In this document: positions 1 to 43,923 of the stretch, piece by piece | How positions within the stretch are numbered: position 1 is the stretch's first letter | Layout: each line of letters starts with the position of its first letter | Assembly: GCA_030603445.1 (NCBI GenBank) | Contig: JAUVXU010000001.1 | Location: 1 to 43,923, forward strand | Reading direction: 5' to 3' | Length of the DNA stretch: 43,923 nt | Source: Methanomicrobia archaeon | GTDB taxonomy: Archaea > Methanobacteriota_B > Thermococci > Methanofastidiosales > NM3 | Translations under genes and position numbers: made by a program | Notes under the pieces: model-generated | What the model was told of the DNA's origin: nothing | The model's input: only the letters and a program-made list of their open reading frames with translations | The model's database searches: none

Positions 1-1
1 A

Positions 2-466
2 CTATTGCCTCTCTTCGGAATCCTTGTGGCTGCCATTTTGGTCATGTCCACCGGGGCCTTCACATCCGTTACGGCGGACCGTAACGCAACAATTAACGTC
101 GTCGGGGACGCATCAGCAATCCTCGGGATAAACCCTGCAGAAGGGCCAAACGGAAAGTATGCAGGATTTGATGAATCCGGCAAGTTCTTCATCGATATAG
201 GAAACGTCGCAGAAGGCGTCAACGCCGATGCAGAAATACTAATAGAGGATTTATTCACAATAACAAACAACGGCACGCAGGACGTGCTTGTTACACTTCT
301 GCCATTTAACGGGGAATCTGCTGTAAGTAACGTTAGCCTAAGCACTACATCATTCACCCTTGCTCCAGGGCAGATGCAGTCAGTATCAATGAAGATGGAC
401 ACAACCGGCCTCTCCGAGGGAGACAGCGTGCTTACAAGCATAAACATAAACGCCACTGCAATATAA
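2..466 (+). CDS. DUF1102-like secreted protein, 5' end outside window
   Basis: The reading frame is open to the left edge, and the first in-window start-like codon is a TTG at 5, so the true start is probably upstream. The visible N-terminus is a hydrophobic signal-peptide segment ending near VTADRN. It is followed by a roughly 130-residue beta-rich, Asp/Asn/Thr-rich domain with motifs such as FTITNNGTQDV and LAPGQMQSVS. This pattern resembles the archaeal secreted DUF1102 family, which looks like a small immunoglobulin-like surface protein; the family call is from memory of its sequence style. Its cellular role is not known. A strong stem-loop follows the stop codon. Confidence 0.6.
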   Translation, partial: LLPLFGILVAAILVMSTGAFTSVTADRNATINVVGDASAILGINPAEGPNGKYAGFDESGKFFIDIGNVAEGVNADAEILIEDLFTITNNGTQDVLVTLLPFNGESAVSNVSLSTTSFTLAPGQMQSVSMKMDTTGLSEGDSVLTSININATAI

Positions 467-470
467 TACT

Positions 471-497
471 GTAAAAAGGGGTATTGCCCCCTTTTAC
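471..497 (+). terminator. stem-loop after the DUF1102-like gene
   Basis: GTAAAAAGGGG (471-481) and CCCCCTTTTAC (487-497) form an almost perfect hairpin with a 5-base loop, directly after the stop at 464-466. It may end transcription, or stabilise the 3' end while letting the next small gene be read. Confidence 0.5.
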
Positions 498-517
498 AAT
501 TTTACAAGGTGAAGAGA

Positions 518-673
518 ATGTATAACCAAGAGAACGGATCTACTAAATTTAGCGTGCACTGTGATGGGATCTGTCCACTATGCAACTGTGAACATGCACA
601 TGTGCATAATACGATAAAACATTCCTTTTTGCTTGAATGTGACAACTGCGGAAAGATATGGGGCAATATGTAA
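518..673 (+). CDS. small zinc-ribbon protein (51 aa)
   Basis: An ATG at 518 is preceded by AAGGTGAAGAG, a good archaeal ribosome binding site. The 51-residue product holds two Cys pairs, CPLCNC near residues 19-24 and CDNC near 41-44, separated by a His-rich stretch (HAHVH). It ends with the W-G pattern common in zinc ribbons (CGKIWG). This suggests a metal-binding, possibly nucleic-acid- or protein-binding microprotein. No specific family is recognised. It lies between a secreted protein gene and a ferredoxin gene on the same strand. Confidence 0.6.
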   Translation: MYNQENGSTKFSVHCDGICPLCNCEHAHVHNTIKHSFLLECDNCGKIWGNM

Positions 674-688
674 TTAATAAACGATAAC

Positions 689-697
689 TTAATATAC
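689..697 (+). promoter_or_regulatory. TATA-like box of the ferredoxin gene
   Basis: TTAATATAC lies about 33-41 bases before the ferredoxin ATG at 730. A start of transcription about 25 bases downstream would give a very short leader containing GGTGA at 719-723. Confidence 0.35.
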
Positions 698-729
698 ACA
701 TCATGCCGGCATATCAATGGTGAAAAACC

Positions 730-915
730 ATGGCCAAAGTTCTAGTGAATGAGGATGAGTGCAACGGATGCGGCATTTGTGTTACAGAATGCCCTTCAGA
801 AGTATTTGAAATAAAAGGCGATATCGCCGTTCCAATTAATGAAGATGAATGCACCGCTTGTATGATTTGTACAACAGAGTGTCCATCTGATGCTATAGAG
901 ATCGAAGAGGATTAA
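730..915 (+). CDS. 2[4Fe-4S] ferredoxin
   Basis: This 61-residue bacterial/archaeal-type ferredoxin has two complete cluster motifs, CNGCGICVTECP (about residues 11-22) and CTACMICTTECP (about 42-53). Two fourfold cysteine sets would bind two [4Fe-4S] clusters. It is a soluble low-potential one-electron carrier. GGTGA sits 6 bases before the ATG. Its partner enzymes cannot be told from the sequence. The nearest redox genes are convergent (TfrAB and malic enzyme) and end 35 bases away. Confidence 0.95.
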   Translation: MAKVLVNEDECNGCGICVTECPSEVFEIKGDIAVPINEDECTACMICTTECPSDAIEIEED

Positions 916-950
916 TCTTAATCCTTTGAGATATTTTTTATTTTATATAA

Positions 951-2294
951 TCACTCTTCTGGCATTCTAATAAAACCCTGGTCCATCAGCGCCCTTGTCT
1001 GTGATCGTGCATGCCTTATGATGGTCTCTGCGCGTTCTAGCATCTCTTGTCTCGAGAGATTCTTTCTTGCTACACCATCTTTTTTGGCCTGCATGCCAAC
1101 GGCAACTGCCTCCCTTGGGAATACTTCCCACTCATCCATTGTTGGGACTATATAGGTGGGGGAGAGCCCTTTTTCCTCTGCCATTTCCGCTATGGCATTA
1201 GCAGCTGCAATGCACATGTTATCCGTAATTCCAGTGGCATTTACATCAAGTGCCCCCCTAAATATCCCTGGAAAACCAAGTGAGTTGTTGATTTGATTGG
1301 GAAAGTCCGATCTGCCTGTTGCAACAATGAGCGCACCGGCCTCCTTTGCCTCCCATGGCCATATTTCTGGTACAGGATTTGCCGTAGCAAATACTATGGC
1401 ATCGTCTGCCATTACCCTCACATCATCGGGCTTTATTGTGCCTGGGCCGGGGCGGGATGCCGCAATGAGTATGTCAGCGCCTTTTGTGGCATCGCGAATT
1501 CCTCCCTCAAGCTGCTCACCATTCGCATTGGTGCACATATCCCATTTGTATGGATTTATGTCCTTTTTGGCCTCTATGTCGCTTCGCTGGGAGCTTAGAA
1601 TTCCCTTTGAATCCACCATGACTATGTTCTTCTTTTTTATGCCTGCTGTCACCAGCACGCGGGCAATGGCAATGTTAGCAGAACCAGCGCCTATCATGGC
1701 AACCTTCGCTTCTTTAAGGGGCTTTCCAACATATTTTAGGGCATTTATGGCACCAGCCACCTCTACTGTTGCAGTCCCCTGCTGGTCATCATGCCAAACG
1801 GGGATATCCATCTCCTCACGCAAACGCTCAAGTATGTAAAAACATTTTGGGCTTTCTATGTCCTCGAGATTTATGCCTCCAAAAGAAGGCTGCAGGGCCT
1901 TGACAATCTCAATTATTTTATCCGGATCTTTTGTGTCAAGACAAATCGGGTACGCATCAACGCCGCCAAGGTACTTGAAGATGAGCGCTTTTCCCTCCAT
2001 TACGGGAAGCGCCGCCTCAGGCCCTATGTTGCCTAGTCCAAGGACCCTCGTGCCATCAGAAACAACGGCCACAGCATTCCACTTGTTGGTATATGAATAA
2101 ACAAGGCTTTTATCCTTATAGATGGCCTTGCACGGTTCGGCAACTCCTGGTGTGTACCATATAGAAAAATCATTCAAGTCTCGGATGCACACCTTTGATG
2201 TTACCTCTATCTTTCCCTTGTAGAAAGGATGCAGTTTCATGGCATCCCTGCCAGGTTTATATGCTTTTTTCAGTAAGTCTTCGGTTTTACTCAT
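951..2294 (-). CDS. malic enzyme (malate dehydrogenase, decarboxylating)
   Basis: The 447-residue enzyme interconverts malate with pyruvate and CO2 using NAD(P). Visible family motifs are YTPGVAEPC near the N-terminus, SDGTRVLGLGNIG, the metal/substrate segment GGINLEDIESPKC, WHDDQQGTA and the Rossmann glycine motif GAGSANIAIARV. The length fits the short prokaryotic malic enzymes with no phosphotransacetylase domain. The ATG at 2294 (MSKTEDLLKK) is chosen over an upstream in-frame start at 2321 because GGAG precedes it and family members start here. It overlaps the tfrB end by 8 bases and is the last gene of the operon. In this context it joins the C4 acids handled by the upstream enzymes to pyruvate; cofactor preference is not readable. 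Confidence 0.93.
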   Translation of the reverse strand: MSKTEDLLKKAYKPGRDAMKLHPFYKGKIEVTSKVCIRDLNDFSIWYTPGVAEPCKAIYKDKSLVYSYTNKWNAVAVVSDGTRVLGLGNIGPEAALPVMEGKALIFKYLGGVDAYPICLDTKDPDKIIEIVKALQPSFGGINLEDIESPKCFYILERLREEMDIPVWHDDQQGTATVEVAGAINALKYVGKPLKEAKVAMIGAGSANIAIARVLVTAGIKKKNIVMVDSKGILSSQRSDIEAKKDINPYKWDMCTNANGEQLEGGIRDATKGADILIAASRPGPGTIKPDDVRVMADDAIVFATANPVPEIWPWEAKEAGALIVATGRSDFPNQINNSLGFPGIFRGALDVNATGITDNMCIAAANAIAEMAEEKGLSPTYIVPTMDEWEVFPREAVAVGMQAKKDGVARKNLSRQEMLERAETIIRHARSQTRALMDQGFIRMPEE

Positions 2295-3834
2295 CTGAAT
2301 CAATCTCCATGGTTTTCTCAATTATCTCAATTAGGTCCTTGGTTAGACCTAGATCGGAATCAGAATATTTTATAGAGTCGTCTATATGCTGCTCGCACCA
2401 CGGGCAGCATGTTATAACATATTTCACATCAAGCTTTTCGAACATATGCACGCGTTCGCTGCCGACCTTCAATGCAACGTCTGGTTTTGCTGTTTTCACG
2501 CCCCCCCCGCTTCCACAGCAATGGCTGTTCTCACGATTTCGTGGTGCTTCTACGAGTTCCATTCCTGGTATGGCATCTATGAGATTACGGGGCGCGTCAT
2601 AAACGCCTGAGCCTCGCCCAAGGTGGCATGGGTCATGGTATGAAATACGGATGTTATTTTCCTCAAGGCCCCTGAAATGAAACTTTCCCTCTTTGTAAGC
2701 GTCCCAAAGGATCTCTGTCACATGCTTGACCTCTATGCCATAGTCCCCAAAAAACTCCTTGTAGTCAACTGCCCATGACTTGTGGCATCCGGCGCATGTT
2801 GTAACTATGGTCTTAACTCCTTTCTCTTGCATCAATTTGATGTTATTTTGCGCAAGCTCGCGATACAAGTCCTCTTCTCCAACTTTTAGGAGCGGGCTGC
2901 CGCAGCAAAGTTCATCCTTGCCAAGATATGCTACTTCAAATCCTAGCCGCCTAAGGACCACAACTATGTTATAAGGCAGCCTATCTCCCAGAAGAAGGGA
3001 CGGCGAGCATCCTGCAAAGAACATAAGCTTGCCTTTAGAGGGGATATTTAGTCCCTTGGCCCATTTTGCACGACGAGACCTTGGCATTACCCAGGGATTC
3101 TTGTAGTTATCAATACTTCGAACCAGTTGCTTATGACCCTCAAGAGGTCCTTTGCCTTCCCTCACAGCTCTTGCGCGAAGCTTCTCAACTGCCTTTTCAG
3201 GAAGCTCAATATCCTCTGGACACACCGCCCAGCAGTTGCGACATGTCGTGCAGTTGTAAAGGCCTTCATTGACTGCCAGCTCTACGCGTTCGCCCAGATC
3301 ACGTGGGTCTATATCAAGCTCGCAGAGCTTTCTCATAACAATTGGCCCGAAATAATCGTCCCATATTTGATTTACAACAGGGCATGATGCCACACAGCAC
3401 CAACACTCAATGCATCCCCTAAACGTCTTTAATTGTTGGAAAGCCTCGTCTTCTATCTCTTTTTGAGATATTGTGTCATCGCTGCGCTTAAGATATGGCT
3501 CTGACGCATATAGCTTTTCATATCCTTTGTCAAAATCCACAATTAGGTCTTTTATGACAGGAAATAAAGGCAAAGGGTCTAAGGTTATCACATCTTGGGT
3601 CTTGTCAACTTCTTCCTGGCATGCAAGGCAGGCCATTCCATTGACGAGAATACTGCATGAACCACACTGCCCTGCCCTACACACCCAACGGTATGCAAGG
3701 GTGCCATCTATGTTGTCACGAACATAATTAAGCGCGTCCAAAACGCGCATGCCATCTTGATAAGGGACATCGTAGGATACGTAATGTGGGTCCTCATCCC
3801 CTGCTTCGTAGCGTGATATGCGAAATACCACCAT
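2287..3834 (-). CDS. tfrB: CoM/CoB (thiol):fumarate reductase subunit B
   Basis: This 515-residue protein has the architecture of methanogen TfrB. An N-terminal [2Fe-2S] ferredoxin domain carries CRAGQCGSC and the later CLAC. Two [4Fe-4S] motifs follow (CIECWCCVASCP and CTTCRNCWAVCP). The C-terminal half is HdrB-like with CCG-type cysteine motifs (CAGCHKSW, HCCGSGGG, CCPWC). In the known enzyme the HdrB-like part oxidises CoM-SH and CoB-SH to the heterodisulfide and passes electrons to the flavin subunit. The ATG at 3834 is preferred because GGTGA lies 6 bases before it; a GTG nine bases upstream is possible. It starts one base after the tfrA stop, so the two are probably translated together. 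Confidence 0.93.
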   Translation of the reverse strand: MVVFRISRYEAGDEDPHYVSYDVPYQDGMRVLDALNYVRDNIDGTLAYRWVCRAGQCGSCSILVNGMACLACQEEVDKTQDVITLDPLPLFPVIKDLIVDFDKGYEKLYASEPYLKRSDDTISQKEIEDEAFQQLKTFRGCIECWCCVASCPVVNQIWDDYFGPIVMRKLCELDIDPRDLGERVELAVNEGLYNCTTCRNCWAVCPEDIELPEKAVEKLRARAVREGKGPLEGHKQLVRSIDNYKNPWVMPRSRRAKWAKGLNIPSKGKLMFFAGCSPSLLLGDRLPYNIVVVLRRLGFEVAYLGKDELCCGSPLLKVGEEDLYRELAQNNIKLMQEKGVKTIVTTCAGCHKSWAVDYKEFFGDYGIEVKHVTEILWDAYKEGKFHFRGLEENNIRISYHDPCHLGRGSGVYDAPRNLIDAIPGMELVEAPRNRENSHCCGSGGGVKTAKPDVALKVGSERVHMFEKLDVKYVITCCPWCEQHIDDSIKYSDSDLGLTKDLIEIIEKTMEIDSDE

Positions 3835-3835
3835 T

Positions 3836-5539
3836 TTAATCACCCTCTCTTTTAGTTGGCGGTAGCTTAGTAATAACCACAGGGGTTTTGTCTACTGCAT
3901 ATCCCGTCCCCCCATGCGATATTATGATATTTACAAGCCATGACGCGTCATCGCGTTTAGGGTGGTCGCTTCTGTAGTGGGCGCCACGCGACTCCTTTCG
4001 TTCAAGTGCACTTATGATGACTGCCTCAGACACCATGAGCATGTTTTGTATATCTATGCTGTCATGCCATTCTGGATTGTATCGTTTGCTTCCCGATACT
4101 GCCACAGGCATCTTGGCCAAGGCCCTAATCTCCTCAAGCCCCTTTAAAAGCAACTTCTCGTCCCGAACTATGCCGGCATATTTCCACATTATCTCCCCTA
4201 TCTTCGTTTTTATGTGCTGTGGTTTTGTGCCTTCTATTCCAAACGGCGCCTCAAGACGGGCAATCTCGCGTTCTATTGCATCAGGTGCGGGGTCTGGGGA
4301 TGCAAGCATACGGCTTTGCAGACCTGCCGCCGTACCTGCCAGCTTTCCAAATACCTGTGTCTCTGCAAGAGCATTTCCTCCAAGGCGATTAGCACCATGC
4401 ACGCCTCCTGCAACCTCACCGCAAGCGTAAAGACATGCTACCTCAAAACTCTCGCATTTAATTGGATCAACACGCAGCCCCCCCATGAAATGGTGCGCTG
4501 TCGGTGCCACTTCCATAGATTCTTTAGTAATATCAACATTAGCAAACATCTTAAACTGCTTGACCATCTTTGGGATCTTCTCAATTATGACGCTCTCATC
4601 TTTGTGGCTTATATCAAGATATACGCCGCCATTTGATGTCCCTCTTCCTGCCTGTATCTCCATATAGATGGCACGCGCCGTCTGGTCTCGGGGGGAGAGC
4701 TCCATCTGGCGCGGGTTGTAGTCTTTCATGAATCTTTTTTTAAGTGTGTTTAGCAAATACCCTCCCTCGCCACGTACTGCCTCTGTGACAAGTATGCCTT
4801 TTGCAGAGGGAGGAAATACCATTCCTGTTGGATGGAACTGGGTCTGCTCCATGTCTTGAAGAGACGCCCCAATTCTCAGGGCCATCGCATATCCGTCGCC
4901 TGTCGCCTCTTGAGGATTGCTAGTTATCTTAAAAACACGCCCAGCACCGCCTGTTGCTAAAATCACCGTCTTGGCAATGAACTGGATATAATCCCCTGTC
5001 TTCATATCGATGCCAAATGCACCTGCGATGCGACGAGAATTCCTCGCGTCCGGAAGCAGTGCTGTCACTGATATATCAGACATATAGCGAATGCCAAGGC
5101 GTCGCGCCTCCTGCACTAGAGTCATGATAAGCTCATGGCCTGTTGTGTCGCCAACATAACATGTCCTTGGATGGGACTGTCCGCCAAATGGGCGCTGTGC
5201 TATATTGCCATTTGAATCCCTATCAAAGAGCGACCCGTAGCGCTCAAGGTCATGCACGCAGTCTATGACATCACGTACCAGCACTTCGGCCATGGCCTGA
5301 TTATTAAGAAATACACCCTCATCCACCGTATCCTTGAAATGCTCTTCCCACGAATCTGTTGGATCCCTAAAAGCCAAAGCAGCGTTGATGCCACCTTCTG
5401 CCATTACAGTATGCGCCTTTCCTTCCAGCGTCTTTGCAATCACCAGCACATCGGCTCCAAGTTCTCTAGCAGCTATTGCTGCACGTGCTCCGGCGCCACC
5501 GCTCCCTATCACTAATACGTCGCAATCAATGACCTTCAT
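3836..5539 (-). CDS. tfrA: CoM/CoB (thiol):fumarate reductase flavoprotein subunit A
   Basis: This 567-residue succinate dehydrogenase/fumarate reductase-type flavoprotein has the N-terminal FAD Rossmann motif GSGGAGARAA and AEGGINAA, the active-site segments QFHPTG and APTAHHFMGG, and the C-terminal ANRLGGNALAE. It reduces fumarate to succinate. Pairing with the HdrB-containing tfrB, rather than with a membrane-anchored iron-sulfur subunit, points to the soluble thiol:fumarate reductase of methanogens. The ATG at 5539 is chosen; an in-frame TTG at 5548 overlaps the fumarase beta stop. It is fourth from the operon end, five bases after the fumarase beta gene, whose product supplies its substrate. 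Confidence 0.93.
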   Translation of the reverse strand: MKVIDCDVLVIGSGGAGARAAIAARELGADVLVIAKTLEGKAHTVMAEGGINAALAFRDPTDSWEEHFKDTVDEGVFLNNQAMAEVLVRDVIDCVHDLERYGSLFDRDSNGNIAQRPFGGQSHPRTCYVGDTTGHELIMTLVQEARRLGIRYMSDISVTALLPDARNSRRIAGAFGIDMKTGDYIQFIAKTVILATGGAGRVFKITSNPQEATGDGYAMALRIGASLQDMEQTQFHPTGMVFPPSAKGILVTEAVRGEGGYLLNTLKKRFMKDYNPRQMELSPRDQTARAIYMEIQAGRGTSNGGVYLDISHKDESVIIEKIPKMVKQFKMFANVDITKESMEVAPTAHHFMGGLRVDPIKCESFEVACLYACGEVAGGVHGANRLGGNALAETQVFGKLAGTAAGLQSRMLASPDPAPDAIEREIARLEAPFGIEGTKPQHIKTKIGEIMWKYAGIVRDEKLLLKGLEEIRALAKMPVAVSGSKRYNPEWHDSIDIQNMLMVSEAVIISALERKESRGAHYRSDHPKRDDASWLVNIIISHGGTGYAVDKTPVVITKLPPTKREGD

Positions 5540-5544
5540 CGTAA

Positions 5545-6138
5545 TCAAATTCCCATTTTTTTCTTAATATGGGGTAACATTTCGTGCACGTGTTCTTCAA
5601 CTTTTTTGTACAACGAGTCTCCGTTTGTGTCAATAGCCACAGTAAGCGGGCCGAAATGGTCCGCCTCTAGCACCCATACTGCTTCTGGCATTCCAAGATC
5701 AAGCCAATGTACGCCCTTGACCTCCTTGATGCCTTTGGCAGCAAGTACGGCTGCGCCGCCTGTTATTGCCAGGTATACACACCCATACTCCTTCATTGTG
5801 TCTATGGTGGGTTGGGACATTCCCCCCTTGCCTATGATGGCACGCACCTCAAATCTTTTTATGAGTTCTGGTTCAAGGCCGTTCATGCGCGAGCTTGTTG
5901 TGGGGCCTGCTGCCACAAGCTCCCATAATCCTTCTTTTTCCCTCATTATCGGGCCGCAATGAAAAATGGAGCTTCCGGTAAGATCAAATGGCAGAATTTG
6001 CCCCCTTGTATCATGTTCTAGTGCGCGCATATGCGCTTCATCTCTAGCCGTGTATATGGTGCCTGAAAGCTCTATAATATCTCCTGTCTTTAGACCTCTC
6101 ACATCCTCGTTAGATAATGGCAATGTAAAATGCTTCAT
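5545..6138 (-). CDS. class I fumarase, beta (C-terminal) subunit
   Basis: The 197-residue protein matches the C-terminal domain of iron-sulfur (class I) fumarases and tartrate dehydratases. It starts KHFTLPLS, then LKTGDIIELSGTIYTARDEAH, FHCGPIM, GPTTSSRM and IGKGGM. With the alpha subunit it hydrates fumarate to malate reversibly. The ATG overlaps the alpha-subunit stop by four bases (ATGA), indicating coupled translation and a two-subunit enzyme, as usual in archaea. Fumarase and tartrate dehydratase cannot be separated by sequence alone, but the adjacent fumarate reductase and malic enzyme genes support fumarase. Confidence 0.93.
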   Translation of the reverse strand: MKHFTLPLSNEDVRGLKTGDIIELSGTIYTARDEAHMRALEHDTRGQILPFDLTGSSIFHCGPIMREKEGLWELVAAGPTTSSRMNGLEPELIKRFEVRAIIGKGGMSQPTIDTMKEYGCVYLAITGGAAVLAAKGIKEVKGVHWLDLGMPEAVWVLEADHFGPLTVAIDTNGDSLYKKVEEHVHEMLPHIKKKMGI

Positions 6139-6995
6139 AAGTATTCCATCCTCCCGTCGTCATGTATGCGAAGTGTTGCCTGCCTGGCGGCCCAGCATTG
6201 TAGATTCACTGCCACAGGGTGGCTTGCGGTATGGCAAGCGGCCATCTTTATATGCACCCCAAGCACCGTCGTGTCCCCCCCAAGACCCATAGGGCCTATG
6301 CCAGTTGCATTTAGCGCCTCTGTAAGTTCAACCTCCAGACTAGCAAGACGGGAATCCCTGTTACGGCTTCCAAGAGGGCGGAGCAGTGATTTTTTTGCAA
6401 GCTTTATCGCGATATCAGCAGCGCCGCCAATCCCAACCCCTACAATTGTCGGAGGGCACGGCTTTCCACCCGCCTCAACGACCGCCTCAAGAACGACGCG
6501 CTTTACGCCAGCTATGCCTTCAGACGGCGTGAGCATGAAAAGGCGGCTCATATTCTCAGAGCCTGCTCCTTTTGGGAAGTATGTTATGTCTGTATAAGGC
6601 TTGTCATGCTCATCAAGTGTTATTGCCGGCATTCCTTCTCCAACGTTTGTTCCAGGATTTGTGCGTGAAAGAGGGTCGACCGCATTTGGGCGTAAAGGGA
6701 CAAGTGGGGTTGCCTTCTCAACAGCCTTGCGTAAAACATCTGACAAATTATGCGTAAAAGAGCTTGATTTTGAAACAAAGAAAAGTGGTATTCCTGTATC
6801 TTGACATATGGGCGTGTTAGTCTTTAAAGCAAGATCGATATTATCCAGTATCGCCCTAAGCTGCATTCTGGCAATAGGGCTCTTCTCGTGCTCATATGCC
6901 TCTGTAAGGCACTTAGTGATATCAAGGGGCAGTTCAACAACAGCTTTACGCAAAAGCTCAACTATTGCCTGTTCCAATTCAATGTCAACTATCAT
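6135..6995 (-). CDS. class I fumarase, alpha (N-terminal) subunit
   Basis: This 286-residue protein carries the [4Fe-4S] cysteines of class I fumarases: ICQDTG (about residue 65), GGKPCPPTIVG (about 180) and AACHTASHP near the C-terminus. The cluster acts as Lewis acid in fumarate/malate interconversion. It is the first gene of the minus-strand operon that continues through tfrAB to malic enzyme. GGGGA lies upstream of the ATG, and a very AT-rich TATA-like stretch covers roughly 7025-7045, so the leader is short. No gene overlaps its start. Confidence 0.93.
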   Translation of the reverse strand: MIVDIELEQAIVELLRKAVVELPLDITKCLTEAYEHEKSPIARMQLRAILDNIDLALKTNTPICQDTGIPLFFVSKSSSFTHNLSDVLRKAVEKATPLVPLRPNAVDPLSRTNPGTNVGEGMPAITLDEHDKPYTDITYFPKGAGSENMSRLFMLTPSEGIAGVKRVVLEAVVEAGGKPCPPTIVGVGIGGAADIAIKLAKKSLLRPLGSRNRDSRLASLEVELTEALNATGIGPMGLGGDTTVLGVHIKMAACHTASHPVAVNLQCWAARQATLRIHDDGRMEYL

Positions 6996-7398
6996 AATAT
7001 CCCCAAGATAATATTACTGCAATTGAGATATATTAATATATTGATATCATATTGCTATAGGAAAATATATTCCTTAAAACAGATGCTTGTATAATTCTAG
7101 GGGTGCCAATAACATGTATTTGGGAATCAGGATTAAATCCACCATTCAACATTTCAAGGTATACTTTTGTCATGTTTAAAATTAAAACAGATTCATTCGG
7201 GAACACAAAATTCAAACATGTCGTCTTTAATAAATTCTTTTTCTTCAAGGAAAATATATATCTTTAATTTCCCTTTTAATAGAAAAGTGTTACGTTTTAA
7301 AATTATGTACTACGAAAAGCTTTTATGTTTTTAATTTTTGTTTTTTGAAAATAGTAACACAAAAAATAATTTGTTAGAATATAAGGAGGCATTGATCT
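6996..7398. other. divergent intergenic region between fumarase and F430 operons
   Basis: About 400 AT-rich bases separate two divergent operons. The part near 7025-7045 holds the TATA-like promoter of the fumarase operon. The part from 7287 holds the inverted-repeat operator candidate and promoter of the importer/F430 operon. A 71-codon open frame on the minus strand (7033-7248) has no ribosome binding site or recognisable domain and is not called as a gene. Confidence 0.5.
7287..7360 (+). promoter_or_regulatory. putative NikR-type operator region
   Basis: GTGTTAC (7287-7293) is followed after 13 bases by GTACTAC (7307-7313), which differs from the ideal inverted partner GTAACAC at two positions. 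A perfect GTAACAC occurs at 7354-7360. The arrangement resembles the GTGTTAC-N13/14-GTAACAC motif proposed for archaeal and some bacterial NikR nickel repressors; that motif is recalled, not looked up. A TATA-like CTTTTATG (about 7320-7327) lies between the two elements. Confidence 0.4.
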
Positions 7399-8523
7399 AT
7401 GACTATTAGTAAAAATAAGAGGATATATTCTTTGATCTGTATATTTGTAATATTTGGAACGCTTGTATCTGGCTGTATCACCTCTGGTGATAATGTAGAT
7501 GAATCTCCAGAACCAGAAAAATATATCGATATTGTAGATATGCAGGGCAGAACTATTACAATACCCGATACTATCGAAAGGTTTGTAGCAATTGAAGCAG
7601 GCGCACTTAGATATGCTGTTTATTGTGGTGGGTCATCAAAAATAGTTGGAATTGAGGAGATCGAATTCCCTGATGACACAGGCGCCGTCTCTCCCAAACC
7701 GTATAGTTATGCACACCCGGAATTTAGCTCACTTCCCTCTATAGGCCCCATACATGGTGGAGACAGCGAGCTTATAGCAACAGTGGAACCAGACGTGATA
7801 TTTTGGACATATTGCACTGCTGAGGACGCAAACGCACTCCAGGATCAGACTGGAATCCCAGTCATCGCTATTGTTTATGGGAACATCACTGACCAATGGG
7901 ACACTATGAAAGATGCTTTGCGCCTGTATGGCAAAGTCCTCGATACAGAGAATAGGGTGGAAGAACTCATAAGCTACATCGAGTCCCTGGTCAATGACCT
8001 GAACTCCCGTACTGCTGATATAGATGAAAACGATCACCCCTCAGTCTATGTAGGAGGAGTTGCACATAGAGGCCCCCATTCCATAGATTCTACTACTCCA
8101 ATGTACGAGCCATTCATATTCTTAAATGCAAACAATGTGGCAGCATATCTGGAAGGAGGATCACAAATCATTGATAAGGAAAAACTTTTGGATTGGGACC
8201 CCGATTATATCTTTTTGGATGAGAGCAGTTATAATATAAATGTGTGGGGGGACATCAACAGCGGCCTTTATGACAACATGACTGCGATACAGAATCAGGA
8301 TATTTATGGTGTCATGCCTTATAATTGGTATACGGCCAATTGGGCGACAATATTCGTAGATGCATACTATATCGGTACTGTGATCTATCCTGAAGAATTC
8401 TCAGACATTGATATCGAACAAAAGGCAGACGAAATATATGAGATGTTCGTAGGAGCTCCGGTATATTCTGATATGCTATCCTATTACGAGGGACTTATGC
8501 ACCTTTCCCACCATCTTGAATAA
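7399..8523 (+). CDS. metal-chelate ABC transporter substrate-binding lipoprotein (BtuF/FecB type), probably nickel
   Basis: The 374-residue protein has a signal peptide with lipobox VSGC (Cys26), so it should be anchored to the outer face of the membrane. The periplasmic-binding-protein fold of the BtuF/FecB class is visible: a start segment DMQGRTITIPDTIERFVAIE, then IATVEPDVIFW and LLDWDPDYIFLD. AAGGAGG precedes the ATG at 7399. It opens a 15-gene operon whose product needs nickel, so a nickel ion or nickel chelate is the favoured ligand. The C-terminus holds a histidine cluster (HLSHHLE) that could contribute to metal binding. Cobalt, cobamide or iron chelates are alternatives, since this class has mixed substrates. 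Confidence 0.85.
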   Translation: MTISKNKRIYSLICIFVIFGTLVSGCITSGDNVDESPEPEKYIDIVDMQGRTITIPDTIERFVAIEAGALRYAVYCGGSSKIVGIEEIEFPDDTGAVSPKPYSYAHPEFSSLPSIGPIHGGDSELIATVEPDVIFWTYCTAEDANALQDQTGIPVIAIVYGNITDQWDTMKDALRLYGKVLDTENRVEELISYIESLVNDLNSRTADIDENDHPSVYVGGVAHRGPHSIDSTTPMYEPFIFLNANNVAAYLEGGSQIIDKEKLLDWDPDYIFLDESSYNINVWGDINSGLYDNMTAIQNQDIYGVMPYNWYTANWATIFVDAYYIGTVIYPEEFSDIDIEQKADEIYEMFVGAPVYSDMLSYYEGLMHLSHHLE

Positions 8524-8539
8524 GGTTTGGCGAGTGGCA

Positions 8540-9616
8540 ATGAAAGAGCTATCAAAGAAGGAGGACATATTGTCATTGTATGAAAAGCATACGAATCGCC
8601 ATACCTCCTTCATTTTTATTGTTCTTGCCCTAAGCGCTTTTTTTGTTCTGGTGGGAGTAAGCCTTGGTTCTTCCCATATTCCTTTATCAAAAGTTGCAGA
8701 TGTTATCATTCATAAGAGTTCAGAGACAGCATCACTTATTGTATGGAACATACGACTACCCAGGGTACTAGGGGCATTTATTTGCGGTTGCGGCATTGCC
8801 GTCTCAGGTGCAGCTATGCAATCTCTTTTGAGGAACCCATTGGGATCCCCATATACGTTAGGGCTCTCTAGCGCTGCCGCTTTTGGTGCGGCTTTTGCTA
8901 TAATAGTACTAAACGCAGGAAGCCTTCAGAGCTCAAGTTCGGATGCTGTCATTATCAACAATCCTTATATCGTGACCTTATGCTCTTTTGCCTTTTGTTG
9001 TGTCGCTACCTTTGTAATAATCCTATTAGCACGTATCAAGGGTGCAACACCCGAGACAATGATACTTGCAGGCATAGCTCTTGGTTCACTATTTAGCGCT
9101 GCATCTAGTGCCCTGCAATATTTTGCCGACGAGGTCGAACTTGCATCGGTCGTGTTTTGGACTTTTGGGGACATTGGTAGGATATCTTGGAGCAGGCTTG
9201 GGATCATTGCTGCGGTCGTTATCCCTGTGTGCATATACTTCATATACAATAGCTGGAACTACCAGGTTATGGATGCCGGTGACGAAACGGCAAAATCACT
9301 TGGCATCAATGTCGAAAGATGCAGGATGGAGGGCATGTTAGTCGCATCCCTTGCCGTCGCAACAGTGGTTTCATTCGTGGGAATCATAGGTTTTATTGGC
9401 TTGGTGGTGCCTCATTTAGTCAGGCGAATCAATGGGGGGTATGAACCTGGCCTTATACCTTCCACAATACTATTCGGAGGCCTTTTCCTTCTGATCTCAG
9501 ACATCGTTGCCAGGAACATTATTAGTCCAACGGTCTTGCCTGTTGGCGTCTTGACATCATTTCTTGGAGCACCGCTTTTCATTTATCTGTTGTTAAAAGG
9601 GAGGGGATACTGGTGA
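8540..9616 (+). CDS. FecCD-family ABC transporter permease
   Basis: This 358-residue membrane protein has about ten hydrophobic segments and the FecCD/BtuC signatures IRLPRVLGAFICG, SGAAMQSLLRNPL, LGLSSAAAFGAA and the C-terminal GFIGLVVPHLVRR. It forms the channel that works with the binding protein before it and the ATPase after it. The ATG at 8540 is chosen; an upstream in-frame TTG at 8516 would overlap the previous stop. Its stop overlaps the GTG start of the ATPase gene (GTGA). Confidence 0.93.
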   Translation: MKELSKKEDILSLYEKHTNRHTSFIFIVLALSAFFVLVGVSLGSSHIPLSKVADVIIHKSSETASLIVWNIRLPRVLGAFICGCGIAVSGAAMQSLLRNPLGSPYTLGLSSAAAFGAAFAIIVLNAGSLQSSSSDAVIINNPYIVTLCSFAFCCVATFVIILLARIKGATPETMILAGIALGSLFSAASSALQYFADEVELASVVFWTFGDIGRISWSRLGIIAAVVIPVCIYFIYNSWNYQVMDAGDETAKSLGINVERCRMEGMLVASLAVATVVSFVGIIGFIGLVVPHLVRRINGGYEPGLIPSTILFGGLFLLISDIVARNIISPTVLPVGVLTSFLGAPLFIYLLLKGRGYW

Positions 9617-10365
9617 ACATCATAGTCAATGGCCTAATATTCTCATACAACAGCACCCCTGTTCTTAATAAGGTGCATCTAGAGGCCAAAAGCGGCGAGA
9701 TACTTTCCATAGTAGGGCCAAATGGTTCTGGGAAGAGCACTATGCTAAAGTGCCTCAACAGATTATTGCGCCCTTCAGAGGGGTCAATTCTATGCGACGG
9801 AAAAAATATACACGATTTTAATGCCAATACCCTTGCCAAGAACATAGGGCTAGTGCCACAATCAGAGGGCCGTCCTTTTCCTTCTACAGTATTTGAGACC
9901 ATACTAGCCGGAAGGAAACCACATATGAAGTGGCGTCCTTCGCAACAAGACAAGGAAAAGGTCGCTTCGGTGATTAACGACCTCGGACTATCCAGCATAG
10001 CTTTAAGAGATATCCACAAGCTTAGCGGCGGGCAGCGCCAAAAAGTATACATAGGCAGGGCACTGGCCCAAGAACCTCAAGTTTTGCTGCTTGACGAACC
10101 TACGACCTCGCTTGACCTCAAGCACCAAATTGAGGTGCTCGAAATGATAAGGCGTTTGACATCCATTGGGGTCACTTCCATTATGGCCATCCACGACCTT
10201 AACCTTGCCGCCACTTATAGTGATAAGATCGTGATGCTAAACAAAGGCAAGGTCGTTGCGGCGGGAGGCGTAGAGGTCCTCAATCCCCAGACGATCAATG
10301 AGGTATATGGTGTGGATGTCGAGATAATAAAATCAAGAAAAAGACACATAATAGTGCCGATATAG
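9613..10365 (+). CDS. ABC transporter ATP-binding protein (FecE/BtuD type)
   Basis: This 250-residue ATPase has Walker A GPNGSGKST, signature LSGGQRQK, Walker B LLLDEPTTS and the switch histidine in AIHDLNLA. It energises import through the preceding permease. It starts with GTG overlapping the permease stop, with GAGGGG a few bases upstream. The length and motifs are those of iron-siderophore/cobalamin/nickel-chelate importers. Confidence 0.94.
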   Translation: MNIIVNGLIFSYNSTPVLNKVHLEAKSGEILSIVGPNGSGKSTMLKCLNRLLRPSEGSILCDGKNIHDFNANTLAKNIGLVPQSEGRPFPSTVFETILAGRKPHMKWRPSQQDKEKVASVINDLGLSSIALRDIHKLSGGQRQKVYIGRALAQEPQVLLLDEPTTSLDLKHQIEVLEMIRRLTSIGVTSIMAIHDLNLAATYSDKIVMLNKGKVVAAGGVEVLNPQTINEVYGVDVEIIKSRKRHIIVPI

Positions 10366-10373
10366 GTGATGAT

Positions 10374-11498
10374 ATGAACAATGAAAAAAGATTACAATTC
10401 ATAGGGTCGATAAAAAATGATTTCAATTGCCCTACAGACCCCCATGAGATTAAAAAGAGCGAATCAATAATCGAGATATATGATGATTATTCAGAAGGGC
10501 TCTATAGAATTGAGGAGAACGATTTTATAAATGTCATTTTCTACTTTGATCGTTCTGAGAGCTATGATCTAAAAGGCCCAACATACGATGGCGAAGTACG
10601 CGGTGTCTTTGCCTCAAGAAGCCCTAGGAGGCCTTCTTCCTTGGGGCTCACTACAGTAAAACTAATAGAAAGGGACAATAACACCTTAAAGGTTCAAGGG
10701 CTTGATGCCTTAAATGGCACACCAGTTGTGGACATCAAACCATATTCGTCGTTTCTGGACGAAGCCGAAATGGAATATGAGCGGGGGCGCTTCCTTCGAA
10801 ACTCCCCCCGTGCCGATGTGTATCACTTAATCAAGGCACGAAATACGAAATCGCTTCTGACACGCGCTGGGGAAATCCATGGGCACTATTGTCCAGGACT
10901 TTCACTTGGGGTCCTCGCATCAACAGAACTTATGAACAAATTGTCAAAGGCAAATGATGGCCTTGAGGATATTATAGCTGTCACTGAGACGAATAATTGT
11001 TTTTCTGATGGTGTGCAATATGTTTCTGGGTGCACCTTTGGAAACAATGCCCTTGTCTACAGGGATATGGGAAAGACGGCAGTATCCCTTGTTACTCGCG
11101 ATGGGAAGGGTTTCAGAGCTTCTGTCCTGCCTTCTTATCGTTTGATCCTTGAAAGCGAGTTCTCAGAATATTTCTCACTCTTCAATAATGTCATATGTGA
11201 GCACTGCCGGGATGAGAATATAGTAAAGGATTTCAAGAAAGCAGGAATGGAAACGTCCTTTGCAATGTTATCGATAGATTTGGATAAGCTTCTATCTGTA
11301 AAACCTGTAAATATCAAACTTCCAGGTTATGCACCAATTTATGAAACGGTCATATGTGGGGCTTGTGGAGAAGGAATCATGTCCACTCTCTCTACGAATG
11401 TTGATGACAGAACTCTATGTTTATCCTGTGCCAAAAGCCAATACAATGAGCTCAATGGTAAGGGGATTACAACAGGGACAAAACATATTCTAACATAA
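10374..11498 (+). CDS. fusion of TrmO/VirR-like domain and FmdE-like domain
   Basis: The 374-residue protein has two parts. Residues about 1-140 match the TrmO (YaeB/VirR, UPF0066) family: GEVRGVFASRSPRRPSSLG and the later LDALNGTPVVDIKPY are its hallmarks. TrmO members are SAM-dependent tRNA N6-methyladenosine methyltransferases, but many archaeal homologues are uncharacterised. Residues about 155-374 match the FmdE family: GEIHGHYCPGLSLGV with a conserved His-x-His-x-x-Cys, then ETNNCFSDGVQ, and two CxxC pairs near the C-terminus (CEHC and CGAC, with CLSC after) that form a zinc-ribbon-like site. FmdE is named for co-occurrence with formylmethanofuran dehydrogenase, but stand-alone members often sit beside metal importers. 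Between a metal importer and the nickel chelatase gene, a role in metal handling is inferred, not shown. Confidence 0.8.
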   Translation: MNNEKRLQFIGSIKNDFNCPTDPHEIKKSESIIEIYDDYSEGLYRIEENDFINVIFYFDRSESYDLKGPTYDGEVRGVFASRSPRRPSSLGLTTVKLIERDNNTLKVQGLDALNGTPVVDIKPYSSFLDEAEMEYERGRFLRNSPRADVYHLIKARNTKSLLTRAGEIHGHYCPGLSLGVLASTELMNKLSKANDGLEDIIAVTETNNCFSDGVQYVSGCTFGNNALVYRDMGKTAVSLVTRDGKGFRASVLPSYRLILESEFSEYFSLFNNVICEHCRDENIVKDFKKAGMETSFAMLSIDLDKLLSVKPVNIKLPGYAPIYETVICGACGEGIMSTLSTNVDDRTLCLSCAKSQYNELNGKGITTGTKHILT

Positions 11499-11510
11499 GG
11501 AGGAAATAAA

Positions 11511-11927
11511 ATGGAAAAAAAGGCAATAATTCTTGTAGGGCATGGAAGCTCCATGCCACACAACAAGGAAGTAATATCAGCATTGGCTAAGAAACTAAAA
11601 GAAAATTCCTTCTGGGATGAGGTCTCATATTCTTTCATGAATATGAGCTCACCTTCGATTAAGGGCGCAATAGAGGACGTATGCGCGGACCCCATGGTAA
11701 CCTCCATAGTGATGGCACCCGTCTTCATAGCCCCGGGGGTGCACATAAAGGAAGATGTACCAGAGATACTTGGCCTTGCACCAGGCGAGAAGACCAAGGA
11801 AATGGAGATCAATGGCAAGATTCGTACATTCTACTATTCGGAACCTTTCGGTCCCGATGATAGGCTTGTTGATATCATTAATGATAGGGCTTTGGCAGCA
11901 GTGGAACAATGTATAGAAAAAGGCTGA
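11511..11927 (+). CDS. cfbA: sirohydrochlorin nickelochelatase
   Basis: The 138-residue CbiX-S-type chelatase inserts Ni2+ into sirohydrochlorin, the first committed step of coenzyme F430 synthesis. The conserved metal-site histidines are visible in LVGHGS (His11) and APGVH (His78). The short length is that of the homodimeric archaeal form. AAGGAGG precedes the ATG. The neighbouring cfbB-E genes separate it from a cobaltochelatase of B12 synthesis. Its 3' end overlaps cfbE by 19 bases. Confidence 0.95.
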   Translation: MEKKAIILVGHGSSMPHNKEVISALAKKLKENSFWDEVSYSFMNMSSPSIKGAIEDVCADPMVTSIVMAPVFIAPGVHIKEDVPEILGLAPGEKTKEMEINGKIRTFYYSEPFGPDDRLVDIINDRALAAVEQCIEKG

Positions 11928-13315
11928 AGGGAAGAGACATAATAGTTGTAGATATGACGCATGGAGGAATGCAACTTTGTGAATCTTATAAGGAATGCGA
12001 GTCTAATGTGGTGGCCGTTGATTCACACAACACCCTTTCCGCACAGGAGCGTTCATCCCTATCTTCAAGGTCCATACCTATCTTCAAAGATTTCATAGCG
12101 GCTGTCAACTCATGTGATCCATCCCTAGTGGCCCTACAATATTCTCCTGACAGAGAAAACATATCTTTATTCTGTGGGAAAACGGGGATACCCCTGTTGT
12201 CGCATGCAAAGGCCGCAGGCCTTCTGTTATCTAAGCGTTTGCAAGAGAGTAGGGTAGTAGAGATAACCGGTGCTTATGGCAAGACCTCAACACTTTCACA
12301 TGTTGAATCCATCCTATCTGAAACAGGAAGTTCCTCTCTGGTAATGTCAAGCACAGGGATAAAGATGATAGATGGGAGTGGTGTTCATTTACTTGATGAG
12401 CATGGGAGCATTACTCCTGCCTATGCCTTAAAGGCTGTTTCGATGGCAGATGAGAACGGATTTAATCCTGAAACTTTCATTTTTGAGGTATCACTAGGAG
12501 GCCTGGGGATCGGTTCTGTAGGTGCTGTTCTTAATGTACCATTACACCTTAATGTAGGCATACAGAGAAGCGCGTTTTTTTCTAAGTCCCAGATGGCACT
12601 CAATCTTCCAAGGACCTCAGTGCTATGTCTGAACGCTGATGACGCACCGGCAAGGAAAATGGAATTGATGACATCGGCAAATGTCAACACATATTCTATT
12701 GAAAGAGAAAATGAAACCGTTACTTCAAACAAGAATGCGCTTTATCCTCAGGATAATAGCATGGAGCTAATAATTGATGGCCTTCACACTTGTACAGGTG
12801 ATACCGTCGATACTATATTTGAATTTTCGCCAAATCCATCTTTCTTTGGAAAGGCGGCTGTATCGAATTTCTTGGCAGCATCGTCAATCGCTCTTTCACT
12901 TGGAATTGATGAACAATCTGTTATCACTGGTTTAGAAAAGAGTCCACCTCTTGATAATAGGCTAATCTCATCATTGGATAATAGATGCACTGTTATTTCA
13001 TCCACGGCAACATCAAAAGAGGTGGTGATGTATGCAATATCCGAGGCACAAGAATACGCCTCCATAATATCTAAGTCGCTACATATAGTTATAGGCGGGA
13101 AAGCAAAGACAACTTGTGGGAATGTCGACTTCAATGGACTTTCACTAGCTATATCTAATATTTTGCCAGAATTCGGGTCCTTGGGTCTGTATGGTGGTCT
13201 TGGTAAGGAATTGGTATCAAGAGGATGTAAGGGTACAATATACCAATCCAGAGATCATGCGATTTCATCGCTTTTAACGGATAGGGGAAAGGTGATTTTA
13301 GTATGCACGAATTGA
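11909..13315 (+). CDS. cfbE: coenzyme F430 synthetase (MurF-like)
   Basis: The 468-residue Mur-ligase-type enzyme closes the final ring: it activates the g-propionate of seco-F430 with ATP to form the carbocyclic ring F of F430. The ATP-binding loop GAYGKTST lies near residue 120. The central ligase domain contains FEVSLGG, followed by LDNRL in the C-terminal domain. The order cfbA-cfbE-cfbD-cfbB-cfbC keeps all five F430 genes together. The start at 11909 lies inside the cfbA end and has only a weak ribosome binding site, suggesting translational coupling; a shorter start at the later Met is possible. Confidence 0.92.
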   Translation: MYRKRLKGRDIIVVDMTHGGMQLCESYKECESNVVAVDSHNTLSAQERSSLSSRSIPIFKDFIAAVNSCDPSLVALQYSPDRENISLFCGKTGIPLLSHAKAAGLLLSKRLQESRVVEITGAYGKTSTLSHVESILSETGSSSLVMSSTGIKMIDGSGVHLLDEHGSITPAYALKAVSMADENGFNPETFIFEVSLGGLGIGSVGAVLNVPLHLNVGIQRSAFFSKSQMALNLPRTSVLCLNADDAPARKMELMTSANVNTYSIERENETVTSNKNALYPQDNSMELIIDGLHTCTGDTVDTIFEFSPNPSFFGKAAVSNFLAASSIALSLGIDEQSVITGLEKSPPLDNRLISSLDNRCTVISSTATSKEVVMYAISEAQEYASIISKSLHIVIGGKAKTTCGNVDFNGLSLAISNILPEFGSLGLYGGLGKELVSRGCKGTIYQSRDHAISSLLTDRGKVILVCTN

Positions 13316-14412
13316 ATTTAAATCCTGATAGGATACTCCATCCCAGACCAAGCCCAATTGCAGCGGCAATGTATACTCTTCGTGATCTAGATGTAGATGT
13401 AATTGTTTTACACGGCCCCTCTGGATGTAATTTTCGAGCAGCGCGGTTGCTTGAGAAGGATGGTATTACCATAGTCACAACTGCCATGGATCAAAATGAC
13501 GTCATATTTGGCGCAGAATCACGGCTTACCCAAACGTTGCAAAGGGTGGGTGCGCTTTTTTCTCCAAAATTAGTGGGTGTTATAGGAACCTGCTGTGCCT
13601 CGATAATAGGTGAGGATCTTGAACGCATCGTTGCCTCAAGCAATATTTCGTATGAAACTTTAGTGATACAATTCGATCCCTGTGCCCAAGACAATGTGGA
13701 GGGCGCCATTAAAACACTCTCTGCAGCCCACCAGAAAGGGATGATAGGAAGTTTAGAATATGAGAGACAAAAAAAATTACTCATATCTGCAAATTATGAC
13801 GAACGAAATAGGGGAACGGCACGAGAGGAATATTTGGGTATGTCATGCAGCTCCTCTATAGATGATACTGCAAAAGATATTAAGGAATCACTTAAAAAAA
13901 ATAAACAAATAGGAGTAATACTAAACTCAAAAAAAGAAACATCTTATTTATATTCGGATATACTTATCGCAATCTGGCAGCTTCGAAATGCAATTAGCTC
14001 AAAATCCCGTATTGTCTTTATCGCAAATATGGACAACGAAGTAGGATTGCCGCGTATCAAGAAGTACGCAACAAACATATTACAATCTTTCAAAGAGCAA
14101 GGGGTTAAGATTGACTATATATCCGGGGGTCCTGATGAATACCCTCTTGCAGGAAAAATGGCTGCAGAGCATATAAAAAATCATCATAGCGATATTGATC
14201 TGTTAATAGTATGTGGCCTGCCACATATGGTCCCTGTAGAATCTTTGGCACCTACAATAGCTGTTGCAACAGGGACGCGCGCTCTTTTCGCACTAAAACA
14301 GCTCGGATACCGATATGTTATAGGAGAAGAGATGGCACACTACTCGGTGCTAGGGTCCGGCGGCGTAGTTCCCTCAGAGCTCGGTACTGCATTAAGGGCG
14401 CTGTGTCGGTGA
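13303..14412 (+). CDS. cfbD: Ni-sirohydrochlorin a,c-diamide reductive cyclase, NifD-like subunit
   Basis: This 369-residue protein belongs to the nitrogenase component 1-like group, with one kind of subunit instead of separate D and K. With CfbC it carries out the six-electron reduction and lactam ring closure of Ni-sirohydrochlorin a,c-diamide. Cysteines suited to an inter-subunit Fe-S cluster are seen in GPSGCNFRAAR and VIGTCCASIIGEDL. AAAGGTG lies 8 bases before the ATG. It overlaps cfbE by 13 bases. Confidence 0.95.
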   Translation: MHELNLNPDRILHPRPSPIAAAMYTLRDLDVDVIVLHGPSGCNFRAARLLEKDGITIVTTAMDQNDVIFGAESRLTQTLQRVGALFSPKLVGVIGTCCASIIGEDLERIVASSNISYETLVIQFDPCAQDNVEGAIKTLSAAHQKGMIGSLEYERQKKLLISANYDERNRGTAREEYLGMSCSSSIDDTAKDIKESLKKNKQIGVILNSKKETSYLYSDILIAIWQLRNAISSKSRIVFIANMDNEVGLPRIKKYATNILQSFKEQGVKIDYISGGPDEYPLAGKMAAEHIKNHHSDIDLLIVCGLPHMVPVESLAPTIAVATGTRALFALKQLGYRYVIGEEMAHYSVLGSGGVVPSELGTALRALCR

Positions 14413-14416
14413 TGTA

Positions 14417-15802
14417 ATGAAAAAGGCATGTCCAAGAATAATTATTGCTGGAACATCAAGCAATTCAGGAAAAACTGTGATTTCAGCAGGCCTGGCATAC
14501 ATCCTAAGAAAAAAGGGATTGAAGGTGCGCTGTTTTAAGGCCGGCCCAGATTTTATAGACTCACAATATCTAAGCATCGCCTCGGATAATAATACAGATA
14601 ATTTAGACACTTGGTTGATGGATGCATCCTATGTCAAGCAAGCAGTTGTAAAGGCAGCAGATGATGCAGACATAATTATCATAGAGGGGGTAAGAAGCCT
14701 CTATGACGGCATTTCAGCTCTGGGGGAGAAGGGAAGCACCGCCCATATGGCAAAGATACTCGATGCACCCGTTATCCTAACTATAAATGCCCGTAGCATC
14801 GCAAAAGGTGCTGCGGCAATAGCACTTGGATTCAAATCACTTGACCCAGATGTCAATATCCAAGGGGTCATCCTAAATTTTCTAAAGGGGGAATCGCACT
14901 ATAAAAAAGTAAAACAGGCGATAATGAGATTTACCAATCTCCAGGTATTAGGCGGTATATCGAGATTTAAAGGCATAAATATTGAAATGCGCCACCTTGG
15001 CCTAAAAACCGTTCTTGAATCAGACGACGTAGATAACAACATAGCTCACATAGCCTCAGTAATTAGTGAATCACTTGATGTGGATGCGCTCATAGATATC
15101 GCCCGGAGCGCCCCTCCCCTGGACGCAGAGCCATTCTCATATCCTACCTTAGAAAATGACACAACACATATATGTGTGGCACAGGATGCATCGTTCAATT
15201 TTTACTATCCTGAAAACCTTGCGGCATTGCAGAGGGCGGGGGCACATATCTCATTCGTGAGCCCAATGTATGACCAAAAACTTCCAGATGACATTTCAGG
15301 TCTCTACATTGGAGGGGGATTTCCAGAATTCCACTTAGATATATTGGAACGAAACACGTCGTTCAAAAAATCGATATATAACAGCATAGAAGATGGTATG
15401 CCGGTCGTTGCAGAATGTGGTGGTTTAATTTATATGTGTAAAAACATGAAAAACAAGGAAGGGAAAACCTTCAAGATGCTTGGCATCTTTGATGCCGATG
15501 CAATGATTTGTGACAAATGCCAATCAGTGAGCTACACGATTCTAAATTCAGTTTGCGACAATACGTTAACTACCAAGGATGCAATAATAAAAGGACATGA
15601 ATTCCACTATTCGAAGGTTATTCCAAACGCGACTGACTCTAACTTCGCATTTGACGTGTTAAGGGGGAAGGGGATAGCAGATAAAAAAGATGGTTGGATG
15701 GAACACAATGCACTAGGACAGTTTACACACCTTCATTTTGGCGCTACGCCTAGCGCAGCCATACGATTTGTAAAAATGAGCAAGACGTATTCCAGGACCT
15801 AG
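14417..15802 (+). CDS. cfbB: Ni-sirohydrochlorin a,c-diamide synthase
   Basis: This 461-residue CobB/CbiA-type enzyme amidates the a and c acetate side chains of Ni-sirohydrochlorin using glutamine and ATP. The N-terminal P-loop domain has AGTSSNSGKT and CFKAGPDFID; the C-terminal class I-like amidotransferase domain has YIGGGFPE and the nucleophile segment AECGGLIYM. The length fits the family. GGTGATGTA precedes the ATG, four bases after cfbD. The cluster context favours Ni-sirohydrochlorin over cobyrinate as substrate. Confidence 0.94.
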   Translation: MKKACPRIIIAGTSSNSGKTVISAGLAYILRKKGLKVRCFKAGPDFIDSQYLSIASDNNTDNLDTWLMDASYVKQAVVKAADDADIIIIEGVRSLYDGISALGEKGSTAHMAKILDAPVILTINARSIAKGAAAIALGFKSLDPDVNIQGVILNFLKGESHYKKVKQAIMRFTNLQVLGGISRFKGINIEMRHLGLKTVLESDDVDNNIAHIASVISESLDVDALIDIARSAPPLDAEPFSYPTLENDTTHICVAQDASFNFYYPENLAALQRAGAHISFVSPMYDQKLPDDISGLYIGGGFPEFHLDILERNTSFKKSIYNSIEDGMPVVAECGGLIYMCKNMKNKEGKTFKMLGIFDADAMICDKCQSVSYTILNSVCDNTLTTKDAIIKGHEFHYSKVIPNATDSNFAFDVLRGKGIADKKDGWMEHNALGQFTHLHFGATPSAAIRFVKMSKTYSRT

Positions 15803-15810
15803 GTGATATT

Positions 15811-16659
15811 ATGAATAATAAAATAAAACAAATAGCCCTATATGGCAAGGGGGGGATTGGAAAGTCAACAATATCATCCCACCTGGCAGTGGCGCTGACT
15901 CGCCTTGGTAAAAATGTATTGCTTGTCGGGTGTGATCCAAAATCTGACTCGGTAATTAACCTCCTTAATGGAATAATCCCAAAAACTGTTCTCGATGTGG
16001 TATCACAACAAAAGTGTATTAGCCCTTCAACTGTTGATGACGTAATCAAGAAAGGATATGGCGGGGTATGGTGCTGTGAGGCAGGCGGGCCTGAACCAGG
16101 TGTTGGCTGTGCAGGCAGGGGTATTATCATTGCCATTGAATCCCTTCAAGATCAGGACATATTTAAAAAATACAATATAGATATTGTCATATATGATGTT
16201 CCTGGTGATGTTGTTTGCGGGGGATTTGCAATGCCTATTCGAAAAGGCCTTGCACAAGAAGTTTATATAATAACATCCCATGAATTTTCAGCGCTTTATG
16301 CCGCTAACAATATAATAAAAGGAATACGTCGATTTGCTGATGCTGGGGGTGGGCTCTTATCCGGAATAATATCCAATTCTAGGGGCAAAGAAGGCAAGCC
16401 GCATATAATTGATAATTTCGCGAATGCCTGGGGTACCAAAATAGTTGCTACAATCCCCTGGGACAGCGATTTACCTGGGGCAGAATTGCATGGAAAAACG
16501 CTTTTTCAGATGCACCCACTATCGCCCACACTTAATGAATTTATGAATCTTGGGAAAAAAATCATATCCCCAACATATCCTGTATCACCAACGCCTCTAG
16601 ATTATAAGGATATGTATGTTATGTTCAAAAAATTAGTACGTGAGGGAGCTAACAAATGA
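15811..16659 (+). CDS. cfbC: Ni-sirohydrochlorin a,c-diamide reductive cyclase, NifH-like subunit
   Basis: The 282-residue nitrogenase reductase-like ATPase forms a homodimer around one [4Fe-4S] cluster and donates electrons to CfbD. The P-loop YGKGGIGKS and the two cluster cysteines in GVGCAGRG and DVVCGGFA are present, as in NifH/BchL. GGTGAT precedes the ATG. No nif genes are nearby, so it belongs to F430 rather than nitrogen fixation. Confidence 0.95.
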   Translation: MNNKIKQIALYGKGGIGKSTISSHLAVALTRLGKNVLLVGCDPKSDSVINLLNGIIPKTVLDVVSQQKCISPSTVDDVIKKGYGGVWCCEAGGPEPGVGCAGRGIIIAIESLQDQDIFKKYNIDIVIYDVPGDVVCGGFAMPIRKGLAQEVYIITSHEFSALYAANNIIKGIRRFADAGGGLLSGIISNSRGKEGKPHIIDNFANAWGTKIVATIPWDSDLPGAELHGKTLFQMHPLSPTLNEFMNLGKKIISPTYPVSPTPLDYKDMYVMFKKLVREGANK

Positions 16660-17267
16660 CAAAACACTATTTTCCTGTTATCATGGAAGTTGTAGGTCCT
16701 GTTATCGTGTTTGGCGGGGGGGAAGTAGGAATGCGTAAAATAGAATCACTCAGGCGATTCGGATGTCCCATCACCCTTATTGATAGACAGAAGATAAGTC
16801 CAAGAGAAGAAGTAAAAAACATTACGTCAGATGTAAACTCAAATAACTTTTTCTCGTTTATCCCAGACGATACGTCTCTAGTGGTATGCGCCCTTGATGA
16901 CGAATCCCTTAATGACATTATAGCAAATCACTGCAAAAAAAAGAAAATCCCTGTGAACATCGCAACAAAAAGTACGCAGGGAGATATTATATTTCCTGCA
17001 ATCTTAAAAGAGGAAAACAACATTTTGGCAACAACGACTCTTGGGTCCTGCCCATTGTGTGCATACGCGATGAAGCAATACCTCAATTTGATGGCCCCGG
17101 AAATACATGAATTTTCAAAAGCAGTTGCCATTATGAAAAAACGTGGCCTTGTAAATCATATGCGAATAAATATTCTTTTACAAGATGACAAGTTCCTATC
17201 CCTAATAAAAAACAAAAAAATAGATGATGCCATAAGCCATGTGGAGGGAAAGTATGGCCATTGTTAA
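16656..17267 (+). CDS. precorrin-2 dehydrogenase / siroheme-synthase N-terminal type
   Basis: The 203-residue protein oxidises precorrin-2 to sirohydrochlorin with NAD+, providing the substrate of CfbA. It starts with the Rossmann segment VIVFGGGEVGMRKIESL typical of the CysG N-domain, SirC and Met8p. It has the later substrate-binding helix segment around LGSCPLCAYAMK. The length shows it lacks a methyltransferase domain, which is supplied by cobA at 21579. It overlaps cfbC by four bases. A chelatase activity, as in Met8p, cannot be excluded. Confidence 0.9.
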   Translation: MTKHYFPVIMEVVGPVIVFGGGEVGMRKIESLRRFGCPITLIDRQKISPREEVKNITSDVNSNNFFSFIPDDTSLVVCALDDESLNDIIANHCKKKKIPVNIATKSTQGDIIFPAILKEENNILATTTLGSCPLCAYAMKQYLNLMAPEIHEFSKAVAIMKKRGLVNHMRINILLQDDKFLSLIKNKKIDDAISHVEGKYGHC

Positions 17268-18498
17268 TCTAAGCGTCACGCACAAAAATTGCACCATAAA
17301 GACGCTTTCACTATTTAATGTCAGCCAAAAAGAACAGTTCCAAAGAATACAAAAACTGCTTCATCGAAACATTGCCCTAGAAGTTGTGAACATAAGGACA
17401 TGCAATCGTTTCGAACTATTTCTTTATATTAATAATTCACAAACAGACGAAAAGATTCTCCATGAGATGAAAGACATATTTGGGGACGGGGCATCTTTTC
17501 TGACCATCCGCCGTGACGATAAGGCAATAAAACACCTTTTTGACGTAACAACCACCCTTGACTCCATGATAATAGGGGAACATCAAATCTTAGGCCAGGT
17601 AAAAGATGCCTTTAATGAAGCAATTATCTCAAAGACTGCAAACACAAATCTATCGCCTATTTTTGAGCGAGCTATACGCGCCGGCAAAAGGGTCAGGACT
17701 GAAACTACGTTATGTGAAGGCAATGTCTCAATAGCCTCGGTCTCCATAAAGGCGGCCAAAAACTGCATTGGGACTATTGAAGGAGTATCTGCCATGGTTC
17801 TTGGTGCAGGAAAAATATCAAGAATGATAGTTACGATGCTAAAAAACAAAAAAGTACGTAATGTTTATGTCACAAACAGAGGGAAAAAACGAGCACTCGA
17901 GCTTGCAAAAGAAGTTGGGGGGTTGGCAGTTCCTTTTGAGGAATTTCGCTCCTATATTAAACATTGCGATGTGATATTTTGTGCATCATCAGCACCACAC
18001 ACATTAATACATAAAAGTGATATAGAACTTGCACTGGCAGGACGAGACAAGCCGCTGCTTTTGGTAGATGTTGCAATGCCTCCTGACGTAGACGAAGCTA
18101 TCTGGAAAATGGGTAACGTGACATATTATGGAATTGACTACATTCGGGGTCATATGAACGGTATTGAGGAAAAACGAAAAAAAGAGATACCAAAAGCACA
18201 ATCAATCATTAAAGAAGAAGCAGCTACACTGGAAAGATACCTAAAAACGAAAGAAAAAAAAGAAATAATAAGGGATATATCTATGTATATGAACTCCATA
18301 AGAGAACAGGAAGTAAAAAGGCTGCTTAATGAAAAATACGATGAGGTCGATGCCATAGAGGCTTTTTCGCATTCTATAATGAAGAAAATATTACATAACC
18401 TATTGTCCAATATACAAAATCCAGACACCCCTATAAAACATGCAAAAATAATAAAAGATCTCATGCTTGCTAAAAAGAAAGAAATTGAAAGGAGTTGA
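17254..18498 (+). CDS. hemA: glutamyl-tRNA reductase
   Basis: The 414-residue enzyme reduces glutamyl-tRNA(Glu) to glutamate-1-semialdehyde with NADPH, opening tetrapyrrole synthesis by the C5 route. The catalytic cysteine lies in IRTCNRFEL (Cys50 from the chosen start). The segments TTLDSMIIGEHQILGQVKDAF and the nucleotide-binding VLGAGKISRM are typical. The ATG at 17254 follows GGAGGG by 6 bases and is preferred over an in-frame ATG at 17239. The gene overlaps the preceding one by 14 bases. Confidence 0.95.
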   Translation: MAIVNLSVTHKNCTIKTLSLFNVSQKEQFQRIQKLLHRNIALEVVNIRTCNRFELFLYINNSQTDEKILHEMKDIFGDGASFLTIRRDDKAIKHLFDVTTTLDSMIIGEHQILGQVKDAFNEAIISKTANTNLSPIFERAIRAGKRVRTETTLCEGNVSIASVSIKAAKNCIGTIEGVSAMVLGAGKISRMIVTMLKNKKVRNVYVTNRGKKRALELAKEVGGLAVPFEEFRSYIKHCDVIFCASSAPHTLIHKSDIELALAGRDKPLLLVDVAMPPDVDEAIWKMGNVTYYGIDYIRGHMNGIEEKRKKEIPKAQSIIKEEAATLERYLKTKEKKEIIRDISMYMNSIREQEVKRLLNEKYDEVDAIEAFSHSIMKKILHNLLSNIQNPDTPIKHAKIIKDLMLAKKKEIERS

Positions 18499-18503
18499 AT
18501 TAT

Positions 18504-19466
18504 GTGTTCCCCAAAATTAGGCCAAGAAGATTGAGGGGATCTCAGCCGCTACGGGACATAGTAGCTGAGACTCATCTATCTGTAAATGATCTGGTGTATC
18601 CCATCTTCGTAAAAGAAGGACCAACAAATCCAATTAAATCAATGCCTGGGCAATACCAGCACTCGTTAGATGACATAGGAAGTGTTGCGGTAAAGGCACA
18701 AGAAGCTGGCATTAAGTCGCTACTGCTCTTTGGTATCCCAAAATATAAGGACTCGATGGCAACAAGCGCATTTGAGCAAGATGGAGTGGTGCAAAAAGGT
18801 GTAAAGGCCATCAAGGATGAAGCAGACGACATCTTTGTCATGACAGATGTCTGCACCTGCCAATATACAAACTCGGGACACTGCGGCATTGTGGATAATG
18901 GAAAAGTGATAAACGACAAATCTCTTCCAATTCTTTCAAAGATAGCGCTAAGCCACGTAAAGGCCGGGGCGGATGCTGTTGCGCCATCAGACATGCTGGA
19001 CGGCAGGGTAGGAGCCATTCGAAAGACCCTTGATGATAATAGTTATAATGATATTCCGATAGTCAGCTATGCTGCCAAGTACGCCTCATCCTACTACGGA
19101 CCTTTTAGAGAGGCGTGCAACTCAGCCCCGCAGCATGGAGATCGTAAGACCTATCAGATGGACTATCACAACGCCCGAGAAGCCTTAAAGGAAATAGAGC
19201 TTGATATTGCAGAAGGCGCCGATATAGTAATGGTAAAGCCGGCGCTTTGCTACCTTGACATAATCTGCAAGGTAAAGGAAGCGACCAATATCCCTGTCAT
19301 GGCATACAACGTATCAGGAGAATATGCAATGATAAAACATGCCGGGGCAGCTGGCCTCGTAGATGAAAGAAGCATGGTGCTTGAAACCCTTACCTCAATC
19401 AAGCGTGCTGGTGCAGATATAATAGCCACTTATTTTGCATTAGATTACGCTGGTGATCTCATATGA
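18504..19466 (+). CDS. hemB: porphobilinogen synthase (delta-aminolevulinate dehydratase)
   Basis: This 320-residue enzyme condenses two aminolevulinate molecules to porphobilinogen. Zinc-type cysteines (CTCQYTNSGHC), APSDMLDGRVGAIR, and the Schiff-base lysine region MVKPALCYLD are visible. The GTG at 18504 is chosen because it gives the usual archaeal N-terminus FPKIRPRRLR and lies 9 bases after GGAG. A TTG at 18495 is in frame but sits immediately after that ribosome binding site. It follows hemA by five bases. Confidence 0.94.
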   Translation: MFPKIRPRRLRGSQPLRDIVAETHLSVNDLVYPIFVKEGPTNPIKSMPGQYQHSLDDIGSVAVKAQEAGIKSLLLFGIPKYKDSMATSAFEQDGVVQKGVKAIKDEADDIFVMTDVCTCQYTNSGHCGIVDNGKVINDKSLPILSKIALSHVKAGADAVAPSDMLDGRVGAIRKTLDDNSYNDIPIVSYAAKYASSYYGPFREACNSAPQHGDRKTYQMDYHNAREALKEIELDIAEGADIVMVKPALCYLDIICKVKEATNIPVMAYNVSGEYAMIKHAGAAGLVDERSMVLETLTSIKRAGADIIATYFALDYAGDLI

Positions 19467-20692
19467 ACAACGCCAGCTTGCTAGATGAAGCGCAACAATA
19501 CCTTGTAGGGGGGGTAAACTCCCCAATACGCGCTCTTACCCCTTTTTTCACCAAGAAGGCAAGGGGAGCGTATCTTTGGGATGTAGAGGGAAAAGAATAC
19601 ATTGATTACTGTCTAGGATACGGGCCGCTTATCCTTGGACATGCCCATCCTGATATCATGGCTGCGGTAAAAGAACAGCTAAAAAGGGGCACATTATACG
19701 GGACCTCAACTGAAACAGAGATAATGTTCGCAAAGGAGATTGTAAAAGTGGTCCCAAATGTGGAGATGATACGATGCGTCAACACAGGAACAGAGGCCAC
19801 CATGGGCGCGTTGCGCCTGGCAAGGGGTGTGACGAATAGGGAGAAGGTAGTGGTGTTTTCCGGCGCCTATCATGGTGCGCACGAGTGTGTGCTTGCAAAG
19901 GCAAAAAAAGGTTCTGTTGCCCCTTCAAGTAAAGGCATACCGGCTGCTTTGGTCTCAAACACCATCCCTGTGAAGTTTAATGACACAGAAGCTGTTGCTG
20001 CTGCGCTATCATCAAATGACGTTGCAGCAATAATACTTGAGCCTGTAATGGGCAATTTAGGGTGCATCCCCCCAAAAAAAGGATTCCTTGAGGAAGTTAG
20101 AAAGATCTGCAACGAAACAGGCACTCTTCTCATATTTGATGAGGTAATAACCGGTTTTAGGCTTGCCATGGGCGGGGCGCAGGAGCATTATAATGTGGAT
20201 GCCGATATAGTTACCTTTGGTAAGATAGCGGGGGGAGGCCTTCCCATTGGCATTATAGGGTCCCAGGCAGGCATTATGGAACACTTTACACCTGTAGGAA
20301 AAGTATACAACGCAGGCACGTTTAATGGCAATCCTTTATCAATGGCCGCCGGGCTTGCAGCACTTCACGTTCTTAAGCGAGATAAAGTGCACAGAAGGAT
20401 GCATCGCTCATTTGATGAGCTTATGAACGGCATTCGCTGCCTCCTGCCCGAGGATGCTGTGCTTCAGAGTGTGAAAGGGATGTTTCAGATATATTTTGGT
20501 GTTGATGGCGTTTGTGACCACACCGAAGCGGCCAATGTTGACAAAGAGAGGTACATGCGCTTCTGGAAAGGCATGCTTAAGGAAGGCATCTTCATGCCAC
20601 CTTCAAATTATGAGAGTAACTTCGTTTCATATTATCACGACAGTTCAACTATTCAAAATACACTTGATGCAATATCCAAAGTGATAAAATGA
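19463..20692 (+). CDS. hemL: glutamate-1-semialdehyde 2,1-aminomutase
   Basis: The 409-residue PLP-dependent class III aminotransferase converts glutamate-1-semialdehyde to 5-aminolevulinate. Motifs include GGVNSPIRAL near the start, NTGTEATMGALRLARG, ILEPVMGN, LIFDEVITGFR and the PLP lysine in FGKIAGGGLPIG. Length is normal, slightly short. The ATG overlaps the hemB stop by four bases and follows GGTGATC. Confidence 0.95.
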   Translation: MNNASLLDEAQQYLVGGVNSPIRALTPFFTKKARGAYLWDVEGKEYIDYCLGYGPLILGHAHPDIMAAVKEQLKRGTLYGTSTETEIMFAKEIVKVVPNVEMIRCVNTGTEATMGALRLARGVTNREKVVVFSGAYHGAHECVLAKAKKGSVAPSSKGIPAALVSNTIPVKFNDTEAVAAALSSNDVAAIILEPVMGNLGCIPPKKGFLEEVRKICNETGTLLIFDEVITGFRLAMGGAQEHYNVDADIVTFGKIAGGGLPIGIIGSQAGIMEHFTPVGKVYNAGTFNGNPLSMAAGLAALHVLKRDKVHRRMHRSFDELMNGIRCLLPEDAVLQSVKGMFQIYFGVDGVCDHTEAANVDKERYMRFWKGMLKEGIFMPPSNYESNFVSYYHDSSTIQNTLDAISKVIK

Positions 20693-21582
20693 TATGCGGA
20701 ACAAGAGGCAGTTTGCTCGCAAAGGTCCAGACAGACCATGTTGTAAAGTTGTTGTCTGCTTTCACAAAGGAGGATATCTTTACAAAAGTCGTGCAAACGT
20801 CTGGGGATGCGTACCCGGGAAACTTTGGCACAGGTGATGCCACGAAACGGATGTTCACAAAAGAAATAGACAAGGCACTGGACGTGGGAGAAATAGACTT
20901 TGCAGTCCATTCATTAAAAGACGTTTCAGTAAACTATTGTTTTCATATCGCGGTGCCCAAGCGTGCGTCACCCTGCGATGCCCTTGTGTCCCCTTACAGC
21001 TCGCTTGCAAATATACCCGGCGGGGGCAAAATAGGCACCGGAAGCCTAAGGCGTATGACGGAGATGCGCAGGCTGCGCCCAGATGTAAGTGTAGTTCCCA
21101 TTAGAGGAAATGTTGACACGAGACTAAAGAAGCTAGACGTGCTTGATGGAATAATACTAGCAGAAGCAGGGCTACGTAGGCTTGGAAAATGGGGGCATGG
21201 GCCTTTCAACTACACTGCTATTGACCCTGTCTCATTTATCCCATGCGCCGGACAAGGGGCACTTGCAGTTGTATGTCGTTTGGATGATAAAAAAATGATA
21301 AATCTGCTTGAACATATCCAAGATAAAAAGGCCGCAATAGAAACAAGCGCCGAAAGGCTGTTTATGAAAGAAGTAGGGGGGAGTTGCCATCTTCCCATAG
21401 GCGTATGGGCAAGTCTTGATAAAACACTGACAATACGCTGTGCGATAAATGATCCAGACAGCATGCAAAGCTTTCGAGGCAGCATTGATGGGGGCGCCAA
21501 ACAAAAGGATATGCTTGCTAAGTCGCTGGTAAATGATATGATGTCATCAGGTGCAAAAGAGATAGTGAGGAAGCTACAATGA
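20689..21582 (+). CDS. hemC: porphobilinogen deaminase (hydroxymethylbilane synthase)
   Basis: The 297-residue enzyme polymerises four porphobilinogens into hydroxymethylbilane. The start CGTRGSLLAKVQ, FTKEIDKAL, FAVHSLKDV, GTGSLRRMTEMR, PIRGNVDTRL and the dipyrromethane-cofactor cysteine in GGSCHLPIG are all present. It overlaps hemL by four bases and is followed by the fused methylase/synthase gene that uses its product. Confidence 0.95.
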   Translation: MICGTRGSLLAKVQTDHVVKLLSAFTKEDIFTKVVQTSGDAYPGNFGTGDATKRMFTKEIDKALDVGEIDFAVHSLKDVSVNYCFHIAVPKRASPCDALVSPYSSLANIPGGGKIGTGSLRRMTEMRRLRPDVSVVPIRGNVDTRLKKLDVLDGIILAEAGLRRLGKWGHGPFNYTAIDPVSFIPCAGQGALAVVCRLDDKKMINLLEHIQDKKAAIETSAERLFMKEVGGSCHLPIGVWASLDKTLTIRCAINDPDSMQSFRGSIDGGAKQKDMLAKSLVNDMMSSGAKEIVRKLQ

Positions 21583-22988
21583 CCGTTTATCTCGTAGGGG
21601 CAGGACCGGGGGACCCAGACCTTATTACTGTAAAAGGGCTAAAATTAATCAAGAAGGCCGATGTAATTATTTATGATCGCCTTTCAAACCCACTCCTTCT
21701 TCAACATGCCCTGCCAACTTGTATCAAGATCTATGTTGGCAAGTCCCCTTCAAATCATACGCTTGCACAAGATGACATCAATTCTCTTCTCGTGAAATAC
21801 GGAAAAATTCACAAGATTGTCGTACGCCTAAAGGGGGGCGACCCTTTCGTGTTCGGCAGGGGGGGAGAGGAAGCAGAAGTGCTTCAAAAAGAAGGAGTTA
21901 AATTTGAAGTTGTTCCCGGAATAACTTCGGCCATAGCTGGTCCAGCATATGCAGGAATTCCAATAACGCATAGAAAATACAGCTCATCTGTTGCCATTAT
22001 CTCGGGGCACTTGTGGGACTCTTCACGCATACGTGAGACTTTCGCACCCTTTTCTGGAACGCTTATAATCCTAATGGGGGCAGCATCGTTTAATAACATC
22101 TGCACAGACCTGCTATCAATAGGTTATGATCCAAAAACGCCTGTAGCAGCCATATACAAAGCAACAACACCTGCGCAGATAACACTTACCGGGACGCTTG
22201 CCACAATGCGCTCTGAAAAGATTGAATCGCCCTCTGTTATTGTTGTCGGAAACGTAGCTAGGCTGCATGACACCCTCTCTTGGTATGAGGAAAAGATATC
22301 ATCCTCATTAAAAAGGAAAAAAGTGCTGCTTATGCGCACAAAAGAGCAGTTTGACCTCTCGTGTGAAATTCTTCACAGCCTTGGTGCACATGCACTTAAC
22401 GGAGGCAACATTTCCATAATGCCATTAGAGTGGGACGCATCAATGATTAGTAAGGCGGACACCATTATTATAACAAGCGTAAATGCTGTTCCCCTTATCA
22501 CCAAGTGCGTTTCGCTTCCAAATGACAAGACTTACGTAGCAATAGGGCCAAAGACCAAGGAAAAGCTACAAAACGTAGGCATTAGTGCCTCTGTTCCAGA
22601 CCACTACACATCCGAGGGATTAGGAGAATACATACTCAATCATATACCAAAATCATCAAAGATATTATCCCTTCGGTCCATAAAGGCAACAGATGCCTTG
22701 CAAACGATACTTTACGACTATGAATATACCGAGATCTCGGTGTATGATGTCACCTACCCTAAAATCAATGAACGTGCCATAAAAGACTGTGACATCGCCT
22801 TTGTAACAAGCTCAAATATGGCAAGAGCTTTAGAGGGGCGCCTTAACGATAATGCCATAGTAGTTTCTATTGGTCCGCAAACATCTACTACCTTAGAAAG
22901 TATTGGCATCTCACCTGATGTAGAGGCAGTTGATTGCACAATTGATGGCATGATAAGTGCCTTGTTGGAGTATATATTACAAAGATAA
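21579..22988 (+). CDS. uroporphyrinogen-III C-methyltransferase / uroporphyrinogen-III synthase fusion
   Basis: The 469-residue bifunctional protein has a CobA/SUMT domain (residues about 1-240), with VGAGPGDPDLITVKG, VVRLKGGDPFVFGRGG and PGITSAIAGPAYAGIPITHR. It also has a C-terminal HemD domain (about 245-469), with LLMRTKEQ, TIIITSVNAV and ending in the VEAVDCTIDGMISALLEY pattern. It cyclises hydroxymethylbilane to uroporphyrinogen III and methylates it at C2 and C7 to precorrin-2. The cobA-hemD fusion also occurs in bacteria. This is the last gene of the operon; its start overlaps the hemC stop. Confidence 0.95.
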   Translation: MTVYLVGAGPGDPDLITVKGLKLIKKADVIIYDRLSNPLLLQHALPTCIKIYVGKSPSNHTLAQDDINSLLVKYGKIHKIVVRLKGGDPFVFGRGGEEAEVLQKEGVKFEVVPGITSAIAGPAYAGIPITHRKYSSSVAIISGHLWDSSRIRETFAPFSGTLIILMGAASFNNICTDLLSIGYDPKTPVAAIYKATTPAQITLTGTLATMRSEKIESPSVIVVGNVARLHDTLSWYEEKISSSLKRKKVLLMRTKEQFDLSCEILHSLGAHALNGGNISIMPLEWDASMISKADTIIITSVNAVPLITKCVSLPNDKTYVAIGPKTKEKLQNVGISASVPDHYTSEGLGEYILNHIPKSSKILSLRSIKATDALQTILYDYEYTEISVYDVTYPKINERAIKDCDIAFVTSSNMARALEGRLNDNAIVVSIGPQTSTTLESIGISPDVEAVDCTIDGMISALLEYILQR

Positions 22989-23021
22989 TTTTTAACTTTT
23001 TATAAAAAATATGTTTTATGA

Positions 23022-23201
23022 ATCTTTGAAGGCAAATTTGCTTTAGTTTCCGACCCAGAACTTGGTTGGCTTCCTTTCGAAATATCCAAGGCATCCGTGA
23101 AAAGGGCAATGGAGGATAAAAGCCTCGAAACGATGTTTGAAGGAATGGACCTATATATAATCTACATATTTTTTAATCACATATGGGGATGTCATAGCTA
23201 A
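23022..23201 (+). pseudogene. orphan C-terminal gene fragment
   Basis: A 59-codon open stretch without a usable start codon at its beginning lies just after the tetrapyrrole operon, in frame after a stop at 23019. It reads like ordinary coding sequence, for example FALVSDPELGWLPFEIS and KRAMEDKSLETMFEGMD, then loses that character after about 23160. It is probably the remaining 3' end of a deleted gene. The parent family is not recognised. It overlaps the convergent end of the racemase gene. Confidence 0.35.
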
Positions 23202-24227
23202 GAGCAAGGCTCCGTAATTGAGATCAAACTCAACTTCGTCTCCTACTTTTAGGTCTATCTGCTTTGCATTAATTATGGTATGGTCGCTGCTCGCCCCTAG
23301 GATGTCAATATCCAATCTAGGGGTCAGTCCAGAAACTAGGACATCTTGTAATCCGACCCCCAGTATGGCCCTTCTTATTTGGCCATGATTTTGAAACACG
23401 GGAACATTTCCAAATGCGTCTTGACAAACTTCACCGTAAGGTACAGACGGCTTTATTTTTGACTCAATGACCTCTGTAACTAGTGTAAACGCATCTGTGA
23501 ATAGCCCCGGGATGGGTTTTCTATAGAGGGATTCACAGCCCAGATAGATAGATTCACCCAGCCGTAAGTTATTGATCCTTCCGATGTCCTCTGTTGATAT
23601 GAACCAGCTATAATTGGCTGAGTTTCCACCAGAAACAAACTCTAATGTCAGTTTGAACTTCTCTTCGACATCTCTTGCGATTGAAGACAAATGCCCCATT
23701 TTTTCCTCATCAGGCTTGATCCCTCCAAAACATGCTAGATTTGTTCCTATGCCTACAAACTCGATTCCACCTAGCTCTATTACTTCTCTAACAATGTCCT
23801 CCAGATCCGAAGGCATTACCCCCTCCCTCAGATCGCCCAACTCCACCATTAAAATTATTTTATGTGTTATATCCTGCTTCACGGCAGACTTCGAGAGCGC
23901 TTTTATCACCGAGAGCTCTGAATTAAGGCTGATGTCAGTATATCTTACCACGTCCTCGACCTGGCTGGGGATGGGTGTTCTCAATAGGACGAACTGCGCC
24001 TTTACGCCTGCATCACGCATCCTCCGAATATTAGCTATCTTTGAATCAGCAAGGACGCTTATTCCGCTTTTTATTATGGCATTAGCGATATTGGGATCTC
24101 CGCAGCCCATCTTTGTAACCCCGATAACCCCAACGCCCTTTGAGCCGTATAGTTTCTTCAGCTCTTTTGCATTGTGTGCAATTTTTGCGATGTTAATATC
24201 TATTCTGGGTGTTGTCATGAAAATCAT
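23151..24227 (-). CDS. alanine/ornithine racemase-family PLP enzyme (fold type III)
   Basis: The 358-residue protein has an N-terminal alanine-racemase-type barrel with the PLP lysine in GVTKMGCGDP and the phosphate-binding region around FVSGGNSANY. It also has a C-terminal beta domain. It best resembles ornithine racemase/YhfX-type members rather than alanine racemase proper: the start PRIDINIAKIAHNAKEL, ELGDLREGVMP and GTNLACFGGIKP fit that subgroup. The natural amino acid is not readable. GAGGG lies 4 bases before the ATG. Homologues commonly sit near DUF1611 (DgcN-type) genes, and one lies 3 kb away on the same strand, so a D-amino acid pathway is inferred. Confidence 0.8.
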   Translation of the reverse strand: MIFMTTPRIDINIAKIAHNAKELKKLYGSKGVGVIGVTKMGCGDPNIANAIIKSGISVLADSKIANIRRMRDAGVKAQFVLLRTPIPSQVEDVVRYTDISLNSELSVIKALSKSAVKQDITHKIILMVELGDLREGVMPSDLEDIVREVIELGGIEFVGIGTNLACFGGIKPDEEKMGHLSSIARDVEEKFKLTLEFVSGGNSANYSWFISTEDIGRINNLRLGESIYLGCESLYRKPIPGLFTDAFTLVTEVIESKIKPSVPYGEVCQDAFGNVPVFQNHGQIRRAILGVGLQDVLVSGLTPRLDIDILGASSDHTIINAKQIDLKVGDEVEFDLNYGALLLAMTSPYVIKKYVDYI

Positions 24228-24346
24228 TCATCCCTCTATCACCTCTTGATTCATTCTAGAGTTAACTTCTTAACTTTATAACTATAATCCTGGCTTTTTA
24301 ACACTTTTTTGCATATGTTTTGCCATATTAATTTGTTAAAAAATAG

Positions 24347-24371
24347 ATAAGAAAAAAAGAAAGAAGAAAAA
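24347..24371 (-). terminator. T-rich terminator after the beta-helix gene
   Basis: On the minus strand the bases just after the stop at 24373 are almost pure pyrimidine with long T runs, the usual form of an archaeal terminator. Confidence 0.5.
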
Positions 24372-24372
24372 G

Positions 24373-26601
24373 TTACTTGGAAACACATCCACAACCGAGT
24401 GCCTCGCTGATCTTTTCCATTATCTTAATAGCCTTCAACAGCTCGCCGTTTGAATAGATCGGATTTGAAAGAGATGCTGCGTTTGCCATGTGCATTTGCA
24501 TCTGTTCAAGCATTGCTTGAATGTCTTCCGGGACTTCTTCAGGTAGGTTTTCTGAGATGCAGGCAAACAATGTATTGGCCTGGTTTAAGTGATAAGTCGC
24601 CAGTGGCATATATATTGCAAATAGATTTATGTTTGGATTACCAACCCCAGCAAAAGCTGTACCTTCTAAGTCGCCTAAGCTTGGTGTTGTTGTATCATCT
24701 ATTATCGCCCATATGTAGTTCTCTGTAGTATTAACGCCAGAATTTGAGCATTGTATCCACTCTGCTCCGTTCCACCCTGTACATCCTGCCCCACAATCTG
24801 GCCCCTCACCCCATAATAGTCTTAATGAAGACTCATTGAAGCCCACAATCTCGGCATCTGTATAGTACAGTCGTATTTCAATTTCTGTAACATTTGTCGT
24901 ATCTGGAACGTAGACATCGACATATTTGCCAATATCCCCTGCGAAACCGCCGCCGGGGTTATCAGAGTATTTAGTCACAGTCACCGTAGCACTTCCTGCT
25001 AATTCTACCTCAGTATCTGCTTCATCTTTGGCGTCTACTGTATCGTCTGTAACTGTTTCTGTTTTTGAATCTTCAATGGGGGCACCAAGCCATGGACAAT
25101 AATCTACATTGACACTGACCGCATCTCCAGAACCTGGTCCTTCGTCAGATGGCCCAGAAGCATCGCCCCACCAGTTGTTGGTGGCGTCAAGAACTGTAGC
25201 ATCCTCATTCCATATGCCATACTCGGTGTTGTCATAAATGTTGTTGAAGTGGACGGTGGTAATGGCGTTACAAGAAGTGATGCCCCATTTTGAGCCCGTT
25301 ATAGTGTTATTGGTAATGGTTTGAGTAGGGGGTGTCGAAGAGCCGCAGTCCCAAGTTGCAATCCCTTCTTCAACATTATCCGTGAACGTATTCCCGGTAA
25401 TTGTAACAGTGATTGATGCATCCCCCCACGGGTATGTGCCGATACCCGCCTCTGTCCAGCCCGATATCTCATTGCCGGTGACAGTAGCGTCAATTGTGCC
25501 GCCACCGCCAAAAAATTCAATGCCACAATAAGGCCCGTCGCTAATTAAGTCATTGTTCTCTATGGTGACGGCTATCGTAGCGCCAGCATTCAGCGGAGCA
25601 ACTGATATGCCAGCGACATTATAAGGCCATGTTACTCCATTAAGACCGGCACTGCTTATGGTGTTATTGCTTATGGTCACTGTATACGAGCCGGCGTCAT
25701 AAGGTTGAACTGCTATCCCTTTCTGACAATCGGTAATTGTATTACCCGAAACAATGGCATCCGAGCTAGAGACAAGAAGCCCCGCAGCCACCCAACCATC
25801 AGGATCGTAAACCACATTTGACACCACATTACCAGTCATATTACCTGTAGCGCCGAAGCCAATCTGTATACAATTTTGTATAGTATCTATGGGGCCTGCG
25901 CCAGTAACCGTATTATCGTGGATATTAGCTGTAAGCCCTGCGAAATTGCAGGTAATCCCGTTCTTATAAAACGATGTACCTATATCGCAGTTCTTAATCT
26001 CCACCGCTACTGTTTCCTCGAAGGCAGACGCGTAGATACAATCACCGACGTCGTATGTGTTTGAATCACCGGTAAATGTGATGTTGTCAATAATGCCAGC
26101 CACCCCCTGGTAGAGGATGCCCACATTCTTATTTCCACTGCCCCAACTGCCGACTTGTGAGCTGTCAATTTTAAGATCTTTGATGGTAACACTATTGGGA
26201 GCCCCCACATTAACGGTAGCCACCACGATAGCATTGGTAGGACTAGATTCAGTTCCGCTTACCTTCTTGCGGTTGTACGTTTGGGTTATCGCTGTTGGCT
26301 GGATGATAGTGGCGTCACCCACGCCTTGAAGCGTCAGGCTCTTGTTGATAATCACCTGCTCATTATACGTCCCCGCAGCCACGTTGATGGTGTCGCCAGC
26401 AACGACTCTACTGTCATTAATGGCATACTGAATTGTTTTGAAGGCGCCAGTGCCAGTACTGGTGCCGTGACTCGCATCATCAGTGCCACTTGGGTCAACA
26501 TAGTAGATACTGGCTGCCTCCACCGTTCCTATCATTGGCACTATCGCTAACAAAGACATCAAAAATAACATTGATATTATTAAACTTTTCATTTTTTTCA
26601 T
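24373..26601 (-). CDS. secreted right-handed beta-helix surface protein with novel C-terminal domain
   Basis: The 742-residue protein begins with a signal peptide ending near GTVEA. AAGGAG lies 9 bases before the ATG. Residues about 30-490 are a NosD/pectate-lyase-like parallel beta-helix made of repeated turns with the ITNNTI/VSGNTI pattern. The start, IYYVDPSGTDDASHGTS and FKTIQYAI, is typical of DUF1565-like surface proteins. A linker rich in Asp and Glu follows. A beta domain comes next (about 520-655, with KYVDVYVPDTTNVTEIEIR and YTDAEI). Last is a helical C-terminal domain of about 72 residues with LSNPIY and a final CGC. That domain is shared with the small secreted protein at 32225. 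It probably sits on the cell surface; ligand or polysaccharide activity is unknown. Confidence 0.8.
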   Translation of the reverse strand: MKKMKSLIISMLFLMSLLAIVPMIGTVEAASIYYVDPSGTDDASHGTSTGTGAFKTIQYAINDSRVVAGDTINVAAGTYNEQVIINKSLTLQGVGDATIIQPTAITQTYNRKKVSGTESSPTNAIVVATVNVGAPNSVTIKDLKIDSSQVGSWGSGNKNVGILYQGVAGIIDNITFTGDSNTYDVGDCIYASAFEETVAVEIKNCDIGTSFYKNGITCNFAGLTANIHDNTVTGAGPIDTIQNCIQIGFGATGNMTGNVVSNVVYDPDGWVAAGLLVSSSDAIVSGNTITDCQKGIAVQPYDAGSYTVTISNNTISSAGLNGVTWPYNVAGISVAPLNAGATIAVTIENNDLISDGPYCGIEFFGGGGTIDATVTGNEISGWTEAGIGTYPWGDASITVTITGNTFTDNVEEGIATWDCGSSTPPTQTITNNTITGSKWGITSCNAITTVHFNNIYDNTEYGIWNEDATVLDATNNWWGDASGPSDEGPGSGDAVSVNVDYCPWLGAPIEDSKTETVTDDTVDAKDEADTEVELAGSATVTVTKYSDNPGGGFAGDIGKYVDVYVPDTTNVTEIEIRLYYTDAEIVGFNESSLRLLWGEGPDCGAGCTGWNGAEWIQCSNSGVNTTENYIWAIIDDTTTPSLGDLEGTAFAGVGNPNINLFAIYMPLATYHLNQANTLFACISENLPEEVPEDIQAMLEQMQMHMANAASLSNPIYSNGELLKAIKIMEKISEALGCGCVSK

Positions 26602-26790
26602 ATCAAATATCTCCTTGTTTTTGAATTTGTATTACGGGGATTATGAATAACTTCTTTTTTCCCAATAACTCCCATAGTACTGTCTCTTTTCTCACAATCT
26701 GTGCTTTCGCACTGAGTGTATTGCCCTTTTTGGGGCACTGCGCTTGCTTGAAAAACTGGCTTACAGTACCGCGGTCGACACTTCTCCTGC

Positions 26791-26967
26791 CTAGAAAGAC
26801 CTACCAAGCATGCGGGAGCTAATCATGACTATTGGGTCGATGTTTGGTCTGCTGTCCTTGGAAGATTTGTTGTTGTAAAGGCCTGACACGATCTTCTTGA
26901 ACGGATACCAGTTGATAAGATCGTCGGCTTGGGAGAGTTTGTTACCAAGAGCAACTGCGATTTGGTA
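26791..26967 (-). pseudogene. decayed transposase fragment (IS5/IS1182-like N-terminus)
   Basis: The minus strand between 26967 and the TAG at 26791 reads as a 58-residue stretch with DDLINWYPFKKIVSGLYNN and RPNIDPIVMI. This follows the layout of the N-terminal region of IS5/IS1182-type DDE transposases (a W-x-P-x-x-x-I core, then a GxRPxxDPxxM motif). It has no start codon, and coding sense is lost after the TAG. No terminal repeats were found. The family match is by pattern only. Confidence 0.45.
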
Positions 26968-27086
26968 TTACTGCTTGATAATGCACGTTTCAAATGCTGC
27001 CATGTAAACCAAAGTTTATAAGATTAATCGAGGTATAGAGAGTTAATCAATTCTTTATATTATTTTGTTGATAAATGTTTTGGCAA

Positions 27087-27116
27087 AAAGAAGGATTTTT
27101 CTATTAATCCTTCTTT
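27087..27116 (-). terminator. perfect 11-bp hairpin downstream of the DUF1611 gene
   Basis: AAAGAAGGATT (27087-27097) and AATCCTTCTTT (27106-27116) are perfect inverted repeats around an 8-base loop. The hairpin lies about 155 bases beyond the 3' end of the minus-strand DUF1611 gene. It could be a terminator or a relic of an inserted element. Confidence 0.35.
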
Positions 27117-27270
27117 ATTTCGTTTCTAATGGTATTGCTCATCAAAATTATATAAATCTTTCGGCAGAATTGATTATCTTATTTTATCGCGTCCTTTACA
27201 ATTCTGACTTACTTAATCCCATAATTAACTTTCTCATTTTGTATTTACAATATTGGCTTTTTTCATCCCC

Positions 27271-28350
27271 CTATTCACTGGACTGTCCCTTAGACAGTTC
27301 TGGAAAGACCTGAAAGATCCTTTTGACAAGCTTTTCGCACCCATACTTCAAGGCATCTGTCGTTGGAAGTTGGAACCTTTCTTCATACTCGGTTATGGTT
27401 TCTTTGATCTCCTTGTCCGCCATATCTTCATGATTGAGTGTAATGGCAATTACCTTTGACCTTGAAAAGACCTCTAATAGCTCTATCTCGCTTTCTAGGG
27501 TCGGCATTGGTATATAAGGGAAATCTCCGATGTTCTTTCTTTTTGGAGGGTGCTGAACTATGATTGCTTGTGGTCTTGCACCCCGTATAATGGCGCATGA
27601 ACTAATATATGCCGGATGGCTCAATGCGCCCTGGCCTTCAACTATGATTATGTCCGGATGTTCCGTATCATATGCCTCCATAACCGCGTTTTCCATCTCC
27701 CCTGTCATGAATTCCTCGACAATAGCATCTATTGCAATACCATACTTTGCGCCTTGAATCAATCCTGTCTGGCCAGTTGCCACAAACGCAACGTTCAAGC
27801 CTTCCTTTTTCAATGCTTTTGCAAGTAGTACGGAAGTAGTTCTCTTTCCAACTGCTCCGTCTGTGCCAAGTACTGTCACTATTGGAATATTTACTTTAAG
27901 AATACGCCCGGAGAAGAGATGAAGATCCTTTTTTGCCGGAGGCTTTCTAATGTCGTATATCTTAACGCCATATTCCTCTGCCTTTCGCATAAACTCTTCA
28001 TCATCGGTAAAGAACTCATGGAGGCCGTTCACTATATTCATGCCCTTTTCTATAGCCTCAAACACTATCTTTCGCTGTTCCTTTGTAAGAAACGCCTCAA
28101 GGGGCGCAATACCATATATGAAACATTCTGGAAGATAGCCTAACCTTTCGATAGCATCATTGAGGTCATGGAATATTGGTATCCCGTTTTTTATTCCATC
28201 AAGATATTCCCCGGCATCCATGCCCACTTTTGAGCTGTCAATAATACCGGCTATCTCATACTTTTCCGAGTGTCTGACAAGTCCATTCGCGATCTTCCCG
28301 TCCATCTTCCCGAATTGATTGTCACAATACACTATTGCCTTTAATTTCAT
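27271..28350 (-). CDS. DUF1611 family protein (DgcN-type P-loop protein)
   Basis: The 359-residue protein has an N-terminal Rossmann-like DUF1611 domain (residues about 1-150, starting KAIVYCDNQFGKMDGK). Its C-terminal P-loop domain carries GTDGAVGKRTT near residue 165, then IIIVEGQGALSHPAY and IPMPTLESEI, the family hallmarks. A characterised bacterial member, DgcN, has been described as a D-glutamate N-acetyltransferase-type enzyme; whether this archaeal protein does the same is not shown. On the same strand, upstream of the racemase gene but separated by the beta-helix gene and a transposase remnant. The ATG start has no overlapping neighbour. Confidence 0.85.
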   Translation of the reverse strand: MKLKAIVYCDNQFGKMDGKIANGLVRHSEKYEIAGIIDSSKVGMDAGEYLDGIKNGIPIFHDLNDAIERLGYLPECFIYGIAPLEAFLTKEQRKIVFEAIEKGMNIVNGLHEFFTDDEEFMRKAEEYGVKIYDIRKPPAKKDLHLFSGRILKVNIPIVTVLGTDGAVGKRTTSVLLAKALKKEGLNVAFVATGQTGLIQGAKYGIAIDAIVEEFMTGEMENAVMEAYDTEHPDIIIVEGQGALSHPAYISSCAIIRGARPQAIIVQHPPKRKNIGDFPYIPMPTLESEIELLEVFSRSKVIAITLNHEDMADKEIKETITEYEERFQLPTTDALKYGCEKLVKRIFQVFPELSKGQSSE

Positions 28351-28684
28351 GTGTTATCATCCAAATTGATTGATTTCTTAATATTTATTATTGAATACGT
28401 TAATTGGAGTAGTTATATACTTATCATTGAAGGGCTCTGAATTTATTGCACATAACTTCATATATACTAACTTCGTATTGCCTTTTTCTGGATGAAAGTT
28501 GTTTTTCTATCCTCCCTTCATGCAATCTGTAATTCATTTTTAGCTGACTAATATGTCCATATAGGTCATATTTAATCCCGAATAATATAATATAATGCTA
28601 ATATTTATACTTTTGGATAAAAATAATAGTAAAAAAAAGAAAAATTTATAAACTGCGTCATAAAACATTTGAGAGTGATATAAA
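28351..28684. other. divergent AT-rich intergenic region
   Basis: About 330 bases between divergent genes. It includes a probable TATA element for the plus-strand lipoprotein gene at 28644-28652. Nothing else recognisable is seen. Confidence 0.45.
28644..28652 (+). promoter_or_regulatory. TATA box of the binding-protein gene
   Basis: ATTTATAAA preceded by a purine-rich BRE-like AAAGAAAA lies about 33 bases before the ATG at 28685. GAGAGTGAT in between can serve as ribosome binding site. Confidence 0.5.
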
Positions 28685-29887
28685 ATGAAATCAAAAACAA
28701 TTCTTGCTATACTAGTAGTAGTCAGCATTGTTGCTGCTGGTTGCATAAATGGAGACGATAGTAACGGGGCAGAAGTGGAACTTGTCTACATGTCTGGTTG
28801 CGGAACTATGCCTTTAACGCTGGCAAACGGCCAGATAGATGCTTACATTGCATGGCAGCCGAATGTTGCTATTGCAGAGGTATCCGGGGTCGGAAAAGTA
28901 ATCACCTATTCAAAAGATCTGCCTCCGGATGGAAAATGGGAAAACCATCCCTGCTGCGTGATAAATGTAACGCAAGGCTTTGCACAAGAACACTACGATG
29001 TTGCAAAATATCTCACGATGGTAATGATTATTGCAAGCGATTATGTTCAGGAAAATCCAGACATAGCTGCACGAGATAGTGCAGAGTGGATATTTGGGGG
29101 AGATGACCTCACCTTTGGAGATACTACGATAAGCTCATACGATGTCGAGGAAGCCTCTATCCCAACGATAAATTTCACAACAACACCAACAGACGGCTGG
29201 GTAGAAGGTATTTTAACCTTTGTAAAATCTGCAGAAGAAATCAATATGGTAACAGACAACTTGAAAGGAAAAACAGATGCCGAGATAAAGAATATTCTCT
29301 TTCATCCAACGCTCTACGATGACGCAATAAATGCCCTGAACTCAAAAGATTATCTTGATGCCCAGGTGAACGTCGATGAAGTGATTGAGGTAGATTTTGG
29401 ATATCTTGCAGCAGATGACCACGATGCAGCGCTTTACGTCGCAGCATACGAATGGGAGTATTTTAGAGACAATTATGGTATCTACTTTAGCCCAATAAAA
29501 CTCGGCCCAAGGGGAACGTACCAACTAGTTGTTAACGAAACTGTCGTTGCTAAAATAAACACATTCGAATTCGCAGGTGGTTCAGCCGAAATGACCGCTG
29601 CAAGTCAAGGAAACATAGATTACGGTCTTGCAGGAGCTCCGCCAGTTATACTCTTTATTGACAAAGGGGCGCCTGTAAATATCATATGCCCCCTCATGAC
29701 AGAAGGTTCAGGCGTAGTGGTCTCAATTGACGCACCCTTTGATGACTGGGACGGATTTATCAAGTGGATAAAAGAGAGCTATGACGAAGGAAAAACGGTA
29801 AAGATAGGAGATCCAATGATAGGCTCAATCCAGGACGTTATGATAAAATACGCGCTTAAAGAAGAAGGCATAACGATAAAAAACTAA
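28685..29887 (+). CDS. NMT1/TauA-type substrate-binding lipoprotein with permuted lobes
   Basis: The 400-residue protein has a lipoprotein signal with AAGC (Cys20). The order of the binding-protein halves is unusual. Residues about 30-225 resemble the second half of nitrate/sulfonate/taurine (NMT1/TauA) binding proteins (LANGQIDAYIAWQPNVA, then GFAQEHYDVAKY). Residues about 240-400 resemble the first half (FGYLAADDHDAALYVA, then SAEMTAASQGNIDYGLAGAPP, KIGDPMIGSIQDVMIKYAL). The protein ends with EEGITIKN, just where the second half would normally continue. A circular permutation, or a tandem duplication with both outer halves lost, would produce this. No permease or ATPase gene is adjacent. 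The Fsr gene follows by 295 bases, so a sulfur compound is a possible ligand, but that is inference. Confidence 0.75.
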   Translation: MKSKTILAILVVVSIVAAGCINGDDSNGAEVELVYMSGCGTMPLTLANGQIDAYIAWQPNVAIAEVSGVGKVITYSKDLPPDGKWENHPCCVINVTQGFAQEHYDVAKYLTMVMIIASDYVQENPDIAARDSAEWIFGGDDLTFGDTTISSYDVEEASIPTINFTTTPTDGWVEGILTFVKSAEEINMVTDNLKGKTDAEIKNILFHPTLYDDAINALNSKDYLDAQVNVDEVIEVDFGYLAADDHDAALYVAAYEWEYFRDNYGIYFSPIKLGPRGTYQLVVNETVVAKINTFEFAGGSAEMTAASQGNIDYGLAGAPPVILFIDKGAPVNIICPLMTEGSGVVVSIDAPFDDWDGFIKWIKESYDEGKTVKIGDPMIGSIQDVMIKYALKEEGITIKN

Positions 29888-29891
29888 ACGC

Positions 29892-29927
29892 CTTTTTCTC
29901 TCTTTTTTTATTTTTTATTTTTTATTT
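29892..29927 (+). terminator. T-rich terminator after the binding-protein gene
   Basis: A run of several T5-T7 tracts starts about five bases after the stop codon, as in archaeal termination signals. Confidence 0.5.
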
Positions 29928-30182
29928 AAATTTAACCAAATTGTAACTGTATCTGCACACAGGAAAAATACAACACAGCGAATCCTCTCTTTTAATAATA
30001 TATAATTTCATATATTTAATGTTGTGAATTTTTTTTCCACACAATATATTTATATTTTTTAAAATATGAATAATAAAATTAATACTGTCATATTAACAGA
30101 ATAAATATGCGCCAATGCAGATTTGTTTAAGAATATTTTTGGAGATAACTGATTTTTTGGGGAAGCTTTCGAGGCGAGGTTT

Positions 30183-32099
30183 ATGAAAGAGGAATACAAA
30201 TGGTTTTTGAAAGATGCCGTGGTAGACAAAGAAATGTGCACACTATGCGGTGCTTGCGCTTCTATATGTCCATACGGCATAATAGAGTTTGATGAAAACG
30301 GTCCGAAGCTAAAAGAGGAGTGTTATCGAAATGGCCATGGGGCCTGTAAAGATGTGTGCCATCGTGTAATGACGGACGCATCACGCATAGGACTCAATGT
30401 TTTTAACTTCAAAGCAAAGCCCCCAACTAATACAATCGGCCAATACGAAAAGATAGTTGCAGCGCGTGCAACAGATAAAAAAATCCAAGAACGTGGACAA
30501 GACGGGGGTGCTGTAACAGCACTATTGGCGTACATGTTTGACAAAGGGATAATAGATGGCGCCGCAACGGTAACAGGGATTGCAAAACCTAGTACTGCGC
30601 TCATAACGAACAAGGAGGATCTTTTGTCCTCACAAGGGGCAAAATACTCTACTGTACCAATAATGCAAACTTTGAGAGAATCTGAAAATTTAAAGAAAGT
30701 GGCAATTGTAGGATTGCCATGCCAAACATACGGCGTTAGAAGAACCCAGTTCTTCACTGGCCTAAACGTTCATCCGCCCGAAGTTGGAAAGGATGGTGAG
30801 GAAGCCCACATCCCAAATATCCCATATGTGATAGGATTATTTTGTATGGAGAATTTTAGGGAGGAGCGATTGTCAGCTTACCTTAAAAATGCTGGTGTTG
30901 ACTTAAACAAAGTGAGGAAGTGTTCTATACATCTTGACGAGTTTATTGTCGCAACAGATGGTGAGGACAAAGAGTTCTCTCTAAAGGAGCTCTCTTCCTG
31001 TGTATGGGAAGGCTGTAAGATATGCAGGGACGCCGTCTCAAAAGTAGCAGACATATCCGCTGGTTACTCGGGCTCTTCAAGTGGATGGACGACCTTAATT
31101 GCCAGAAACGCAAAAGGGCTTAAACTCCTTAAAGAAGCAGAAGGAGCAGGGTACATAGAGGCAACTGACGATGTGGATGTTAGCATCATAGAGGATTTCG
31201 CCTCCCTAAAGATGCGACGATTCAATAAGGAGTACAAGCGCCGCATAGGCAAGGGACAAGAGGTAATCGCATATTGGGGACGGGACTTTCCTGGTGTGCG
31301 CCCAGAGTCTGGCGGGACCTTTTTAGTAAAAATTAAAACCAAGTGCGGTCTTGTCGATGCAGACTACATGAAAGAGGTATCCAAACTTGCCAAGGAGTAC
31401 GGCGATGGAACCTTAGAAATAACAACTAGAAAGAGCATAGAAATTCAGGGCGTTAAAGGCGAAAACTTGGATGCCATCATGCAAGGGGTGTATGGCAATG
31501 GGCTCATGACAATAGGAATGGGCTATGCTACTGCATGCCCAGGTATGGCATACTGCCCCGAAGGCCTGGTGCGCACAAAAGAACTGGCAAACGAAATTAC
31601 CATGAAATTCGCCCAACGCAATATGCCTCACAAGATAAAGGTAGCTATTGCAGGATGCCCTAACGGCTGCGTTCGCCCCCGCCGGCATGACATAGGGATC
31701 ATGGGGCGGCAAAGACCAAAAGTCGATACTGAAAAGTGTACAGGATGCGGAAGGTGCAACGAACTTTGCAAAGTAAATGCACTCTTCACTGAAGCAGGCA
31801 AAACTGTTATCAACAGAGACCTTTGCATCAACTGCGGCTGGTGCATTCGCGAATGCCCTCATGAAGCTATGCTTGAGGATAAGTGCGGTTATTCTGTATG
31901 GATTGGCGGAAATGATGGGAGAAGACCCACTGAAGGTGTGTTACTAAAAGAATTTTGCACTGAGGAGGAAATCTTAGGTCTGATGGACAAAATCGACAAG
32001 GTCTTTGTAAAGCACCGGACCCAGCCAGGCAAGCAACGGCTTGGAAACATCCTAGAAGAGATAGGTGTGGGACATTTTCTACATGAATTAGAGGGGTGA
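30183..32099 (+). CDS. fsr: F420-dependent sulfite reductase
   Basis: The 638-residue protein fuses an F420H2-oxidising half to a sulfite reductase half. Residues about 15-75 are a ferredoxin-like region (CTLCGACASICP and further cysteines). About 80-330 are FrhB/FpoF-like with GAKYSTVPI and IVGLPCQTYGVRR. About 355-638 are a dissimilatory-type siroheme sulfite reductase: CPGMAYC (C-x5-C) and GCPNGC (C-x3-C) bind the coupled siroheme/[4Fe-4S] centre. An inserted ferredoxin domain carries CTGCGRC and CINCGWC. Fsr reduces sulfite to sulfide with F420H2 in the cytoplasm, which detoxifies sulfite and feeds sulfur assimilation. AGGCGAGG precedes the ATG. Siroheme would come from the sirohydrochlorin made by the cluster at 16656-22988. 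Confidence 0.95.
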   Translation: MKEEYKWFLKDAVVDKEMCTLCGACASICPYGIIEFDENGPKLKEECYRNGHGACKDVCHRVMTDASRIGLNVFNFKAKPPTNTIGQYEKIVAARATDKKIQERGQDGGAVTALLAYMFDKGIIDGAATVTGIAKPSTALITNKEDLLSSQGAKYSTVPIMQTLRESENLKKVAIVGLPCQTYGVRRTQFFTGLNVHPPEVGKDGEEAHIPNIPYVIGLFCMENFREERLSAYLKNAGVDLNKVRKCSIHLDEFIVATDGEDKEFSLKELSSCVWEGCKICRDAVSKVADISAGYSGSSSGWTTLIARNAKGLKLLKEAEGAGYIEATDDVDVSIIEDFASLKMRRFNKEYKRRIGKGQEVIAYWGRDFPGVRPESGGTFLVKIKTKCGLVDADYMKEVSKLAKEYGDGTLEITTRKSIEIQGVKGENLDAIMQGVYGNGLMTIGMGYATACPGMAYCPEGLVRTKELANEITMKFAQRNMPHKIKVAIAGCPNGCVRPRRHDIGIMGRQRPKVDTEKCTGCGRCNELCKVNALFTEAGKTVINRDLCINCGWCIRECPHEAMLEDKCGYSVWIGGNDGRRPTEGVLLKEFCTEEEILGLMDKIDKVFVKHRTQPGKQRLGNILEEIGVGHFLHELEG

Positions 32100-32107
32100 G
32101 TCGCACT

Positions 32108-32122
32108 CCTTCTTTTTTTTAT
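32108..32122 (+). terminator. T-tract after fsr
   Basis: An uninterrupted run of eight T residues within pyrimidine-rich sequence about ten bases after the fsr stop. Confidence 0.45.
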
Positions 32123-32197
32123 TATTCCTATACTACAAAAATCTAAAACAGTTAAGTTTTAACAACAAAGCTTAGGCTATTGTTTCTTTAATAATAA

Positions 32198-32222
32198 ATA
32201 AAAAAATTAGAGAAAAAAAAGA
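32198..32222 (-). terminator. T-rich terminator after the small secreted protein gene
   Basis: Read on the minus strand, the sequence just after the stop at 32225 contains two long T runs. It faces the fsr terminator, making a convergent terminator pair. Confidence 0.45.
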
Positions 32223-32224
32223 GA

Positions 32225-32608
32225 TTAATTAGGGATGCAGTCGCACACTAGCAAATTATTTATCTGGACCATAAGGGCCATTGCCTTATTCAACTGGCCG
32301 CTTGCGTAAATGGGGTTGCTTAGTGAACATGCATTTTCCATGTGAAGCTGCACTTCATCCGCAAGAGGCGCAATCTGTGCAAGCATTGCATCATCCAAAC
32401 CACCCGCTTCAATGGTATCTGTTATACATGCCCAGATGGCATTGTCCTCTCTTAGCTCCGTCGCGACTATTGGCATCATTATTGATGGCCCAATTGTTGA
32501 AGGGTAAGGGGTTTCATACCCATTTTCTTCGTATGCCCCGACTGTGGACATGACCGTAGCAAGAGATATAACCAAAATCAATGAAAAAATTATGCTATTC
32601 TTTTTCAT
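32225..32608 (-). CDS. small secreted protein with LSNPIY/C-x-C C-terminal domain
   Basis: This 127-residue product has an N-terminal signal peptide (KKNSIIFSLILVISLAT, cleavage near VGAYE). A Tyr/Pro-rich spacer follows, then a C-terminal domain of about 75 residues. That domain aligns with the end of the 742-residue beta-helix protein: ACI near its start, HMENACSLSNPIY against HMANAASLSNPIY, then G-x-L-x-KA, and a final CDC against CGC. The ATG at 32608 follows AGGTG by 6 bases; a GTG nine bases upstream is less likely. Function unknown; the shared domain suggests common surface attachment or mutual interaction. Confidence 0.75.
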   Translation of the reverse strand: MKKNSIIFSLILVISLATVMSTVGAYEENGYETPYPSTIGPSIMMPIVATELREDNAIWACITDTIEAGGLDDAMLAQIAPLADEVQLHMENACSLSNPIYASGQLNKAMALMVQINNLLVCDCIPN

Positions 32609-32724
32609 AGTATACACCTACGTTATATTATTGTTAATTAATAATTATATTGCTTATAATAGAGGTCCCATATAAACTTTTCGTGTTATTTTCAAAATAT
32701 TTCAATTTCGGGGAAGCATTTTCC

Positions 32725-35700
32725 TTATATATTAGTATAGTTTTTCAAATACTCTATTCTTATGCGCCTATCCTTTGTCCTGTTTAATGCATGGGCAAAT
32801 GCCTTTGCCATTCCCATGTTAGTAATAATAAAAGCATCGAATTCTGCTGCATATGTGCCATAGTAAGCATCATGGCTCACGTTCGTTCCTGCATTCTCGC
32901 TAGAATACCAAGGTATGTCTATTACTGCGTCTATTTTCCTATCAGAAACAGCTTTCTCAAATGCTACATTTCCCTCACTGCCCAGTACTGTGCACTCAAT
33001 TCCCGAATCATAAAACATCGCTTTATATTTAGGAATTGTGTAAATGACAAACCCAGCGCCTATAAGGTCCTTAGCGATGGTAATTAAGAACGATTCTTGC
33101 TCCTTGTTGTTACAAAGGATGCAAACTCCAATGGACTCCCCCTCAAGCCTTGGATTGGCAGAGTACATGGCCTTCTTGTATGCATCGTAGAAATCCCGTC
33201 CTATGCTTGCCACCTCGCCGGTAGACTTCATCTCTACCCCAGTTACTGGGTTTGCACCTGAAAGGCGAACAAATGAAAACTTAGGGAACTTCACACCGCG
33301 AGGCATGTCATCCCGTGATATCGGCAGATTCTCCACAAGCGTATCCTTACCCAAAATGACCTTTGCAGCCTCCTCCATGAGATTTATGCCATACACCTTT
33401 GAAACGAACGGCATGGAACGCGATGAACGGGAGTTGCACTCGATAACATATATCTCATCATCTACAACAAGATACTGGATATTAAAGGGGCCCTTTATGT
33501 TAAGAGCCGTAACAATCCTTTGCGAGTGGTCATGCAATCTCTCCTTAAAAGCATGTGAAAGCTTTCCAGATGGCGTGACGACCGTTGCATCGCCGCTATG
33601 CACGCCTGCTGGATCTATGTGCTCAAGAACGAAACAAATGGAGTCCCCCTTGCCGTTGCTAACACCATCCACCTCAACTTCTCTTGCATTGTCAAAGAAC
33701 TTAGAGATTACTACAGGGTATTTCTTTGATACACTTGCTGCCTTGTTAATATACTCTATTAGCTCCTCCTTTGTGTCAGCTACCTTCATCGCTGCCCCTG
33801 ATAGCACGTAGGAGGGGCGAACAAGCACCGGAAGAGACACCTTGTTTGCAAACTCCAGTGCCTCCTTAGGGGTGGATGCGGCCATCCATTCTGGCTGTTT
33901 TATTTCAAGTGAGTCCATTAGCTTAGAAAATTTGGAACGATCTTCTGCCATATCTATGTCCTGAAGAGCTGTTCCAAGTATCTTAATATTCTCCTTGGAA
34001 AGCTTTGGGGCAATGTTATTAGAGGTCTGCCCGCCGACACCTAGAACGATCCCCCTGGGTGCCTCTCGCTCGTATATATCAAGCACCCTCTCGTATGTGA
34101 GCTCCTCAAAATACAGCTTGTCGCTTATGTCATAATCCGTTGAAACGGTCTCAGGGTTGCAATTGATGGTTATTACTTCTTCAACGCCCTGGTCCTTTAA
34201 TCCCCATATCATGTTCACGCCGCACCAGTCAAACTCAACGCTGCTGCCGATGCGATAAACTCCTGATCCAAGCACGATTATCTTATCATCACTATTACTG
34301 GCGATGTCGTCTTCATCAGCTCCGTATGTCATGTAAAGGTAGTTAGTGGATGCAGGCCATTCTGCCGCAAGTGTGTCTATTTGCCTGACATGGGGTATTA
34401 TTCCCCATTGCTTTCGTAATCTTCTTATTTCCCTCTCTCCGCGGCCAAGCACTTCACCTATCTGTTCATCGCAAAACCCAAGAAGTTTAGCTTTCTTTAA
34501 AAGGGCCTTGAACTCGTCCTGTGGGGTTCCCTTTCCATCAGAAGACAGTGATTTCATTTGATCGTACATAAGAACTATGTTTAGTATCTTATACAAAAAG
34601 AACGCATCAATGCCGCTGATATTAGAGATCTCTTCCACTTCGCACCCATTGCGAAGAGCTGAGATCACATAGAACAGGCGTGTTGGTGTAGGAATTGAAC
34701 ATTCCTTTAGAAGCTCGTCCTTTGATAGCCCCCTGCCAAACGAGCTAACGACGCCTTTCTTTCCAATATCAAGCATCCGTACAGCCTTTTGCAATGCCTC
34801 CTCAAAGCATGTGCCTATTGCCATGACCTCGCCCACACTTTTCATCTGCGACCCTAGTCGAGTGGGTGTTTCAGGGAACTTTTGCAAATCCCACCGGGGC
34901 ATCTTAACTGTGATATAATCAATAGCAGGCTCAAAACATGCGGTCGTCTTCTCTGTGACGCCGTTTATAAGTTCTATAAGTGTGTAACCTATGGAGATTT
35001 TCGCGGCAATGTATGCAAGAGGATAGCCAGTTGCCTTAGAAGCCAGTGCGGATGAGCGGGATAGTCTCGGATTTATCTCTATTACCCTATACTCTTTGGA
35101 AGTTGGGTTTAGCGCATACTGAATGTTGCACTCCCCTATAACACCTGCCTCTCTTACAGCGTCAATAGACACGCAGCGAAGCATATGGTATTCATCATCA
35201 GTTAGCGTCTGTGACGGGCATACTACAATCGAGTCCCCTGTATGCACCCCCATTGGGTCAAAGTTTTCCATGTTGCAGACGCATATGCAGTTATCACTGG
35301 AATCGCGTACTACCTCATACTCTATCTCCTTCCATCCGCCAACGTATTCTTCTATTAGAACCTGGCCTATGGGGCTTTGGGAAAGCCCTTTTGTAACTAT
35401 TGTTTCAAGCTCGCTCTTAGAGTATGCTACACCTGACCCCTTGCCGCCAAGAGTATATGCTGGCCTTATCATTACAGGATATTCTAGGAAGTTTGCCGCA
35501 TCTTTGGCATCCTGCACAGATGTTACGGTCCTGCCATTAAGGGTATTTACGCTTGCTGCCTGCATGGTCTGTTTGAAAAGCTCCCTATCCTCGGTCTTTT
35601 GTATAGAAGCAATAGGTGTTCCAAGCACCCGGATGCCATACTCCTCAAATATGCCGCCATCCTCTAGGGATATTCCAACATTTAGTGCAGTTTGTCCTCC

Positions 35701-35970
35701 AAATCCCAAAAGAACGCTGTCCGGCCGCTCTTTCTTTATAACCTCAACTATGTAGTTTTTTGTAAGTGGGAGAAGATATACTCTGTCTGCCAGTCTGGGG
35801 TCTGTTTGTATTGTTGCAACATTTGGATTTATAAGAACGGTCTTTATGCCTTCCTCTTTTAATGCTTTAAGCGCCTGGCTGCCTGAATAGTCAAACTCGC
35901 CTGCTTGTCCAATACGCACAGCGCCGCTCCCGAGCACAAGTGTTTTTTTGATGGTTGTGTCTAGAGGCAT
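32725..35970 (-). CDS. carB: carbamoyl-phosphate synthase large subunit
   Basis: The 1081-residue enzyme makes carbamoyl phosphate from bicarbonate, ATP and ammonia passed from CarA, for arginine and pyrimidine synthesis. Both homologous ATP-grasp halves are present: an N-terminal half starting LVLGSGAVRIGQAGEFDYSG with INPRLSRSSALASKATGYPLA, and a second half with VLGSGVYRIGSSVEFDWC and IECNSRSSRSMPFVSK. An MGS-like regulatory domain follows at the C-terminus. Length and motif order are those of the full-length single-chain form rather than the split form of some archaea. It starts one base after the carA stop. Confidence 0.97.
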   Translation of the reverse strand: MPLDTTIKKTLVLGSGAVRIGQAGEFDYSGSQALKALKEEGIKTVLINPNVATIQTDPRLADRVYLLPLTKNYIVEVIKKERPDSVLLGFGGQTALNVGISLEDGGIFEEYGIRVLGTPIASIQKTEDRELFKQTMQAASVNTLNGRTVTSVQDAKDAANFLEYPVMIRPAYTLGGKGSGVAYSKSELETIVTKGLSQSPIGQVLIEEYVGGWKEIEYEVVRDSSDNCICVCNMENFDPMGVHTGDSIVVCPSQTLTDDEYHMLRCVSIDAVREAGVIGECNIQYALNPTSKEYRVIEINPRLSRSSALASKATGYPLAYIAAKISIGYTLIELINGVTEKTTACFEPAIDYITVKMPRWDLQKFPETPTRLGSQMKSVGEVMAIGTCFEEALQKAVRMLDIGKKGVVSSFGRGLSKDELLKECSIPTPTRLFYVISALRNGCEVEEISNISGIDAFFLYKILNIVLMYDQMKSLSSDGKGTPQDEFKALLKKAKLLGFCDEQIGEVLGRGEREIRRLRKQWGIIPHVRQIDTLAAEWPASTNYLYMTYGADEDDIASNSDDKIIVLGSGVYRIGSSVEFDWCGVNMIWGLKDQGVEEVITINCNPETVSTDYDISDKLYFEELTYERVLDIYEREAPRGIVLGVGGQTSNNIAPKLSKENIKILGTALQDIDMAEDRSKFSKLMDSLEIKQPEWMAASTPKEALEFANKVSLPVLVRPSYVLSGAAMKVADTKEELIEYINKAASVSKKYPVVISKFFDNAREVEVDGVSNGKGDSICFVLEHIDPAGVHSGDATVVTPSGKLSHAFKERLHDHSQRIVTALNIKGPFNIQYLVVDDEIYVIECNSRSSRSMPFVSKVYGINLMEEAAKVILGKDTLVENLPISRDDMPRGVKFPKFSFVRLSGANPVTGVEMKSTGEVASIGRDFYDAYKKAMYSANPRLEGESIGVCILCNNKEQESFLITIAKDLIGAGFVIYTIPKYKAMFYDSGIECTVLGSEGNVAFEKAVSDRKIDAVIDIPWYSSENAGTNVSHDAYYGTYAAEFDAFIITNMGMAKAFAHALNRTKDRRIRIEYLKNYTNI

Positions 35971-35971
35971 G

Positions 35972-37102
35972 TCAAATCCCCTCCATCATATCATAGAACT
36001 TATCAAATAAATGATCCGTATCCCTTGGGCCCGGGCATGCCTCGGGATGGAACTGTACAGCAAAAGCCTTGTCGCGCTTTGATATTACCCCTTCGCAGCT
36101 ATTGTCATTTGCATTACTAAACCACAAATCCAATCCGGTGCCTTCCAACGAATCAGAATCCACCACATATCCGTGATTCTGGCTCGTGATATAACACCGC
36201 TTGGTCCCATTCTCTATGCACGGCTGATTTTGTGAACGGTGCCCATATTTTAGCTTATACGTGGTGGCTCCCTGGGACAGGGATAAGAGCTGTATTCCCA
36301 TGCATATGCCAAATATTGGTATCTCGTTTGATATTGCCCCATTAATCGTATCCTGGATAGTGTCTACCTTCTCCGGGTTTCCGGGGCCGTTGCTAATTAG
36401 GATGCCATCTGGGTTGTAAGACTCTATGATGTCAAGCGGCGTGTTGTAGCGTACCTTTACTACGCGAATGTTACGCTTTACAAGAGATTTTATTATGCCA
36501 TTCTTAACGCCGCAATCTAAAACTACCACGGTCCTTTTCCCAGAATCGTTGTAAGTAATCGTTACAGGGGTGCTCACGTCACTTACAAGATTGTTGTTCG
36601 TGGGGTCCCCCATGTGCGCCAGACGGTCCTTTATCTTTTCAATATCTATGTCATCATTATATACTGAAAGAATGGCAGGCATTACCCCCTCATTTCGCAA
36701 GCGCTTTGTTAAGCTACGCGTATCTATGCCTGCTATGCCCGGCACATTCTCGTCACTAAGCCACGTGGCAAGATTCTTGGATGATGACCAATGGCTAGGG
36801 TGTTTGCAAATCTCATGGGCAACTATTCCGCGTGCTTTTATGGAATCGGATTCAAATGATGTTGGAAGCCCATGATCTTTTCTATCATAGGAGGAAACGC
36901 CATAATTCCCAATAAGGGGGTAAGTGAACGTTAAAAACTGCTTGTGATATGACGGGTCGGTCATAGACTCTGTATATCCCACCATGCCTGTACAAAACAC
37001 GGCCTCTCCATCATAAGTCCCAATTTTACCGTAGCCCTTTCCTAGATAAACTCCGCCGTCTCGAAGCACCAATGCCGCTTTTAATTTATCGTCTGCATGC
37101 AT
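35972..37102 (-). CDS. carA: carbamoyl-phosphate synthase small subunit
   Basis: The 376-residue glutamine amidotransferase subunit releases ammonia for CarB. The N-terminal CPSase domain (LKAALVLRDGGVYLGKGYG, VFCTGMVGYTESMTDPSY) is followed by a class I amidotransferase domain with nucleophile GICMGIQLLSLSQGA and the catalytic FHPEACPGPRD. AGGAGTAGGG lies upstream of the ATG. Directly upstream of carB in a two-gene operon. Confidence 0.97.
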   Translation of the reverse strand: MHADDKLKAALVLRDGGVYLGKGYGKIGTYDGEAVFCTGMVGYTESMTDPSYHKQFLTFTYPLIGNYGVSSYDRKDHGLPTSFESDSIKARGIVAHEICKHPSHWSSSKNLATWLSDENVPGIAGIDTRSLTKRLRNEGVMPAILSVYNDDIDIEKIKDRLAHMGDPTNNNLVSDVSTPVTITYNDSGKRTVVVLDCGVKNGIIKSLVKRNIRVVKVRYNTPLDIIESYNPDGILISNGPGNPEKVDTIQDTINGAISNEIPIFGICMGIQLLSLSQGATTYKLKYGHRSQNQPCIENGTKRCYITSQNHGYVVDSDSLEGTGLDLWFSNANDNSCEGVISKRDKAFAVQFHPEACPGPRDTDHLFDKFYDMMEGI

Positions 37103-37440
37103 TTGTATAACCCTACTCCTTTCTGATAACTAGTTCTTGTGTCTTGAATAAAACAGGCAATTTATATTTATCGTTGAATATAAAACAAAAAAAACCCTCG
37201 TCGTTGTTATATAAACTGGATGTTGAAGAAGATAAATATTTGAAGGTTGCCATTTCTTTCCTCAATGATGTGTTGTCGTATATAAGTTTGTTGGGGGTGC
37301 TGGCATTAAAACAAAAATAAGTTGCTATTTATTATAGACAGAATTATAATAATTAAACAAAAATTAAAATTAGAGAAAAACATGACAGTCCTGCCATAAA
37401 ACATGTTTTCCTATATAGTTTGTGCGTCACTTAAAATTTT
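37103..37440. other. AT-rich intergenic region between P5C dehydrogenase and carA
   Basis: About 340 bases. A TATA-like stretch on the minus strand (about 37175-37190) could be the carAB promoter. An 8-bp inverted repeat, AAAACATG (37377-37384) and CATGTTTT (37402-37409), lies just past the dehydrogenase stop and may be its terminator. No gene is seen. Confidence 0.4.
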
Positions 37441-38991
37441 TTATATTCTTTCCACCATTGATTTTGTCTGCATGAAGAGCTGCAGGTATTCGGGGCCTCC
37501 TGCTTTTGAGCATGTTCCTGACATGTTGTATCCTCCAAAGGGCTGTACGCCGACAAGAGCACCGGTAATCTTTCTATTTATGTAGAAGTTCCCAACATGA
37601 AACTCTTTTTTTGCCCGCTCAATATGCCTGCGATTGTTGGAGAATATACCCCCAGTAAGCCCGTATGTGGTGTAATTGGCTATGGCAAGGGCATCATTGA
37701 AGTCCTTTGATTTTATAATGGAAAGGACTGGACCAAATATCTCTTCCTGGGCGATTCTAGCCATCGGATCTACATCAACGAAAATAGTTGGTTCTATAAA
37801 GTAACCAACCCCCTTCACGCTGTTCCCGCCGTGTGCAAGGGTCGCCTCCTTCTTACCGATGTCTATATAATGCAATATTTTATCAAACGCCTCCTTTGAC
37901 GACACCGGGCCCATGTAGTTTTCATGCATGTTTGTGGGGCCAACAGTTATCTTTCCAACCGCATCGAGAAGTTCCTTCATATATGAATTATAGAGAGATT
38001 CCACAACTATGGCGCGAGAACACGCAGAGCACTTCTGTCCTTGGTATCCGAAAGCAGATGCAACTGTTGCCTTGACTGCAGCAGTGATATCGCATGGATC
38101 ATCGATTATTAAGGCATTCTTTCCGCCCATCTCTGTTACAACACGTTTGAGCCATTTCTGGCCCTCCCACACGACCGAGGCCATTTCATATATTCGCTTT
38201 CCAATTTTCATCGACCCTGTGAAGCTTATAAATCGAGTGAGATTGTGTTTTACCAACTGCTCACCAACTGTGCTGCCGGGGCCTGGAACGAAGTTCAACA
38301 CGCCTGGCGGCAGGCCGCATTCATACAGAATATTTGCAAGCTTTGCCCCCACCACCGGTGTGTCTGAGGCTGGCTTGAGCACTGCAGTGTTTCCTGTAAC
38401 AATTGCTGCGGATGTCATCCCCGTCAAAATGGCTGCTGGGAAGTTCCAGGGCGCTATAATAGCACCCACTCCCAACGGAATGTATCTGTAAGTGGATACC
38501 TCATCTGGGTATGGATACAGTTCCTGGTCCTTGGAGTATGATATGGCGCTGCGTGCATAATACTCTAAAAAATCAATAGCCTCCGCAGTATCGGCATCGG
38601 CCTCCGCCCACGATTTTCCTGCCTCGTATACCATTGTTGCGGATATTTCATGCTTGCGCTTCCTGAGGATCGAGGCAGCCTTAAGTAAGTACATAGCACG
38701 TTTTTCGGCGCTAATCCACGACCATTCTTCAAAAGCTTCATGGGCATTCTCAATTGCTTCGTTGGCAATGTGCTTATCGCCCCCATATACCACGCCTACT
38801 ATCTCATCTGGATTCGCAGGATTACGAGATTCAATGATATGCTCAGAGGTATACTCCTTTCCGCCTATTATAAGAGAATACTCTGTGCCAAATGAGGCAA
38901 GTACGCCCTCAAGCGCCTGCATCATGGCTTCTTTATTCTCATCAATAGTAAAATCAGTCAATTTCTCATTTTTAAAAGGCAAAAGTTCCAC
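37441..38991 (-). CDS. 1-pyrroline-5-carboxylate dehydrogenase (L-glutamate gamma-semialdehyde dehydrogenase)
   Basis: The 516-residue aldehyde dehydrogenase oxidises glutamate semialdehyde / pyrroline-5-carboxylate to glutamate with NAD+. The N-terminal arm starting PFKNEKLTDF is characteristic of the RocA/PutA-C group. The oxyanion and substrate motifs APWNFP, VTEMGGKNA and the catalytic cysteine in GYQGQKCSACSR are visible, and PFGGYNMSG closes the domain. Length fits the single-domain enzyme. No proline dehydrogenase gene is adjacent, so it may serve arginine/ornithine or glutamate metabolism. It appears monocistronic. Confidence 0.92.
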   Translation of the reverse strand: MELLPFKNEKLTDFTIDENKEAMMQALEGVLASFGTEYSLIIGGKEYTSEHIIESRNPANPDEIVGVVYGGDKHIANEAIENAHEAFEEWSWISAEKRAMYLLKAASILRKRKHEISATMVYEAGKSWAEADADTAEAIDFLEYYARSAISYSKDQELYPYPDEVSTYRYIPLGVGAIIAPWNFPAAILTGMTSAAIVTGNTAVLKPASDTPVVGAKLANILYECGLPPGVLNFVPGPGSTVGEQLVKHNLTRFISFTGSMKIGKRIYEMASVVWEGQKWLKRVVTEMGGKNALIIDDPCDITAAVKATVASAFGYQGQKCSACSRAIVVESLYNSYMKELLDAVGKITVGPTNMHENYMGPVSSKEAFDKILHYIDIGKKEATLAHGGNSVKGVGYFIEPTIFVDVDPMARIAQEEIFGPVLSIIKSKDFNDALAIANYTTYGLTGGIFSNNRRHIERAKKEFHVGNFYINRKITGALVGVQPFGGYNMSGTCSKAGGPEYLQLFMQTKSMVERI

Positions 38992-39443
38992 CTAATCCCC
39001 CCATACTATATTCGGTTTTCTAGATTAAATATTTTTGGATTCAAATCGGAGGGTGTTAATAACAAGCGCTTTATAAACCAAACAATGATTTATAAAAAAT
39101 AATACTTATCATATACAGTAGAGTTTTTTGATTAACCTACCCCTATCGGGCGTTGGAAAATACAAAATTTTATAATCTCTAAAAAGTAATAAATTGTGAG
39201 AAAATAATTAAAGAGGATGAAGTTCGATGAAAAAAGTTTATGGCACCAGGTAATCGTTTCATGCAGATTTAAACGATATTATTATTGGGAAATGGCATGA
39301 CTATGGAACATTTAATTTTCGAACTTTATGTGGATGAGAAACGCCCACAATAATTGCAACTGGTAGGTTTTCATGGCGAGACTAATTTTCACCTTTACTG
39401 ATTGCAATATGGGGATCCAATGATGTTGAGTAGCAGCATGGAT
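38992..39443. other. gene-poor region between feo operon and P5C dehydrogenase
   Basis: About 450 bases with no intact gene. A short broken frame lies at 39227-39337, and the rest shows nothing recognisable. Confidence 0.45.
39227..39337 (+). pseudogene. short broken reading frame with in-frame TAA
   Basis: An ATG with GAGG upstream opens MKKVYGTR and then meets TAA at 39251. The same frame continues coding-like for 27 codons (HADLNDIIIGKWHDYGTFNF) to TGA at 39335. It looks like a remnant of a small gene with one nonsense change, or chance. The family is not recognised. Confidence 0.25.
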
Positions 39444-39698
39444 TCACTCTTCACCTAAAAACTCCTCAGCTTTTTGTGTCAAAGCATACATTTTTACTTT
39501 TTCATTTTTTGTAGAACATTTAGAGCCAAAATGGCAGGTAGAGCATGATGAAACACCCATTTTTTCCAAGTATGCCTCATCTACCATAAACTCTACCATT
39601 GCCAATAGAACGTGTTTGCTCATATCTAAATATTCGACAAGTTCATCTAACGTTTTTCCATTTCCAATTTCTGATAGAATTTTTTTCATTTTAGTCAA
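39444..39698 (-). CDS. FeoC-like winged-helix protein with cysteine cluster
   Basis: The 84-residue protein has a small helix-turn-helix (KTLDELVEYLDMSKHVLLAMVEFM), a four-residue-spaced cysteine loop (CSTCHFGSKC) and a C-terminal wing (MYALTQKAEEFL). This is the plan of FeoC-like regulators that bind an Fe-S cluster and control FeoB. It is the last gene of the feo operon. A TTG at 39698 follows AAGG by 7 bases; the ATG at 39689 is an alternative. Confidence 0.75.
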   Translation of the reverse strand: MTKMKKILSEIGNGKTLDELVEYLDMSKHVLLAMVEFMVDEAYLEKMGVSSCSTCHFGSKCSTKNEKVKMYALTQKAEEFLGEE

Positions 39699-39781
39699 TT
39701 GATCGCCTTCTTTAGATATCTTGCAAAATTTCTTGTGTTTTCCAAATCCTTTTTATCGCCATGATCCAAGGAAAAAATCAT
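39695..39781 (-). CDS. 28-residue microprotein in the feo operon
   Basis: An ATG at 39781 overlaps the stop of the membrane-protein gene (ATGA). The frame ends at 39695, overlapping the proposed start of the FeoC-like gene. The product is hydrophilic and helical, ending RNFARYLKKAIN. The close nesting between two genes suggests it is translated. A decayed second copy of its C-terminal motif is found at 43180-43332. No known family is recognised. Confidence 0.45.
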   Translation of the reverse strand: MIFSLDHGDKKDLENTRNFARYLKKAIN

Positions 39782-40203
39782 GATGCCTTTCTCTTGCAGA
39801 TGTAATATATCACCACAAGAGAAAATGGCAACAGGATTATGGCGGGTGTATATGGTGGCGCATATGTTCCAAGGAATCCTCCTAAAGAGTTGAACCATCC
39901 TTCTTCGCCCGGTATCGACTCTGTGATCATTGCGAATATGTCGAGCCCTGCCACGACCCATATCATTATAGATCCCATTATCGCCTTTGAAAACTGGTGA
40001 ATTTCAGAGAAATTTTTAAGGCTGGAAAGGTAAAACAATCCTGCAAAGAGCACGATAAATCCGCCCCATCCGCCTCTGAACATCTCATTAGGTATCTCCA
40101 AGATGCCCCAGGAAAAACTTGTTCCTCCTGCAGTCACTGCCAGCTCAGAAACACCGAACAATACCGTAACAATGCCTAAGATTCCAAAGTATAGTTTAGC
40201 CAT
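39778..40203 (-). CDS. small four-helix membrane protein in the feo operon
   Basis: The 141-residue protein has four hydrophobic segments (around residues 2-22, 43-60, 75-93 and 117-137) and a basic C-terminus (CKRKAS). The ATG at 40203 follows GGGTGA by 7 bases and is preferred over one at 40218. It lies between feoB and the FeoC-like gene on the same strand, so a helper role in iron import is likely, but no named family is recognised. Confidence 0.7.
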   Translation of the reverse strand: MAKLYFGILGIVTVLFGVSELAVTAGGTSFSWGILEIPNEMFRGGWGGFIVLFAGLFYLSSLKNFSEIHQFSKAIMGSIMIWVVAGLDIFAMITESIPGEEGWFNSLGGFLGTYAPPYTPAIILLPFSLVVIYYICKRKAS

Positions 40204-40218
40204 AGTGTATTCACCCAT

Positions 40219-41430
40219 TCATGCCACCCCCAGTAATATCCCTATCAAATGTATCAGTCCCCCGTAGAGGAAAACTACTGCTGCAAGAACAGCCACGCTT
40301 CCGAGCAAATCTTTCCATCCTTCCTTAAGTATCATTACAAATGTTGCAACGCAAGGGAAATATATTGAGACGAGCACCACAGACGTGATCATCTGATAGC
40401 TTGTCATCGGGATGGCAGAAAGTTGCGCTACGGCAAGATCTTTTCTCAAGAATGCTGCAATTAAGGGGCCCACAGTTTCATCAGGCACTCCAAACCATCC
40501 GGAGAGAAGTGGTGACATAACATTAGCCAGCCAGTCTATAACCCCGCCTTTATACAGTATGTTCACGACTGCACAACCCAACAGTACAAACGGTATTGCA
40601 ACTTTAAAGAAGCCCACAATTCTCATCTGCATTTTTCTTCTTACATTGCGCAGCATAGGTCTTTGATATGGTGGAACATCTATCAAAATCTCTGGAGATT
40701 TTCCTGGTATGATTTTATTCAGGATAAATCCCAATATGAAATACCCTATTAACAGATATATTAAAACATAACCCATCGTGTCCGGGATCACCTCTTCCAT
40801 AATTCCAAGCTGGGCGCCGCACGGAATGAATATCGCAAGAAGTGTCATCATTATAAATCGTTGTTTTCTTGTTTCGAGAATCCTTGATGCTGTTACGGCC
40901 GGTACGTTGCATCCAAGAGACAGGATAGTAGGTACTATCGCATATCCATGTAATCCTATTTTATGCAGTATGGTGTCGATAAGAACTGCCAGTCTTGGCA
41001 TATATCCTATATCCTCCAGTAAGGTCAATATCAGATAAAATGCAATTATTGCAGGCAAAACTACTCCTATCGCAATAAAGAGCCCTGATGTAAGCACACC
41101 AAAAGCTTCAAAACAATTATCTGCCAGCGGATCGCCTACAAAAATATAATAAAGCCATCCACCCTTATCTGGAAAGACTGACTGTATCCATGGCAGGAAA
41201 TGTTCATCAAACAAACTGACAAAAAATCCATCAGTAAAAAATCCTGCAAATGATCCAAAAAAACTCCACAGACCATATAAAACTGCGATAGCAATAGGTA
41301 TGCCTGTTAAAGGCTTGATAGTAAGCTCTCCAACTGCATCCTTCAGCGTGTGTTTGTACTTGCCAAAGGTTACAGTTTCTTTTGATATTTTATCTATCAA
41401 ATCCCATCTTTCATCAACGCTCAATCCCAT
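40219..41430 (-). CDS. FeoB membrane (permease) part as a separate protein
   Basis: The 403-residue protein is the transmembrane half of FeoB. The start SVDERWDLIDKI corresponds to the end of the guanine-dissociation-inhibitor region of normal FeoB. The two Gate domains follow with their conserved cysteines (LGCNVPAVTASR, FIPCGAQL, YFPCVATF) and a FeoB-core region. It forms the Fe2+ channel. The ATG at 41430 follows GGTGAT and overlaps nothing; a GTG at 41439 overlaps the G-protein gene. The G domain is encoded by the gene just before it. Confidence 0.93.
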   Translation of the reverse strand: MGLSVDERWDLIDKISKETVTFGKYKHTLKDAVGELTIKPLTGIPIAIAVLYGLWSFFGSFAGFFTDGFFVSLFDEHFLPWIQSVFPDKGGWLYYIFVGDPLADNCFEAFGVLTSGLFIAIGVVLPAIIAFYLILTLLEDIGYMPRLAVLIDTILHKIGLHGYAIVPTILSLGCNVPAVTASRILETRKQRFIMMTLLAIFIPCGAQLGIMEEVIPDTMGYVLIYLLIGYFILGFILNKIIPGKSPEILIDVPPYQRPMLRNVRRKMQMRIVGFFKVAIPFVLLGCAVVNILYKGGVIDWLANVMSPLLSGWFGVPDETVGPLIAAFLRKDLAVAQLSAIPMTSYQMITSVVLVSIYFPCVATFVMILKEGWKDLLGSVAVLAAVVFLYGGLIHLIGILLGVA

Positions 41431-41431
41431 G

Positions 41432-41953
41432 TCAATCACCTGCGTTTTTGATAATATTTCTTATCTTAACGGGCGATGCTTCTCCAATTCTCGACACGAC
41501 CTCCGCGATGCCTTCACCACTTATTGCCGTCGTAGCTATCACTGGAACTCCAAGAATTTTCTCAAGATTTTTTACATCGATCGCTATATTCTTGTCTGTG
41601 GCAACATCCCACATATTTAACGCTATTATAACTGGGTAGCCTTTCTCAATAATCTCCAATGCTAAATAAAGCCCTCTTTCTATCTTAGAAGCGTCAAAAA
41701 CACATACAACAATGGCGTCTTTCTCTTCTTCAAGCATTTTTACTGAGACCTCTTCCGCTCTGTCTTTTGGTTCTAGAGAAAATATGCCAGGGACATCAAT
41801 AACTTCAACATCCTTATTTTCCAATAGCATGTACCCTTTTGTATAATCAACTGTTGTACCGGGATAGTTTGATTCGATAGCATTTGATCCTGTCAAACGA
41901 TTAAAAAAAACGGATTTGCCGACGTTCGGATGCCCCATAAGTAAAACCTTCAT
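41432..41953 (-). CDS. FeoB G-protein domain as a separate protein
   Basis: The 173-residue GTPase has G1 GHPNVGKS, G2 NYPGTTVDY, G3 DVPG, G4 NMWD and G5 TAISG, the set seen at the N-terminus of FeoB. It ends soon after G5, so most of the helical GDI region is missing. Start overlaps the feoA stop (ATGA) and its stop lies one base before the membrane-part ATG. It regulates Fe2+ flow through the membrane partner. Confidence 0.93.
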   Translation of the reverse strand: MKVLLMGHPNVGKSVFFNRLTGSNAIESNYPGTTVDYTKGYMLLENKDVEVIDVPGIFSLEPKDRAEEVSVKMLEEEKDAIVVCVFDASKIERGLYLALEIIEKGYPVIIALNMWDVATDKNIAIDVKNLEKILGVPVIATTAISGEGIAEVVSRIGEASPVKIRNIIKNAGD

Positions 41954-42177
41954 TTTTCCGCCTCCACCATAATCTTATCTGCTATACCCAATCCCAAAGA
42001 TGTCCTAGATTCGTCAACTAATACTACAACAGGGCCCTTTATCGGTTGTTTTGTGACCATCTTGAGCTTTTTTCCTGTTCTAATACCCATGCCCGCTACG
42101 TTATTCCTTAAACTTTCTTCAATACTCTTTACAATGCCTTCTTCCCCATAGGTCATCTCAGATAATTTTTTCTCCAT
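41950..42177 (-). CDS. feoA: FeoA protein, second copy
   Basis: The 75-residue SH3-like FeoA protein contains GEEGIVKSIE, then GMGIRTGKKLKMVTKQPIKGPVVV and LGLGIADKI. FeoA proteins bind FeoB and modulate iron uptake. The ATG at 42177 is preferred over a GTG at 42186. It overlaps the G-protein gene. Confidence 0.85.
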   Translation of the reverse strand: MEKKLSEMTYGEEGIVKSIEESLRNNVAGMGIRTGKKLKMVTKQPIKGPVVVLVDESRTSLGLGIADKIMVEAEK

Positions 42178-42182
42178 TTTTA

Positions 42183-42407
42183 TCACGCCCGAACTACTCT
42201 GACTTTTCCTGCCATTCCGCGACCAAGGCTAACTATACTTCTATTAACTTCGATTGTAATGGGCCCGCGAGAAGAGATTATCCTTACAACGTTTCCTTCT
42301 ATCAATCCATTCAATGAAAGTCGTTGCCTGAAACCTTGCCCCCCATGAATAGTTGTTATTTTTGCCAATTCGCCTTCGTTCATTTCACTCAGAGATATGT
42401 TTTCCAT
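42183..42407 (-). CDS. feoA: FeoA protein, first copy
   Basis: The 74-residue FeoA domain protein contains LSEMNEGELAKITTIHGG, RLSLNGLIEGNVVRIIS and SLGRGMAGKVRV. It is the first gene of the iron operon. AGGTGATAGT precedes the ATG. Just upstream lie paired palindromic operator candidates. The two FeoA paralogues in tandem differ clearly in sequence. Confidence 0.9.
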   Translation of the reverse strand: MENISLSEMNEGELAKITTIHGGQGFRQRLSLNGLIEGNVVRIISSRGPITIEVNRSIVSLGRGMAGKVRVVRA

Positions 42408-42420
42408 ACTATCACCTTAA

Positions 42421-42470
42421 TTAGGGTTTCCTAAATTTATAAAGTTAGCCATATAAATAGGTTGCCCTAA
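42421..42470. promoter_or_regulatory. paired DtxR-type operators in the feo promoter
   Basis: TTAGG-GTTT-CCTAA (42421-42434) and TAGG-TTGC-CCTA (42458-42469) are two palindromes with centres 36 bases apart. Both resemble the TTAGG...CCTAA core of DtxR/IdeR-family sites. TATA-like sequences for the minus-strand feo operon (around 42436-42456) lie between them, so bound repressor would block transcription. Confidence 0.55.
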
Positions 42471-42636
42471 AAATGTTAGAATTATTAAAAAAACCTAAAC
42501 TCAAAGTGCATGATAAAATAGCACTACATAGTACCAGAGATATATCTCATTCTCTGTTTTTTCGATAATAAAAATATTTTTATATTGTAGAGGATCATGG
42601 ATTATTTATTCATAAAAACAGATCCTTTCTTTCGTT

Positions 42637-42650
42637 TTTTATACATAAAA
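42637..42650 (+). promoter_or_regulatory. TATA-like box of the DtxR-family gene
   Basis: TTTTTTATACAT lies about 20-33 bases before the ATG at 42670, with no ribosome binding site in between. This suggests a leaderless or nearly leaderless transcript. Confidence 0.35.
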
Positions 42651-42669
42651 CTTAAGTATTTTTAGTAAT

Positions 42670-43146
42670 ATGATTTTAAATCAGGACGTGACATCGTTGT
42701 ATAGTAGAAAACTGGAAGATTATCTTGAGGCAATCCTAGTATTTACAGAAAAGAAAGGATATGCAAGAACTAAGGATATTGCAGTTTGGTTGAAGGTAAC
42801 GCCAGCCAGCGTGGCTGAGATGTTTAAAAAGCTTGATAAAGAGGGACTTGTCACCTATCGCAAATATGAAGGTGTTACCTTTACCTCAAAAGGAGAAGAT
42901 GTCGCAAAATCCGTGAAAAGAAAACATGAAATACTAAAGGAATTTTTAGAAATAATCCACATACCAAGAGATACTGCCGATAAGGATGCATGTGTGATGG
43001 AACACCATTTGCATCCAAAAACTATCCAGCAGATTAAAAAATTCGTCGATTTTGTAAAAAATGCCCCTGTCTCTCCAAAATGGCTGGACCACTTCAAGGA
43101 ATTCTGCAAAACAGGGAAACACGAGTACCATAACAAAAAAGAATAA
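42670..43146 (+). CDS. DtxR/MntR-family metal-dependent repressor
   Basis: The 158-residue protein has an N-terminal winged helix (KLEDYLEAILVF, RTKDIAVWLKVTPASVAEMFKKLDKEGLV, YRKYEGVTFTSKGE). It is followed by the metal-binding dimerisation domain with KRKHEILKEFL, DACVMEHHLHPKT. The SH3 third domain of the long DtxR forms is absent, as in MntR. Iron or manganese would act as corepressor. It is divergent from the feo operon across 262 bases that hold the operator pair, so it is the likely iron-responsive repressor of feo. Confidence 0.93.
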   Translation: MILNQDVTSLYSRKLEDYLEAILVFTEKKGYARTKDIAVWLKVTPASVAEMFKKLDKEGLVTYRKYEGVTFTSKGEDVAKSVKRKHEILKEFLEIIHIPRDTADKDACVMEHHLHPKTIQQIKKFVDFVKNAPVSPKWLDHFKEFCKTGKHEYHNKKE

Positions 43147-43179
43147 TCTTTTGTATGCTCTTTAGACATGAATCTTATT

Positions 43180-43332
43180 TTAATCATTGATTGCCTTTTT
43201 TAAATATCTTGCAAAATTTCTTGCGCTTCCTTGGCTTCCCAATAAATGCCCAAAAGGGGCATAGATGGCAGTAAGTACTCCAAAAGGATGCTCAAAACAT
43301 GAAAATAGCAGATGGAAAACTAAAAATATGAG
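43180..43332 (-). pseudogene. decayed copy of the feo microprotein motif
   Basis: A minus-strand open stretch of 51 codons with no ATG, GTG or TTG at its start ends in SARNFARYLKKAIND and a TAA at 43180. Its last part is nearly identical to the C-terminus of the microprotein at 39695 (RNFARYLKKAIN in both). The bases are also closely matched, including AAATATCTTGCAAAATTTCTTG-like plus-strand sequence. The upstream part (EHPFGVLTAIYAPFGHLLG) is hydrophobic. It is probably a gene remnant. Confidence 0.4.
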
Positions 43333-43402
43333 TTAATCGTAATTCTCAGTAATTATTGCACATCCTTTTTCACAATGTGGGATATAGCAAGGAGACTCTG
43401 AA

Positions 43403-43923
43403 ATGCATATTATTGAGGGAAATATTATCGATGTGATAAATGAAGAAATATATCCTGGGGTAGTACATTTTAATGATAAAATATACAAGATAGTGCAAAA
43501 CGATAAGAGTTACGATAAATATATTGTTCCTGGTTATATTGATGCGCATATCCATATAGAAAGCACTATGCTTCCCCCAAGCTCATTCTCATGGGTCGTT
43601 GCCCCCCATGGCACAGTTGCTGTTATCACAGACCCGCATGAAATAGCAAACGTGATGGGAACGTCTGGTGTAGAATATATGGTAGAAGATGCAAAAAACG
43701 CCCTAATTAACATTTATTTTACTGCTCCATCCTGCGTTCCAGCAACGCGTTTTGAGACTTCCGGCGCCACCCTGGATGCAAAGAGCATCTCAGAACTTAT
43801 GAAAAGAAAAGAGTTCGTGGCCTTAGGCGAGATGATGAACTATCCGGGGGTTGTAAACGACGACACCGAATGCCTTGAGAAGATAGCATGCGCTAAAAAA
43901 AATGGCAAGCCGGTAGACGGGCA
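43403..43923 (+). CDS. ade: adenine deaminase, 3' end outside window
   Basis: The first 173 codons of an amidohydrolase run off the right edge. The metal-binding VPGYIDAHIHIEST motif, then VAPHGTVAVITDPHEIANVMG and later GEMMNYPGVV, are the hallmarks of adenine deaminase, which converts adenine to hypoxanthine and ammonia in purine salvage. AAGGAG lies 8 bases before the ATG. The archaeal enzyme is usually about 550 residues, so roughly a third is present. Confidence 0.93.
   Translation, partial: MHIIEGNIIDVINEEIYPGVVHFNDKIYKIVQNDKSYDKYIVPGYIDAHIHIESTMLPPSSFSWVVAPHGTVAVITDPHEIANVMGTSGVEYMVEDAKNALINIYFTAPSCVPATRFETSGATLDAKSISELMKRKEFVALGEMMNYPGVVNDDTECLEKIACAKKNGKPVDG

Follow-up and report, generated by a model that had tools for sequence, protein, structure and literature searches.

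A C-terminal domain shared by unrelated secreted proteins of the archaeal order Methanofastidiosales

A common C-terminus on two otherwise unrelated proteins

Why should a large beta-helix protein and a protein of 127 residues end in the same way? Could a shared C-terminus of this kind tell us how such proteins are held at the cell surface? The question is raised by a 43,923-nucleotide stretch of an archaeal genome (the window; contig JAUVXU010000001.1 of assembly GCA_030603445.1). An earlier note, made from the sequence alone, had proposed that two proteins encoded here share an undescribed C-terminal domain, which might be a surface anchor, a sorting signal or a docking pair with disulfide chemistry. 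The features concerned are listed below.

24240–24372, minus strand: non-coding DNA past the stop codon of the 742-aa gene, a piece of the copied 3' cassette (~82% over 150 nt to the DNA after the 728-aa frame of L013)
24373–26601, minus strand: gene (ORF) for the 742-aa secreted protein, with signal peptide, NosD-like/beta-helix passenger and C-terminal domain
24376–24612, minus strand: C-terminal domain of the 742-aa protein, with three predicted helices, the Cys of ACI and the terminal C-x-C
24613–26511, minus strand: passenger of the 742-aa protein, with no relation to the 127-aa protein (alignment, NCBIfam)
26512–26601, minus strand: predicted Sec signal peptide of the 742-aa protein, without lipobox (hydropathy scan; cleavage site by eye)
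32225–32608, minus strand: gene for the 127-aa protein, with signal peptide, linker of ~20 residues and domain, and no passenger
32228–32479, minus strand: domain in the 127-aa protein (alignment, profile match, model)
32534–32608, minus strand: predicted Sec signal peptide of the 127-aa protein, without lipobox (hydropathy scan; cleavage site by eye)

The last ~80 residues of the two proteins are 36% identical, with 63% positives (BLASTP E 1e-18), and their Smith-Waterman score of 150 compares with 25.7 +/- 4.9 across 5000 shuffles (z = 25). By these alignment statistics the homology is real and not compositional. The domain measures ~75–80 residues, and the motifs named in the earlier note (ACI, HM-x-NA-x-SLSNPIY, G-x-L-x-KA and a terminal C-x-C) all occur in both copies. 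Beyond it the two proteins have only an N-terminal signal peptide in common, and the claim that their remainders are unrelated is borne out. The passenger of the 742-aa protein matches NosD_copper_fam in NCBIfam with E 3.5e-8, under the curated cut-off, and the protein has no match in Pfam; the 127-aa gene has an alternative upstream GTG start that would give 130 aa. Neither the window proteins nor 24 diverse family members show a significant match of the domain to Pfam, NCBIfam or all PDB chain sequences, and a literature search found no paper describing it.

AlphaFold2, run with three-sequence alignments, predicts three helices for each window copy (pLDDT 80 and 82, pTM 0.69 and 0.71) and no strand in either, and the domain is thus predicted to be all-helical. 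Its best conserved stretch is the turn between helices 2 and 3. A Foldseek search with the two models gave no significant fold match (best E 0.95 and 0.43), and the predicted fold, a generic three-helix bundle, offers no functional hint. One candidate relation, that of a heme-free offshoot of the multiheme cytochrome bundle of NrfA/MccA (Foldseek probability 0.96–0.99), was rejected for want of a sequence signal: Foldseek E was 0.43–0.97, hhalign probability 0.3–0.8%, the profile score no better than that of shuffles, and the other window model gave different top matches.

The surroundings yielded a few observations of their own. Bases 1–110 of the window are identical to the end of another contig, C45 (L019:3023-3132), which probably joins the window's contig. 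Between 13 and 32 kb the translations, read by eye, resemble a gene run for heme, corrinoid and F430-type biosynthesis, and a sulfite-reductase-like gene, likewise read by eye, lies at 30183–32099.

Distribution, carriers and copying

How widely is the domain distributed? A search profile built from 24 sequences gave 76 matches in 16 of the 21 genomes of the order Methanofastidiosales and no match in the remaining 94 genomes of the class. The 375 genomes searched outside the order were likewise without a match, and among 396 relatives from 216 genera only the same 16 genomes match. The window's genome (G000; 1.62 Mb, 96% complete) holds ~11 copies. Most copies belong to two families, f1 and f2, with 1–13 matches per genome; in a third, f3, most genomes with a match carry one divergent copy, and in f4 genomes the domain was not found. 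A narrow peptide pattern did not find it in IMG/VR viral contigs, and a GTDB-wide pattern scan returned one record only, though f2 and f3 copies would escape the pattern used. Among the genomes searched, the domain thus appears lineage-specific and confined to one order of methanogen-related archaea. The domain tree is weakly resolved, with copies grouping by genome more than under shuffled labels (34 changes, versus a mean of 45.9). As a separate observation, the f4 genomes G019 and G020, which are without the domain, have 11–12 C25 peptidase matches each, and two f4 C25 proteins that were read end soon after the protease domain.

The fetched loci contain 65 full-length copies, 64 of them with a stop codon inside the contig, and in 63 of these 64 the profile match ends no more than 7 residues from the stop. 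In the sole exception, L113 (L113:5400-6758), the domain is internal and the chain runs on into an entire inhibitor domain of the chagasin family (PF09394, E 1e-21). Other genomes of the same family encode domain-bearing C25 cysteine proteases. Judged by a simple hydropathy scan, not SignalP, a strong signal-peptide-like segment is present in 46 of the 53 carriers with an N-terminal region; the remaining seven appear to be fragments or to have broken frames. No carrier matches the lipobox pattern (the frame L118 has a borderline LLGC), and in the 53 neither the domain nor the residues behind it include a membrane-strength segment. Two transport-binding proteins of the window (7399–8523 and 28685–29887), by contrast, have lipobox-like signals by eye. 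The search thus matched no named domain and found many further secreted carriers, nearly all with the domain at the C-terminus, in keeping with the earlier note.

The passengers are unrelated to one another. They include right-handed beta-helices with Chlamydia-type repeats, an SBBP propeller, C25 protease, PKD repeats, a family-5 solute-binding protein, Big_9 with a C-type lectin, choice-of-anchor L and a BamB/PQQ-like propeller. Secreted copies without any passenger occur in two families of the order, namely the 127-aa protein of the window and two small proteins of G003. Two InhA-like metalloprotease frames (L139 and L147) match weakly, with the second half of the profile only.

At the DNA level, a 3' cassette is 78–89% identical between genes of the window's genome whose upstream halves are unrelated. 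In the choice-of-anchor-L gene and the SBBP propeller gene the last ~205 nt, including the first 30–40 nt past the stop, are 89% identical, while identity is at background (57%) over the 300 nt that precede the domain. Similarly, the 150 nt downstream of the 742-aa gene are 82% identical to those of a Chlamydia-repeat beta-helix gene on another contig, with the upstream DNA at background. Two copies in this genome, L015 and L017, are broken.

Two further observations concern the DNA next to carriers. A short intergenic repeat, approximately AAAGCCAGxATTATAxTTATAAAGTxAAGAAGTTAACT, lies beside several carrier genes (window 24280–24330 and 27179–27275; L013:5683-5826; L015:7060-7116) with 81–89% identity, and may be a regulatory site common to these genes or be left over from the copied cassette. 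Upstream of the 742-aa gene, at ~26640–27000, lies an apparent degenerate fragment of an insertion-sequence transposase, judged by eye.

The disulfide chemistry suggested earlier holds in part. Cys17 and the C-terminal Cys occur together in 28 copies, are both absent from 36 and are never found singly (a copy truncated by a contig end was set aside), a coupling that fits one optional staple. It does not define the family, more than half of which is without these cysteines. On the tree each cysteine changes six times; three well-supported independent contrasts agree, which are too few for significance. Other copies have other pairs: columns 14 and 83/84 in f2 (five with both, one with a single cysteine) and the loop columns 26 and 36 in f3 (six with both). 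The terminal C-x-C, present in both window copies, is no family feature, its first Cys (column 93) being found in 12 of 65. The pattern fits optional disulfides of an extracellular domain, and not redox or linkage chemistry central to its function. N-glycosylation of the helix 2–helix 3 turn was also considered, and was set aside as too weak a signal to build on (sequons in 37 of 65 copies, with 30 +/- 3 expected).

The anchor slot and possible roles of the domain

What does the domain do for such different passengers? The 'choice-of-anchor' domains of NCBIfam are named for adjoining one of several alternative C-terminal anchors. All 33 choice_anch_Q matches in the order fall in nine f1 and f2 genomes. 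In 26 of the 33 proteins choice_anch_Q is followed by the new domain, with a gap of 8–15 residues in 24 of these 26. The seven others, a point against anchoring, are without it: four f2 proteins have ends that seem S-layer-like by eye and have no Pfam hit, one ends in a metallophosphoesterase recognised by Pfam, and two in what appears by eye to be the same metallophosphoesterase. Of the two choice_anch_L proteins, one in the window's genome is followed by the domain and the other is cut by the contig end. The domain therefore occupies the anchor slot of choice-of-anchor proteins, and because it does so it would itself be expected to anchor. As an aside, the f2 beta-helix proteins L167, L168, L169 and L170 share, after choice_anch_Q, an undescribed end (IILxLGGPDAYDGIGYIV...), possibly a second type of anchor.

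Because the domain adjoins choice-of-anchor modules, because its carriers have no other recognisable anchor, and because it has been copied between unrelated genes, surface anchor or sorting tag is, of the roles raised by the earlier note, the one to which the evidence points, binding being its conjectural part. Arguing from position and from the missing alternatives, we lean slightly towards a lineage-specific, folded and probably non-covalent cell-surface attachment module. Carriers would be exported via an ordinary Sec signal peptide, read here from sequence, after which their C-terminal ~75 residues would fold into the predicted compact three-helix bundle, stapled from helix 1 to the C-terminus in the ~40% of copies with coupled cysteines by a putative disulfide. 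The uncleaved bundle would then bind a shared envelope component, be it an S-layer protein, a surface glycan or a membrane protein, and so substitute for the lipid anchor, transmembrane tail or sortase signal absent from the carriers. The likeliest site of contact or capping would be the helix 2–helix 3 turn (NA-x-SLSNPIY-x-x-G/N-E-L-x-KA). New passengers would become surface-attached once the 3' cassette, whose copying is seen in the DNA, had been copied onto their genes. Alternatively, carriers could be released from the cell instead of anchored.

Could the domain instead be a sorting signal that is cleaved off? A transpeptidase would recognise the folded domain, remove it and join the passenger to a lipid or glycan, in a type IX-like manner. 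The extreme C-terminal position and the location in the anchor slot agree with this idea, and a candidate enzyme exists in a C25 (gingipain-like) protease that itself bears the most divergent domain copy, one such protease being present in four of the five f1 genomes. The type IX sortase PorU carries a C-terminal domain of its own. However, f2 genomes have up to eight domain copies and no C25 protease, which weakens the case for C25 as the sortase of this tag. An archaeosortase partner was rejected as well, since it does not co-occur with the domain: exosortase/archaeosortase was missed in four of the five f1 genomes (77–91% complete), and PF09721 was found in G000 and G003 and missed in the domain-carrying drafts G015, G016, G017, G018, G001, G002 and G004 (69–92% complete). 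The likeliest cleaving enzymes, in short, do not track the domain. Moreover, in one carrier the domain is followed by an entire chagasin domain, and cleavage of the passenger-free copies would leave almost nothing to attach. We consider a cleaved signal unlikely.

A docking or assembly module is a different proposition, in which domain copies bind to one another or to a scaffold and carriers thereby form complexes, functionally resembling dockerins, and passenger-free copies act as linkers or caps. Such secreted copies do exist in G000 and G003, and a single module common to many unrelated passengers would suit this role, but a scaffold with repeated receptor domains was not seen, and no dockerin or cohesin was matched in Pfam or NCBIfam (at E <= 1, scattered chance matches only). 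Nor is there a conserved neighbour: beside the carriers we found no conserved gene beyond common families (e.g. ABC ATPases) and orthologous neighbourhoods. A neighbouring gene as receptor was rejected likewise, as no carrier-specific family recurs. Docking in general strikes us as quite improbable, and the particular suggestion that the two window proteins form a docking pair finds no support: each carries a copy of one and the same domain, copies without a passenger are found again in a second family, and no conserved partner gene lies nearby.

Finally, might the bundle be a structural cap only, stabilising or protecting an extracellular C-terminus and spread by duplication, with no role in localisation? 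The generic fold, with no PDB fold match of E < 0.4, and the decay of some copies (L015, L017) would suit such a cap. It would leave unexplained why beta-helix, propeller, protease and solute-binding passengers should all have it, as well as its fixed place after choice-of-anchor Q and the passenger-free secreted copies, and we regard it as very improbable.

The attachment module that we favour has a bolder version, tentative and in our view rather doubtful: an undescribed system of surface display, limited to this one archaeal order and equipped with a dedicated receptor or attaching enzyme, would recognise its cargo by the domain as a tag, and the tag would have spread onto new genes as a movable 3' cassette. 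A soluble helical tag on more than 70 secreted proteins within a single archaeal order would represent a different route of surface display, in a group whose cell biology has seen few experiments. Many hypothetical proteins would gain likely surface roles, and the 127-aa protein, having no passenger, would be a handle for finding the envelope component that is bound.

Comparison with known C-terminal tags

The choice-of-anchor modules NF041518 (choice_anch_Q) and NF038133 (choice_anch_L), whose C-terminal anchor slot the new domain fills, are neighbours of the anchor and not the anchor itself; the domain is, to our knowledge, not among the anchors that have been described with such modules. 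As with PGF-CTERM, PEP-CTERM, LPXTG and MYXO-CTERM, one C-terminal tag is found on many unrelated secreted proteins per genome. Most of the processed C-terminal tags known from prokaryotes are short and include a membrane helix. The signals of archaeosortases, exosortases and sortases combine a short motif with a membrane helix and a basic tail (PMC11980579). Unlike PGF-CTERM-type signals, the new domain is a soluble, folded, predicted three-helix domain without motif, membrane helix or basic tail, and its chains stop no more than 7 residues beyond the last helix.

The C-terminal domain of type IX cargo is a beta-sandwich recognised by the outer-membrane machinery of Bacteroidota. It is likewise folded and common to numerous secreted proteins, C25-type proteases and choice-of-anchor proteins among them, whereas the new domain is archaeal, is predicted to be all-helical and has no match in Pfam or NCBIfam. 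Choice-of-anchor J has been found in one putative type IX cargo protein (PMC11982257).

FIMAH (PF22888), too, is a C-terminal domain of ~80 residues on secreted proteins, and the window's genome encodes two FIMAH proteins in other genes, one with a beta-helix passenger. A relation to FIMAH was rejected, as there is no hmmscan match and profile comparison with hhalign gives a probability of 0.2%. A FIMAH-bearing 792-aa beta-helix gene was seen to lie, cassette-like, between 152-bp direct repeats that are 98% identical (L054:2638-2789 and 5503-5654). Shared C-terminal tags are thus a known kind, among which the new domain differs from the processed signals, from the type IX domain and from FIMAH.
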